Shown here: one piece after another, positions 1 through 64,000 of the stretch | Layout: every line of letters begins with the position of its first letter | Position numbering within the stretch: position 1 is the first letter of the stretch | Translations under genes and position numbers: made by a program | The notes under the pieces: generated by a model | The model's database searches: none | Seen by the model: the letters and a program-made list of their open reading frames with translations, nothing else | Told to the model about the DNA's origin: nothing | NCBI GenBank assembly: GCA_016618085.1 | Contig: JABLTG010000021.1 | Coordinates: 1-64,000, forward strand | DNA: 64,000 nt | Source: Neovahlkampfia damariscottae | Taxonomy: Eukaryota > Heterolobosea > Selenaionea > Neovahlkampfiida > Neovahlkampfiidae | Reading direction: 5' to 3'

Positions 1-72
1 CAAGAATTAAAATCAGCTTCTGTGAATTGGATTATTGAATTTGTTGAACTTGGAGGAATTGGTAACAAATAA
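1..72 (+). CDS. 3' end of an unrecognised gene (partial)
   Basis: Open reading frame from the window edge to a TAA at 70-72 (23 codons, ending LGGIGNK). It has no domain I can name and the rest lies outside the window. It is only weakly supported: the length is short enough to occur by chance. The residues loosely recall the Cys-poor region after the zinc site of sirtuins, which are encoded next door on the other strand, but that is not enough to call an inversion. Confidence 0.25.
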   Translation, partial: QELKSASVNWIIEFVELGGIGNK

Positions 73-111
73 AATTAAAACTAATTTTTAAAAGATGCAA
101 TTGGAAGTATT

Positions 112-660
112 TTAAGCAATACCAATCATGATATGTTTTCTGTAATCACCAACAGTTTTTGTGACATCAAAATAACGAAGGTATTCTTTCTTACAATCCA
201 CACAATACTCTTTATAACAGTTTCCATGAAGCTCAGAAAGTTCTTCTGAAGTTAATCCTGATCTACGATGTAATCCATCAACATTGGTACTACAAACATG
301 GTGAATTTTCTTTTTTTTTCATCAATTCAACTAAAGCGTAATGTGAGTAAGTTGGAAATGCTTGTTCAATTGAAATTCCTTTTGGTACTTTTCCAGAATC
401 ACGAAGTGTCCATGCTCCAGTTGGTCCACGATAATCAGGTATTTTAGCAGATGTGGAAATACCTGCTCCTGTATAAACTGAAGTGTGACTGGAATTCTTT
501 AATAATTTTGCTGGACATGAAGTTTTATTGTTTTTTCATCTTCAAAGTATTCTGTTATTTCTTCTTCTGTATCATGTGATGTTGAACCTGGAATTTTATC
601 ACGTGTTGTCATTGCTATTTTTGTGAATGGTTTTTGCCTACCTGAGTTTTTAAATACATG
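112..660 (-). pseudogene. SIRT6/7-like sirtuin, frame-broken and short at the C terminus
   Basis: NAD-dependent protein deacylase of the SIRT6/SIRT7 branch. Visible in order on the minus strand: the NAD-binding VYTGAGISTSAKIPDYRGP, then GAWTLRDSGK, the catalytic-core motif STNVDGLHRRSGL followed by SELHG, and the first zinc Cys pair CVDCKKEYLR with FDVT as in SIRT7. The frame changes twice: near 531-536 (T6 run on the + strand) and 311-319 (T9 run). In both, one extra A on the coding strand would restore it. The reading stops about 12 codons after FDVT, before the second zinc Cys pair and the C-terminal Rossmann half. An exon may exist upstream (acceptor CAG near 640). Either a decaying gene or sequence indels at a contig end; identity of the family is secure, integrity is not. 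Confidence 0.6.
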
Positions 661-983
661 AGGTTTTAAAAATAGATTTTACAAGCCAATCAACAAGGAC
701 TGCAGTCAAAGTCTTGTTCCAGTCAATTTGGAATTAGAATGGAATACTTTTTGTTTAAAAAATCTGTTGATACATTAGATGATTTGTTCATTTATATAAT
801 TTTTCTTCCATTCATTATTATTGGAAGATGTTTTCTTGAAGTGTTTCGTGTGAAAGAGAAAGAAAAAAAATAAACCTTTTTGAAGTCAAGATTATAGACA
901 CTCTTGATTTAGGTTAATTTGTACTCTTAGAAATCATCCAATCAATTAAAAACCTCTCACAAAGTTTGCAACAAATAAAGGGC

Positions 984-1767
984 ATGAGTGACAGCAGATC
1001 TGATACATTGGGTGATATCATGGTTAATGTATTTTTTGCACCATGGAAGGCAGCTATATTCTGTTGAAGGATTCTTGACGGCAACTTTTTTTTTTATTTT
1101 CATAAGTTGGGTTTACTCCTTTCTTTCTTCAGAAATGACTTTAAGAACTCCACCAAACTTATTTTCAGACAGATTATCACCAATAAATAGAAAATCAATT
1201 CAAGTTGACCCTCAATACTTTCAAACTGAAATGGGAGAATACAAAAAGATTCAAAAATAATAGACCTTGGATGTGGGAGTGGATTTATCACTGAATTCAT
1301 CTCTAAACAAAGATTCAAACATGTGACAGGATTAGATATTTCAGGAGAAGCTATTGATCTTGCACAAGAGAAAGATAAAAAATCAAAATATATTCTTGCT
1401 TCTATTAATAATATACCATTAAAAGATGAGTCAATGGATGTGGTCATTATGACAGATGTCCTTCCTTTTTTATTGAATTTGAAAAGAACTTTCAAAGAAA
1501 TTCGAAGAATTTTGAAACCAAATGGACTTTTGATATTTGATTCAATTTCAAGAACATACTTATAATATGTTACATTACAGCCATTCATATCCAAAAACAT
1601 CTTTTGATTATCGATTGTTCGTCACTCCTCAAGAAGTAAAGAAACTATTCAAAGAATTTGATTTTGAAATGGAAGAAATTCAAGGGATTGAAAATAAATC
1701 AGTTTCGAAATTGTCAGAAAAAATTTCATTTTTATTTATTGGTTATGGAAAATTAATTAAAAAATAA
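984..1767 (+). CDS. UbiG/COQ3-like SAM-dependent methyltransferase (frame-broken)
   Basis: Class I SAM methyltransferase. Start ATG 984 follows a CCAATC element at about 938. A 31-nt intron (1023-1053) joins an N-terminal segment in phase to a hydrophobic stretch (FLTATFFFIFISWVYSFL), a probable membrane anchor. Motif I is IDLGCGSGF, then VTGLDISGEAIDLA, a motif-IV region DVVIMTDVLPFL, and FKEIRRILKPNGLLIFDS, all typical of UbiG/COQ3 and ubiquinone-type O-methyltransferases; the downstream FVTPQEVKKLFKEF matches the C-terminal helix of that family. The frame breaks at about 1254-1263 (one A short in an A5 run before TAATAG) and at about 1560-1566 (one base extra at TTATAA). Substrate cannot be inferred. 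Like its left neighbour it may be intact in reality if these are sequence errors. Confidence 0.65.
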
Positions 1768-1775
1768 ATTTTTAT

Positions 1776-2290
1776 TTACAAAATCGCGCATTTATAGGAA
1801 AACAATTTTTCTTCAGTTTCTAATTTTGACACATTGAATAAACTAGAATACATTGAATATTCTAAATCAATTTTGAATGATTTGTTGTCTAATTGAATTT
1901 CCTTCTTTGTAAAGATAATTGAATCCTCATTGAATAAAAATAAGAAAATTCTAACTGATACGGTTGGCGAAGTGTTGATTGTATGTATTCCATCATTGAT
2001 TCATCATCAATGTATTTTGATCCAAGAACAACAAACGTTCCGTTCTTCATTAATTTCATTTTTAAATCAACATGACTCATCCTCTAAACCATACGGATTT
2101 TTTTTGATGATTTCTGTGGCAACCCTTTCATCTTTTTGAAGTAAATCAAATACATTTGAAGATAAATAGTTTAAGAAAATGTGGTTTCCTTTCATTCCTT
2201 CCAAAATTGCCAAACCCTTTCAATCGATATTTTGTAGAAATTACATTTCACAAAATTCCAATTGTTTCAATACTTTTGGTGTGTCACAGT
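1776..2290 (-). pseudogene. unrecognised minus-strand gene in several frames
   Basis: A chain of minus-strand coding-like segments that run on from one another in different frames: one ending LEDESC (about 2070-2220), one with MKNGTFVVLGSKYIDDES (about 1890-2080), and a last one ending LFSYKCAIL at TAA 1776-1778. Codon composition is like the neighbouring genes, so this looks like one coding region of roughly 170-190 codons with at least two frame changes. No ATG/CCAAT start is clear and I do not recognise the family. It belongs to the same frame-broken left end as the sirtuin and methyltransferase. Confidence 0.35.
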
Positions 2291-2377
2291 ACTTTGAAAA
2301 GTGATGTAACTTTTTCTTGAACCTTTTTTAACTGACGTTTTAATCAAAAAAATGTCAATTCTAAAATTGAACAAGAT

Positions 2378-5300
2378 TTATTTCAAAAATTGATTTGAAG
2401 TAACTTTTTGAAATTTCTTAACTTGCATAATTGATCCTTTTCTTGCATATGACACTTGATCTTCTTTATTTTTTTTGGATAACATTTCATAAAACATTTT
2501 CTTTTGTTGAACATTACTTTTAATATTAGGATTTAAAATAGATGCTCTCATATTTCTTCTTGACATTGGATCTGAAGTCATAAAACTCATATCATTTGAT
2601 GATGATGAAGGTCTTGATGATTTTTGATTTCTGAACATATCCGGTTTCTTTTTTAAATGAACAATTGGTTCAATAGATTCTTCAAAATCATCAATTTCTT
2701 TTTTTTTTTCAAATTCAACTGAAAAGTTTTCCATTTTCATTCTAAATTCTTTATCTTTTTCAATAATTTCAATTTCAGTTGCATCTTCATTATCTGCTAA
2801 CCAATCTAAGGTATCAATCACTTCCATTTTTATTAATTTCTTATTTTTAATTTCAATTTCTGTTAAATCATCTTCTTTTTGAATTCTTTTTTTCACTTTT
2901 CTTCCAAAATCAGTTAATGATTTCTTTGATTCTGCTTTTTTAATTAATTTTTCTGCTTCTTCAATAAATTCTTTTTTCTTATTTTCAAGATCATCTTCTG
3001 TTAATTTTTCATCATTCAAATCAATATTTTCAATAAAATCTAATAAATCATCTGAATTCTTATTCACTTTTTCTTTTTCTAATTCAGTAAGAAATTCACC
3101 TAAATCATCATCTTCAACTCTTTTTTTTAATTTTTTTCCAACTTCAACTATTCTTTTTTTTGCAGCTAATTTCAATATTCTTTCTGCTTCACCTAATATT
3201 TCAATTCTTTTCATTTTAATTTCTTCTTCAGTTGCATTTGGATTTTCTGCCATCCAATCTAAAAATTCTTGAGTTGATAAATCAATAATTCTTTTTTCTT
3301 CTTTTGTTAAAAATGGTGTTAAATCATCATCTTCAATTTCTTCATTTTGAATTCTTCTTTTCATTTTTCTTCCAAAATCTTTTAATTTCTTTTTTGTTTC
3401 TGCTTTTTTAATAATAACTTCAACTTCACCAAATATTTCAATTCTTTTTGCTTCAATTTCTTCTTCAGTTGCATTTTCATTTTCTTGCATCCAATTTAAG
3501 AATTCTTCTGTACCTTGATCAATTCTTCTTTTTTCATCTGATGTAAGATATGGACCTAAATCATCTTCATCTTCAACTCTTTTTCTTGATTTTCTTCCAA
3601 AATCATTTAATTTCTTTTTAGTTTTTGCTTTTTTAATTAATGTTTCTGTTTCTTCAAAAATTTCAATTTTCTTTTTTTCAATTTCTTCTTTATTTGAAAT
3701 ATCACAATCTTTCATCCAATTTAAAAAGTTTTCTGTTGCCAAATCAATTCTTTTCTTTTCTTCATTTGAAAGATATTCACCTAAATCTTCATCATTATCA
3801 ATTCTCTTTTTATAATTTCTTCCAAAATCTTTGAGTTTCTTTTTTGATTTTGCAATATTTTCAAGAGGTATGAGAATATCTAAAAATTCTTTTTCTTTTT
3901 TTTCCATTTCTATAATTTCAGAATTTGGATGTTCAGATAACCAATCAAGAAATGAATCAACACCAAGTGTAATTCTACCTTTTTCATCAATATTTAATTC
4001 AGATAATTCATCAGTTTCATCTTCCATTCTTTTTCTTGTTTTTCTACCAATATCATTTAATTTCTTTTTAGATTCAGCTTTTTTAATCATTTTTTCAACT
4101 CGACTATAAATTTCTTTTCTTTTTGCTTCAATTTCTTCTTTTGTAGCATTTTCATTTTCTTGCATCCAATCTAAAAATTCTTGATTGGTAAGATCAATTA
4201 TTTTCTTTTCATCTGAAGTGAGATATGGACCTAAATCATCATCATCTTCAACTCTTTTTTTTAATTTTCTTCTGTTATCCATTAATTTCTTCTTTGTTGC
4301 TTTTTTAATTGTTTCCTCTGCTTCTTTTAAAATTTCATCTCTTTTTTGTTCAATTTCTTCTTTAGTTGCATCTGATTTTTCTTCCATCCAATCTAATAAT
4401 TCATGAATTCCAAAATTAATTTCAGCTTTTTCATTTGATGTTAAATATGGTGCTAAATCATTATCATCTCTGATTCTTTTTCTTAATGTTTTTCCATAAT
4501 TTCCAATACTTTTTTTATCACATTTTTTTGTTTCTTCAACAATTTCATTTGAAATATCTTTGAAAGGTTCTCTTGTTTTTTCAACTGATATTTTAACTTC
4601 CGTTTCTACTTTTGGTTCAACTACAGAATCTTCTGTTTTCGTTTCAAATGATGCAGTTATTGATACATCAGGTTCAACAGGTGTCACAGGTGATAAATCT
4701 TGTTTTGTTTCAATTGGTGAAGGTGATAGTTGTGGTGGATTCATTGATAAATCTGAATTAGTTGCAGTTAAAATTCTTGTCTTTTTAGTTCTTCTAGATA
4801 TTTGAATTCTTGAATTATCTGGTTGATCTTCAATTTTTGGTGGAGTAGATTCAATAATTTGAGATCTTCTAATTTTCTTTGGTTTACTTAATTGAATCAA
4901 AGAAGATCTTTGTGGAAGTATCAATGAACCTGTACCAGTATTGATAATTGAATTTTTTGATGGAACAAGAGCTTTTTGTTTTTTTCTTCTGAATTTTGGT
5001 TTATCATCAAATATTGAATATACTTTTGAAGCTCTTTCATTTAATTCATTCATTTTAGAATCAACATCTTCTTCATCACTGAAAATAGTAACTAGTGATG
5101 ATATATTTTCCATATTCGTTTTTAATTCATCAACCATTGAACCTAAACCTGGTGGATAAACAGCTGTATCCTTAAGGTCTTCTAAAAGTTCCTCAATTCT
5201 TAATATCTTTTCAAGAATCTTTTCGCATTGAATAAAGAAAGAATCTTTCTTTTCTTCATATTGTACTAATTCTAATAAATTACTTCCTAATTTCATTCTT

Positions 5301-6235
5301 TCTTGTCTTTTAAATATTAATTTATCACTTTTTTCAAGATCAGAAATTAATTTTTCATCAATTTCAATTAATAAATCATACATTTTTTTTGTTTTCTTTT
5401 GTGCTTCTTTTTCAATTTCTTTTGTTTGAATTGGTTTATTTCTTTGTTCTTCATCTTCTTTTAATAATGCTCTTAAATTTTTTAATTTTTCTGGTTTTCT
5501 TGTTCTTCTTCTTGAAAGTATCATTTTAGTTTCTTCTTCACTTTCTTCTTGTTCTTCTTCTTCCATTTTAACCATTGTCTTTTGATATCTCATTAAAATT
5601 GAATTTTCAATTGTAGGTATTTCAGAAAGATCAACTTCAACAGCATAATTTTCTTCTTCAAGAAAATCTAAATTAATTTCATGTTCTAAAATTTCTTCTG
5701 GTTTATTTTCATTTGGATTAAATTCAAGTATTTTTAAAATATCAGTTAATTCTTTTGAATTAATAACTGAAGATAATTTTTCATTCATTGATTCAATTGG
5801 ATTATCTGAAAGTTTTATAGCTTGTAAATTATCTAAATTTGAGAATTCATTTTGTGGAAGAATTGAAATATTATTAAAACTTAAATCAAGTTTTTTTAAT
5901 TTTTTACAATTTTCTAATCCACCAGATGAAACTTCATAAATTGAATTATGATCCAATAATAAAACTTCAAGGTTAATTAATTGACATATTTCTTGTGGTA
6001 TTTTTGTTAACTTATTATAACTTAAATGAATAACTTTTAAATTTTTCATAAACTCAAAAAATGTTTGAGGTAAAAGTTTGATACAGTTTGAAGATAAATA
6101 TAAATTAATAACTTCTTGTTTTTTATAAAGAGTTTCTGGTATATTTGATATACCTTCTCCTGTTAATTCAATTTCATATTCAGAGAATTCCATTAAAGAG
6201 TTGTCAACTCCTTCATCCTCTTGCATAAAAAACAT
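2378..6235 (-). CDS. LRR protein with eight tandem Hsp70-lid-like domains
   Basis: Intronless, 1285 aa from ATG 6235 (a second ATG lies 9 nt on; upstream in-frame TTG codons are not starts). Residues about 20-155 are leucine-rich repeats (LYLSSNCIKLLP, IHLSYNKLTKIP, LLLDHNSI, LDLSFNNISILP, IKLSDNPI). Residues about 155-575 are acidic, coiled-coil then Ser/Thr/Pro-rich linker. Residues about 577-1180 are eight repeats of about 75 aa with the core DLxxYLTxxEKxxID...FLDWMxENxxATxEEIExKRxEI. This matches the C-terminal lid of Hsp70: the Hsp70 at 22023 reads [16 protein letters not shown] where repeats here read WMAENPNATEEEIKMK and WMQENENATEEEIEAK. The tail is Ser/Lys-rich. No ATPase or substrate-binding beta-sandwich is present. 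Shares a 45-bp divergent promoter with the gene at 6281. Function unknown; a scaffold or chaperone-related helical array is a guess. Confidence 0.85.
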   Translation of the reverse strand: MFFMQEDEGVDNSLMEFSEYEIELTGEGISNIPETLYKKQEVINLYLSSNCIKLLPQTFFEFMKNLKVIHLSYNKLTKIPQEICQLINLEVLLLDHNSIYEVSSGGLENCKKLKKLDLSFNNISILPQNEFSNLDNLQAIKLSDNPIESMNEKLSSVINSKELTDILKILEFNPNENKPEEILEHEINLDFLEEENYAVEVDLSEIPTIENSILMRYQKTMVKMEEEEQEESEEETKMILSRRRTRKPEKLKNLRALLKEDEEQRNKPIQTKEIEKEAQKKTKKMYDLLIEIDEKLISDLEKSDKLIFKRQERMKLGSNLLELVQYEEKKDSFFIQCEKILEKILRIEELLEDLKDTAVYPPGLGSMVDELKTNMENISSLVTIFSDEEDVDSKMNELNERASKVYSIFDDKPKFRRKKQKALVPSKNSIINTGTGSLILPQRSSLIQLSKPKKIRRSQIIESTPPKIEDQPDNSRIQISRRTKKTRILTATNSDLSMNPPQLSPSPIETKQDLSPVTPVEPDVSITASFETKTEDSVVEPKVETEVKISVEKTREPFKDISNEIVEETKKCDKKSIGNYGKTLRKRIRDDNDLAPYLTSNEKAEINFGIHELLDWMEEKSDATKEEIEQKRDEILKEAEETIKKATKKKLMDNRRKLKKRVEDDDDLGPYLTSDEKKIIDLTNQEFLDWMQENENATKEEIEAKRKEIYSRVEKMIKKAESKKKLNDIGRKTRKRMEDETDELSELNIDEKGRITLGVDSFLDWLSEHPNSEIIEMEKKEKEFLDILIPLENIAKSKKKLKDFGRNYKKRIDNDEDLGEYLSNEEKKRIDLATENFLNWMKDCDISNKEEIEKKKIEIFEETETLIKKAKTKKKLNDFGRKSRKRVEDEDDLGPYLTSDEKRRIDQGTEEFLNWMQENENATEEEIEAKRIEIFGEVEVIIKKAETKKKLKDFGRKMKRRIQNEEIEDDDLTPFLTKEEKRIIDLSTQEFLDWMAENPNATEEEIKMKRIEILGEAERILKLAAKKRIVEVGKKLKKRVEDDDLGEFLTELEKEKVNKNSDDLLDFIENIDLNDEKLTEDDLENKKKEFIEEAEKLIKKAESKKSLTDFGRKVKKRIQKEDDLTEIEIKNKKLIKMEVIDTLDWLADNEDATEIEIIEKDKEFRMKMENFSVEFEKKKEIDDFEESIEPIVHLKKKPDMFRNQKSSRPSSSSNDMSFMTSDPMSRRNMRASILNPNIKSNVQQKKMFYEMLSKKNKEDQVSYARKGSIMQVKKFQKVTSNQFLK
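2696..4507 (-). repeat. eight tandem ~225-bp coding repeats (Hsp70-lid-like)
   Basis: Repeat units start with the motif LxDFGRKxxKR or variants (IGNYGK, LMDNRRK, LNDIGRK, LKDFGRN, LNDFGRK, LKDFGRK, IVEVGKK, LTDFGRK) and run about 73-78 residues each. Copies 2 and 5 are the most alike (DLGPYLTSDEK in both); copies 3, 7 and 8 have drifted, copy 7 with an insertion after the Trp-equivalent position (LLDFIENI). Protein similarity exceeds DNA similarity by eye, so the array is old rather than freshly amplified. Confidence 0.85.
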
Positions 6236-6280
6236 TTTGGTTACTTTAACCAATGAAAACAATTTTAGTTTTTTTAACCA
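6236..6280. promoter_or_regulatory. 45-bp divergent promoter with CCAAT boxes
   Basis: Only 45 bp separate the ATG at 6235 (minus) from the ATG at 6281 (plus). The stretch reads CATTGGTTAAA twice on the minus strand; the second copy begins 18 bp before the minus ATG, and the other forms CCAAT overlapping the plus ATG (TTAACCAATGG). There is no room for any other spaced core promoter, which makes this the clearest case for the CCAAT element acting at the start codon. Confidence 0.55.
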
Positions 6281-7915
6281 ATGGAAGTTTACCGTTTCAA
6301 TGCTTCACTGAATTGGGATAGTGAACATGATGCAAACCCATGGGATTTAAGTTATGCAAATATTGATATTGGATTTAATTTATTTCCAACAGACAGAATT
6401 CAAATACCTGTTACGTATTTTTTTAAAAAATAAATAACTTTTTTAGTTATTTTCAGGATGAATATGGTAAGAATTCATGGTCTATCGGTTCAGAATTATT
6501 TTATAATTTTTCACCAAATGGAAGATATATAGAAGAAGATGAAAATATAATTCAAGATGAAGTGTAATATAAATTAATATTTAATTCAACTTAGAAACCA
6601 AGAATATTTTTCAGTTTGGGAATCTTTTTATAATGAATACTTTAAAAATAATCCTTCAACACCACAAAAATATTCCAAATTAAATAGAAAATCAATTCTT
6701 CCACCTCCGAACAATGAAAATATTTTTGAACCAACATTTCAAAAAGAAAATGAGTCTAAAAAAGAAAATGAAAATGAAATTAGAAAAGAAATTTATCCAA
6801 GAGAAAAATTAATTGAATTCTTTGATGACTTTCAAGGTGTATTCAAATTATATTTTCAAAAGACTTTGGACTCCAATACCATTCAAACTATTTTAGTGAA
6901 TCACATGTTTACAACAATAGGTAAATTATTAATTAAAAACTAAAAGATTTTAAAAGGAAAGAGAAATAGATTTGGTGCAAACATTGGATTGAATACATTC
7001 ACTAAAAAAATATTTGATAAGTTTTGGTATAAAAGAACGATAGGAGATTATTCAAATCCATTTTATTTCATCACATCAGTTGTAAATCCTCATTTAAATG
7101 ATATGGTATCAACAATTCCAAATTTGATTAATTCTTTTTTAATAGATTTCTTCAATTGGATATGGTACAAGAGGAGTTTGGTTAAATTTCAAACATTCTA
7201 TTAACAATAATATATTTTCAATTTCGAAGAGATCATTTTGGACACCATTTTCCAGAGAATTTCAACAAAAAAATCTTGAAAATTGGAAAATTTATTATGA
7301 TGAAGAAGGTATTGTTCAAGAAATGCCATTACCACCAACAATCGAATATTATTTACCACCTGAAATGGAAATGAAAGACTGGAAATATTTCAATTTTTTT
7401 AGAAATATTATTCATCAAGTATCAAAAATATTTAGATATTTTATTGATGTTCAATCTTCATCACTTCAAACTTCACTGCAAGATGTATGGTCATTAAAAA
7501 CATGGAATGCTTCTTTTTGGAAGAAATATTATGAACAAATGTATATATTTTCTTCTGGATTTTTATCAAGATTTTCATTTGAATTCAATTGGAATAAATC
7601 AATTCGTATTCCATTTGATATGCATTGGGTAACAAAAAAAGTATTGGGTTTATTCTAAAATTTGAAAAGGGTTGTGATTTATTTAGAGTTTGGTTATTAT
7701 TAGATATTTATTGGGAAAATATTGAAGGAAATTGGTTACCAAAGCATAAAGCAATTATTGCTGTCACCTGTATTCTATTTCAATTGTTGTTTAATTTTCT
7801 TTTAGTGTATGAAATTTATACTTTATGTGAATATACATTGTCTTTAAATCCTTTAATTCAAAAATTTATATCATTTTGGAAGAAAATTCGTCATTTTTTC
7901 AAAAAAACAATTTGA
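6281..7915 (+). CDS. unrecognised 479-aa protein with a C-terminal membrane segment
   Basis: Six exons joined by five introns (6410-6456, 6564-6594, 6921-6956, 7106-7145, 7629-7669) give exactly 480 codons. The centre is rich in alternating aromatic/hydrophobic and polar residues (GYGTRGVWLNFKHS, FWTPFSREFQQ, IEYYLPPEMEM), which could be beta strands; near the C terminus AIIAVTCILFQLLFNFLLVYEI is one clear transmembrane helix, followed by a basic tail. I do not recognise the family. Divergent from the LRR protein, sharing its promoter. The start is fixed by the CCAAT overlap and by frame. Confidence 0.75.
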
Positions 7916-7951
7916 ATATTTTTGGATGTTAAGATTTTTACCCAATAGAAA

Positions 7952-8500
7952 ATGAGCCATGAAAAAACTGAAGAAAAAGTTTTCAATGATGACTCAAGAA
8001 TTGTTTATGAAACAGAAGAGATGACAACTGACCAAAAAGATATCTTAGAAAAATACTCAGAATATGGTGAAGTAAAAGAAGTGGAGAGTTTAATTGTGAG
8101 AAAGAAAGGTGTGAAATTTATTTTAAGATTTTTGGTTCACTTCAAATCAAAAGATTCTATCATTAAAGCTATCAATGATAACCGTAAATTATATATAGAA
8201 AGAAAAGAAAAATCAATAACTCTTCAAAGAAAAGAAGTTGATAATTTGGAACATACTTTTGCTCTTTTTATCAAATTTGGAAAGATTGAAGAAATATTTC
8301 ACAAACAAATCCATTTTGACGATATCACTGTTATATTTGAAGATGTTGAAAGTTTAGAGGAGGCAAATACTTTCGCAGAAAAATTAAAAACTATGTTTTA
8401 TGGAGCAAAATCAAATAAAAAAGATGTAAAGGATAAAAAAGAAAAAAGAAAAGCAACAAAAGAAAGTAAAGAATCAGAAAAGAAAAAAATAAAAAAATAA
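7952..8500 (+). CDS. RRM-like protein with Lys-rich tail
   Basis: Intronless, 182 aa. Two segments look like successive alpha/beta RRM-type folds: ILEKYSEYGEVKEVESLIV with VHFKSKDSIIKAIN (residues about 30-80), and TFALFIKFGKIEEIFH followed by FEDVESLEEANTFAEKL (about 92-150). The first ribonucleoprotein-type aromatics are weakly conserved, so RNA binding is a suggestion. The last 30 residues are almost entirely Lys/Glu/Ser, like nucleolar proteins. CCAAT at 7942-7946 ends 5 bp before the ATG. Confidence 0.65.
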   Translation: MSHEKTEEKVFNDDSRIVYETEEMTTDQKDILEKYSEYGEVKEVESLIVRKKGVKFILRFLVHFKSKDSIIKAINDNRKLYIERKEKSITLQRKEVDNLEHTFALFIKFGKIEEIFHKQIHFDDITVIFEDVESLEEANTFAEKLKTMFYGAKSNKKDVKDKKEKRKATKESKESEKKKIKK

Positions 8501-8587
8501 ATTCTTTCATGTATACGTTTAAAATAAAATGATCCAATCAAAAGGATGTAAGCAGAAGAGAAAGTGCACCACATCAAGCAGCTAAAT

Positions 8588-9522
8588 ATGTCCAAAATAT
8601 TTAGCAGAGAAATTATTTGTTTCTACTTTGACTTTCACTTCTTGTAAGTCATTTCCTTAAGGTTAGTGTGAAATGTTTCTTTTAAAAAAATAGGAAAATC
8701 AAAAAGTACATATAATTCAAATTGTGGACATAGTATAACACTTGTATCATTAAACTACATTCTTGGGTCTACAATTCACCCAATAAATTGTGTTGAAATC
8801 AACAAAGAGTTGTTAGTTTTTGAAGTTTTCTTATTGTTGGAATTTATTTATTACCAGAGAACGAACCAATTCTGACTCATTCAGTCCAATTTCTTCAAAA
8901 TGGATTGAGTTTCCAACTTTTTCAGAGAACCTTGTCACATTACAAAAATCACAAAATATTTATTATAAAAATATATTTCAATCTTCAACAAAACCAACTA
9001 TTATTTTGTAATATTATTTCCATGAAAGCATTATTTCATTTAATCCAATTCAACTTCAACCATCAGATTTAATTGATCCAAATGACTACTCAGGAACTCA
9101 ACAGACTAAAATTAAAATTAATTTACAATTTCGGAGTTTGGACATTATCAAAAGAGTAGAATATGCAGAAACAGATTTTTTATCATTTTTATCTTCTTTA
9201 GGTGGATTTTTTGGTATTTTAAAAATATCAATGTTACTTGCTTCATTATTTGAATATTCTTATGAAACAATAAGGGAACAAAAATCACAAATTGATGATG
9301 TTATAAAAGGAATATCAGGTGAGTATGTTGAATCTTCAAACAGCATTAACCAGATACATACAAGTCACTAAAGAAAAGAAAGTTGTTCAAACTCCACAAA
9401 TTATTGAAATTGAATTGAAGGAGAAAGAGAAGAGAATATCTCAAGAAGAAATCGAAAATATTCAGGATATTGAAGGATATTCTTCCAATTCTCCAAAAAG
9501 AAGTCCTAAAAGAAGAAATTGA
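8588..9522 (+). pseudogene. membrane protein gene with interrupted frame, unrecognised
   Basis: Start ATG 8588 is about 50 bp after a CCAATC element. Coding-like exons follow: about 8690-8810, 8862-9008 and 9012-9318, the last with DFLSFLSSLGGFFGILKISMLL, a hydrophobic, Gly-rich segment like the second membrane helix of ligand- or proton-gated channel families, then a charged cytoplasmic tail spliced by a 25-nt intron (9319-9343). Problems: exon 1 does not join in phase, and an in-frame TAA lies at 9009-9011. An acidic tail may continue to 9707 in another frame. I treat it as one gene with frame errors or decay. Confidence 0.4.
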
Positions 9523-9772
9523 TAATTCTGCAAATGAGTCATTGGAAGAAAAAAATGATACCACGTAAAGGGATTGAAGATGTTGAACAAAAGACTGTGA
9601 AACATTTAGACGAATCTGATACAAAAAATGAAGAAAAATTGCTGAAAAATCAAAAAGAAAATAATCTCAATGTATCCAAGAGGTTCCAGAAGTGGAATCA
9701 AACATGAAAATTGAATAAATTAAAAACACAGAAATTTGTTATTTTCTTCCAAAATTTTCATTGGATAACAGA

Positions 9773-10021
9773 ATGCTTTCCATTGAAATAGAAAAAGTGG
9801 ATAGTGAACATTCACTCAGCTCCGAGGAATCAACAATACCAATAATAGTAGATTCAAATAAAAATGAAGAAGAAGAAAGTGTATTTGTACAATTAGTCAA
9901 GACAATAAATCAACTGGAAAGATGGCAAATAATTTATTTGACTGTAATTTTATTAATGATCATAATAGCTGGATATATTTTATATGAAATTGTGATAAAT
10001 AGATTCCTTGTAACTATTTGA
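9773..10021 (+). CDS. small tail-anchored membrane protein
   Basis: 82 aa, no intron. An acidic Ser-rich N terminus (SEHSLSSEESTIP) is followed by a coil-forming segment and a single transmembrane helix, IIYLTVILLMIIIAGYILY, ending about 10 residues from the C terminus, so a tail-anchored topology with the N terminus in the cytosol is expected. ATTGG at 9760-9764 is 8 bp before ATG 9773, supporting it as an independent gene. SNARE-like length and layout, but I see no heptad layers, so no family is claimed. Confidence 0.55.
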   Translation: MLSIEIEKVDSEHSLSSEESTIPIIVDSNKNEEEESVFVQLVKTINQLERWQIIYLTVILLMIIIAGYILYEIVINRFLVTI

Positions 10022-10045
10022 TCTAAAAAAAAATAAATTAATTAT

Positions 10046-10330
10046 TTATTCTGCAAAAAATAAAATATGGATACACATTCCTAAACATGAAAGAGATATA
10101 TAAGGTGATAATCTTTCTCCTATCCTTGCAAATTTCCAAAAAATACCTCCAACACTGAAAAATTAAAAAAAAATAAAAAAATACCCAGTTTTTCTTCTGT
10201 CTAATAATTGAGGACTGTAGGCATGGACATATGAACAAGTACAAATCATCAATATTAGTAATAATAATACTCTATCAAATCGAAAAAGAACCAAAGACTA
10301 AAAATTAAAAAAACAGCTACAACAAACCAT
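10046..10330 (-). CDS. Kish (TMEM167) secretory-pathway membrane protein
   Basis: 74 aa after removing two 30-nt introns (10298-10327 and 10155-10184). The product runs MSLVLFRFDRVLLLLILMIC then TCSYVHAYSP, LLDRRKTG, IFWKFARIGERLSPY and a C-terminal hydrophobic segment, matching human TMEM167A (ICTCAY, LLDRNKTG, GIFWKCARIGERKSPY) along its whole length. The family is a small two-helix Golgi/ER membrane protein required for constitutive secretion. Exon 1 contributes only the ATG itself, the intron beginning directly after it. CCAAT on the plus strand at 10357-10361 is about 27 bp upstream. Confidence 0.92.
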
Positions 10331-10392
10331 CAAACAAAAAGTTCAAACAAAACTGTCCAATAGAAAATAGAAAAAAAATTAAATTTAAAAAG

Positions 10393-11013
10393 TTATTGAA
10401 ATTGTAAAAAGTAATCTTCATCCTCTTGTTGACTACATTTTCTTTTTAAAATATGATTTCTTTTTGGAAATCTTCCATATTTTTCAATTTCTTCTTTTTT
10501 CTTTTCGGCTAGTGTACAAAATCGATCAAATATAACAGCAATACTCTTATTTTCATCTTTTAATTGTCTGAATAGTTCTACACTTTTTTTTTGGTCTTCC
10601 AATTCTTCTGAATGTAATAATGGCAAATATAAGAATACTCTTCCAATTGGAACAACTTCTTTATCTAATCCTCTTTCAATAACTTGTTTACATATTCTTC
10701 TTGCTTCTTTATCTTGTTCAAAAGCATTTTTTGTATTTCTGTAAATGTTTCGACTAAATTGATCCAAAAGGATGATTAAAGCCAAAGATCCAGATGACGT
10801 TTCTTCCCATTTTTTATGTTTTCCATTGATTGCATCCTGTAAATCTTTCTCAAATTTTTTCTTTATTTCAGTATCAACTTGTTCTTCTTTAATTCCTGCA
10901 AACCAAACAGAATCCCAAAGTTCTTGAAAATAAACTGATTTATGTTGATGATCCAAAATTTCTAAACCATGACCAAACCAAAATTCCAAAATTTCATCAA
11001 TTTTCTTGTCCAT
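10393..11013 (-). CDS. DUF924 (TPR-like) family protein
   Basis: 206 aa, intronless, start ATG 11013. Family hallmarks are plain: ILEFWFG at the N terminus, then SLALIILLDQFSRNIYRNT, FLYLPLLHSEELEDQKKSVELF and the C-terminal KYGRFPKRNHIL. DUF924 proteins are mainly bacterial with scattered eukaryotic copies; structurally all-helical and of unknown biochemical role. An ATTGG element lies about 25 bp upstream, so the gene is under host-type promoter control. Absence of introns fits an acquired gene but many neighbours are also intronless. Confidence 0.85.
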   Translation of the reverse strand: MDKKIDEILEFWFGHGLEILDHQHKSVYFQELWDSVWFAGIKEEQVDTEIKKKFEKDLQDAINGKHKKWEETSSGSLALIILLDQFSRNIYRNTKNAFEQDKEARRICKQVIERGLDKEVVPIGRVFLYLPLLHSEELEDQKKSVELFRQLKDENKSIAVIFDRFCTLAEKKKEEIEKYGRFPKRNHILKRKCSQQEDEDYFLQFQ

Positions 11014-11113
11014 CCTTTTTTCTTCAAGTGTAACTGACCAATAGATGAACACTAACACTGCTCCATTTTTGTTGGTCGAAACAACAACGACTTGTTGTTG
11101 ATAAAAAACGAAA

Positions 11114-12013
11114 ATGACAGAAGTAGAAAACCAAAAGAAAAAAGAGATTCCTCTCAAAGAAATAATAGAAGAAAGAAAAAAATTACAAAAACTTGAAGAA
11201 GTGAAAAATAAAAGGAGTCAGTCAAATGTTCAAAAAAATAAAATACTTTCACCATTCATTGGTTTACATCCATCTGTATTTGAACAAACAAAAGATAGTT
11301 TAGAAGAAATTGAATATAAAGTACCAGAACATTGTATTCCAATAAAAGCTAGTAAGGAATTAAATGACTTATTAATCCTTTAAAAGATGTTTGTAATTTT
11401 GATTGGAAAAATTTAGGAGCAAAAGTTCAAGTAAATTTATACTATTTCATTAATTTTATAAAAGTTTGATATTATAACTATGGATCCACCATGGCAATTG
11501 GCTTCATCAAATCCAACACGTGGTGTAACTATCGGTTATGCTCAATTATCAGATCAATTAATCTATGAAATTGATGTAAAATCTATTCAAGTAAGAATAT
11601 GAACAATATTTTTTAAAACCTTTTTTAAAAAGACTGAAGGATTTATTTTTGTTTGGGTTATCAATGCAAAATATATGACAACTTTAAATTTATTAAAAGA
11701 ATGGGGTTATGAGTTTATTGATGAAATAACATGGGTAAAAATGACAGTAAATAGAAGATTAGCAAAAGGTCATGGTTATTATTTACAACATGCGAAAGAA
11801 ACTTGTTTAGTTGGAATGAAAGGAAATCCAAAGTATAACAAAGATGTTGAATTATCTGATATAATATTTAGTCCAAGAAGAGGACAAAGTCAAAAACCAG
11901 AAGAAATTTATGAAATGATTGAAAAATTAGTACCAAATGGAAAATATGTTGAAGTTTTTGGAAGAAAAAATAATTTAAGAAATCATTGGGTTACAATTGG
12001 AAATGAAATTTAA
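11114..12013 (+). CDS. METTL3/MT-A70 family RNA adenosine methyltransferase
   Basis: 262 aa after three introns (11352-11386, 11431-11464, 11591-11632); exon sum is 263 codons. The catalytic motif is DPPW in FDIITMDPPWQL, preceded by a charged N terminus and CNFDWKNLGAKVQ as in METTL3/METTL14. Downstream are YAQLSDQLIYEI, GFIFVWV, WGYEFIDEITWVK, GHGYYLQHAKETCLVGMKG (METTL3: HGKEHCLVGVKG), KPEEIYEMIEKL and FGRKNNLRNHWVTIGN. It lacks the long N-terminal zinc fingers of METTL3 and is closest to the catalytic half alone. Probable m6A writer on mRNA or snRNA. Ends 1 bp from the convergent gene at 12015. Confidence 0.9.
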
Positions 12014-12014
12014 A

Positions 12015-12188
12015 TTATTTTTTTGATTCTTCCTCTTTTTCTTCTTGATAAAGTTGATATAATTTTTTTGAATTTTCGTATAATATTTTCAATTTTATTC
12101 TCATACTCTTACAGTTTTGTGGTTTTTCTATATTTTTATTCATACAGTATTCAATTTCATTTTTTATTTTTTTTTCTTCTTCATTCAT
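12015..12188 (-). CDS. small charged protein with a Cys pair
   Basis: 57 aa from ATG 12188; the preceding in-frame TTG is part of the upstream ATTGGTT element, about 25 bp ahead of the ATG. Sequence is highly charged with two cysteines ten residues apart (YCMNK...PQNC). This recalls mitochondrial CHCH-type small proteins but only half such a motif is present, so no family is assigned. Tail-to-tail with the METTL3-like gene. Confidence 0.5.
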   Translation of the reverse strand: MNEEEKKIKNEIEYCMNKNIEKPQNCKSMRIKLKILYENSKKLYQLYQEEKEEESKK

Positions 12189-12296
12189 TGTTTTTGATGA
12201 AGAAGAAAAATCAACCAATATAAATCAATCAAATAATTTATTTTAAAAGTACAAAAAATTAGAACAAAATATAAGAATAAAATCTTTGGAAATTTT

Positions 12297-13359
12297 CTAA
12301 AAGTCATCATTTTTATATTTTTCTTCTATAATTGACAAGAAATTCACATGCATTTTATCTAAAACTTCAGTAAAAGATTCAAAATCAACTTTGATTTCAA
12401 TAAATCGATTTGAACAAATTAAATTCTGCTTCAAATAATTACGAATTGCAAAAAAATTATTTGTCGATATTTTTTGTAATTCCGAGTAATCATTTGTCAA
12501 ATAATCAAATGTTGAAATATCCAGAGAATTGATCCATTGTTCAATGAACATAATATGTTCTTTTTCTTCCATATACAAATAATAAGGTATCAATATTCCA
12601 TTATTAGAATCAAATCTTTCAAATAAACTTTGTATCAACTTTGGATGCAAATGAGCTCCTTCAACAACAAGAGATTTACCACTTTTAATAACTTTATCAA
12701 TATCTCCTTCTAATGCAATTAATGACTTTTGACATTCTTTTTCGTACTCTTTAAAAAATTCTGATTCATTTTTCCATTTTTTTCTCCAACAGGGTGCATT
12801 TGTTGTTTTTCTATTAAAAAAAAAATAAATTGGAAATAACAAAAATACTCAAATATAGAATATAAATCGAATAACATTTCTGTGTGTATAACATTTGGTA
12901 AATTTAATCTTTCAGTCTTTCATGAGTTTAATCAAATTTGAAATTTACTAAAAGTGTTGAAATTATATTTTTTCCAATACAAGGAGAACCAAAAACAATA
13001 ATCATTAAAGGTAATCTTTGATGATAAAATTTCCTCATCATTTGAAAATGATTCACATATTTATAACCATAACCATTTTCTTCCAAAATTTGAAATAACT
13101 TTTTTTCAAATTCAACCTAAAATAATATTCAATTTATCATCTATCTTACTTGAGTAATTTCAAATATATTTGAATCTACTAATCGTTTTTTCAATTCTAA
13201 ACAAATTTTTGAACTGTCTTTTTTTTTTACATTTGTGAGTGTTAGCATTCTACTCATTAAAAATCTTGAGAAAATATAATAATGTTGATCAATCCATATT
13301 TTAACTTTAATATAATCATATTTTGCAGCACCAGAAAATTTTTTATTTTTTTTTTCCAT
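12297..13359 (-). CDS. 2-phosphoglycerate-kinase-related P-loop protein
   Basis: 319 aa, three introns (13117-13149, 12917-12948, 12811-12848), exon sum 320 codons. Order matches plant P2GK-like proteins: KYDYIKVKIWIDQHYYIFSR, FLMSRMLTLT, LELKKRLVDSNIFEIT, ENGYGYKYVNHFQMM, FYHQRLPLMIIVFGSP, the P-loop GSPCIGKN, LNLPNVIHTEML, then SLVVEGAHLHP and IPYYLYMEEKEHIMF. The Walker A position normally Ser/Thr after Gly-Lys is Asn here (GKN), which would disturb Mg coordination. Archaeal relatives phosphorylate 2-phosphoglycerate; the plant proteins are linked to inositol-phosphate metabolism, so the substrate is open. Confidence 0.85.
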
Positions 13360-13431
13360 TCTCTTCTTTAGCAGGTTTTGTTAAAATAAGAAATGATGAT
13401 GATGATTGGTTATTTTAATAAACATTTTTAT

Positions 13432-14605
13432 TTAAAGTTTTTTAAGTTCATCTTTGCTTGGGATATAATAATAATTACCAGCAACACATTTTGAATAAGT
13501 CATTACTAAATCTGATTTTTTACTTTCTGTCATTTGGTCTAACATTTGATCAAATTTTGATACTTTATTTGAATATCCTAAAAATAATAATCCTTTTGTT
13601 TTTCCAACATCACCAAATGGCATAGATTGTCTAACTATTGGAATTGGATTGAATTTTTCATCTCTCATTCTTGCAACATGAGCTTGAATTTTCATTTTTT
13701 TTTGATCTTGTTCTGCTGACCAGTCCTTTGATCTACCAAATACATTTTCTTGTTCTTTTAATGGAAGAGAATGAAAATAATCCAAATCTAAAAAAGTTTA
13801 GAAATTATGAATAAATCCATATCTTACTATGTTCCCATCTTTGATGAATTAAAAATGATCCACCATTTGAATTTACACCTGCTTCAGTTCTTTCATCATC
13901 ACCATTAATATTCATTGTTCCATCAATAAATCCACTTAAATCTCTTCCATCTTGATATTGAAATCCATAGAAATCTTTAACTGATTCAATTTTATTTGAT
14001 GGGAATAATTTAACAAAAGCATCAATTGCTTCATAAGCTAAACTCTTTGTTGCTGCTTTTACATGTAAAATGATCTATTTAAATGTTATAATTTTGATTG
14101 ATTTTCTTACTTCTCCTTCAGTTTTTGGTAAATCACCATACTGTCCTTTTCTTTCTTTGTAAAGATCTAATCCTTCTGGAACTGATTTTTTCTTTGAAGA
14201 ATATTTTTTCCAAGTTGTTGTATCAAATCCAATACCAAAGAGTACAGGTTTTAATTCTTCTTCTTCATCATATTTTGGTGTGAGTTTTTCTACAAGTTCA
14301 GGATATTTTGAACATAATTTTACCATAGTTTCAAAGTCGGTGGAGTTTTTGAGCTTAATTACAACAACCCCACAGTTACCATGCATCCCTGAAATTACAG
14401 AATCTTGTGGTTCTGGTTTAGCTTTAGCTTCAAGAGTTGGAAAGAATTTTTCGTAATCTTTCATTATGACAAGACCAGCAACTCCGAGTGAAATTGGAAG
14501 TAAGTATTTTGCAAAGTTGAAACTTTTGTAAGTATATCTTTGATAGTTTCTAAATTGTGTTAAGCTTCTGTTGAGTTTAAAGAGTTGTGCTGCGTTTTTT
14601 TTCAT
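13432..14605 (-). CDS. DyP-type haem peroxidase, membrane-anchored or mitochondrial
   Basis: 365 aa, two introns (14075-14110, 13788-13827), exon sum 366 codons. The N terminus is basic, free of acids for about 45 residues, and carries a hydrophobic helix (YLLPISLGVAGLVIM), consistent with a mitochondrial presequence plus anchor. The peroxidase domain shows GFIDGTMN (the family GxxDG with its essential Asp), FLIHQRWEH with the following NLDYFHSLPL, QENVFGRSKD, and the C-terminal Arg-containing RQSMPFG and GLLFLGYS; the proximal haem His is probably in HVARMRDEK. DyP peroxidases are mostly bacterial and fungal. CCAAT is 22 bp upstream of the ATG. Confidence 0.88.
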
Positions 14606-14773
14606 GTTTCAGTTTTGTGTGGTCCGCCAATGAAATGACAGTTCAATTTATTATTTCCATTTCTCCTTCGAAACTGGAAGAATTGTGAAAAAGGTGAAAA
14701 TTGTCAACAAAACTAATCTGTATGGAAGAAAAAGGAATATTTGTTATCCATTTTTAAATAGCTCCACTCAATT

Positions 14774-14836
14774 CGGAAAAACTTAATTTTCCGTTTTTTT
14801 TCCGAATTTCTCCAAAATTCCGTTTTTCCGCTAACT
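14774..14836. other. inverted ATTCGGAAAAA repeat in intergenic DNA
   Basis: Intergenic stretch between the DyP gene start and the WD40 gene end. It contains ATTCGGAAAAA and, about 15 bp on, its exact inverse TTTTTCCGAAT, with two further TTTTTCCG-like copies behind. It could form a short hairpin or be a pair of binding sites. The rest of 14640-14866 holds nothing I can identify. Confidence 0.35.
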
Positions 14837-14866
14837 GAAAGATGAATTCAAAATAATCGAAGTTTA

Positions 14867-16052
14867 TTATGATTTCCAAAATTTTATGGTTCCATCATCT
14901 GATCCAGAAACCAATTCTTCACCTAATGAAATTAATGATCGTACAGCATCTGTATGCCCTTCCAATTTTTCTATTTTTGTTCCATCTGTCATTGAATACA
15001 AATAAATTGCATTATTAATTGATGCTGAAGCCAACATTGAGAAATTTGAGTGAGCAACCAATGAATTAACTTGGTGATGCTGACAATCAAATTCTCTAAC
15101 TGTACTATCTCCGTCTCTCAAGTCATATAAATTTATTCTTCCTTTTTCATCTCCTACAATTATAATATTTTCTTTTAAAAATGAACAACATGTGAATGAA
15201 TTCTTTCCAGTGAAAGTATGAAAATTTTTACAAGTTTCTAAATCAAAGATTCTTACAGTTTGATCAAAAGAAGACGAACCAAAAAATTTGTCTGATATTG
15301 AAACCGAACTTACATCGTCTTGATGATTGAAAGTAAATAAATTTTTTTTCTTTTTGATGTGCCACAGTCTAAAATGAATTTTATTAACAAAAATTAACTA
15401 CTTACTTTACTGTAAAGTCCGTTGACCCTGTTACCATTAAATCACCATAGCTATTTGAGGAACTTGTTATTCTTGCGGTATGTGCTTTCATTATATATTT
15501 TGGTTTCAAATTTCCATTTTTATGAATACAAATTTGTCCATTTGATAAACAAGCAAGAATTTTATCTTCTTGATTCGTAAGACACATAGAGTGTACTTCT
15601 GTTGGACAAGTATAAGTTTTTTCGTGTTCATGAGTTTTAATTGAATGAATTTTAACTGTTCCATCAGAAGAACAGGAATAAATGTTTCCATCTTTTTCTA
15701 ATAACTTCCAGACTGTATCTTTATGAGCGTCAATATTCACAAAATGGTCTTGGTTTCCAATTCTTATCGGTTGATTTGGAGTGACTTCGTTGACTGGAGT
15801 CATGGCACCCAGTAAGTTTTTAATATCTGATAATTCGGCATCTACATCTGGTGTTTGTAGTGCCAGTATGCTTGAAGCACTATTTTTTCTTGAGTTTGTA
15901 GCACTTTTAATTTTTTTGAAAATGTTATAAGATTGAGACTTTTTAGCCTTCATTTGAACAGGTTCAATTGAATTTTGAGAACTTTGCTCATTCATGCTGT
16001 ACTCAGACAGATCAGAATATTCACTGTCAACTTCTTCTCCATCAAACATCAT
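14867..16052 (-). CDS. WD40-repeat protein
   Basis: 382 aa, one intron (15369-15405), exon sum 383 codons. The first 100 residues are acidic then basic and Ser-rich. From about residue 105 there are WD40 blades: HKDTVWKLLEKDGNIYSCSS with DGTVKIHS, HTARITSSSNSYGDLMVTGS with DFTVKLWH, a blade with FDQTVRIFDL, GRINLYDLRD, and a final GHTDAVRSLISLGEELVSGS with DGTIKFWKS. About seven blades form one propeller, the family (F-box/WD-like scaffolds) being too general to name. Faces an inverted CCAAT pair at 16061-16088. Confidence 0.75.
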
Positions 16053-16060
16053 GATACTTT

Positions 16061-16088
16061 CTTATTGGTCAATTGTTAATCCAATAAG
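16061..16088. promoter_or_regulatory. inverted CCAAT pair between divergent genes
   Basis: CTTATTGG (16061-16068) and its exact inverse CCAATAAG (16081-16088), 12 bp apart, begin 9 bp upstream of the minus-strand ATG at 16052 and lie 128 bp from the plus-strand ATG at 16217. A further ATTGG near 16180 is closer to the latter. Confidence 0.45.
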
Positions 16089-16216
16089 ATGTCATTTTTA
16101 AAGTGTGTGAATACTTCTCACTTTTTTCCTAAAATTATTGAAGATTGATCTGGTATTTTTCTCTATCGAATGTAGATTTTTTCATTGGTTAAAATAAAAA
16201 TCTCAATCAAATTCTG

Positions 16217-17656
16217 ATGATTCGATCCTTAGACGAATTCTCGTTCAAAACAAATTCAAAAAAGAGAAAATTAGAATTAGATTTATATTCTTATCCAAAT
16301 TGGATACAAAAATTAAAGAACCATAATTTGGGTAATTATTTCTATTTTTTTTTGATTCAAAATATTCAGAGGGACATTCAGGATGTGTAAATACTGTACA
16401 ATGGAATTCTGAAGGTAATTTACTATTATCAGGATCTGATGATTGTCGTTTAAACATTTTCAAACCACTACAAAATAAAATGGTCAAAAGTATTTTCAGT
16501 GGGCATACAGGAAATATTTTTTGCGGAAAATTCTTACCGCACACTTCAGATACAAAAAGTAAACTAAAATAACTGATAACATCATAAAAAGTAATTTCTT
16601 GTGCTGCTGATCATGAAGTTCGATTTTTTGATATTCAAAAAGAAACAACAACTCAAGTTTACAGTCCTCATAGAGATATGGTGAAAAAATTAGAAATTGA
16701 ACCAACAGATCCCAGTATATTTTATAGTTGTAGTCAGGATGGAACAGTTCGTTATTTTGATATTCGTGAAACTGTTGATGAAAACTCAAAAGAAAATCAT
16801 ATCTTAATAAAATTACAAGAAGAAAGTTCACCAAGAAGTTTTAGAAACACACTAGAAATCAATAGTATTTCATTAAACAAACAAAATTCAAATTATATGA
16901 TTTGTGGTGGAGGAGATCCTTTTATTAGATTATATGATAGAAGAAAAATTGAAAATTATGTTAAAAAGTATTCACCAAAATCAATTATGGATAAAAAGTA
17001 ATTTTGAAGAAAAAATTTAAAAATTTCTAAAGATATGTACATATCACAGGTGTTAGATTTAGTCAAAATGGTGAAAAAATTCTAGGAAGTTATTCAGAAG
17101 ATAATATTTATCTTTTTGATGTGAATGAAAATATTGATGAAAAAGAAGAAATTGTAATGAATTATGAAGGAACATATTCTGGTCATAAAAATATTAGAAC
17201 TGTCAAAGAAGTTAATTTCTTTGGTGCAAGGGATGAATATGTTATTTCAGGTTCAGATTGTGGTCATATATTCTTTTGGAAAAGAGATAAAAATGAAATT
17301 ATTCAAATTTTAAAAGGTGATAAATATATTGTGAATTGTTTATCTCCTCATCCAAAATTAATTCCAATCTTGGCAACATCTGGAATTGAAAATAATATTA
17401 AAATTTGGACACCAACTGATGATGAATTTAAGTGTTCAAAGATGAAAGAAAAGGATGATATTGTATCTTTAAATCAAAATCCACAATCTCAAACTACATC
17501 TCTTCTTCCAAATGCATTCAGTAAAATTCATTTTTGGTTTAATTTTTTTATCAAGTGATTAATTTACTTCAAACATTAGCTGAACGTGATGAAGATGAAG
17601 GTATGCAAGAATTTCTTGATGAACAAATGGAAAATGAAAATTGTAATTTGATGTAA
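16217..17656 (+). CDS. DCAF8/DCAF6-like WD40 protein
   Basis: 432 aa, four introns (16332-16369, 16559-16591, 16998-17032, 17521-17555), exon sum 433 codons. WD40 blades: GHSGCVNTVQWNSEGNLLLS with GSDDCRLNIF, GHTGNIFCGKFLP, CAADHEVRFFDIQ, HRDMVKKLEIEPTDPSIFYS with CSQDGTVRYFDIRE, CGGGDPFIRLYDRR, FGARDEYVISGSDCGHIFFW, and SPHPKLIPILATSGIENNIK ahead of IWTP. The HRDMVKKL, DPFIRLYDRR and SGSDCGHIFFW signatures, and the acidic C-terminal helix after WTP, match DDB1-CUL4 substrate receptors of the DCAF5/6/8 group. Likely CRL4 ubiquitin-ligase adaptor. Confidence 0.82.
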
Positions 17657-17660
17657 TTTT

Positions 17661-18410
17661 TTATTGTCTTTTTTTATATTCTTCAATTAATTGAATTAAT
17701 AATTCATTTGATTCCATTACATTTGAAACTTTTTTTGAAGAAACTAAAACATAACTTAATTGTAGTTCATAAAATAATTCTTTTGCCAATTTATCAATTT
17801 CTTTTGTTTCAGAAGAGAGATCAGATTTATTCCCTATTAATAACATTGGGAAAGATGAACTAAATTTCTTCATTTTACTCAATACTATTATTACAATTTG
17901 AAATAATTCATTTGATGATTCAGGGTCATTTAAATCATAAACGAAAAGTATTCCATCTGTGATACTACAATTTAGAAGTTCGGTAAAAAATGATTGTACT
18001 CTAAAATTTTTTTGAACTCTGTTTGATGTTCCTCTGGATCTTTTATTTCGAAAAATCGAAGAACTGAAATTGTAGGCGCACCATCAAATGAGCTAAACAT
18101 CACTTTGGAATAAAATAAATCTAACCTTGGCATGCTGATGATTTAAAATGAAAAACAGTTCTTACGTAGTGACCATATTGGTAAAAAATGATTTTATAAC
18201 ACTTGAAATTTCTGAGTCACTCTCTAATTCTACATTTGCTCCAAGACAATTCATATTCTTTGATGAAGATCGTATGAAGGTACTTTTACCTGAATTCACT
18301 GCTCCAAGTACAAATATATTATAATATTTGGTATTTGGTGGTACATAGGCATTTACTTTACCTTCACTGGATCCCAAGTTTATAATGTCGGAGAAAAGTA
18401 ACTTCAACAT
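17661..18410 (-). CDS. divergent Ras-like small GTPase
   Basis: Start ATG 18410, 25-30 bp downstream of ATTGG. G1 is GAVNSGKST after NIFVLG; G4 is LLIGNKSD; G5 resembles VLVSSKK. The G3 DxxG motif is not evident, so it is an atypical member. Introns at 18135-18165 and 18093-18125 bracket a 9-nt exon encoding Thr-Met-Pro. At 18001-18017 the frame changes: either a 17-nt intron (ends GT..AG, giving 222 aa) or one A missing from the A7 run there (giving 228 aa). Ends 4 bp from the convergent WD40 gene. Confidence 0.65.
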
Positions 18411-18449
18411 TTCATATTATTCAACCAATCAAATTCTCGAAATGAAGTT

Positions 18450-19002
18450 TTATTCAAAATCCTTCATTTGATCTAATTGTTTAAAAAGAATATCCCAATC
18501 CACTTCCTTATTTCCTTTTTTCAGTTGCAACATTTTATTTTGATGTTTTGGAATTGGTATAAAATTTACATTTGCTCTATAATGTTCTGGATCAAGTTCT
18601 CTTTGCATTTTGAGTGATGGAGTGCATGTTGATTTTCCAAATTTATGTTTTTTTTCAATATGAGGTTGAAATTCACCACCAGCTCCCCAAAAACTTCTTT
18701 TATCATATGCTTCAAATTTAATCTTTTTTTCTTTTTTCTTTTTTTTTTCATTTTTTTCATCTTTTTCTACATCAATAAAAAATGGGTCCTCTAAAATAAT
18801 AAATTAATTTTTCATCAAAAATACCTTCATTAATTCCGTCTTCAAAATATTTTGATGTATTATATTTAGGTCTGTACAAATGTTGATATTTTTGATATAT
18901 TGTTTTATTTGAATCTTCTTCTTCTTCTTCTCCATAAGCTAATTTTTTTTTTAATTTTTCTGCTTCTGTTCTCAAGTTCTGTTTGTGGTGATTTTTTTTC
19001 AT
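18450..19002 (-). CDS. unrecognised Lys-rich protein
   Basis: 172 aa after one intron (18791-18824), exon sum 173 codons. ATG 19002 is preceded within 3 bp by ATTGG (ACAATTGGTC), which decides the start over longer TTG-initiated readings. The N-terminal half is basic; the middle has a run of Lys/Glu; then KRSFWGAGGEFQPH and LDPEHYRANVNFIPIPKHQN, which look like a conserved core of an RNA- or ribosome-associated protein but match no family I know. Confidence 0.55.
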
Positions 19003-19180
19003 GACCAATTGTGGATGATTATTGGATGAAAAGGAACCATGTTTTTTGTTGGTTTTTTTTTTTAACAATAAAAATTCAAAGTGAAATATTCAACAACAAC
19101 AGAAACCTACAAGAATATTATTCTTAAAATTAACCAATAAAAATATTTCGGAATTCTTCAACGGAATTTAACAAAGAGAC

Positions 19181-19746
19181 ATGTTGAAACAAGCTAATTT
19201 TGCAATTTACTTGATTTTATTTGGAAGTTTATTTGCTATTTCATTTTTATTTGTACAAAATGTTTCCAAGGTAAAAACCCTTTTGGAAATTAAAATAATT
19301 AGATCTGGAACGATAATTATTTTTATGAAGCCAAATGTCGTGTGAATCATGTATATTTGAAACAAGAAACTTCAAAAGAATGCTTTGAAAAAACAAAATT
19401 AGCACATTGTTGGAAATTGACCCATTCAGTTATTTATCATTTTCAAAACCTCTATCACACTGCTTTCATTCATACCTATTTAATTGATAAACCAAATTTA
19501 AAAGATTACCCAGAAGAACACCCAGAACCAGATACACCACATCATATTGCAAACAAAGTCAAATGTTATTTCAATACAAAAGATTGGCAACATGTTGAAT
19601 GGAACGATATTGATATCTTTCATTTTATTAATGAAAAAACAGTTGGTTTATCATTAGCTCTATTTGTAAATCTTGCTGTTATTTCATATTATTTGAATTT
19701 GAAACCAACAATCTCTTCTGAAAAAGTTACAGAAAAACAAAAATAA
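19181..19746 (+). CDS. two-helix membrane protein, unrecognised
   Basis: 177 aa, one intron (19271-19302), exon sum 178 codons. The N-terminal helix FAIYLILFGSLFAISFLFVQ could be a signal anchor, and GLSLALFVNLAVISYYLNL near the C terminus is a second membrane helix. Between them is a lumenal-looking loop with four cysteines (KCRV, KECF, AHCW, VKCYF) likely to form disulfides. CCAATA lies about 45 bp upstream. No family recognised. Confidence 0.6.
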
Positions 19747-19749
19747 ATT

Positions 19750-20174
19750 TTATTCTGTCGGTATTATACTTATTTTATTTGGATCTGTATTTTCAAAGAA
19801 ATTTGGTTGTTCTTTTTCTGATTCATGAAGAGTTTCTTCTAAACCTAATTGATTGATTCTTTCATCGATTGAAATACTTCTGTCATGTCCTTTTTTTTTT
19901 GCGTCTGGATTCGATATGATTAATTTTGTTTTATGAGGTTGTGGTGCTTGTTGAGAAGTTGTTGAAGTTGATTCAACAATTTGTTTATCGTATGCTTTTT
20001 TGTACATTGGTCTGCCAAACTATTAGAAAAAAAATCAATTTACGATCGGCAGTATAAGAATACCAAAACAGCTGTAGTTGCTCCAATGGCTATCAGAACT
20101 ATTCCAGCCAGTAATGTGAGAAGACCTATAGTTAACAGGGTTATCCATATTTCTTCATGTTTCAAAACAGTCAT
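19750..20174 (-). CDS. single-pass membrane protein, unrecognised
   Basis: 130 aa, one intron (20012-20043; the acceptor is the TTTGGCAG nearer the exon, since the earlier TAG gives the wrong phase). One membrane helix (residues about 9-37: LLTIGLLTLLAGIVLIAIG and on) followed by a cytosolic Ser/Thr/Gln-rich tail. CCAATC is about 28 bp upstream of the ATG. Ends 3 bp from the convergent gene at 19181-19746. Confidence 0.55.
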
Positions 20175-20312
20175 GTTATGGTTTGTCCTTCGGGTAAAAA
20201 TTGATTGGATGAATTAATCGGTCGTTATTTTTTTTTATTTTGTTTTTGAATTTTATTTCTCAAATACTTCAATTTCAAATCTCCAATCACATCACTCAAA
20301 TTTTTTTAACTG

Positions 20313-21823
20313 ATGTTTAAGTGTGTGAACAAAAGGATATTTTGTCGTAAGTGGATTTTTTAAAATAAAAATGAAATAGAAATCAATAGGTACTCTATAG
20401 AAAATGTAAAGATACAGTACAACCCAAAAGATATTCCTTGTCAAATCTCAGTAATGGTAAAATTTAAAAAAAATTAACAATTTTTTTCCAAAAGGGTATT
20501 GGAGGAGCAGTATTTTCTTGAAAACGTTTATTTTTTAAAAGGGTGGTAATGCTATTGAAAATATGATGAAAGAAACAAATAAATTAAATCATATCAAATA
20601 TATGGTTCTCAATACTGATGCTCAAGCTTTGAATAGAACAACTTGTGAAAATAAAATTCAAATTGGAAAAAAAACAACAAGAGGATTAGGTGCTGGATGT
20701 GTTCCACAATCAGGTAAAAAATCAGCGGAAGAAAATTTGGACGAAGTTTTAAAAGAAATTGAAAAAACAGATTTATTATTTTTAACAGCAGGTTTGAAAA
20801 ATAATTTTTTTAAATTCTATAAAAGGAATGGGTGGTGGAACTGGTAAAATAAATAATGATATTGACAATAAAAAGGAACTGGTGCAAGTGTTGTTATTGG
20901 CACTGAAGCAAAGAAAAAAGGAATTTTAACAGTAAAATAAATTTAAATTAAAAAATATGTTAGGTTGGTGTGGTTTGTACTCCATTTTCTTTTGAAGGTC
21001 CAAAAAGAACAAAAATTGCAATTGAAGGTATCAAAGAATTAGAAAAGGTAAAAAAGAAAAATAATATTTTTATTTTAAAAAGAGTGTGGACACATTGATT
21101 ATCATACCAAATGAACATTTATTTTCAATTTCAGATAACAATACTAAAGTAACAGATGCTTTCAAACAAGCAGATAATGTATTGTTGGAAGGTGTTAGAT
21201 CAATTATTGATTTAATTTTGAGACCTGGATTGATAAATTTGGATTTTGCTGATGTTACTACTGTTATGAAATCAGCTGGAAGAGCTTATATTGGTACTGG
21301 GATTTGTGAAGATGAAGAAATTGGTTCAATTTCTCGAGGTAAAATTGCTGTTGAAAAAGCATTAAATAATCCATTACTGGATGTTGATTCTATTGAAGAA
21401 GCAACTAATGTTTTAATTCATATCACTGGTGGTACTGATATTTCTTTGGAAGATGTTCATTTTTTCTTTTTTTTATTTATTTATTATTAGGTCGAGGATA
21501 TCGCTAACACTGTAAAAAATTGAATTATATTTTTAAAAACATTTAAAATTAGGTGAAATCAAGAGTAAATGAACAAACAAATATCATTGTAGGCGCAGCT
21601 ATTGATAATTCTCTTGAAAAAAAAGTTCATGTTTCATTAGGTGAATTATTGGTTGAATTTTAATTTTTTTCAAGTTATCACTGGAATTCCAAAGAAATAT
21701 CAAATAAATCCCATTTCAACAAAACCAAAAAAAGTGATGATCACAAATAATGTATCCAAACCAAAATCAAATTCCAATGAAGAAAAGAAATCTCTCATGG
21801 AAACTATCAGAAGTTATTGGTAA
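20313..21823 (+). CDS. ftsZ: FtsZ, probably mitochondrial division protein
   Basis: 387 aa from eleven exons whose lengths sum to 388 codons. Tubulin/FtsZ GTPase features: ISVMGIGGAGGNAIENM (G-loop), LNTDAQAL, GAGCVPQSGKKSAEEN, GMGGGTGTGAS (signature), VVCTPFSFEGPKR, DTLIIIPNEHL, DNVLLEGVRSIIDLI, and GRAYIGTGICEDE. The first about 35 residues are basic (CVNKRIFCRK) and fit a mitochondrial import signal. Introns: 20347-20379, 20457-20494, 20510-20541, 20792-20825, 20844-20875, 20932-20963, 21048-21082, 21455-21490, 21512-21552, 21641-21674. Three exons are only 15, 18 and 21 nt, two of them coding the nucleotide-binding glycines. Eukaryotic FtsZ acts at mitochondrial or plastid constriction; nothing here suggests a plastid. 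Confidence 0.93.
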
Positions 21824-21908
21824 AATTGTCAAGTTTTAATAAATTTCGTTTAAAATTGTTCTTCACAATCGGAATTTAATGATAAAAAATTGTTGGTGGG
21901 ATTTTTTT

Positions 21909-21949
21909 ATCCAATAGGAATTCCCCAAAAATCCAAAATCCTATTGGAT
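21909..21949. promoter_or_regulatory. inverted CCAAT palindrome upstream of hsp70
   Basis: ATCCAATAGGA (21909-21919) and its exact inverse TCCTATTGGAT (21939-21949), 19 bp apart, 73-114 bp before the Hsp70 ATG. No perfect canonical heat-shock element (alternating GAA/TTC at 2-bp spacing) is visible beside it. It may be the constitutive promoter or a paired binding site. Confidence 0.45.
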
Positions 21950-22022
21950 GTTCGGAAAGATGAGCGAAGAATAAATAACCAAATTTTTTGAAGCTGATCA
22001 GAAAAAAACAAAACAAACAATA

Positions 22023-23957
22023 ATGTCAAGTGAATATCAAGGCGCTATTGGGATCGATTTAGGTACAACTTATAGTTGTGTTGGAGTTTGGCAAAACGAT
22101 TCAGTTCAAATTATTCCTAATGATCAAGGAAATAGAATTACACCTTCATATGTTGCATTTAATGATGAAGAAAGATTAGTTGGTGATGCAGCAAAAAATC
22201 AAGTTGCAATGAACCCAAAAAATACAATTTTTGATGCAAAAAGATTAATTGGCAGAAAATTTGATGATCCAGTTGTTCAAGCAGATATGAAACATTGGCC
22301 ATTCAAAGTTATTAAAGGAGAAGGAAACAAACCACTGATCAATGTTACATACAAAGGAGAATCAAAAACATTCCAACCAGAAGAAATTTCTGCAATGGTT
22401 CTTGGTGAAATGAAGAAGATGGCTGAAAACTATTTAGGAAAAACTGTAAAAAAAGCTGTTATTACATGTCCAGCTTATTTCAATGATTCACAACGTCAAG
22501 CTACAAAAGACGCTGGTAGAATTGCTGGTTTAGAAGTTCTCAGAATTATTAATGAACCAACTGCTTCAGCTATTGCTTATGGTTTGAATAAAGACAGACA
22601 ATCAGATACAAACGTACTCATTTATGATTTAGGTGGTGGTACTTTTGATGTATCAATTTTAACAATCACACCAGAAGGTGTTTTTGAAGTTAAAGGAACT
22701 GGTGGTAATACACATCTTGGGGGAGAAGATTTTGATAATAGATTAGTTGATTACTTCAAACAAGAATTCAAACAAAAATACAAACAAGATATTTCAACAA
22801 ATGCTAGAGCTTTAAGAAGACTTAGAACTGCTTGTGAAAATGCAAAAAGAAATCTTTCATCACAAGCAAAAGCTACCATCACAATTGATTCATTATTTGA
22901 AGGTATTGATTTCAACACTTCAATCACAAAAGCTAAGTTTGAACAATTGAATATGGACTTTTTTAGAGAATCAATTTCACACGTTCAAAAAACTTTAGAA
23001 TCATCAAAAATTGACAAATCAGCTATTCATGAAGTTGTTTTAGTTGGTGGATCATCAAGAATTCCAAAAGTTCAAGAGTTATTATCAGACTACTTCAATG
23101 GAAAGAAATTAAACAGATCAATCAATGTAGATGAAGCTGTAGCATATGGTGCAGCGGTTCAAGCAGCTGTTTTAACAGGAAAACAAAAGGATGTTTTAAT
23201 TTTAGATGTTGCTCCATTATCATTAGGAATTGAAACTGCTGGAGGTGTTATGACAAAATTGATTGAAAGAAATACGACAATTCCATGTAAAAAATCACAA
23301 GTGTTTTCAACATATCAAGACAATCAACCAGGAGTTTTGATTCAAGTATTTGAAGGAGAAAGATCAATGACAAAAGATAATCATTTACTTGGAACATTTG
23401 AATTATCAGGAATCCCACCAATGCCAAGAGGTCAACCAAAGATTGAAGTTACATTTGAAGTTGATGCTAATGGTATCATGAATGTTTCAGCTAAAGAAGA
23501 AACTGGAGGAAAATCAAATAAAATCACAATTAAAAATGAAAAGGGTAGACTTTCAGAAGAAGATATTAAAGAAATGTTGAAAAAAGCTGAAGAAATGAAA
23601 AAATATGATGAAGAAGTTCTAGGAAAAGTTACAGCAAAAAATGCACTTGAATCATATTTATTTGCAATTAAAAATGCAGTATCAGATCCAAAATTAGAAG
23701 GAAAAATTGATTCAGGTGATAAATCTGCTATTGAATCAGCTGCTGATGATGCATTAAAATGGATGAATGAAAACCCTGAAGCAACAAAAGAAGAATATGA
23801 AAAAAAACAAAAAGAAGTTGAAGGAATTGCAATGCCAATCTTACAAAAATTGCAAGGAGGTATGCCCCAAGGTGGAATGCCAAGTGGTGGAATGCCACAA
23901 CAAACTCAAGATCAACCAGATTCATCAATGAAGTTTGAAGACTTAGATGTTGATTAA
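22023..23957 (+). CDS. cytosolic Hsp70 chaperone
   Basis: 644 aa, intronless, the length of cytosolic Hsp70. Signature 1 [14 protein letters not shown] at residues about 10-23, signature 2 [14 protein letters not shown], signature 3 [17 protein letters not shown], linker [15 protein letters not shown], then the beta-sandwich and the helical lid ([28 protein letters not shown]). The C terminus has GGMP repeats and ends FEDLDVD rather than the usual IEEVD, so only the final Val-Asp of the TPR-binding tetrapeptide is kept. ATP-driven folding in the cytosol/nucleus. Codon choice looks more regular than in neighbours, as expected for high expression. Confidence 0.97.
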
Positions 23958-24035
23958 ATCATTCATTTGTAATAAATTTTTGTAAAAAATAATTAAACTT
24001 TTTTGTAATCTTTTTTCCTCCAATAATTCATCTTC

Positions 24036-25078
24036 ATGCTGAAAAAATTTTGTAAACAAACCATGAAGATTATTGACGGAAAAAAAATTTCAGAAGACAT
24101 TAAATTGGAAGTTAAAGGAGGTGTATCAATGTTAAAAGAAAAAACTGGACACGTACCTGGTCTTGCTACTGTTTTAGTAGGAGAAAGAAAAGACTCAGCA
24201 ACTTATGTGAGAATGAAAAAAAAAGCAGCACTCGAAGTTGGAATTGAATCCATAGCCAAAAGCTATCCTGCAGATATTTCTCAAGAAGATTTATTAAAAG
24301 CGATTAAAGAATTAAATGAAGATCCAAAAGTAAAAAAAAAAAGTTTATTTAAAAATTCACATTTCAAGGTTCATGGAATTCTTGTTCAACTTCCACTTCC
24401 AAAACATATCAATGAAGAAATTGTACTTTCAGAAGTATCATTACATAAAGATGTTGATGGTTTTCATCCGTTAAATATGGGTAAATAACTTGTGTTAATT
24501 TTTAATTCGAAAAAGGAAAATTATGCATGAAAAATAGAGAACCTGAATTTATACCATGTAATTCTTTTTTTTAAATTAATACTTTACAGGTACTCCTAAA
24601 GGTATCATGGAATTGTTAGATCGTAATAATATTGAAATTTCTGGTAAAAATGCGATTGTTCTTGGTAGAAGTAATATTGTTGGTATACCAATTGCTATGT
24701 TATTACTTCATAGAAATGCAACAGTTCAAATATGTAAAGATTATATTTTTTTAACTTGACAAAGGTCATACAAAAACTGAAGATGTTGAATCTAAAGTTA
24801 AAGAAGCAGATATTTTAATCGCTTGTTGTGGTGTTGCTGAATATGTTAAAGGTTCGTGGATAAAAAAAGATGCTGTTGTCATTGATGTGGGAATGAATGC
24901 AGTTGATGACAAATCAAAAAAATCTGGATACAGATTAGTTGGTGATGTAAATTTTGAAGAAGTTTCAAAAATTGCATCTTATGTATCACCAGTTCCTGGT
25001 GGTGTTGGTCCTATGACAATTGCATCTTTACTTTCAAATTGTCTTGTTGCAGCAACTCATCAATTGAAAGAAAAATGA
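24036..25078 (+). CDS. folD: FolD-type methylenetetrahydrofolate dehydrogenase/cyclohydrolase
   Basis: 301 aa, four introns (24330-24368, 24481-24515, 24558-24589, 24734-24764), exon sum 302 codons. Motifs: VPGLATVLVGERKDSATYVR with the catalytic YxxxK (YVRMKKKA), VHGILVQLPLPKHI, DVDGFHPLNMGKL, CTPKGIMELL, AIVLGRSNIVGIPIAM (NADP-binding), VVIDVGMNAV, GDVNF and PVPGGVGPMTIA. Converts 5,10-methylene-THF to 10-formyl-THF. The N terminus MLKKFCKQT could be a short mitochondrial signal. Intron 1 (39 nt) has no stop and is a multiple of three, so retention would insert 13 residues; removal gives the exact family sequence. CCAAT ends 11 bp before the ATG. Confidence 0.94.
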
Positions 25079-25086
25079 ATTTTTAT

Positions 25087-25260
25087 TTACAAATGAATCC
25101 AATTTGAGCTGTTTGGACATTTTAAATACTTGAGATCTTTTTCAGTATTTTCTAGTTGAACAAAAGGTCTTTTTTCTTCAACTTGAACAACTTCAAGTAA
25201 AAATTCTAAAAATAACTGGCAAAATTAAAACTAATTGGCCACTTTTATCACAATAACCAT
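25087..25260 (-). CDS. 48-aa protein with a 27-nt intron, unrecognised
   Basis: ATG 25260 is 6 bp after GGCCAAT. Removing a 27-nt intron (25216-25242, GTGGCC..TTGCCAG) gives 49 codons: MVIVIKLFLEFLLEVVQVEE, then a polar C terminus with one Cys (KCPNSSNW). A hydrophobic/acidic first half and short length suggest a subunit of a larger complex, but I cannot name it. Tail-to-tail with FolD, 8 bp apart. Confidence 0.5.
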
Positions 25261-25413
25261 CAATTCATTGGCCGTTGAAAAACCACTTCCTTTTTTTTGA
25301 GTCAACGAATTTATTCAGTTGAAAAAAAATTATTTCATTGGTTCAAATGTTCATTTTTGGGTTTTCATTGGTCCATTTCATAAACGTTAACAAACGTAAA
25401 AAGATTTTAGAGA

Positions 25414-27262
25414 ATGGTTTGTGGATCAGGAGTACCAAATATTATTTTGATAATTGTACTTGCAGCATCACCGATTGCAGCTTTGATACTCAGTGTAATT
25501 TGTTTAATCGTTTTCCAAAGTAAAAAATAAAAAAAAATTAAACGGATTAAGGTCCATCCGATTCAAGTTCTCCTACAAATGACTTGACAACAAGAATTTA
25601 TAATATAGCTTGTTCAACAATTTTATCACGTGTGGTCTTTGTACTTTTCTATTTTTTTTTTTTTTAACAAATAATTTTTTCATTAGGTTTTAACTTTGTC
25701 CATGGTTATATTACTACCACTGATGCTTCCGTTTGATTCTGCAAATGTTACAATGGCTGGTTGTTTAGATCTTGCTCTTCCAATTATTTGGCAAGTTATT
25801 TTTACATTTGTTGCTTTTTGGATCGTTTTTGTTATTCCATTTTCAATTTCATTTTATGAAGCACAAAGAACATATGATGCATGTTGGAAAGGGTAACTTT
25901 TTATTTTAACTTTTTAACAATTTCAAGTTTTTTGAGACAATGTTTATGTGGACTTGGATTTACAGTTCCAGTTGTTATTGTTTTTGTAATTATAACTGGT
26001 GCTTCATATTACTTTCTTGGAATTGCTGAAATTAATTTAATTTCATATTCAAGTGAAACACATTATACATCTCTTCAATTAGCGACTGCTAATGTAGCTA
26101 CATGTACAAATGTAAGTCTATTTTTTATTTTAAAAATCAAAAAAGTGTTCTATTGCAGATACAAATGTTTTAATTAGAATGAGTATTTTCGTTTATATTA
26201 TTGCTCTTCTTTGTATTGTTGGATGGTTAGTATTTCTTGTTTTTGGAGGAATGGGTATTACATCTTTACCAATCAATTTTATTGCTCATGCATTCATGAC
26301 TAGAATTAGACCTATCAGTTTAGAAACGTAAAAAAAAAAAAAAAAAAAATTGACAATAATTTTCTAATAGAAAAGAAGAATGTGATAGAATTATGTTAGC
26401 TTGGTCAAGTAATATTATTAATAGAGGACAAAAATTAAATGAGGAAATGAAAAGAGCATTTCCAACATTTAAAACAAGAGCAGCGTATAGAGAATTTGTT
26501 GAAGAATATGATCAATTACAAGATGATTATAAAGTAGTTAGAAAACAATTTAGTGTTAAACCAACTTCATTTTGTATAATTCCAGCATATCTTGCAATCG
26601 CAATTTTTTCGTAAGATAAATTTATTTTTTTTTATAATTTTAATAGATGGATAATGTTTGCTGTTTGGTGTATTCATATTATTTTAGATATGATTACAGA
26701 TCCACCAATTTATCCATTTTTAAATAATTTTTTGGATTTATTAAATCAAATATTTCCAATGGTATCATGGGGATTTTATTCATTTATGGCTTATTATTTA
26801 TTGATTGTTACATTTTATGGATTTTATCGTACAACATCAAATATTCCATTTTTCAACTTTTATCCAATGGGAATTCGTTCAACAATGGCAAATGGATTAT
26901 TAGTAAATTCAGGAATTCTTTTAGTAGCAACAGTTGCAATTTGTCAATTTCTTTCAAATGCATTTTCAAGTTATATTAGATATTCAGCAATTGATTCAAT
27001 GTTTAATACATATATAGGAAATATGATTTATCTTAAATACTTTTTCAAATATGTTCATTATGTATTTCTTGGTTTTATGGTTATTGGATTCTTTCTTGCT
27101 GGAATTGAATTAGTTTATCGACTCTTCCTAAAAAAACCACTTTATTCTTTAATTAGAAATATCTTCTTCAAAGAAGAAGTTGTAAAAGAAAATTTCCACG
27201 GAAAATTAATGGAAGCAATGAAAAAAAATTCAGGTTGGGGAAATGGTAAAAAAGATGAATAA
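25414..27262 (+). CDS. LMBR1-like multi-pass membrane protein
   Basis: 531 aa from seven exons (introns 25520-25551, 25635-25686, 25893-25927, 26104-26158, 26328-26370, 26611-26646), exon sum 532 codons. About nine membrane helices, with the LMBR1/LMBD layout: an N-terminal helix, WIVFVIPFSISFYEAQRTYD in helix 3, a cytosolic loop with coiled-coil potential (REFVEEYDQLQDDYKVVR) and MITDPPIYPFLNNFL before the last helices. LMBD1 exports cobalamin from lysosomes; others are orphan receptors, so function is uncertain. Intron 4 uses GTACAA because the nearby GTAAGT would be out of phase. Two ATTGG boxes lie upstream. Confidence 0.82.
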
Positions 27263-27340
27263 AAATAAATTTTAAATTTTTTTTTGAACTGGAAGGAATA
27301 AAGTTGTAATTTGATTGGTAAAAATCTAATCAAATCAAAA

Positions 27341-28920
27341 ATGAGTTTAGTTGTCTCTGGTTTTAAATCATCTCCAATCTTTTCTGAAATTCAAGAAGGT
27401 ATAAAAGGAAATGAAGAAGAAATTATAAAAGAATTTAATTCTGTTTTACAATTTGATTTGAAAGACTCAACTGGAAAATTAGAAAGTTGGACTTTAGATT
27501 TTAAAAAAGCATCAGTTTATAAAGGAAAAGCTAAAGATTCAGCTGATTGTACTTTGATTTTATCTGACGAAGTTTTTTTTTTTTTTTTTTTAAATTTTCG
27601 GTATAAAAGAACTGTTTTGGTCTTATGAATGGAACAATTGATGGAACTGAATTATTTTTTGATGGTGAACTTAAAATCAAAGGTGATATGTCATTAGCTA
27701 TGAAATTAAGTTCATTAAAAGACCATAGATCAAAATCAAAAACATTGAACACCTCATCAACACCTTCTGCTAGTGCTCCATCAACAAATGTTAAAGTTGA
27801 TGGATTCAAAAGTTCAGAAATATTTCAACAAATTGCTGATGCAGTTTTGAAAAATCCAGAAGTAGGAAAAGACTTTGGAGGAGTTTTAGAATTCGCACTT
27901 ACAAATAAAGATGGTAAAAAAGAATCATGGACTTTAATTCCATCACCACCAAGTATGAAAGTTGGAAAAGCTGAAAATGCAGATGCTGTAATTATTATGA
28001 AAGATGAAGATTGTGTTGCAATTATGACAGGAAAAACAGACGCAACTGAATTATTCTTTGATGGTGCACTTAAAATTAAAGGTGATATGTCATTAGCAAT
28101 GAAATTAAGTTCATTAAAAGATACTGCTTTAAAACCAAATCCTACAAGTGCTCAAAGTATCATTGTTCCTGGATTTAAATCATCAAATATTTTTGCTGAA
28201 ATTGAAGCAGGTATCAAAGAAAATCCACAAGTTTTAAAAGAATTTGATGCTGTCTATGAATTTGCTCTCTCAAGTGAAAAAGGAAAACAATCATTCACAG
28301 TTGATTTAAAAACTGGAAAAGTAACAGTTGGAAAAACAGGAAATCCTGATTGTACTCTTATTATGACAGATAATGATTGTTTTGATATTATGTCAGGTGG
28401 AAAAGATGCAACTGAATTATTCTTTGATGGTGCACTTAAAATTAAAGGTGATATGTCATTAGCAATGAAATTAAGTTCATTAAAAGATTATAGATCAAAA
28501 TCAAAAGTTATTGCTCCTTCATCAACACCTGTATCAACTTCTGAAGAATCAGGTAATTCTGTTTCAATTGCTGGTTTCAAATCATCTGCTGTTTTTGATG
28601 AAATTCAAAAAGGTTTAAAAGAAACTCCAAGTTTAGTGAAAGAATTTGAAGTTATTTATGAATTTAAATTAACAAATTCATCTGGAAAAACACAATCATG
28701 GACTGTTGATTTAAAAGATGGAAAAGTTATGGCAAATGCGCCTTCTTCACAAGCTGATTGTCAAATAATTATGACAGATGAAGATTGTTTTGCAATTATG
28801 ACAGGAAAAGCTGATGCAACTGAATTATTCTTTGATGGTGCACTTAAAGTTAAAGGTGATATGTCATTAGCAATGAAATTAAGCACTTTAAAAGAAAAAG
28901 GAATTAAATCAAAATTATAA
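27341..28920 (+). CDS. protein of four tandem SCP2 sterol-carrier domains
   Basis: 513 aa, one intron (27572-27609), exon sum 514 codons. Four successive SCP2 folds of about 120 residues, each opening GFKSSxIFxEI and closing with DCxxIMTDxDCFxIMxGK, DATELFFDGALKIKGDM and SLAMKLSSLK. The last block is almost identical between copies at DNA level, implying recent duplication or conversion. Single-domain SCP2 proteins carry lipids or fatty acyl-CoA in peroxisomes and cytosol; no C-terminal SKL is present (ends IKSKL, which is close to but a residue off typical; SKL are in fact its last three residues, a canonical PTS1). ATTGG is about 25 bp upstream of the ATG. Confidence 0.93.
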
Positions 28921-28921
28921 A

Positions 28922-29616
28922 TTAAATAATTTGGTTTATTGATCTTTTTTTGAAAAAATTTTGACAACGTTTCAAGACATTATCTGTAACTTGTTTTGAA
29001 ATTTCCTGTGTTTTGGTTTTTAAAAAATTATTGATATCTTCATATTTTACAAAGAGGTTATAATCCAAAGCTTGAAGAACTGTTTTTTCGGTTTCAATGA
29101 AATCATCAAAATCAATATTTAATTCTCCGAGGTTCAGTTTATCATAAAAATCTCCGGAGGTGACCACATGGTCTTCATACATTTTTTGGCTGAGCATAAT
29201 ACAATTGAGAAAAGTTAAGCGAAATTCATCAAATGAAAAATTATTTTGACTGTTCAAAACTTTTTGAAATAAAAAAATTCCTGTAATGGTTGTCATAGGG
29301 TCTATAACTCCAGCACTGAAAATTTTGACAGCTAATCTACGAAAAACTCTTAACTCTTGTGCAGTTTTATGTTCACCACAAGCCATTTTTGATGAGTTTG
29401 ACTGGTACAAATTGGATGACACTTCACTTATCCATTGTGAAATAATATTATACTGTACAAAAGCTATTGCTGTCTCTTCATTTTGTTTAAGCGTTTCAAT
29501 GGACAAGCGTGGTTCATTTGACACAATCTCTAATATCCAAGGACTATTTAGTTGTTAGAGTGATACCTTTATTACCATTTGGAGCCTAGAGATTTGTGTG
29601 CTTTGTATTCAATCAT
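28922..29616 (-). CDS. PHO80/cyclin-U-type cyclin
   Basis: 220 aa, one intron (29544-29575) placed to link ATG 29616 in phase. The cyclin box shows DPMTTITGIFLFQKVL, LTFLNCIMLSQKMYEDHVVT with the conserved Lys, and FIETEKTVLQALDYNLFV. The pattern fits P/U-type cyclins that partner Pho85/CDK5-like kinases and respond to nutrient state. Convergent with the SCP2 gene, stop codons 1 bp apart. Confidence 0.75.
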
Positions 29617-29871
29617 CAGAAAAAATTTTAGTGTCGGTTGTGAAGTTTGAAAAAAAATTGCCTAATGATTGGTGAATTATTGCACAGAAATACTCCAATT
29701 CTGGAAAGTAAACGGATAAAAACCAAATTTAGTGACAGACATAGATCAAATGAGGAAATGTGAAATTCCCGATTCAACAAATTTCCAATTTTGTTAAGAA
29801 AATTAGAAACTTCGATTGCGAGAAGATTTCATCATTTTTGAGTTGTTCATACATCTACAGAGTTTGAGATG

Positions 29872-30451
29872 TTAATTTAATTTATTTTCATGTTTTTTGA
29901 TAAATTCTTGAATTTGATTTTCTTCCATTCTGTAAGTGATCCATTCATTCAGTTCACTTGAAAATGTATTATAAAAATCTCTTGCTGGTTTGTTCCAGTC
30001 AATTGCTTGCCATTGCATTCTTGATAACACATTTTAAAAATTCAAATTTCCTTTTACCTTTTGCATTTATTTTCTGAAGCAATTTTTGATAAATGAGCTA
30101 ATAATGTAGTTCCAATTGATTTACCTCTGTACTCTGGTTGAACATATAAATCCTCTAAATACAAACCTTTTAAAAGTAAATGAGAATTTTTTAGTGTTTA
30201 CATTTGCCTTTCCAAGTGCTGTAAGAAAAAAAATAGAAAGAAAATCCAATAACTTTTTCTTTAAATTCTACTAAGAGACAATGAAAATAAGTTGGTTTGT
30301 CTGGGTTAAATCCGTCATTTAAAAGATCTTCTTCTGTTATTGTAACTTCTTCAGGTGCTTTTTCATATTCAGCAAGTTCTTTTGTTAATTTCATGATATG
30401 AGGAATATCTTCTTTCACAGCTTTTCTCACTTTAAATTCCATCTTGCTCAT
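29872..30451 (-). CDS. GNAT acetyltransferase, SAT1-like
   Basis: 168 aa, two introns (30167-30201, 30020-30057), exon sum 169 codons. Matches diamine (spermidine/spermine or thialysine) N-acetyltransferases: VRKAVKEDIPHIMKLTKELA, YEKAPEEVTITEEDLLNDGF, LYLEDLYVQPEYRGKSIGTT (acetyl-CoA P-loop RGKSIG), and MQWQAIDWNKPARDFY. Length equals SAT1. Expected to acetylate a polyamine or related amine with acetyl-CoA in the cytosol. ATTGG on the coding strand about 30 bp upstream. Confidence 0.88.
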
Positions 30452-30529
30452 GATTCAAATTTTTTTTGTCGTTTGTTGAACCAATAAAAAGTTTTGATTC
30501 AATTTGGTTTTTTTTGAAATAATAATTAT

Positions 30530-30730
30530 TTATTTTAATATATTTTTTAAAAAAATTCCTGAATTTCCAACATATAGCCCAACTGTTTTTGAATTTTTAT
30601 TTGAAAAACTTTGAACTGAATTTTGAGTTATTTTATAATTTTTTTGTCGATTATTCGGTTTCATATGTTTTACAATCATATTCATTCTTCTTTTTGCTGT
30701 TTCGTTCATCAACTTTTTCTCATGTAACAT
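30530..30730 (-). CDS. 66-aa basic protein, unrecognised
   Basis: ATG 30730 (further ATG 21 nt on). Basic N-terminal half (ETAKRRMNMIVKHMKPNNRQ) and a mildly hydrophobic C terminus (VGLYVGNSGIFLKNIL). Layout recalls small ER stress-associated proteins (SERP/RAMP4) but the sequence does not match well enough to name it. An ATTGG element lies about 32 bp upstream. Confidence 0.45.
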   Translation of the reverse strand: MLHEKKLMNETAKRRMNMIVKHMKPNNRQKNYKITQNSVQSFSNKNSKTVGLYVGNSGIFLKNILK

Positions 30731-30896
30731 CCAAGGCAAAGCAGTTTAATTTTGAAAACACCAATCAAAAAAAGGAAAAGATCAATTATTTTTAAAAAGT
30801 TACAAAACGAATAATCTGATGTCACTATAGAATTTTTATTCAAAAATTTCTTGTATTAGAAAAACTAACCAATAAGATTTTTTTGGTTTGATTTTG

Positions 30897-31441
30897 ATGA
30901 GCTGGTGTTTGTTGATAATCATTGGAATTTTCATTTCTCGAATAATTTCAACAATATGGTATAATCATATTGAAAAAGTAAAAAAAAATTCAAAACTCAA
31001 TAGTTATCAAGTTACTTTATCCAGAATATATAAAACAACAACAAGAACTTGCATTTCTTTCAAAAGAAGTCAAAAAATATAATTCAATTGATTTATTTAC
31101 AACAAAATCAAAAATTGAAAGACAAATGATAAAAAGAGAACAATTTTTAAGTGAAGAAAATTCAAAAACATCTCATAAATTGAAATTCTTCTTGAAGATA
31201 ATATTTTATGTTGTTTTGAGGGTAGAAAATGATTTTTTTATTTTATTTTTTATAGTTTGGATTTTCAATTTTTTGTTTGTATTATTTATGGTTCTCTGAA
31301 ATTTTTCATTTTGATTCAAGTTGGTGTTTAAAATTAATTTCAAATTCTTCATGTTTGAAAAAAGGATATAATATTGGGATATTTAATTATCTATTATTTG
31401 CTCATGTTTTTGTCAGTTTTTTGCCATCACACATTTTTTAA
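30897..31441 (+). CDS. GET1/WRB-like tail-anchored protein insertion factor
   Basis: 158 aa, two introns (30978-31011, 31222-31255), exon sum 159 codons. Topology is that of GET1/WRB: an N-terminal membrane helix (WCLLIIIGIFISRIISTIWY), a basic coiled coil (PEYIKQQQELAFLSKEVKKY, KSKIERQMIKREQFLSEE), then two more helices (LKIIFYVVLRFGFSIFCLYY and IFNYLLFAHVFVSFLP). GET1 with GET2/CAML receives GET3 and inserts tail-anchored proteins, including the SNAREs encoded at 41760 and 54962. Sequence identity in this family is low, so the call rests on topology and coiled-coil placement. Confidence 0.65.
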
Positions 31442-31625
31442 ATTAAATTAAATTTATTTTTAAAAAAAATAACTCTCAAAGTTTGAAATAAAAATTAATA
31501 TTGAAAGATCTGACATTCTTATATCTTTTGGGATGTCAAAAAATCTATTTTTTGGTTTTATAGTTCACACTAAAGAGAGGAAGTAGAAAAGAAAATCCCA
31601 AAATTCGAAGGTTCAGATAAAAAAT

Positions 31626-31850
31626 TTATTTCAAAGCTAAAATCAATTGAATTGTTTCACCTGCTTTAACACCACATTCTTCTGGTGTTTTGTCGTCTGG
31701 TAAAATTTTTCCTTTGTAAACTAATCTTTGTTGGTCTGGTGTCAACGCAACTTTTTGTTGAACTTTTTTTTTTAAAGCTTCAATTTTATCAGTATCTTCC
31801 ATGTTGAAATGGTACATGGTTCCACTCATTGTCTTTACTGTAATTTTCAT
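31626..31850 (-). CDS. ubiquitin/NEDD8-like protein lacking the diglycine
   Basis: 74 aa, intronless. Beta-grasp sequence along its full length: MKITVKTMSGTMYHFNMED, TDKIEALKKKVQQK, LTPDQQRLVYKGKILPDDKT and GETIQLILALK. Ubiquitin or NEDD8 would continue Arg-Gly-Gly after LVLAL/LVLRL; here the stop follows LALK directly, so it cannot be conjugated. No downstream intron could add the tail in phase that I can see. CCAATC is about 35 bp upstream. Possibly a free Ubl acting as a binding module. Confidence 0.88.
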   Translation of the reverse strand: MKITVKTMSGTMYHFNMEDTDKIEALKKKVQQKVALTPDQQRLVYKGKILPDDKTPEECGVKAGETIQLILALK

Positions 31851-32023
31851 TTTAAGTTTTGTAGGTTTTGTTTGATTGGATAAAGGAACAAATCGAATTT
31901 ATTGGTCCTGGAAATTCTAAAAATAAATAGAAATAATTATTTTCGTGTAAAAAATCAAAGAAACGATATTCTGTAGTTCTTATAAAATCTAAAATATGAT
32001 TGGATTAAAATATTCTTAGAAAG

Positions 32024-34672
32024 ATGCAATTGCCTCAGTCAGTGCTTGATGATTCTTTGACGAGTGAACAAATAATGCAATCAAGTGGTTTGTCACAATT
32101 CCATATGACAGATGAAGAACTTGAAAAATCAGTAATTGGAAAACTCCACATTGTTGCTGTAGAAGGAAGAAATTTAGCCATAAAAGATATAACTGGTAGT
32201 TCTGATCCATACATAATTTTCAAAACCAGTAGTAATTTATTAAAAACTACCACTATATACAAAAATCTAAACCCAATTTGGAACGAACAATTCAACGTTG
32301 AAGTTCATGAATTATCAGAAGAACTTGAAGTTTGCGTTATGGATGAAGATTTATTTAAATATGATGATTTTATGGGGAAATTTTCAGTTTCAATAAAAGA
32401 ATTAAAATCTGGAAAAGAAATGGATCAATGGTATAAACTTTATCCAAGAAAATGGAACGAAAAAGTATCAGGAGAAATAAGGTTAAGATTAACTTTTGAA
32501 TCATTTGAAGAAGAAAGAGAAAATAAAAAAATGATACATTTAAAAGATATTTTAAATGATAGTTTTTCAGTTCAATACTTTCATGATTTTCTTGTAAAAG
32601 AATGTAGGTAAGAAAAAAAAGAAAATGAATTAAAAAAAAAAAAAAGTGAAGAAAATTTATTATTTCATGAATCTGTTGAAGAATTTAAAAAAAAAATAAC
32701 TAGTTTTAATGGTATTTTAGTTGAAAAGGATTACAATACTTTATATGATACTGCTTTTGGAATTTTTGAAACTTTTTTAAAACCAAATGGAAATTTTGAA
32801 ATTAATATTGAATTTTATATCAAAGAAGAGTATATAAAGATATTTGAAAATAAAATTGAAACTGTTGCTGAAATGAAAAAATTTTCAAATTTAAAATTCT
32901 TTGATAACGCTCAAATACGTACAATTTCTATTATGGAATTGACATTTCCAAAGTAATTTATAAAAAAATGATCATTTATTTTTAGTTTTTTAAAATCTGA
33001 AGAGTACGAAAGTCTTTTAGAGAAAATTTTATGGACTCAAAAATTTCAATATTTTCAACCTTTAAGTAGAACAGAATCACTTTCAAGATTAATACATACA
33101 TTTACAGAACAAGATTTAAATTTAATGGAAACATTAATTAAAAAGAAGAAAAAAGGAACTCTATCTTTTAAAAAACCAATTTTATATGCTCAAGCAATAA
33201 CAGATTCACCAAAAGAAGAAGAACAAGAAGGTCAAGATTTAGATGATGACGATGATAGTTTAGAATTCAAAAAAGGAGATGTTCTAAAAATTATTAGAAT
33301 GGATCATCTAACAGGTTATTGGTTATGCGAATTTAAAAATAGAATTGGTTATGTACCAAATATTTTATTAACAACAAATATAAAACAAAATGAATCATCA
33401 ACTTCAATTACATCTACTGATTTTGATAATAAATTATTCAGAGCGAAATCATATTTGAAATCTTTCAGTTCAGCTGATCGTCAAAGTTTTCAAAATTTTT
33501 TTCAAGAACAAAAAACATCTTCTGGAAAAATTATTAGAGCTGGTAATTTACCAAAAACATTACAAGATTCTTATTTTATGATTGAAGATGAAGGTGATCA
33601 AGCTACAAGTTTAAATGTTCATCCTTCTGAATTTGATTTTTTCAAATCAAAAAATGCTTCAAAATCAATGAAAGAAGTCAATACACATAATGGTGGATTT
33701 GTTTTGACAAAAGAAGAAGAGGATTTTATAAAGAAACAAAGAGAAGAAAAAATGTCAAGAATTTCAAAAATTAAATCATCACAAGCAATTTCATTAAGTT
33801 CAAAAGTAAAATCAATTAAAGAAGATGTGATGAAAAAAGATAGAAAATTTCAACCTATTGTTCCAACAATTGTTGAAATGCAAATGCAACATCCAAAAGA
33901 AAAAGTTGAAAATGACAAATTAAAAATACAAGAAGAAAATGTTGAACAGAAAGAAGTTGAACTAAAAATGAATGAAAAATCAATAATTGAAGAGAAATCA
34001 AAAGTTCAAGAAAAACCAAATGTTGAAGAGAAATCTTTAGGTCTGGATTTTGACCAATCAAAGATTGAGACAAATAATCAAATTGATGAACAAGAATCAA
34101 AAGAAAATCCAAATGTAAAGAAATCAATTGAATCACCAAAAGAATCACCAACAAAAAATGAAGGGAAAAAGAAAACAGAAATTGGTTTAGGAAAATTAAA
34201 AGAAATTAGAAAAAAACAAATTAATCAAAAAAATGAAGAAATAAAAAAAGAATCAAAAAAGAAAGCATTTTCAATTAATCTTGACAAAATGTCAGCAGAA
34301 GATGAATCAATTTTGTCACCTTCAAGAGTAAATTCAAGTTTTAATTTAAAATTGAATGATTCACCAAAAAAGAATGATATTGAAAGAATATCAAAAAGAG
34401 CATCAAAATCAGCATTGAATATTCATAGTTCAAGAAGTGATGGACATTTACATTTTGAAGATGAACCACAAATCATACAAGGAAGACAATCAGCAAGAGA
34501 AAGAAAACAATCACAAGTTCATAAATTGATATCAACTTTTGAAAGATTTAGTAAAAAGAAAGAAGAACAACCACGAAGAAAATCAGATTTTTTTGGACAC
34601 AAATATGAAGAAAAAAATAATGGTGAAATTATTTCGAATTCATCTTTGCTGAGTTTTTCAAATTTAAAATAA
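32024..34672 (+). CDS. C2-RGS-SH3 signalling protein
   Basis: 858 aa, two introns (32608-32646, 32953-32985), exon sum 859 codons. C2 domain at about residues 38-160 (GKLHIVAVEGRNLAIKD, SSDPYIIF, NPIWNEQF, DEDLFKYDDFMG with the Ca-binding Asp residues). RGS domain about 168-330: LKDILNDSFSVQYFHDFLVK followed by CSEENLLFHESVEEFKK, ending LLEKILW. SH3 at about 361-425: ILYAQAITD, an Asp/Glu-rich RT loop, LEFKKGDVLKII, GYWLCEFKNRIGYVPNILL. The rest is low-complexity Lys/Glu/Ser. Expected to accelerate GTP hydrolysis by G-alpha (a G-alpha gene is at 43445) and to bind membranes through C2. Confidence 0.88.
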
Positions 34673-34713
34673 AAATATTTGTAAATTATTCTTTTCAAAA
34701 AGTTTTCATTAAC

Positions 34714-34766
34714 ACTCCTTCATAATTAGTCACAAAAAATAATAAAGTGACTAATTATGCAGGAGT
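34714..34766. repeat. 20-bp hairpin between convergent gene ends
   Basis: Left arm ACTCCTTCATAATTAGTCAC (34714-34733) and right arm GTGACTAATTATGCAGGAGT (34747-34766) are inverse complements with one mismatch, around a 13-nt A-rich loop. It sits in the 106-bp space between two convergent stop codons, so it could be a bidirectional 3'-end signal or the remnant of a small inverted-repeat element. No other copy was noticed in the window. Confidence 0.6.
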
Positions 34767-34778
34767 CTTATTTTTTAT

Positions 34779-36205
34779 TCATTCAAATGTTTCCTTTTCA
34801 ATATTCCCCACAAGATGATCTATTTCTTCTTCAGAATTGATTTTATGATATTCTCTTCTATCAATTCCTCTCTCATCAACACTATCAAAGCTGTCAACAT
34901 CTTTTGAATCTTTTGAATCTCTTTTAGAATCTCTAGCTTTTGTTATGGAATTTCTTGAGGTAGAACAAGTTTCACCTTCCTTTCGACATCCACATGATAA
35001 ATTCAAAGGAACCAATTTCCCATATTTATTATATGTTGCATATTCCAATTCGTCTTCATTGATGAACTCTGGTTGGACAGTTACATTATGTATTCCATCG
35101 TGATGTAAAATTTGATGAATTTTATCATCAATTTCATTAAATTTCTTAAAATCTAATTCATACATAACCACATGCATTGAACAAACAGTCATAGAATCAA
35201 CTAATTGCCAAACATGAAAATCATGAGTTTCAATGACTTCATCAATATCAAGTAGTATTCTTTCTTGTATTTTAACAACATCAACATCACCAGGACTCTT
35301 TTGAAGTAAAATTGATGAAACAGTTTGAATTAATGGAATTGAAATAAACAAAATTATTCCTACAATGAAAAAACTACAAATTGGATCAATGTATGGAACA
35401 AATGAATATGTTTTGAAAATTGAATTCAAAATACCATTTGAAAGAACAATCAATGAAGAAATTGTGTCTCCAACATAATGCAAAAATGAAGAACTTAAAT
35501 TGGGATTCCGCTTAAATTTCAAATAACTTCTTTTAATGAAATTTTCTTCTAAATCAGTTGGTGCAGATTCTTCTTCTATTAATCCGAAAATACCAAATAT
35601 TGATGAACACAGAAGACTGATCAATATCCCACAAGCTTTGAAAAAGTTGTTAAAAAAAATTATGGTATGAATTACATGCAATAATTAAAATTGAAAAACC
35701 TCCTTTGACAGGTTCAGGATCAAAGAATTTAGGTACTAGAGTTTAATGGATTTATTGACTTACTTGCTTCAATAGTGATAAAAATAGCAGTGCTCAATAA
35801 TAAAATTGAATTTATAAGACCTCCTAATAACTCCGCTCTTTGCATTCCATAAGTGTAACGTTGAGAATTTCTTACTTTTGAGCTCTATGCAAAAAGTGAA
35901 TAAAAATTCAAAATTCAAACATAATCAGCCCAAAAAGAAATAATCATTGATATTACATCTATCAAGTTATGAATGCCATCACCGAGTAATGAAAGTGATC
36001 CTGTGATTCGATTTGAGGAGAAAACTATTTCTATGATTGCAAAAATGAACAAAGTTGAGCCCATAAGAAACATTAACGAATATTTTGGTAGTTTTGATTT
36101 ACAAGTTGTGGTATTTTGATTTCTGAGGTGCATCAATAGCAGGACATTGTTTGGGTTGGTTGTTTCAACTGCATACTCTCCAAAAGTCTCCGAAAATTTA
36201 TCCAT
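34779..36205 (-). CDS. CDF/ZnT zinc transporter
   Basis: 432 aa, three introns (35885-35920, 35736-35763, 35636-35699), exon sum 433 codons. Cation diffusion facilitator: MFLMGSTLFIFAIIEIVF (TM1), SLLGDGIHNLIDVISMIISF with the zinc-site HxxxD in TM2, RYTYGMQRAELLGGLINSIL (TM3), SSFLHYVGDTISSLIVL with the matching HxxxD in TM5, then a C-terminal cytosolic domain ending in a Ser/Asp-rich tail with a CGCRKEGETC cluster that could bind metal. Moves zinc out of the cytosol in exchange for protons, into vesicles or out of the cell. Intron 2 is 28 nt. Confidence 0.92.
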
Positions 36206-36329
36206 TTTTTTTTTGTTTCGATTTCGGAGTTTTTGGTTGAGTTGTTCATTTATTGGTTAAAGTGATCCGAATACAACCCCATTGGAGTGTTGAAATTGAA
36301 GGTCCAATTTTGAAGATTTGAAATATCTG

Positions 36330-36812
36330 ATGAAGCAAGGAAAGTACATTGCCCTGCTCTTAACAGTTCTATGTAATTTCCTTGCTACAGGTGAACTGAG
36401 AGATTAACAAAATTCATAGATAGACCCCTACCTTTGTATTTATGAGTTAAAGTCAAGGTGTAACGTTCTCTCTAATCCGATATTGAAACAACAAGCAAAA
36501 TATTATTTCACTCTTTCTTTTGAAAATTTTGTTGAAACTGATTATGCTACTGAAAAATATTTTGGAACTCTGATGACTGATACTATTCAAATTGTTTTGG
36601 ATTCACCAAAAATCCATGATCTTTCTCCGGTAAACGATAAAATTGTTATCAATGCAAATGAATACTCACCATCAGAATTAGCAAAATATCTTAAAAAACT
36701 GGTTAAAAATAAAAAGAAAATGGCACAACTTCGACATTGGAGATCAAAAGGAATCTCCAAAAAATTTCTTAGATACACCCATGGAAATGTAAGTTTTGAG
36801 TTACCCAAGTAG
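36330..36812 (+). pseudogene. truncated GT10 alpha-1,3-fucosyltransferase-like gene
   Basis: An N-terminal signal anchor (MKQGKYIALLLTVLCNFLAT) at ATG 36330 is followed, after one or more introns I could not resolve in phase, by the C-terminal part of a GT10 fucosyltransferase: YYFTLSFENFVETDYATEKY, a VLDSPKIHDLSP stretch, FINA-like IVINANEYSPSELAKYLKKL, and LRHWRSKG. This equals the GDP-fucose-binding half only; the N-terminal acceptor half (about 150-200 residues) is missing, with no room for it upstream. CCAAT elements precede the ATG. Either a shortened paralogue or a decaying gene. Confidence 0.55.
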
Positions 36813-37119
36813 ATTTGAATTTCATTTCTTTCTTTTTAAATGAGGTTTGTTGATGAATAATGATTTCCTGAAAAGTGGAAACCAAAAATGTGAACAAATT
36901 CATAAATAAGTTCAAAAATGATGGTGGAACTTTTTTGGATTAATTCTTTTCTGTGGTCATTTAAACACACTCTCATAATTCAAATCCTTTTCTTTATCAG
37001 CTGAAAAACAATTGATTGGTTTGGACTATCAACAGCTTCACTTGATTTTCAAAATGATGTTGCTTTACCAATCAAATTGTAACACGTTGTTCTTCACCAA
37101 TTTTATCAACTAGAGGAAA
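36813..37119. other. intergenic stretch, promoter elements only
   Basis: No coding potential seen on either strand. It contains ATTGG near 37015, CCAATC near 37070, and CCAAT at 37097-37101, the last 18 bp before the ATG at 37120. Nothing else recognised. Confidence 0.5.
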
Positions 37120-38629
37120 ATGATTTTCGTCATGAACGGCAGAGGAGCAGCTCCATGGTTTGTGTTAATCCTATTTTTTGCCAGTTCTTTTTTTGTTTCA
37201 TTATTATCAGTAGATGATGGTGATATAAAAGAAGCAACACTGCTACATCGTTATACGACCACAACAACACAAAATCAAAAATCATCAAATTCCATTTCTT
37301 CAAAAATATTTCAAAGTTTTAAAAAAAAAGAAAAACATGAATTCACTCCTCCTTGGTTGAAAAATAACCAAAATTGGAAAACCATTTTAACCAAAACAAC
37401 AAACCATTCTGTCACTGTTTCAGTCATTTACTACAATGAAAAATCAACTATAGAACAATATGAAATTGAAATTGAACCTTTTGTTAAAGGAATCAACTCA
37501 AATGATGTTTGGATTTTTAAAAGAAAAATTGACATTGATGGAAGAATCATTATTGTTCAAACAACCAAAAATCAATGTTTAACTGTATTGTATAATAAAC
37601 AAAAGAATCAAAAAATGAAAAGATTTGGTGAAGTTATTTGTGAAAAAGAAAATTATAAAATTGAATTTCCTGGCAATGCAGAAGTATCAACATTTGAACA
37701 ATCATTGGAAAATCAAAATTGTTTTTATTATTCAACAGTATTTGATGAATATAAATTTAGATATATTTGTAAAAATGAATTCAAAAATGAATCATTTAAT
37801 GGTCCTTTATCAACTGACGAATCATATTTGATTTCAATTCAACAAAAAGATGAGTTTGTGTTTTTTTTAAGTTTTAAATATTAGAAGTACTATTTTTGGT
37901 TTGAATTTAATTCAAAAAATTGAATTTGGTATTCACAGATATCATTTGGAAATCATGTCTTTTACCAAAAAATTGAATGAAACAAATCAATTTGAAACTG
38001 TAAAATTTCGAAGAAAATCTGATATAAACCTTCAAACAACTAAAATGAATATTGTTCGTAAGTCAAAAAATGATGGTCTTAACTTTTTTCTTCAAAAAGA
38101 GCATTCAAAAGATTTGATCACTGTTTGTCCATTTGATCGTTATATTTTGATAATAGAAAAATTAAAAGCAACTTTATTTGATTTTTCACCATATCATGAA
38201 TCCTATCAATTGAAAAATTTGAAAACAACAATTGATGAAAAATCAAAATACATTTCAATCATCAACGGTTATAAAACAATTTACATCATTGAAAAGGAAG
38301 ATAAATGGTCATTTAAAAGAGCCATTATTCGAAGATATAAAGAGGTCATTATAAATTCAATATTTTTTGAATATGAAAATAAGAGTTATTTGTTGGTGTT
38401 CTATAAAGATGGATCTATTGGTAGTTTTGATTTTGGTGATTCTAACGGAGTTTCTTCATTTTTATTTTCAAAATGGAAAATCATTTTTGCAATTGTTGCA
38501 GTCATTTCAGTTTTTATTTGGAATGAAATTAATATTAGAAGAAGACTACAGAGACAACAGAACCAAGTTCCACTTCAACAAAGAGCAAATACACAAAATT
38601 ATGTTCCACCAATGACACAACAAAATTAA
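37120..38629 (+). CDS. type I membrane glycoprotein-like protein, unrecognised
   Basis: 492 aa, one intron (37854-37884), exon sum 493 codons. A signal peptide (WFVLILFFASSFFVSLLSV) opens the protein; a large lumenal part, rich in beta-type sequence with propeller-like segments (NGYKTIYIIEKEDKWSFKR, KSYLLVFYKDGSIGSFDFGD), precedes one membrane helix (IIFAIVAVISVFIWNEI) and a basic, Gln-rich cytosolic tail. Topology is like EMC1 or other ER type I propellers, but similarity is too thin to claim it. Confidence 0.65.
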
Positions 38630-38839
38630 AAAATACAAAAAATTTATTGTATTAAACATATTGAAGGCTATGATAGTTCAATTTAATTCCATTCTTTTCA
38701 GCAATTTCTCTCTAATTTTAGTTATTGATGAATGAAATTCAATTGATTTCCAGGTACATTATTTTTCACATAACCATATTTTATTCTGCTTGGTTAGAAA
38801 TAAATCAGACAGAAACAAAAAAATTCCCACCAATCGAAA

Positions 38840-41742
38840 ATGGCCATAAAAGTATGGCCTTTTTTCACGCATGATGAAGAAGTACCCTCAATTTTTTTTT
38901 TAACATTTTTCTTTAGGAAACAAGCTGTTGCTGGCCATTTTTTATTTTTAAACATGATGAAACAACAGAATTCAGTTGGCATCCTTTTGTTTTCAACCTT
39001 CGTTGTGGTGAAGAATTTTTATTGAACATATTCTTTTTTTTATTTTTTATAAGAAAGACTAGCAGTAGTTTTACAATTACTTTATTTTTTGGTTTATTTG
39101 TTTTCACTTCAGGAGATGATTATACTTGGTTTCATATTTTTCCATTATTCTTTCATTATTCAGGAGATGATACCTCCTTTCAAATGTTGTTTTTACTATT
39201 TATAAGAAAAAAAACAAGTGAATCAACCTTTTTAGCTGCTTTACCGTTCATTTGGATTTACGCTTCAAAAGATACCTGGAGTATTGGTTTGATTTTAGCA
39301 ATACATATTTATTGGAGTGAATTCAATTTTACATTGAATGTATTGCTCTTGCTATTTCATTTTTCAATTGATGATGACAAAAACTTTCATTGTATTTTAT
39401 TTCTATTTTTAGCTCTATACAAATCAAAGTACACAATAATAGTAATTATACCGATTTTGTTATCTGCTTTTCATGTAAATCCTGATGAAAAATCGATTTT
39501 CTTTACCTTATTTTTATTATATTGGTCATATGTATCTATTGATGATGGAAAATTTGAAATGACCATTTTTGCATTTATATTTTATTTATCTTTTGCTGAC
39601 AAAAAAATTGATGGATTTTATTTGTTTCCATTATTTTTATATTCAAATGGTGATAATGCTTTTTGTGGAAGTTGTAATGATGATTTAGTTTTTATTTGTT
39701 TCATTATTCCAACTTATATTTCATCTGAAAATAATAACATCACTATTTACTCGATTATATTTTGTCGAAGTATCAGTGGAAAGGATAAATTCTATTCATT
39801 GTTTATTGGCTTATTTATTTATACTGAATCGTCGTCAACAAAAAAATTATGGTTATTGGCTCCTTGCTTTTTTGTCATTTTCTCTGATGATTATTTTTAT
39901 ATTATGTTTTTGCCAACATTAACATTTTACTATAAAAATTATGAAAAACCAACTGATGCCTTGTATGCAACTGAATTCCTTTCAATCGCTTACTTTTTGA
40001 TTGGCTTTGGAAAAATTGATAATTTTCAAACAAATTGGGTATTCCCATTGTACCATTATTACAGTATTGATGATAAAGACGAAAAGACTCGTGGGTTATT
40101 TTATGGAACCATTTTAGGACATATTCATTCAAAACAAACAAAAGATGAATCTTTATTTAGATCATATTTAATCCCACTTTACTTTGTTACAAAAACATCA
40201 TACACCGGAGATAATGAATCTTCAATTTTTGTTTGGATATTTCCAATTTTCATTTACAAACAACCAGGTGGAATTTTAAAGAGATTAATTCATGGGGAAT
40301 TTGAAATATCAGATTATAAAATTCAAAATCATTTTCTATTCATTGCATTTACAGTTGAAAATACTGCTCAAAAAACAAAAACCTTTATTTTGTTTTTTGG
40401 TTTGATTGGTGGAGAAACGTGCACTGACTCGGAAGATTACAACACTTATTGGTTGCTTACGATGATCAAAATCAAAGAAAAAACTAAAACGAAATTTATG
40501 ATCCTTCCAATCTTCATATGGACAACAGAAACTGATCAAATTGATTTACTTTTAATTTTCATGTTGACAAGATTTACAATTGGAAAATATATTTATGGAT
40601 TCATTATTTATGGTCTATTACATTTCAATCATGACAAGAAAACAAGAGAAACATTGGTTTTACTATTTTATATTTACAGTTATTCTATCTTCAGATATCA
40701 AAAAGAGATTATTCACCGAAATACTAACAAAGGAAAGACATTTGTCACCAAAGCAAAGTTTTATCTTTATATTTTATGTTATTTTGAAAAGATCAATTCC
40801 AATTTCTTGATTAAAAATAACTCAAAAAAAGATGAAATCAATTTATTGGTTGATGAATATAATGCAGCTTCATCAAGATTTTATATGTCAATATTTTGGA
40901 TATGGACTCATTATGGATTGATAAATTATCTATTTGATTATACAGAACATCGTACTTTAATGTCTGTTTTCTTGCTTTTCAGATTTGAAAAAATTGAAAA
41001 TTTTCTTTCTTACTATGCAGTTGAAAATAGAAAGAAATTATGGAAATTTTCATTATTTTGGATTGCCACTGATAAAATTGCATTATATCGATATGAAACT
41101 TGTTTTGAAAATAAGTCATTTGAAAAGATCATTTCCATGGCATTTCTGATTCATTACCTCAAAAAAATTGAAATAACAAAAGACTCAGAAATTGAAAAAT
41201 CAACAACTATATCAATGATACCTATATTTTTACATTACAAAACAGCATTAATTCATCATTCAACTGTGTCAAGTGAAAAAAAAAGAAATTTCAAATTTTA
41301 TGTATTCCCACTAATTTGGTATGAAAAACAAAAAGAATCAAATTCATTCACCAAAGAAACAATCAGCAGTAATGATAATCAACACATTGAAAAATCAAAA
41401 ATTGATATTATTGACTTTTGGATTTTATTCCTATTTAGATATTCATATAATCACAAACAAAGTTTAATTTCAATTTTACCATTGATTCCATTCAAATCAT
41501 GGTTAACTTTTTGGTTATGTTTCATTAGATATGAGCATAATGAATTCAAAGGTACAACTGAATTCAGATTATTATATAGATTAATATTATACAAATTAAT
41601 TGGTGATGATTTAACACTTGAAATCAATCCATGGTTAAATTATGAAGTTGATTCACAAAAAAATGAATGGAACTTTTTAGGTGGAATATTAGGTAGAAAT
41701 GAAGAAGAAGGATGTAAAATATGTTGTTGTTTTTGTTTCTAA
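38840..41742 (+). CDS. 955-aa protein of short aromatic/Asp tandem repeats
   Basis: Start ATG 38840 follows CCAAT (38830-38834) by 5 bp. A 35-nt intron (38882-38916) joins exon 1 in phase to a 2826-nt exon; total 956 codons. The repeat begins at once: WPFFTHDEE, WPFFIFKHDETT, WHPFVFNLRCGEE, LFFGLFVFTSGDD, IFPLFFHYSGDDT, LPFIWIYASKDT and so on, a period of about 17-18 residues with a hydrophobic/aromatic strand then a polar Ser/Asp turn. It weakens after about residue 330 but recurs (VFPLYHYYSIDDKDE, WIFPIFIYKQPGG). The C terminus ends CKICCCFCF, a likely lipidation site. Helices are not obvious; stacked beta strands are more likely. Family not recognised. Confidence 0.85.
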
Positions 41743-41759
41743 AAATAAATAATTATTAT

Positions 41760-42829
41760 TTAAATTGTTCCAGTACCAGCAAGACCTCCAAAAACAGCTG
41801 CAATTGAACCACCTCCTAAAACTATAATTGCTATAATTACAACAATAACAAAAACTACAACTGCAATAATGATTCCATAAAGAGCCCATTTTGATTTTTC
41901 TTGATTTCCTTGTGCTTTTTTAACATCTTCTACAGCTTTTTTAACATATTCATCAGCAGAAATTACATTGTTTTCAATATTATCAATTAAATCATCTTGT
42001 TGAGCTACCAATTGAGCCATAGTTACAAACATATCTTGTAATTCAATTAAACTTGCTTCTAACATTAAAATATCTTTTCTTGTTTCAACGGCTTCATCAT
42101 AATATGCATTAATTGTACCTTTTGTATTTAAATATTTTTTTTCTCTTACCTTGTTGTGATTTTGTTAAAATTTTTTTTTTATAAGCATCTTCATCAATTT
42201 GATTATTAGCCATCAATTCATCAACTTCATCTTCTGTTAAGTCTGGATTTGTAATCTTTACAGTTCTTTTCATTCGATCTTTATAATGTTTTTGATATTC
42301 TGCTTGCATTTCTTGATAATCTGTAATAAGAGCACCAAATCTTTTCATTAATTGTAAATGTTGACCTTCTCTCATTCTAATTTCTGCTGTATTTTTATTT
42401 TCAACTTCTTTTTTTCTTTTTTCTGTATCTTCTTTAAGTTTTTCAAGTGAGTCTTGTATTTTTTTAGTTGCCTGACCTGTACTTGTTATAATTTTATTTA
42501 ATTCTTCTTTTAATTCTTTTAAATCATTTTAATTTTTTTTATTATTCTCTTTACCATTTCTTTCTGAAGATACAGTTGAAGTAATTGCTTTTTTATGTAA
42601 ACTTTGAATTTGATGGATTTTTCCTTTAACTATATCCATATCTGCTTCAATGGATTCTACTTTTTTATTGAATTCTGTTAAATGACTATCTACATCTGGA
42701 TCCAATACGTCAACATCGATTTCTGCAACTTTGTCTTTTCTAATCTTTTTTTTTTTTTTAGTTTTTTTTTTCTAATGTTACTTCAATTTCTGGTACAATA
42801 CTTTCTAACTCTTCCAAACGATTGTTCAT
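41760..42829 (-). CDS. syntaxin-type Qa-SNARE
   Basis: About 333 aa, introns 42516-42554 and 42119-42149. N-terminal helices (HLTEFNKKVESIEADMDIV and following) form the Habc region; the SNARE motif is DILMLEASLIELQDMFVTMA through LVAQQDDLIDNIENNV, with Gln at the zero layer (AQQDDL), then a basic stretch and the C-terminal anchor WALYGIIIAVVVFVIVVIIA. Fits plasma-membrane or endosomal syntaxins. The frame is interrupted by one base within a long tract of two A runs (A10-CT-A14 on the coding strand, about 42746-42771); removing one A restores it. Shares an ATTGG-containing divergent region with the gene at 42922. Confidence 0.85.
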
Positions 42830-42921
42830 GGTTTGTGGTTGTTTTTTTTGTTTGTTTTGTTGTTGAAAAGTTTGATTGGTGGAAATCAATAACGTTAACA
42901 TGAGTCATAAAATGAAATGAA

Positions 42922-43139
42922 ATGAGTTTCAAATCTATTTTTTGAAACACCAAAAAAGAAGAAATTTATTTCAAGTGCATGGAATCACTAAAACAAGATG
43001 TGACCAATTTTTAAACGAAAACCATTTTGTTGTCACTTCTAGTGAAAATGATAAAAACCTGAAGAAAAAAAAGTACAAAGTTCAGAAAACCTATTCCACA
43101 ATCATTTTTCCGGTAAATGAAGAATATGAAGAAAATTGA
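42922..43139 (+). CDS. small basic protein, uncertain
   Basis: An ATG at 42922 opens MSFKSIF but meets TGA at the end of a T6 run; with one more T the frame continues KHQKRRNLFQVHGITKTRCD to TAA-class stop at 43137-43139, about 72 aa of basic sequence. ATTGG lies about 45 bp upstream on the same side. I cannot name it, and without the correction only a 7-codon reading exists, so this is tentative. Confidence 0.3.
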
Positions 43140-43444
43140 CAACAATCAAACAAGATGAAACTGATTTTCGAGGAAATTTGATTAACTGACAAGAACAAAT
43201 AATGTAGAGAAGCATAGCATAGAATCTTCAAAATTAAACTTTTTTTGAAATTGAAGCGATGAAATGTTTGTCAGTTAACAAATTTTGGACAACTCTATTT
43301 TTACAAACAAAAAAGGAAATTAAAATAACCAAACAGAAACGGATATACAGCTGTCTTAGTTTGGTGAAAAAAAGAATTTCTCACTCATTTTTTTATCCAA
43401 ATTTGGACAAATTTTTTTGAACACCAAAAAATCAACACAAATCA
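43140..43444. other. intergenic stretch, nothing recognised
   Basis: About 300 bp without coding potential, tRNA-like cloverleaf or strong repeat. Unusually for this window no CCAAT box is near the downstream ATG (43445); the closest comparable sequence is TTTATCCAAATTTGG about 45 bp upstream, a variant at best. Confidence 0.4.
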
Positions 43445-44532
43445 ATGGGACAGCATCATGAAACGTTTAAATTGATTACTCTTGGTACTGGATGTGTTGG
43501 TAAATCTACATTGCTCACACAATTGGAAAACAAATATTTTGATTCGAAAATATTTTGTCATGGAGATCATAAATACTCATTTGATGAAAAAAAACAAATT
43601 TTTGTGCCACATATTTACAAGAACTTGGTTGAAGTTACAACTGAAATTGGTGAATATTCAATCAAGAATAATGAAAAAGAATTCGAACATGAAAAGTCTA
43701 TCGAATACATCACATCTTTAATTGATTTCCAAGAAACTATAGGAACACATACATTAAACACAAATAAGGAATTATTTAATTTATACAAAAGTTATTTTCC
43801 TGTGATCTGGAATGAGAAAATCATGCAGAAAAATTTAACATCCCAAAAAGGAAAAAATTGTGATGAATATCAACAGTAAGACCACCAAAAACATATGAAT
43901 TTTTATAGTTTTATTTCAGAAGAAACTTTATCGAGACTTCAAAACAAGAATTATATTCCAACAGTAGAAGATGTTTTACATTGTCGAAGGAAGACCACAG
44001 GAATAACAGAATTTAAATTTAAGAATGAAATGAAAACAATTGATTTATATGATACAGGAGGTGAAAGAAATGAAAGAAAAAAATGGAAGAATTGTAAGAA
44101 AATGATATTCGAATATTTAACAAAATTTTGAAAGTGTTTCCACATACGAATTTAGTTATTTATGTCATTTCATTATCAAATTTCGATGAAAATGTTAATG
44201 ATTCATCTGTAAATGCCATGGATGATTCATTAGAAGTCTTTGAAACCATAATAAATTCACAAGAATTACAAAAAGTTTCTTTCCTAATTTTATTCAATAA
44301 GAAGAATGTTTTAGAGAAGAAATTAAAATCAAATGATTATTTTTATGAGAAATTTCCAGAATTCAAAGATAAAAATGAGGTAGACCAAATTGAAGAATTT
44401 ATCATCAAAAAGTTTAAATCAAAAATTCAAAATGAAAAATCTCCTGAGGTTTTAAGTGGAAATTTTTTTGACAGTAATTTTGTTGACGTTGTTTTTGAAA
44501 AGATTTTACAAATATTAGAACATCCAAAATAA
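43445..44532 (+). CDS. divergent heterotrimeric G-protein alpha subunit
   Basis: 337 aa, two introns (43876-43908, 44094-44134), exon sum 338 codons. MGQHHE gives an N-myristoylation glycine. P-loop GTGCVGKST (residues 14-22; usual GAGESGKST), helical domain, YIPTVEDVLHCRRKTTGITE (switch I with the Arg and Thr), switch II DTGGERNERKKW, PHTNLVIYVISLSNFDEN, SLEVFETIINS, and ILFNKKNVLEKK. Two key residues differ from active G-alphas: the catalytic Gln of GGQR is Glu, and NKxD is NKxN, which in engineered G proteins changes preference from guanine to xanthine nucleotide. The TCAT motif is also not recognisable. Probably a signalling pseudo-enzyme or one with altered nucleotide use. Confidence 0.9.
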
Positions 44533-44590
44533 AAGAAACTTTTTGATACATATGCTGGGTAACTCCACGGTCTGTTTTTCGATCAAAGGT

Positions 44591-45951
44591 TCAGTATTCA
44601 TTCAATTTTTCTAAAAATTGAAATATTTCCATTTCTATAAATTTGATCAAAAATCTTGGAGTGTGACCACATTCTTGTGATTTTGCAAGTGAAATGAATT
44701 TCAAATTTTCCTTTTTAATACTAGTATTTCTGAAAAACTGCTCTAATACTCCAAATTTTTTTCTTATTTCATTTTCTTTCAATATGAATTTTGGCATATG
44801 AGGTGTTGACCAATGTCTGCCAATAATTTCAAACATATCTTCATCTAATTCTTCATAGATTTTTTGAATAATAAAATCATTCATTTTTAATTGTAATTTT
44901 TCGATATTTTTTTTTTTCGCCAAAATTCTGGAAATTCTTGAACATTTTAGAAATTTCTTTTTTTCTTCAATTCCAAAACATTTCATTAAGAATTGATGAA
45001 TGATTATGTACAGTTTATGTCTTTCAGTTGTTTTCATTTTCTTTAATTGTTCTCGTAATTTGGTTGGTAGATTTCGGAATTTTTTAGTTGAGTAAGATTT
45101 TCCATTCATCACATTGACAACATTTTCTGCTATTTCATAAGATTTAAAATATAAAGCAATATCTGATAATCCAGGGTTATTTGTTGAAAAATAATCAAAA
45201 TCAATGTCCAATAATATTTTTGAATTCTTCAAATTCAAATCAATTTTCCTTCCCTTTTCTAAATTTATTGAATAAACTTCCACCTAATACATTATTAATA
45301 TCAAAAATATTACATGTTGTATATTTTCATATTGTTTTTGTTTCACCATTCGATCGGGATCAGCAAAATAGTCGGATGTTGAATTCACAAAAATCTTATT
45401 TGAATTTTTCAAATTTCCAATGGAAAAAGAAGTTTTCCCAGTTTTTGAATGAAATGGATCATAATATTGTTCGTAATTATGAATCCAAATAATCTTGTCT
45501 ATCAGACCCACTTAAACAAAAAAAAATATTAAAATTGAAAAATTCATACAATAAACCAGTGGAATTATGAAACTTGCAATTGAAACTCCATATTTATTTT
45601 TAATTTTATTCCATTTCCAGCTCAATAAATTTTTTCTATTTGCTTTTAGAGGTAAACTTAAATCAGCATCTTTTTCATTCATAAAAAAATAACTAAAAAA
45701 CTCTTACGTGAATCAATATGAAGCAGAGTATATTTTTCTTCTTTTAATATTCCATAGTTTTTTAACCAGTGTTTTAAAATTTTATCATGGGTGTCCACTT
45801 GAACAACATTGAAATTTTCATAAACTGTTTTTTGTGATGTGAAAGAAAAACAAACATCTTTTATGTTATCAAAAAAATAATCATCTTTTGGACATTTATT
45901 AACATGTGAAAGAACACTTGAAAAAAAAAACAACAACACCCAAAAGAACAT
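44591..45951 (-). CDS. UPF0489 (C5orf22-like) protein, secretory
   Basis: 417 aa, three introns (45670-45707, 45511-45549, 45284-45313), exon sum 418 codons. A clear signal peptide (MFFWVLLFFFSSVLS) precedes a UPF0489 domain: TLLHIDSHADLSLPLK, IIWIHNYEQYYDPF, and ILLDIDFDYFSTNNPGLSDI. The HxDxHxD and DIDxDYF motifs are those of the arginase/deacetylase-like metal fold, so a metal-dependent hydrolase is possible though none is proven for this family. A signal peptide is unusual for it. Shares a 61-bp divergent promoter with 46013, CCAATAG in the middle. Confidence 0.8.
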
Positions 45952-46012
45952 CAGTCAACAAGAAAAATCAACCAATAGAATTCTTTATTAGTTTTCAACG
46001 TCTAATTTTGTA

Positions 46013-46869
46013 ATGTTAGGTCAAAAAGATGGTTCAAAAAAGAGTTTTGGATTCTTAAGAACACTAGGAATAATGTAAATTTTATTCAAATTAACATGTA
46101 CACAAATAGAGCAGGCACAGTATTCGTTATTGGTGGTTGTGTATTATTACTTGCAATTATCATTACAGCTTTGGCAGTTGTTGCACCAAGAGCTCCTTTT
46201 TTAACAGTTTCGGAATTCAAAATATCTAAATTTTATTTACCTGCTTATTGTCCAAGTCAGACGGACACAGCTTGTTGTGCTGTTGGTGTTTGTGATTTAA
46301 CACTGAGGCAACCATCATTATTTAATATCACATTTGACGTAAATTAACCTCTTTTTTTTTATTCAAACTTTTTTGACAGGTTGGTTTTTTAATCGAAAAC
46401 AAAAATATCGCTGGTATTCACATTCGTCATTTTTTTTGACTTTTTGCAAAGGACCTCTTTATTTTGATGCATTAACTTTCACAATAAAATATCTAGATGA
46501 AACTGTAGCAATTGGTAATTTTGCTACAAAATTTCAAGAACCATTAAGTTCAAAAGTGGTAAGTGACTTTATTTCTGAAATTTCAAGTGGAAAATGACAT
46601 TAAATTGGGATTTAACAGCCGCTGGTGGTCCTAACCTTTTAAAAAAATTTGTATGTGCTATGGATACAGCTTATGTGAACAGTGGAGATAGAGACGCATT
46701 TTTCTCAGTTGTTGCAAGTATAACAGGTTTAAAATACTACATCAATCCATACACAGTTGGTGATATTATCAATCAAAAAACTTTAAACTTCACTGATTCT
46801 TGTCTTGGAACACCAGACGATTGTCGTGTTTCATCACTTCACAAAACTGGATTGTGTGAAAGTGTGTAA
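46013..46869 (+). CDS. LEA2/NDR1-like membrane protein
   Basis: 237 aa, introns 46075-46109, 46339-46379, 46414-46451 and 46559-46587, exon sum 238 codons. Short basic N terminus, one membrane helix (TVFVIGGCVLLLAIIITALA), then an extracytoplasmic LEA2/WHy-type beta domain: PFLTVSEFKISKF, LFNITFDVGFLIENKNIAG, LYFDALTFTIKYLDETVAIG, with two Cys pairs (CCAVGVC, DSCLGTPDDC). In plants such proteins act in stress and membrane contact; elsewhere the role is unknown. A further splice reading to 46995 is possible but runs antisense to conserved RPB8 sequence, so the TAA at 46867-46869 is taken as the end. Confidence 0.75.
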
Positions 46870-46880
46870 AATAAAAAACT

Positions 46881-47390
46881 TTATTCTTTTAAAGGTGATT
46901 TACGTATAAGAAGATATAAAGATGTATCAGGTTCAATTTTTAAATTTCTTGCATCTCCTGATAATTTCATTAACAAACCACCAAAACTAACATAGATTGA
47001 ACTGTTTGTGGTTTCAATTTTTTTTTTTTTTTCAACTTACACTTTTGTTCCTTCTGATTTAAATTTGAACACTTTTCCATACATAACATAATCATATTTA
47101 TCCATTAAAGATGGTTTTTCTTCTGTTCCTAACAAAGGATCATAAACACCTTCATCTTGACCACCTTTTAAATCAAGTGTTTTAGCTAATGCGTATGTAA
47201 GTTTATCACCAATATCAACTTGATAAATATCACAATTTATATCAAGAATCATGTTCAAATCAAAATGTTCAGAAGTACAAACTAAACGACTGACTTTATC
47301 AAATTTTTTTGTTTTTGTTATTTCACCTAATGATGGATCTATGTCTTTTACTTCAAAAATATCTTGTAATAAAATTGCGCTAGTGGACAT
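46881..47390 (-). CDS. RNA polymerase subunit RPB8 (RPABC3)
   Basis: 156 aa, one intron (47002-47040), exon sum 157 codons. Full-length match to the shared subunit of RNA polymerases I, II and III: ILLQDIFEVKDIDP, KKFDKVSRLVCTSEHFDLNM, LDINCDIYQVDIGDKLTYAL, PSLMDKYDYVMYGKVFKF, then after the intron SIYVSFGGLLMKLSGDARNL and SLYLLIRK. The insertion between blocks is longer than in human RPB8. Ends 12 bp from the convergent LEA2 gene. Start codon 388-390 offset from an ATTGG about 30 bp upstream. Confidence 0.95.
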
Positions 47391-47448
47391 TTTTTTTTTG
47401 ACTCAAAAGAAATAATAATCAAAAATGATTGGATAAAAAATAAATTAT

Positions 47449-48592
47449 TTATTTTTCAACTGATTTCACAGAAATAGGTTCTGAACAATTTAAACATTGA
47501 CCAAATAACCTTAAAAAAGTATTAAAAAACAAAAAAAAAAAAATTTCACACGTGTTAAAAGATTGTTGTGTTGAAGGTAAAGAAATCAACCAAGCTGACA
47601 AACAAGAACTAATTAGAAATCATTAACTATACATTTTTTTCGAACCTGTGAAATGGCATGCAACATTTTTTATTATCACAAATTTTATCTGGTATTTCAG
47701 TATCTAATTTATAACACATACAAATACCACATTCAATACTGTAATCTAAATCATCTTCTTTTTCACTCTTTTTTGGAAAATTGAACTCTAATATACTCTC
47801 CAAGTTTTCTCTTAAATTTGATGAAGAGTTCCAATTTTTTAGTGAATGTAATTTTGATCTGAGTGGATTGATGAATGATTCTGAACCTAAAAATTCAACA
47901 TCTGGCATTGAAGTTGGGAAATTTGGATTTAATTCAATTAATAAAGAAGAATGTTTTCCAATGGCTATTCTTCTCATTGTATGAGAATATAAAGGATTTT
48001 CTGGTTCAATGATCCAACAATTTTCATCTAAATCTTGTAATATATCCCAAAATATTTGATATTTTTCAATTTCTTCTTTAAATTTTTTTAAAACTTCTTT
48101 TAAATTTTTGAATTTTAAATTGAAAATGATTGGTAAATCTAATTCATATTCAGAAATTGAATTTGGATATTCTGAAGGATTAATTTTAATCAAAATTGAA
48201 TGTTTTCTGTTTTTTTTATCTAAAAGTTCAAATGTTATCCTTGATAAATCGGAATTCATATCAATAATTTTAGACCAACCAATTTCATCAATCTCTGAAA
48301 TAATTTTGTTATAAAAATTAGTTGTTGGCAATTCAATTTGATTTTTTAAACATAATTTTTCAAAAATATGTTTCAATTCAAATAAAATAGTTTCAATATT
48401 TGTACATTGTAAAATTCTTTGTTTTATCATTTCTTCATGTTCAAAAATGATTTTCATTAATTCAGGATTTGATTTTATTAAAACGAAATTATTTTTTACA
48501 TCTATTTGAATTGGATATTCTTTTTTATCAAAATTTAAAAAACCTTGAAAAGAAGTTTCATTCGTCTGTAGAAGAAAATTAAAAATTTCCAT
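47449..48592 (-). CDS. FANCL E3 ubiquitin ligase
   Basis: 354 aa, introns 47609-47645 and 47510-47551, exon sum 355 codons. An N-terminal ELF/URD-type double-RWD region contains LIKINPSEYPNS and LLIELNPNFPTSMPDVEFLG, followed by the distinctive FANCL RING: CGICMCYKLDTEIPDKICDN, CCMPFHSSCLSAWLISLPST, QQSFNTLFGQCLNCSEPIS (human: CGICYAYRLDGTIPDQVCDN ... FNIIFGECPYCSKPIT). FANCL monoubiquitinates FANCD2/FANCI in interstrand-crosslink repair. Start ATG 48592 is 9 bp after CCAATCA and is chosen over upstream TTG. 34 bp from the next gene in tandem. Confidence 0.95.
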
Positions 48593-48626
48593 GTTGATTT
48601 TTGATTGGATAATAAAAAAACAGATT

Positions 48627-51600
48627 TTATTTTTTCTTCTTTGCATAAACTCTTGAATAAATTCTTCTAACTAAAGAATAAGGAAATGATTCTTCCCATT
48701 TTGCACTATCAATAAAATCTGTTGATGAAATTGTTTTATCAACAAAAATATAACAATTATCAATAACTTTTTCGTTTTGATTTTTCATTAAAAACATTAA
48801 ATAAGTTGCAAGATCAGTGAATTTCGAATATTCAAAATAAATTGCTTTTGGATGATCTTTACAATTTAATGCAATCATTAACGAATGAAAAGCTGTAATT
48901 GCTAAATGAGCATTATTATTCCAACCTTCTACATGAACATTATATTCATTTGAACTTGATGACCATGATGAAGAAAATAATAAACAAGCAAAGATTTGTG
49001 GAAGATATGCAAAGTTTGTGACTTTATCAGAAAGCATTAACATTGTATCTTTTAATACATGATCTATTTTATCTTTAAATATACCACAATCTAAAGCAAG
49101 TCCATCTGCATCAACAAATTTTATATCTTTCATATAATTTTCTGGATATTGAGAATATGTATTTTGAACAACATTATAAATTAAAGGAATTGATTTTTGT
49201 GTTGAAATTTCAAGTGCTTCTCTTAAATTTTTTCTAAATTCTAAAAATCCACCAATTGAAATTAAACAATCATATACTTTTTCAATTGATTTAAATTTTG
49301 ATTTTAATGTATCAAATAATTTCAAATTTAATTGTGGATCACTAAAAAGTTTTTCTAAATTTTCTTTAATCAAATCATTAAAAGGTGGTAATAAATCTTT
49401 GAGTTGTGTACAAAGAATTGTAATTTTTTGAACAATATGATAATCCATAACACGAACACCATATGGTCCAATCATTGTTGCAAGTGCAATTAATTCTTCA
49501 AAATCAAAATATTCTTCAACTTTATAAGAAAGATAAGTTCCTGAAGTTGAAAGAAATGATCTTCTAAGTGGATGATAAAGTATTTTATGTTTTGACATAT
49601 CCATAAGTACATCAGCATACCAAGTTGCAAATCTTGTTGTTGCATTTTCTGATGTATCCATAATTTGATGAACATATGGTGATTCAACATCATTCAAATG
49701 AACAAAATTTTCAAGAAAAGCAAATAAAATTAATTCTTCAACATTAATGTTAATACATTGTTCAACAACTTTAAGTACAATCATAAATACAGCAAGTTTT
49801 TCTTGTAACATTTTTGGTTGATAAAAAGCCAATTGAATTGCATCTTTATCACGTAATTTTTTATTTTCTGATGTAATAGTAGGTGGTGATTTTGATAAAT
49901 CAGAAACATGTCTTAAAATGATTAATTCTAATTTTTCTCTGAGAAATTCAGATGGATAAAAAATTGTATCATAAACTTGAATTTCATCAAATGTATTTAA
50001 ACTGTATAATAAATTTTTTAAGTTATTTTCAATATTGATTAATTGATAAACATAATCATCATCTAAAAATGATTCATATCCAGCTGGTTGAGGTACTTCT
50101 TTTTTTTGAATTTTAAGTTTAATTTTCATTCCAACTTTATCACCTCCTAATTGGTCAGCTAAAAATTGATATCCACCAGATCCTCTTAAATTGTCAATTT
50201 GTTTCTCAATTGCATCTAACATTGCATTAAACATATTCTTTCCTTCTGTAACACTAAAATATCCAATATTTGCTCTCATTTCAGGTACTGATTCATGTGC
50301 TGAATATTGATAACTATCTAATAATCTTAAAAATGAAAGTGAATATAAAGGACGATTATCATCTGAAATTAATCCATCTTTGAAGAATTTGGAAACTACT
50401 TTATCATAATAATATAAATCTTTTAAAATAGCAAATTCAACCAATTGTTCTTCAATTAAATCAACGTTTCTAATTGGTTAATATTTTGACAGGTTGACAC
50501 TTACTTTGAAATGTGATAAAAAATGTTGAGTGCTGAAAGTAATCTTTGAAAATCATCTTCAGTTCTTTCATTTTTAAATTTATCTGATCCAACTAACACT
50601 TCAAATCTTTTTAAATTGATTCTGAAAACTTTGAATGAACTTGGATCTGACAAATCAAGAAATGATTCAAATAAATTTTTCACTTTTTGTTCTTGATCTC
50701 CCGAATATTTTTCAATTAAACTTTTGATTTTTGGTACATAAACTTTTTTTAAAAAGTCTAAGTGATAATCAGCAATAACTATTAAAAGAAACCAATAAGA
50801 AATGTATAACTTTTTTACCTTGTTTTTTTTCTCTACAAATTGATGTGATTTCTAAGATTAAATGCATTAATTCTCCAAGATCTGTTTGTGGAATTTCACG
50901 ATATTTTTTTGCATTTTTCTTTGGTTGTTTTTCGTGGTGTGTGAAATACCAATAGATTTCCATCTTTGCCAAATGAAGAGCAGCCAAAACTAATTGAAAT
51001 TTTGGACCTGCTAAACCTGGAAAATCTCTTAACATTGTGAACAAAGTTTGTAATTGTAAACGTAAATAAGTTCTTTTTTTGAAATGAATTCTACTACAAT
51101 TCAAAGAGTATTCTTCTGATGTTCTTTTTTTTAAATTAGTTATAAAAACAGGATTCACTTACTTTAAAAGTGTCTTTTCTTTTTTGAGTTGAATTGAAGT
51201 AGCTTTGAATTTTGAAAAAACTTCATCAAAAAGTTCGTGTACATAAAGTGTTTCATCTCCATAAACAGTTACAAGAAATGTCTTGTTTAAAACAGCTGAA
51301 AGGTAAAATGTATAAAATTTTTTTTTGTTTACCTTGTAGTAATAAAACACCTTTGTTAATTTTGTGTCTAATTTTTTGAGTGTCAGAAACTGTATATCCT
51401 AATCCTTCTGGACAACATAAATATCCAAAAATGATCCAATCTCTCATGTTTTCATGATAAGCAATTTCAAAATATGACTGTTTTTAAAATGTTAAAAAAT
51501 ATGTTTTTTTTTTTTTTACATCTTCGACAGCTGGAAATGGAATTTTATCAGGGTCAGAAAGTAATTCAAGTGGTCTTTTAAAATTTAAAGCTTCAACTGT

Positions 51601-52341
51601 TCCTTTATCAAAACTTGTCAAAGAGTTAATTAAAGTTCTTCCAATTTGAGGTGAAAATTTAAAGAATGTTGTGCGGAGTTGTTTTGTTGCTTTTTCATAC
51701 AACTTAAAACGTTTTCCAATCCTAAAAACAATCAATTTTTTTTTTTTTACTTTGGAACTGCAGGTTCATTTCTTCCATTTGTCTTTGAATAAGCTAAATT
51801 ATACAAAGCAACAACATATTTTTTGTCTGGAATTTTATCAACAATAAGAACTAATTTTGCATAACAAACAACAATATTCATTACATCAGCAAAAATTGGT
51901 AAATTTTGATCCCACTATTGAATGTTAAAAAAAAATTAAAAAAAAAAAACATTAAAGTCAAAAGTGAGTGTTTCGAAAAGTTCATGAAGTGTACTAATTG
52001 CTACATCACACCATTCATCATATTCTCTAAATGCACAAAATAAAGGTGTTGAGATTTTTAATATGTTTGACATCTTTGGTTTGAACCATTGTTCCATAGT
52101 ACTTGATTCTTTCTAAAAATATAAAAATAATTAGGGTAATAATTACCTTTTCAATATCTTCTGGATGTTCTAAAGTATCAGATTTTGTAATTCTTGTGAA
52201 AAGTGAATTTGTTTGTTTTGTTGGTTTGAGTAGTTCATTTTTTTCATTCGTTTCCAAGTCCTTTTTGATCGTAAATAATCTGTGTAATAATCCAGGACCA
52301 AGTTCAGCTAATAAACTAAGTTTTTCAGCACAATTTGACAT
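48627..52341 (-). CDS. NCKAP1/HEM (NAP1), WAVE/SCAR complex subunit
   Basis: About 1140 aa from nine exons, close to human NCKAP1 (about 1130). Start ATG 52341, ATTGG about 35 bp upstream. The N-terminal EKLSLLAELGPGLLHRLFTI, later EWCDVAISTLHELFETL, NMRDWIIFGYLCCPEGL, TLYVHELFDEVFSKF, LRDFPGLAGPKFQLVLAALH, ESVPEMRANIGYF, YLSYKVEEYFDFEELIALAT, VEGWNNNAHLAITAFHSLMI and the ending FPYSLVRRIYSRVY match HEM proteins in order. It scaffolds the WAVE complex that drives Arp2/3 actin branching. One base too many interrupts the frame at about 51898-51904 in exon 3. Introns include 52113-52146, 51916-51950 and 51722-51750. Confidence 0.92.
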
Positions 52342-52465
52342 GACCAAACTCAAGCAAAAAGAAACCAATGAAAATAGAGAATTTTGACCAATCAAATTAA
52401 TAGTATTTTCAACTGTAAAATCCAACAGCAAAATTTAATATTTTAAAAAAAAATAATAAAACAAA

Positions 52466-53548
52466 ATGACATTAACACAGAAATTTACAGAACATAATTC
52501 AATTGAATTTAAATCAAACATTTATGAAACAAAATGGATTCCAAGTAGTTCAAGGTTTATTTCAGTCGGATGTTCAGAAGAAAATAATAAACAAGGTCAA
52601 ATACAAATGTATAAAATTAATACAAGTGACAACGTTTGATATTTATTCTTTTTTTTAAAAAGTTTATCAAGGTTTTAAAATTACAAACTATTAAAACAGA
52701 TTCACCTTTGAAATCATGTACATTTGATTCATCACTTTCAAATATAAGACATTTATCAGTCGGAGATTTTTCAGGAAAACTTTCAATTTTTGATTTAGGT
52801 ATTAAAAAAACAATTTTTTTTTATATTTTTTAAAGAAAAGTCAAAAACAATTTTCTCAGTGCAATCTCATAGCAACTTGATAAATAAAATAGATGGAGCT
52901 GGTTTCAATTTTGGAACAACTGAATTATGTAGTGCTTCAAGAGATGGTGATATCAAAATTTGGTTTGAAAATAAATTTTAATTCATTTTTTTTAGGGATA
53001 CAAGACAATCAAAATCAGCAGTTTTTACTTATTCTAATCAAATTGATTGTTGGTCAATTGCTTTTGGAAACACATTTTCGGACACTGAGAGAATGTTGGC
53101 TGCCGGTTACAAAAATGGAGATTTGAAAGTCTTTGATTTAAGAAAGAATGAAATAATATCAGAAATTAATATCAAAAATGGAATATCACATTTAGAATTT
53201 GAAAAAAAAGAATCTGAATTTTCAAACTTGAAATATGGGACAACCAATGGAAACATAGGAATTTTGAATTTAAAAGAAAAACCAATTGAAAAAGAAATAG
53301 CAAAATCAACCATTTGGAGTTTCTCTCATGTGCCTCAAAACACAAAATATTTCATCACAACAGATGGTTCTGGTCAAATTGCATTTTGTGAATATCTTAC
53401 AGAACAAAAAGAATTTAAACTTTTACAAAAGAAATTCATTTCAAATTTAGGTATTTGTTCTATAGATTTTCATAGAGATATTAATGGTTTATTTTTAACC
53501 ACAGGATTTGATAAAAATGTAAAATTGATTTCGACGAATAAAATTTAA
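52466..53548 (+). CDS. WDR92 (DNAAF10/Monad) WD40 dynein-assembly factor
   Basis: 324 aa, three introns (52634-52671, 52799-52835, 52963-52995), exon sum 325 codons. Beyond generic WD40 blades it has WDR92 signatures: VGDFSGKLSIFDL, HSNLINKIDGAGF, CSASRDGDIKIWDTRQ, DCWSIAFGNTFSDTERMLAA with GYKNGDLKVFDLRKN, NIKNGISHLEFEKK, TIWSFSHVPQNTKYFITTDG. WDR92 works with R2TP-type prefoldin complexes in preassembling axonemal dynein, so its presence suggests the organism makes motile cilia at some stage. Its stop codon overlaps the stop of the convergent gene. Confidence 0.9.
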
Positions 53549-54930
53549 TCTTCGTCTGCATAAGATCCTTCATCAAATAATTCTTCATCTGTTCTCTGAT
53601 TCATATCTTCTAATTCTTCATTGTTTGGATTCTCTGTTGTTCCTTGGTTTTGTTGTTGAGATCTTTGAAAAACTCTTGCACGAAATGAATAAGTTATTGA
53701 TGCTAAAACGTAAACTATCAAAATTTCATTGAAACCCACAATCACCCATGATTCTTTCCAACTTAAAACAGCCAATCTTATGAATAGGAAAATAGTTGGC
53801 AATACCAAATAGATTAAGAAGGTAAATCTGAATGATTTGAACATTTCTAATTTTGAGTAAATAGAACCTCTTCCTTGAGGCCATTGTTCTTCAAAAGCAA
53901 CAGCATTTAATCGATCAATATTAGCATTCTAAAAAAATTCAATTTTTGAGAAGAATATCACTTACCAATGAAATGATAATTCCAAAATTAATTAGAAATT
54001 TAATCACCTTATAAGAAATAACATACGCAGGACATAAAATCATATGAATACAAGTCGAATAAAGAATTCTAAACAACATAAATAATAATAAAGAACCCCA
54101 AAAAATTTGAGTTTCTCTTCTCCCTAAATACAAAGTGATAAGACCCCATCCAAAACTTGTTAACAATAATAACATCAAAAATAGAGTTTCACTTAAAATA
54201 CCCAAGAATTCTCTGATGAACAGAATATAGTAAACAAATCCTCCAAAACGTGATAAAACCATAAAAAAAGCTAATCCTGAAATGATTTCAATTACTTTTA
54301 ATGAAAGAGCAATAGTTATTAGAACATGTATTCTTCTAAACCCTTTGTAATTTATGATTAAATATCCCATATGAGAAAATAATATAATAGTATACACAAC
54401 CAAAAGAACAAAATATAAATTGATTAAATTCTCATCTTCTATTGAAAGATGAGATTCATTTGGGTTATAAATTTGAATTTGAACTTGCACATAAAATTCT
54501 TCAATTGGTTGTTGACATTTAGCAATTAAAAAAGCGTAATTATTTGAATATTCAATTTTTCTTGATAAATAAATTGAAGATTTATCCAGTGGTATTCTAA
54601 TTAAACTTGGAAGAGAACAGATTTGATGTAAAACTCTTGGGTCAGAAGTCCATCCAGAAATTAACCTCTTTTGAAGAATTAAAATTTGAATAATATTACA
54701 TATTGATTCTCTGGTATTACTATGAATACTAATTTTGAATTCCTTATGTCGCTATCACTCAAAGTAATGTTTACAAAAATTTTTCCGCCTTTTTCAATTC
54801 CAAAGCCATCTTCTATTACGGGTATCAGATTTGTTTGTGTTGTAGGTTTTAATATATAAGTCTTTTGTACATCCAAAGAAACAATTTGTTGGAAAAACAA
54901 CACGAAAAAAATCAAGTTCAACAATTTCAT
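53545..54930 (-). CDS. GPR107/TMEM87-like (LUSTR) seven-TM protein
   Basis: 438 aa, two introns (54668-54699, 53929-53965), exon sum 439 codons. Signal peptide (LLNLIFFVLFFQQIVS), a lumenal beta domain to about residue 170 with a Cys pair (HQICSLPS, IAKCQQP), then seven membrane helices beginning INLYFVLLVVYTIILFSHMG; TM5 region SETLFLMLLLLTSFGWGLIT resembles the LxRVLLLLVSLGYG motif of the PF06814 family. Cytosolic tail is acidic and Gln/Asn-rich. Human relatives cycle through the Golgi. GPR180-like proteins are an alternative. CCAATAAG ends 4 bp before the ATG. Confidence 0.7.
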
Positions 54931-54961
54931 TCTTATTGGTTGAAAAAAAAAAGTTAATCTT

Positions 54962-55771
54962 TTATTTTGAAGTAAAAAAACTCAAAATATATGAAAATAA
55001 TCTCCAAAATAATGTGATAATTGGTATTCTTTTGTTAAATACATACAAACAAACCAAAATAAAAAACAAAAAAGATAAAAGAGTATACACCTGTTTCCAA
55101 TATTCTTTTTCTTTTAAATTTCTGATTTTTCTTTTTGATTCAATAAGTTTTTCGTTTGTACCAGATTTTGTGTGAATAGTTTTTTTCAATGATTCTCTGT
55201 TTGTCACTTTAAAAGAAGAAATTAAAAAAAATATAATGAATATACTCAAGACAGATTGTGAATCATCTGCTCTTGTTAAATTACTATTTAACTCTCTTTT
55301 TGTTCTTTCTAATGAGTTTTTTATTCTTTTTTTCAACTGTGTTGGTGAATGATTAATTGTCTCTGAATGTAAGAGTTCTTTTTTTTCTTTGAGATACAAT
55401 TCTTTTGATATTTTGTTATATTTTTCATGTGCTAACTTATAACTCATTGCTAAACTTTTATGTTTAATTTTTTTTTTTGCTTTTACTCTTTTGTAGTTTT
55501 ACGATGTTTATTTATGAAATTAGTCAAATCTTGAATTTCCTTTTCATTTTCTTTTTCTTCACATCTAATTTCTAAAATTTGAAAATGCATTTGAATTTGT
55601 TTAAAGCTCTCCTTTGTTGTTGATTGTATAACGGGTAATTGATGCAAAAAGGAGTCTGTTTCTTCTAATTGTACAATGTTTGTTTGAATTTTACCCTATA
55701 TTAAATTTAATTGATTGTTTAAATTTCACCTCAAGTTCAATAATTTTCGTCTCAATTTCTTTTGTTCGCAT
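54962..55771 (-). CDS. Sec20-like SNARE
   Basis: 234 aa from four exons (introns 55696-55729, 55455-55486, 55207-55245), exon sum 235 codons. N-terminal coiled coil, then a SNARE-like heptad region (LKKRIKNSLERTKRELNSNL, SVLMTNRESLKKTIHTKSGT) and a C-terminal anchor (VYTLLSFLFFILVCLYVFNK) with a short lumenal extension. The order and the NRESLKKT layer match Sec20/BNIP1 Qb-SNAREs of Golgi-to-ER transport; Use1 is an alternative. Intron 3 is 39 nt, stop-free and in frame: retention would add a hydrophobic insert. ATTGG is 18 bp upstream. Confidence 0.65.
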
Positions 55772-55805
55772 TTTGTTGTAATAAAATGATTGGTTGAAAA
55801 ACTAT

Positions 55806-57095
55806 TTATTGAAGGTTGATAAAATTATCATTTGATGCACTTAACATGATGTTATATGATGAAGAGATCTCAGTCCATGGTTTTTGAATGACTTTACCAT
55901 TTTTAAGATCACGGCTTGTCAATTTCAAAATATCTTCAATTGTACGTTGTTTATCTTTCAAATATTCTTTAAATACTTTGGTAAAGACACTATTAGTTCC
56001 TGCTGTATGTGATTTTGTACCTGGATCACTCGAATATATAAGATATTTAATAACATCTCCTGATTTTTCAATTGAATTTTCTTCTTCGATTGTTATTTCA
56101 GATTTACTGGTACTATCAACTCCTTTACTCTGATATTTATATACTTCAGGATCTATTCTACAAGCATCTAAAACAACAATTAAGGCAATTGATTTTTTTG
56201 AATCCATTATTTTCTTGATCAATTCTGATTGCACTGAAATGCCAATACCATTGTGAATATCAGAATCAGTTCCAAAAATCATGCTCTTTCTATTGCTTTC
56301 TGATCCATGTCCTGAATAATAAAAAAAGAACATATCTTCATCTTCAATTTCTTCAATTAATTCTTCAATTTTGTATTGAATTTCATTTTTTTTAGCATCT
56401 AGCAACAATTCTGACGAAAAGCCAAATTCTTCACTTTTCAAAATTTCATGAATTGCAGTGGCATCAGAACGACAGCTTGAGATTTTATGTTTTTCCGATT
56501 CATAGTCTTGATTTCCAATACAAAGTGCAATCTTTTTTTTTGGAAGATACACTTCAATTTCTGGAGATTTATTTAATCGTTCCAATTCTACAGAGAAAAT
56601 ATTGCTTGGTGTTGAAATTGGTGTTGATGTTGGTGTTTTAGTCGGTGTTGAAGGTGCTGAATCAATGTCATCATATTCCTTTTCCCAATCATCGTATTCA
56701 TTATCAATTTCTACTTTCCAAATTGTTAAAGAATTTACCATCAAGTTTTTAATAAAACTTAAATAATTTTTGGAGTCTAAAGTTTCATTGATAAATTTAG
56801 TGAAGTATCCATAGTATTTATCAAAATTTTTTTTTCCTGTTAATTCAGTGTTTTCTCTCTTTTCCCATAAAATAGCAAAAAATAATTTCATTTTTCCTTT
56901 TCCTTTAACAGCCTTTGGATTTTTTTCTCTATTTTTTTCTGTGTAAGCATAAAAAAATTCTTGGATAAATTTCTTACAATCATCCTCTGATGGTTTTGTT
57001 TTTGGAAAACTTGTTTTCATAAGGTTTCTGAATAGTTTCATATTGCTCAATGTTATTTCATAAGTTTTGTCGACTGAAGGTGAACTGTTGGACAT
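55806..57095 (-). CDS. caspase-like (C14) peptidase with novel N-terminal domain
   Basis: 429 aa, intronless. The caspase-fold domain spans about residues 185-425: KKKIALCIGNQDYES opens it, the catalytic His is in FFFYYSGHGSES (H263) and the Cys in LIVVLDACRIDPE (C312), the YSGHG/DACR pair being that of metacaspase/paracaspase-like C14 proteins. YLIYSSDPGTKSH and NSVFTKVFKEYLKDK follow, as in paracaspases. The first 150 residues are helical and unknown; a Thr/Pro linker separates them. Cleavage specificity (Arg/Lys versus Asp) cannot be read safely. CCAATC ends within 5 bp of the ATG. Confidence 0.9.
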   Translation of the reverse strand: MSNSSPSVDKTYEITLSNMKLFRNLMKTSFPKTKPSEDDCKKFIQEFFYAYTEKNREKNPKAVKGKGKMKLFFAILWEKRENTELTGKKNFDKYYGYFTKFINETLDSKNYLSFIKNLMVNSLTIWKVEIDNEYDDWEKEYDDIDSAPSTPTKTPTSTPISTPSNIFSVELERLNKSPEIEVYLPKKKIALCIGNQDYESEKHKISSCRSDATAIHEILKSEEFGFSSELLLDAKKNEIQYKIEELIEEIEDEDMFFFYYSGHGSESNRKSMIFGTDSDIHNGIGISVQSELIKKIMDSKKSIALIVVLDACRIDPEVYKYQSKGVDSTSKSEITIEEENSIEKSGDVIKYLIYSSDPGTKSHTAGTNSVFTKVFKEYLKDKQRTIEDILKLTSRDLKNGKVIQKPWTEISSSYNIMLSASNDNFINLQ

Positions 57096-57254
57096 TTTTG
57101 ATTGGATGAAACTTTAGCAAAATTCTGGGTATATTCAAAGACACTTTTTGATCCCTTTTGAAAAATACATGATCTATCTCAATGAATAAAAAAATCAAGG
57201 TTCAAACGAAATTCAATTCAAATGATTTGTTTTATTGGAGTTAAAAACAATGTT

Positions 57255-59032
57255 TTATAATTTTTCAAGTGTTTCCATTCCTAATAAATCAAAACATTTT
57301 TTCATTGTTATTTTAGTCACATAACATATTCTCAAACGACTTGATTCATTTTTATCACCAATAACTCTACAATCACGATGAAATGAAGTGAACAACAATG
57401 AAAGTTCATAAAGATATTCACATAGCAAATGTGGCTGTAATTTCGTCAATACATTTTCAATTGTTTCTCCAAATTTCAAAATATGAATGATCAAATTCTT
57501 CTCAGATTGATGAGTAATATTAATACTTTCGGTTTTGAAATCTTCATTGAAACTCGATTTTCTTAAAATTGAACAGAGTCTAGCGTATGCATAGATCAAA
57601 TAAACAGCTGTATTTCCTCGATAATCTAACATTTTGTTGTAAGAAAATGTGTAGTTATTTTTTAAATTATTTTTTAAATCTGCATATTTGATAGCAGAAA
57701 TGGCGATTACAGAAGCATCTTTTTTGAAATCTTTTTCATTTCTTTCAAAATTATTATCTCTTCCTTTTAATGTTTCAATTGCTTTTCTTTTGGATTCTTC
57801 CAATAAATCATTTAATTTAACTGATTCTCCTGATCTTGTTTTGAATTTTTTTCCGTCTTCTCCAAGAACAACACCAAATGGAACATGATTGATTTTATGA
57901 TTATAATTTACCCATTCCATTAATTTACCTGCTCTGAAGACTAAATCAAAATCTGAGAAGAATTATATATGATGAATTTTATCTTACGTAGTTGTTGTCC
58001 TTTATCTACCACATAAATTAACCAATTCGCTTTTTCTTTGAAAATTCGATGTTTTAATGTTGCTAAATCAGTTGTGTCATAAGTAAAACCACCATCTGAT
58101 TTCTTTACCATTAGCGGAGTTTTTGAATTTGGAATTTCCATGATGGTTGCATTTTGACTTATTTTCAACATTTTTTTTTGGTTTATTTCATCAATCACTT
58201 CATTTAACATTGGATTATAAAATGATTCTCCTCTATCAATCAATTTTATGTTTAATTCATCATAAATCTTTTGGTATTCTTTTTGACTAATTTCACAAAT
58301 CTTCTTCCAAAAATAAAGTGATTCTGGATTACCACTTTGCAATTCTACTACCTGTTTTTGAGCATTTCTTTTGAAAATTTCATCTTTGTCAAATTCTTCT
58401 TTTGATTTTTTGTATAAATTTTCCAATTCTGAAATTGTTAATGAATCAACATTCAAATTCTTGGACTTTATCATTTCGATCAGCATTCCAAATTGTGTAC
58501 CCTAAAATATGAATATTTTTATATAAATTACCCAGTCTCCTATATGATTTATTCTTAACACATCATAATTACAAAACTCCAAAATTCTTGAGATGCATTC
58601 ACCAATAATTGTTGATCTTAAATGTCCAACATGCATACTTTTAGCAATATTTGGTGATGAAAAATCAATTACAACCTTTTCTTTTGGATTTTTTTTCCAA
58701 AGAATTTCATAACTCTCTAACTGTTTTGATAAAAATTTAGTTGACAAATTTATGTTCAAATTTCCAAAATCTTTTGAAATATTTACGGAATCAATAAGAT
58801 CAGTATTATCTATATTTGATACTATTTTTGTTGCCATTTCTTCAATAGTTGCATTTGATGATTTTTTTGTTAAATTATATAACTTAATTGCCAAGTTGGA
58901 TTCAAGATCTCCTAATTCTGGTTTTTGACATTTTTTTATTTGTGAAGTAAAAGTTTCAAGTGGTAAATTTGGAAACGCTTTTGAGGCTCCACTCTTCAAA
59001 AGTTTCTGAACTTGTTTGTTCAAATTAAACAT
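57255..59032 (-). CDS. arginyl-tRNA synthetase
   Basis: 570 aa, introns 58502-58531 and 57953-57987, exon sum 571 codons. Class I synthetase with the Arg-specific N-terminal Add-1 domain, HIGH motif as [12 protein letters not shown] (about residue 134), [47 protein letters not shown], the KMSKS-like region [20 protein letters not shown], and the anticodon-binding C domain ending HRDCRVIGD and [21 protein letters not shown] complete eukaryotic-type enzyme; cytosolic unless alternatively targeted. Start ATG 59032 follows CCAATC by about 8 bp. Confidence 0.95.
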
Positions 59033-59062
59033 GATTGATGATTGGACAAAAAAACACAATTT

Positions 59063-60736
59063 TTATTCTTTCAAATACTCTTTGATTTGAGATGAGTCTA
59101 ATTTTTTCAATGAATCAAATGCTTCAATTCTATTATAATGAAACATTGAAAATGTAAACAAAACACTTGAAATCCACAATAAAAAAGTTTTCCATAATTC
59201 ATGTCCAATTATTGTAATATTCTGATTGATAAAATATGAAATTGATAAAATTGACATTGAGAACCAAAATATGAAAAAATAGTATTCATAATTAACAAAT
59301 CCTCTGTTTAGATGAAATTCAATTTCAAAGTTGAAAAAATGATTTAGGGTGTCCGAATGTTCTTCTTTTAACTTTGATTTTAGAATTTTCTTCTTTCTCA
59401 AAGGATTGAAATTACTTTTTTTTTCGTGTTGTTCCAAAATTTCTTGATGCAATCTATCATCAATTGGAAATGAATACATGAAATAAAAAACGATAAACGA
59501 AGTTAAAGAAGGTAATAAAACGGTTAATATTGATATCACTTGTATAACATTTTCATTTTGATTGATATTTGGTTGATACCCAAAATAATTAACAATCCAA
59601 AATGAAATTGAACTTCCAGGCAATGAAATATATCTCGGAAAGAATCTCCAAGAAGCTTCAATCGATCCTTCTCTTCGATTATTTGTCAGCAATTCATCAT
59701 AATCAAAAACTCTTGATTTGATTGTATCAAATAAAAAACCAGATGAACTTCCAGTAATTTGAAGAAAAATAAAAAAGAAGAGATAAACTTGAGGTGAATT
59801 ACAAAAACAAAAAACAAGTATTCCAACAGGTATCTGGAGTGCATATGCCAATAACCATGTGTTCCAAGATCCTAATTTCTTGTCAATTTTCATCCAAACA
59901 GGAGTGAATAAAGTTGCACAAAATAATCCACTAATGTGAAATATTCCCATCCAAAAATCATAATCATTTCCTTTTAATCTTAATACATGAGTGAAATATA
60001 ATGGATTCAATCCATTCCATAATAATCCTCGAAATGCTTCAAAAAGAAACATATAAAGAAATGACAAAAATGCTTCGTTTTTGAACGATTTTTTAATTCC
60101 AGGTATTAATTTTACATATTTTAAATCCTTTTGTTTTTCATTTTTAAAATCAAATTCCAATGAATATGATACAAAACACAATAATAAATAACTTGAAATT
60201 GAACATAAACCAATAATCAAAATATAAAATGCAGGTGAAAGATTCATGAAAGCGGGTATAAAATAACCTACTATTCCACCAAATAACGAAAATATATGTT
60301 TAATGGCAAATAAATTCCAATTATCATTTTCTTTTTTTTCAATTCTGTTAATTCTTGATAATAGATTTCCATAAGAAGAATTCAAAGGAAACACATCTTT
60401 CATCAATTTAAGTATCAAAATGTACAAAAAAAGTAACATTTCATTTTCAAAATTGGGTGGTAAAAATAGAAAAATTCCACTTAAAGTTACAATTGGAGCT
60501 CCGGTCAATAATAAAAATTGAGGTCCAAATAAATCAACACTATGTCCTACAAACAAATCAATAAATAAGTCCAATGATCCAATTATGGATCCAATTAAAG
60601 CAAATTTAGTGTTTGAATATTTTACACTTTCCAAGTAAAATTTGAGTAGATGAGCTGAAAAAAATGAATTGAAAATGGATGAAAAGAATTCTGGTAATGA
60701 AAATATAATTTTTTGAACTAATGTAATTTCTCTCAT
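59063..60736 (-). CDS. MFS_2 (GPH-like) membrane carrier
   Basis: 557 aa, intronless. Twelve or so membrane helices; GSIIGSLDLFIDLFVGHSVD corresponds to the family's loop 2-3 (FDAxxDPxxGxxSD), and REGSIEASWRFFPRYISLPG to the C-half loop seen in MFSD2/GPH carriers. Acidic and basic cytosolic tails. Substrate (sugar, lysolipid) not inferable. Start ATG 60736, not the longer TTG reading; ATTGG is about 24 bp upstream, shared with the LRR-PP2C gene only 51 bp away. Confidence 0.75.
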   Translation of the reverse strand: MREITLVQKIIFSLPEFFSSIFNSFFSAHLLKFYLESVKYSNTKFALIGSIIGSLDLFIDLFVGHSVDLFGPQFLLLTGAPIVTLSGIFLFLPPNFENEMLLFLYILILKLMKDVFPLNSSYGNLLSRINRIEKKENDNWNLFAIKHIFSLFGGIVGYFIPAFMNLSPAFYILIIGLCSISSYLLLCFVSYSLEFDFKNEKQKDLKYVKLIPGIKKSFKNEAFLSFLYMFLFEAFRGLLWNGLNPLYFTHVLRLKGNDYDFWMGIFHISGLFCATLFTPVWMKIDKKLGSWNTWLLAYALQIPVGILVFCFCNSPQVYLFFFIFLQITGSSSGFLFDTIKSRVFDYDELLTNNRREGSIEASWRFFPRYISLPGSSISFWIVNYFGYQPNINQNENVIQVISILTVLLPSLTSFIVFYFMYSFPIDDRLHQEILEQHEKKSNFNPLRKKKILKSKLKEEHSDTLNHFFNFEIEFHLNRGFVNYEYYFFIFWFSMSILSISYFINQNITIIGHELWKTFLLWISSVLFTFSMFHYNRIEAFDSLKKLDSSQIKEYLKE

Positions 60737-60787
60737 CTTCAATTGAGCATAAAACAATTGACCAATCAAACTAGTCAACCAATCAAA

Positions 60788-63029
60788 ATGGGTAATTCCT
60801 TTGTTGACCAAGAAACAGTTCACTCGGACTTACAAGCAAAAGAAAAACCGAAGAAATATTTAGTTTATTCTGCCAAGAAATTAACTCAAATTCCAGATTT
60901 ATCTACAATTGACTTATCAGCTGTTCAAGAACTTTTTTTTGACAATAATGAAATAACAAAAATAGAGTTTGATTCAAGCATCATAACCAAACTAAAAAAA
61001 TTAAAAAAAATATCATTTTATAAAAATAACATTAAAGAAATACCTGAAAATTTATGTGAATTTGACCAATTAGAACATTTATCATTGGACATGAATAAAA
61101 TAAGTTCATTGCCAAAGAATTTTTCAAGTTTAATCAATTTAAAGGAATTAAGTTTATTTTTAAATCGATTTAAAACTATTAATATTTCAAGCTGTCAAAA
61201 TTTGCATGACATAAATCTGTCAAGTAATTGTTTGACTGAAATTGACGTATCACAATTGAAAAACTTACAATACTTAAATTTAGCATCAAATAAGTAAAAA
61301 AAAATTGAAAATTAAATCACTCTACAGATTAAAAGAAATTCCTAAAGGAATTGAAAATTTAAAGAACTTAGAAATGTTGAATTTATGGTTCAATGAGATT
61401 TCTGATTTTGACATTGACTTTGAAAATTTAGAAAGTTTAAAATCATTAGATATCAGTTATAATCATATTAAAAAATTGAATGATTCATTTTCTAAACTCT
61501 CAAAATTAGATGATTTTGCAGGAATTGAGAATGAATTTGAAAGTTTACCAACATTTCCATTGTCCATTTGTAAAATTGAAATGAAGAAAAATAAACTGAA
61601 ATCAATTGAAAATATCTATTCAAAAGAACATAAAAATTTAAGAGAAATTGATTTTTCATTCAATCAAATTGAAAAAATTGATGAATTTCCACCTCTATGT
61701 ATGTCAGTGAATTTTACATATAATAAAATTAAAGAAATTCCAATTGAAGGATCACAATACATTGCAATGATGTTATTTTCCCATAATGAAATCACAACAG
61801 TTCCTAATGAACTTTCTAATAGTTTATATTTGACTAAACTTGATTTGGGATTTAACAAAATTAAAAAGATTCCTAGAGATATAATTTTGAAAACAAAGAA
61901 TATACAACATTTAATTCTTGCCAAAAATGAACTGGAAAGTTTTTTAGATGAAGATATTTCAACAGAAGATTCAATATCACAATTGAATTTTCGAAGAATT
62001 TCATTGGGTTTTAATCAAATCAAAAACCTTCCAGAAGAGTTTTTTAACTATTGTCCACATCTTACAGAATTAGATGTTTGTTGGAATAACTTGGAAAATC
62101 TTCCAAAATCACTGGACTTATTGGTCAAATTGCAATATCTTCACTTGGGTGGAAATAAGTTAAAAGATGACGCAATTGAGTCATTTTCTAAAATTGAACA
62201 TCATTTAAAGCAATTAATATTATCAGACAATGAATTTAAAGAGATCCCAAAATATGAAGAAAGATATGCAAAATTGAGAGAATGTATTCAAAATCAAGAT
62301 TCAGATAAAAAAGTTGGTGAAGCTGAAATGATTGGAAAACGATCATCATCAGAAGACTCAATGGTTATTGAAGAAAATTTTGATGATAATAGTTCTTTAT
62401 TTGCTGTATTTGATGGTCATGGTGGATCAATGGCTTCTAAACTTTGTGCACAAAGATTGAGACTTTTAACAAAAGATAATTTATCAAAATCAAAAGATGA
62501 ATCATTTGAAGAAGTATTTTCAATTTTAGAAAAAGAAGTCTGTGATAAATGTCCAAAATCTGAAGGAACTACAGCTACAGTTGTTTACATCAAAGACAAT
62601 GAATTGACATGTTCAAACGTTGGAGATTCAAGATCCATTATTTGTTCAAAAGAAAAATCAAAACAGATTTCAATTGAACATAAACCAACATTCAGAAATG
62701 AACATCAAAGAATCCGAAAAATTGATGGATATGTCACAAAAGATTCTCGTGTGGAAGGTATAATTGCAGTCAGTCGATCATTGGGTGATTTGACTTTAAA
62801 AAAATATCTTTCAAGCATTCCAGACATCTTAACAACTAAAATTGAACAGGAAGATGAATATATTATCATATGTTGTGATGGTGTTTGGGATGTTTTGAAT
62901 AATGAAGAAGTAAGAGAAATTGTAAATCCAAAATATGATTGCAATCAAAATGCAAGAAGATTAAGAGATTGTGCATTTGCTTTAGGATCAACTGATAATA
63001 TATCATCTATTGTAATAAAATTAAAATAA
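60788..63029 (+). CDS. LRR-PP2C protein phosphatase, N-myristoylated
   Basis: 735 aa, one intron (61294-61327), exon sum 736 codons. MGNSF is a strong myristoylation signal. Residues about 25-480 hold some fifteen leucine-rich repeats (LFFDNNEITKIEF, FYKNNIKEIP, LSLDMNKISSLPKNF, LNLWFNEIS, LDLGFNKIKKIP, LDVCWNNLENLPKSL). A PP2C domain fills the C terminus with metal-binding AVFDGHGGSMAS (about residue 530), GTTATVVYI, CSNVGDSRSI, VSRSLGD, CDGVWDVL and GSTDNIS. The essential Asp residues are present, so it should be active. LRR-PP2C fusions recall PHLPP. CCAATC ends 3 bp before the ATG; stop lies 2 bp from the convergent gene. Confidence 0.95.
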
Positions 63030-63031
63030 TT

Positions 63032-64000
63032 TATTCTTCAAAATATGAATTTCCAATAAATTCACGTAACAATGAATCAGATGGAACAAATTCATCTGGT
63101 ATTTCTTCAAAATCATCAAGAAATTGAATCAAGTATCTGGCATCTTGATAACATTTTTCATCAACTTTTACTGTTTTCAATAATGGAATTAAGTAAACTT
63201 TCAAAACAGAAAATTCATAATCTAAACTGGAATTGAAAATAAAATTTGCTTCATCCCTTAAAAATATCAGTTTAGAATAAAATTTGAATTTGAATACATG
63301 TATGGAAAGATATATTTATGTTCACTTCTTCTTACACTTTTCCATTGAGTGAAAGTTTGTTGTGGTGATGAACCACGATATTTGAAATCTCTTACTAATC
63401 TTCTGCATAATCTATTGGTGGAATTTGAAACAAATCTTTTTTCATCAATATTTAATTGACTGAATGCAGATGCAAATATCTTGTATTTATTATCAGAATC
63501 TATTTTAGCTGTTAATTTTTCATTTAAACAATGAATTCCTTCCATAACAATCATTGAATCTTTTGATTGTAATTTCATTTCTCTAAATTGAAGTTCTCTA
63601 GGTTTACCTTCTTTAAAATCATAAATAGGTGCTTTTACAGTTTTTCCTTCCATTAATTCTCCTAAATGTTGATTTAACAAATCAATTCTTATTGATGAAA
63701 TATCATCAAAATCTAAACTTCCATCATCATTAAATTTCATTTCAGAATGTGGTCTAAATATTTAGAAATTTGAAAAAAAAATACTTAAAATAATCATCTA
63801 CAGATAACATTAATGGTTTCATTCCCCTTGTTTCTAATTGATTGCATAAAGTTGTAGCGAATGTAGTTTTACCACTTGCTGATGGTCCAGCAATTAAAAT
63901 TAATCTAAAATTTGAATTTTTTTGATAATTTGACATATAATCAGTTGCAATTTCACTAATTTTTTGCAAATGTTTTGCATGACATAGTGTGATAAAGTGC
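63032..64000 (-). CDS. uridine-kinase-like P-loop protein (5' part outside window)
   Basis: C-terminal part of a Udk-like kinase with introns 63754-63784 and 63257-63297. HAKHLQKISEIATDYM precedes the P-loop in LILIAGPSASGKTTFATTL, then LSVDDYFKPHSEM, VKAPIYDFKEGKPREL, MIVMEGIHCLN, NRLCRRLVRDFKYRGSSPQQ, and NSSLDYEFSVLK, the layout of bacterial-type Udk enzymes that carry a TGS/ThrRS-like N-terminal region. That region must lie beyond position 64000. ATP/GTP-dependent phosphorylation of a nucleoside or related substrate is expected. Ends 2 bp from the LRR-PP2C gene. Confidence 0.88.

Follow-up and report, generated by a model that had tools for sequence, protein, structure and literature searches.

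A leucine-rich repeat protein carrying eight tandem repeats related by sequence to the Hsp70 lid

Analysis of a protist genomic window (the whole 64,000-nucleotide stretch of DNA under study) identified a 1285-aa protein, encoded on the minus strand at 2378–6235, in which a leucine-rich repeat (LRR) head, a charged linker, eight tandem repeats and a basic tail follow one another, and a profile built from the eight repeats assigns them to the lid (SBDα) of Hsp70. Hsp70 ranks with the most conserved of all proteins, and work on its lid normally treats it as part of the ATP-driven clamp, while in the present protein neither the ATPase domain (NBD) nor the peptide-binding domain (SBDβ) was detected by Pfam, as the preliminary description made from the sequence had proposed. 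We know of no described family that combines LRRs with a lid array, and a search of the open-access literature found no paper on such a combination. The architecture thus represents a known fold in a new use and arrangement, and suggests that part of a universal chaperone became a building block.

Results

The open reading frame is intact, with 1285 codons that begin at ATG and are closed by a TAA stop, and the gene is a single open frame; several other genes of the window are apparently split by short introns. A lag scan over residues 561–1200 gave a sharp peak at 75 residues (mean BLOSUM62 score +0.69, versus about −0.5 at nearly all other lags), and the array was resolved into eight repeats of 74–78 aa spanning residues 574–1181, so that the eight ~75-aa repeats earlier placed at about residues 577–1180 stand with slightly adjusted boundaries. 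These are, all on the minus strand, R1 (residues 574–647, 4295–4516), R2 (648–722, 4070–4294), R3 (723–797, 3845–4069), R4 (798–872, 3620–3844), R5 (873–947, 3395–3619), R6 (948–1025, 3161–3394, having a 4-aa insertion in the C–D loop), R7 (1026–1103, 2927–3160, the most degenerate one, in which DFI replaces DWM) and R8 (1104–1181, 2693–2926). The repeats share 30–72% pairwise identity and the consensus KKKLxDFGRKxKKRIEDDDDLGPYLTxxEKxxIDLxxxEFLDWMxENENATEEEIExKRKEIxxExExxIKKAEx. For dating the duplications by synonymous divergence from repeat to repeat, the AT-rich codon bias is too strong.

Relatedness to Hsp70 was assessed by several sequence comparisons, each paired with a control. The window encodes a genuine Hsp70 (22023–23957, plus strand; 644 aa, lid at about residues 537–611; Pfam HSP70 6.1e-245), against which each of R1–R6 scored better than all 2000 of its own shuffles, always in the Hsp70 lid, and R8 was beaten by 5 of 2000, while R7 taken alone was not significant (281 of 2000). 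An HMM built from the repeats gave 32.7 bits to the lid of this Hsp70 and at most 7.2 bits to every other reading frame outside the array. When 177,635 PDB sequences were searched with the eight-repeat profile, the top 16 matches were all Hsp70-family lids (E 2.6e-6 to 0.0018) with alignments spanning nearly the whole repeat; the reversed profile reached 0.096 at best and Hsp70 was absent from its matches. A profile–profile comparison by hhalign against five Hsp70 lids, with sequences drawn from the window and from the PDB alignments, yielded 96.8% probability and an E-value of 2.2e-10 over 68 columns with 32% identity and one single-residue gap, compared with 0.5% probability for the reversed control. 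Majority residues of the repeats and of the Hsp70 lids were identical at 25 of 73 positions, and 100,000 shuffles of the consensus reached 19 at most. The alignment starts from about Hsp70 residue 539 and covers helices C–E, helix A and the N-terminal half of helix B being missing from the repeats. The match to the Hsp70 lid is therefore significant and specific, and the resemblance first read from the repeat core holds in the profile, profile–profile, shuffle and fold comparisons alike.

It might be argued that highly charged helical repeats are common, and that the array consists of convergent three-helix repeats which are lid-like by composition and unrelated to Hsp70. In line with this, no single repeat matched Pfam above a curated cut-off, only sub-threshold noise (e.g. 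TRIM_CC, Styelin and MIT) being returned, and R7 by itself did not reach significance. Convergence is nevertheless highly improbable, given that the composition-matched and reversed controls failed completely and that Hsp70 lids came first whether the PDB was searched by sequence or by fold. The profile score of the window Hsp70 (32.7 bits) is about equal to those of human Hsp70 and BiP (30 bits), and by this sequence measure the origin of the array looks old rather than being a recent copy of the local Hsp70 gene.

LRRs are the sole Pfam finding in the whole protein, and the Pfam scan did not report Hsp70 in this protein. The LRRs occupy residues ~20–150 (5786–6178; LRR_8 2.3e-20, LRR_4 1.2e-8), and the tandem motifs exceed the curated cut-off (PF13855, 72.6 bits versus a cut-off of 27). 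An identity as an XopAC/XopAE effector, raised by NCBIfam, was rejected, as the matches were confined to the LRR region at 34 versus a cut-off of 450 and reflect generic LRRs. The linker (residues 151–573, 4517–5785) is charged, helix-prone and then Ser/Thr/Pro-rich, with neither a known domain nor another lid copy in it. The tail (residues 1182–1285, 2381–2692) has 20% K+R, lacks a known Pfam domain and terminates in ...VTSNQFLK with no EEVD-type end. Neither PF00012 nor any other ATPase profile matched across the 1285 aa, compared with 814 bits for the window Hsp70; SBDβ had no Pfam match anywhere in the protein; and additional lid copies were found neither in linker or tail nor elsewhere in the window. 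Because three defining features, namely the NBD, SBDβ and the EEVD-type tail, are lacking, the protein is not an Hsp70.

The structure of the repeat was predicted by AlphaFold2 with the eight repeats themselves as the input alignment. The model of R5 with helix E of R4 in front (mean pLDDT 73.6) comprised helices at 2–41, 52–71 and 77–99. Foldseek against the PDB with this single-repeat model placed Hsp70/Hsp110 lids at all of ranks 1–17, with weak E-values of 0.018 to 2.7, and a search of a viral structure library found no convincing match. VIA-align superposed 97 residues of the model on BiP 533–629 (Z 11.7, rmsd 2.6 Å), and its first 15 rows were all Hsp70-family members, the first unrelated row having a Z of 9.0; since Z values near 12 are also seen in unrelated helical bundles, the fold comparison supports homology and would not carry it alone. 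The sequence profile is hence the main argument for homology and the structure is supporting evidence. As modelled, the repeat is a helical bundle that matches Hsp70 lids best and not a single long coiled coil, the outcome that would have spoken against a lid. By sequence and predicted fold together, the repeat is a member of the Hsp70 lid family without helix A and without a helix B of its own, the helices which in Hsp70 hinge and latch over SBDβ.

A model of R4–R6 (mean pLDDT 73.7, pTM 0.45) kept the same bundles and displayed unbroken 40-residue helices at 77–116 and 152–191, in each of which one repeat's helix E runs on into its successor's helix C. These inter-repeat helices had a pLDDT of mostly 70–88 in this model of pTM 0.45, a value at which the relative orientation of the bundles and the pitch and straightness of the array are uncertain; its low-confidence stretches were the first helix and the R6 insertion. 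In the superposition on BiP (model residues 1–97 on 533–629), the later part of Hsp70 helix B falls where the model has the preceding repeat's helix E. Spectrin repeats, of about 106 aa, are likewise joined by continuous helices, and so the array, as predicted, probably forms a rod.

A feature beyond those of the preliminary description is a basic patch on helix C. Its net charge is +6 to +8 in all eight repeats, compared with +1 in three Hsp70 lids, and positions 1, 2, 9, 12, 13 and 14 are basic in 7/7 compared repeats (R7 was omitted owing to indels). The basic side lies 140–175 degrees from the hydrophobic side, and we infer from the helical wheel that it faces outward. Acidic residues are concentrated in the C–D loop and helices D/E, which brings the net charge of the whole repeat to between −6 and +1, near neutral or negative. 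With a basic helix C in all eight repeats, a rod would show regularly spaced basic patches.

Discussion

The reading that we prefer, to which we give about an even chance, is that of a lid-derived scaffold rod which the LRRs would target and which would probably bind polyanions. Helices C–D–E of SBDα have been multiplied to eight tandem copies and split off from the ATPase and the peptide-binding β domain, a homology that the sequence profile shows and the predicted fold supports; helix E of each copy would run into the next helix C, replacing the end of Hsp70 helix B and giving, in a model of medium confidence, a spectrin-like rod; and helix C has gained a conserved basic face, presumably on the outside, so that the rod would present one basic patch per repeat. 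The LRR head would select a protein partner, the rod would span the distance, and the patches would bind an acidic polymer multivalently, possibly RNA or the ribosome, a tubulin or actin surface, or an acidic membrane. The protein would then act as a scaffold or tether without ATP-driven chaperoning.

A precedent for a basic lid is found in the yeast Hsp70 Ssb, whose lid carries a derived basic patch, as the array does, that is needed for ribosome binding, with Ssb contacting rRNA (PMC5123055). By analogy, multivalent polyanion binding is proposed for the rod, although the Ssb patch lies in the last two helices of a complete Hsp70 (PMC5123055), while the array bears its patch on helix C, once in each of the eight repeats.

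Three functions had initially been put forward for the array, a structural rod, a substrate clamp and a decoy for Hsp70 partners, and the rod fits best, the modelled repeats being fused by continuous helices. Whether the rod also binds polyanions is the point at which the closest rival departs: it could be a spacer only, with basic helix C paired with acidic helices of the neighbouring bundles, and we regard this as rather unlikely. The continuity of the modelled inter-repeat helices is in keeping with a plain spacer, and the near-zero or negative net charge of each repeat, with its acidic C–D loop and helices D/E, means that helix C may be basic for pairing and not for an outside polyanion. 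The basic positions, however, face away from the hydrophobic side of helix C, and they are (nearly) invariant among repeats only 30–72% identical, which is more than salt bridges need.

The two remaining functions would keep the array closer to chaperone biology. Hsp70 lids do bind partners, the 4kbq structure being that of the CHIP TPR domain with the Hsc70 lid-tail, and the repeats retain several of the common lid positions (DK/EK, W, A and EE), as would be expected if the lid copies preserved a surface recognised by cochaperones and gathered or titrated these. The retained positions, though, seem to belong mostly to the core of the bundle, the change that stands out most (the basic helix C) leads away from Hsp70, and the ORF has no EEVD-type tail, the part of Hsp70 which TPR cochaperones use; a platform or decoy is thus quite unlikely. 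We consider very unlikely a substrate clamp or ATP-independent holdase in which unfolded clients are picked by the LRRs and shielded by the lids. The module does descend from the Hsp70 subdomain that covers the substrate, but in Hsp70 the lid closes over a peptide held by SBDβ; with no SBDβ detected in the whole protein the clamp idea is weakened, and helix A and the N-terminal half of helix B are missing from the repeats as well.

Compared with known systems, the repeat is nearest to the lids of HSPA1A, Hsc70, BiP and yeast Ssa1 (PDB 2lmg, 3lof, 4kbq, 5e84 and 5z8q), with which it shares the C–D–E helix order, a near-gapless alignment, the L, D/E-K, W-M/L, A and K/EE positions and the predicted fold. 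Hsp70, however, has one lid, while here eight occur in tandem with neither NBD nor SBDβ detected and no EEVD tail, and the array has helix E of the preceding copy in place of helix B and a strongly basic helix C. The repeats of spectrin, α-actinin and dystrophin are tandem three-helix bundles with unbroken joining helices, as those of the array are predicted to be; the array differs in its shorter repeat (75 versus about 106 aa) and its descent, by sequence, from the Hsp70 lid, and neither the whole protein nor the single repeats matched a Pfam spectrin profile. The array may function as spectrin rods do, yet it is not a spectrin. The head belongs to the same class of short cytosolic N-terminal LRRs as that of Shoc2 and LRR-PP2C-type proteins; the present protein differs in that a lid array follows the LRRs and no phosphatase, kinase or formin domain is present.

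An eight-lid array without its engine would show the lid folding and evolving as an independent building block, would allow the binding partners of an isolated lid to be examined in a natural protein, and would add a non-spectrin route to spectrin-like rods. That it represents a new class of repeat proteins, in which a lid freed from the chaperone cycle forms a spectrin-like rod, each repeat offering a basic patch for polyanions and the LRRs serving as the targeting head, is a tentative proposal to which we assign somewhat less than an even chance. No relatives were found in viral contigs, prokaryote genomes or phages (the latter by tblastn), collections that hold no eukaryotes and do not address protists. 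As a scan with PF00012 alone misses the lid array, other lid-only proteins may be present without annotation in protist genomes, and LRR-lid-array proteins may occur among them; if found across protists, they would point to the exaptation of a chaperone subdomain as a scaffold of the cytoskeleton or of ribonucleoproteins.

Genomic context

The window is AT-rich (GC about 27%) and its gene content is eukaryotic, including Hsp70, the WAVE-complex protein Nckap1, FANCL, a SNARE, a C2 protein and an LRR-PP2C protein, while neither rRNA nor tRNA genes were found in it. Only ~45 bases separate the start of the lid-array gene from that at which a divergent plus-strand gene apparently begins (6235–6281), so any promoter would be very short or shared.

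Several neighbouring genes have features of their own. The window Hsp70 has a GGMP-type tail that ends in FEDLDVD (23900–23957, plus strand), unlike the usual EEVD. An LRR protein with a C-terminal PP2C phosphatase domain (Pfam PP2C 1e-54) is encoded at 60743–63026 (plus strand) in two frames that abut at 61294/61305 and are probably split by a short intron. A 906-aa open frame at 39022–41739 (plus strand), which has no Pfam match, shows regular hydrophobic segments between short charged turns, with a pattern like LFPLFxxYxxxDD. At 47630–50444 (minus strand), the frames of FANCL (UBC-like domains 1–3 plus the C-terminal domain) and Nckap1 overlap by ~20 bases (48627–48646). A second tandem-domain oddity of the window is a 431-aa protein at 27625–28917 (plus strand) with four tandem SCP-2 sterol-transfer matches (Pfam SCP2 1.2e-71, in 4 stretches).
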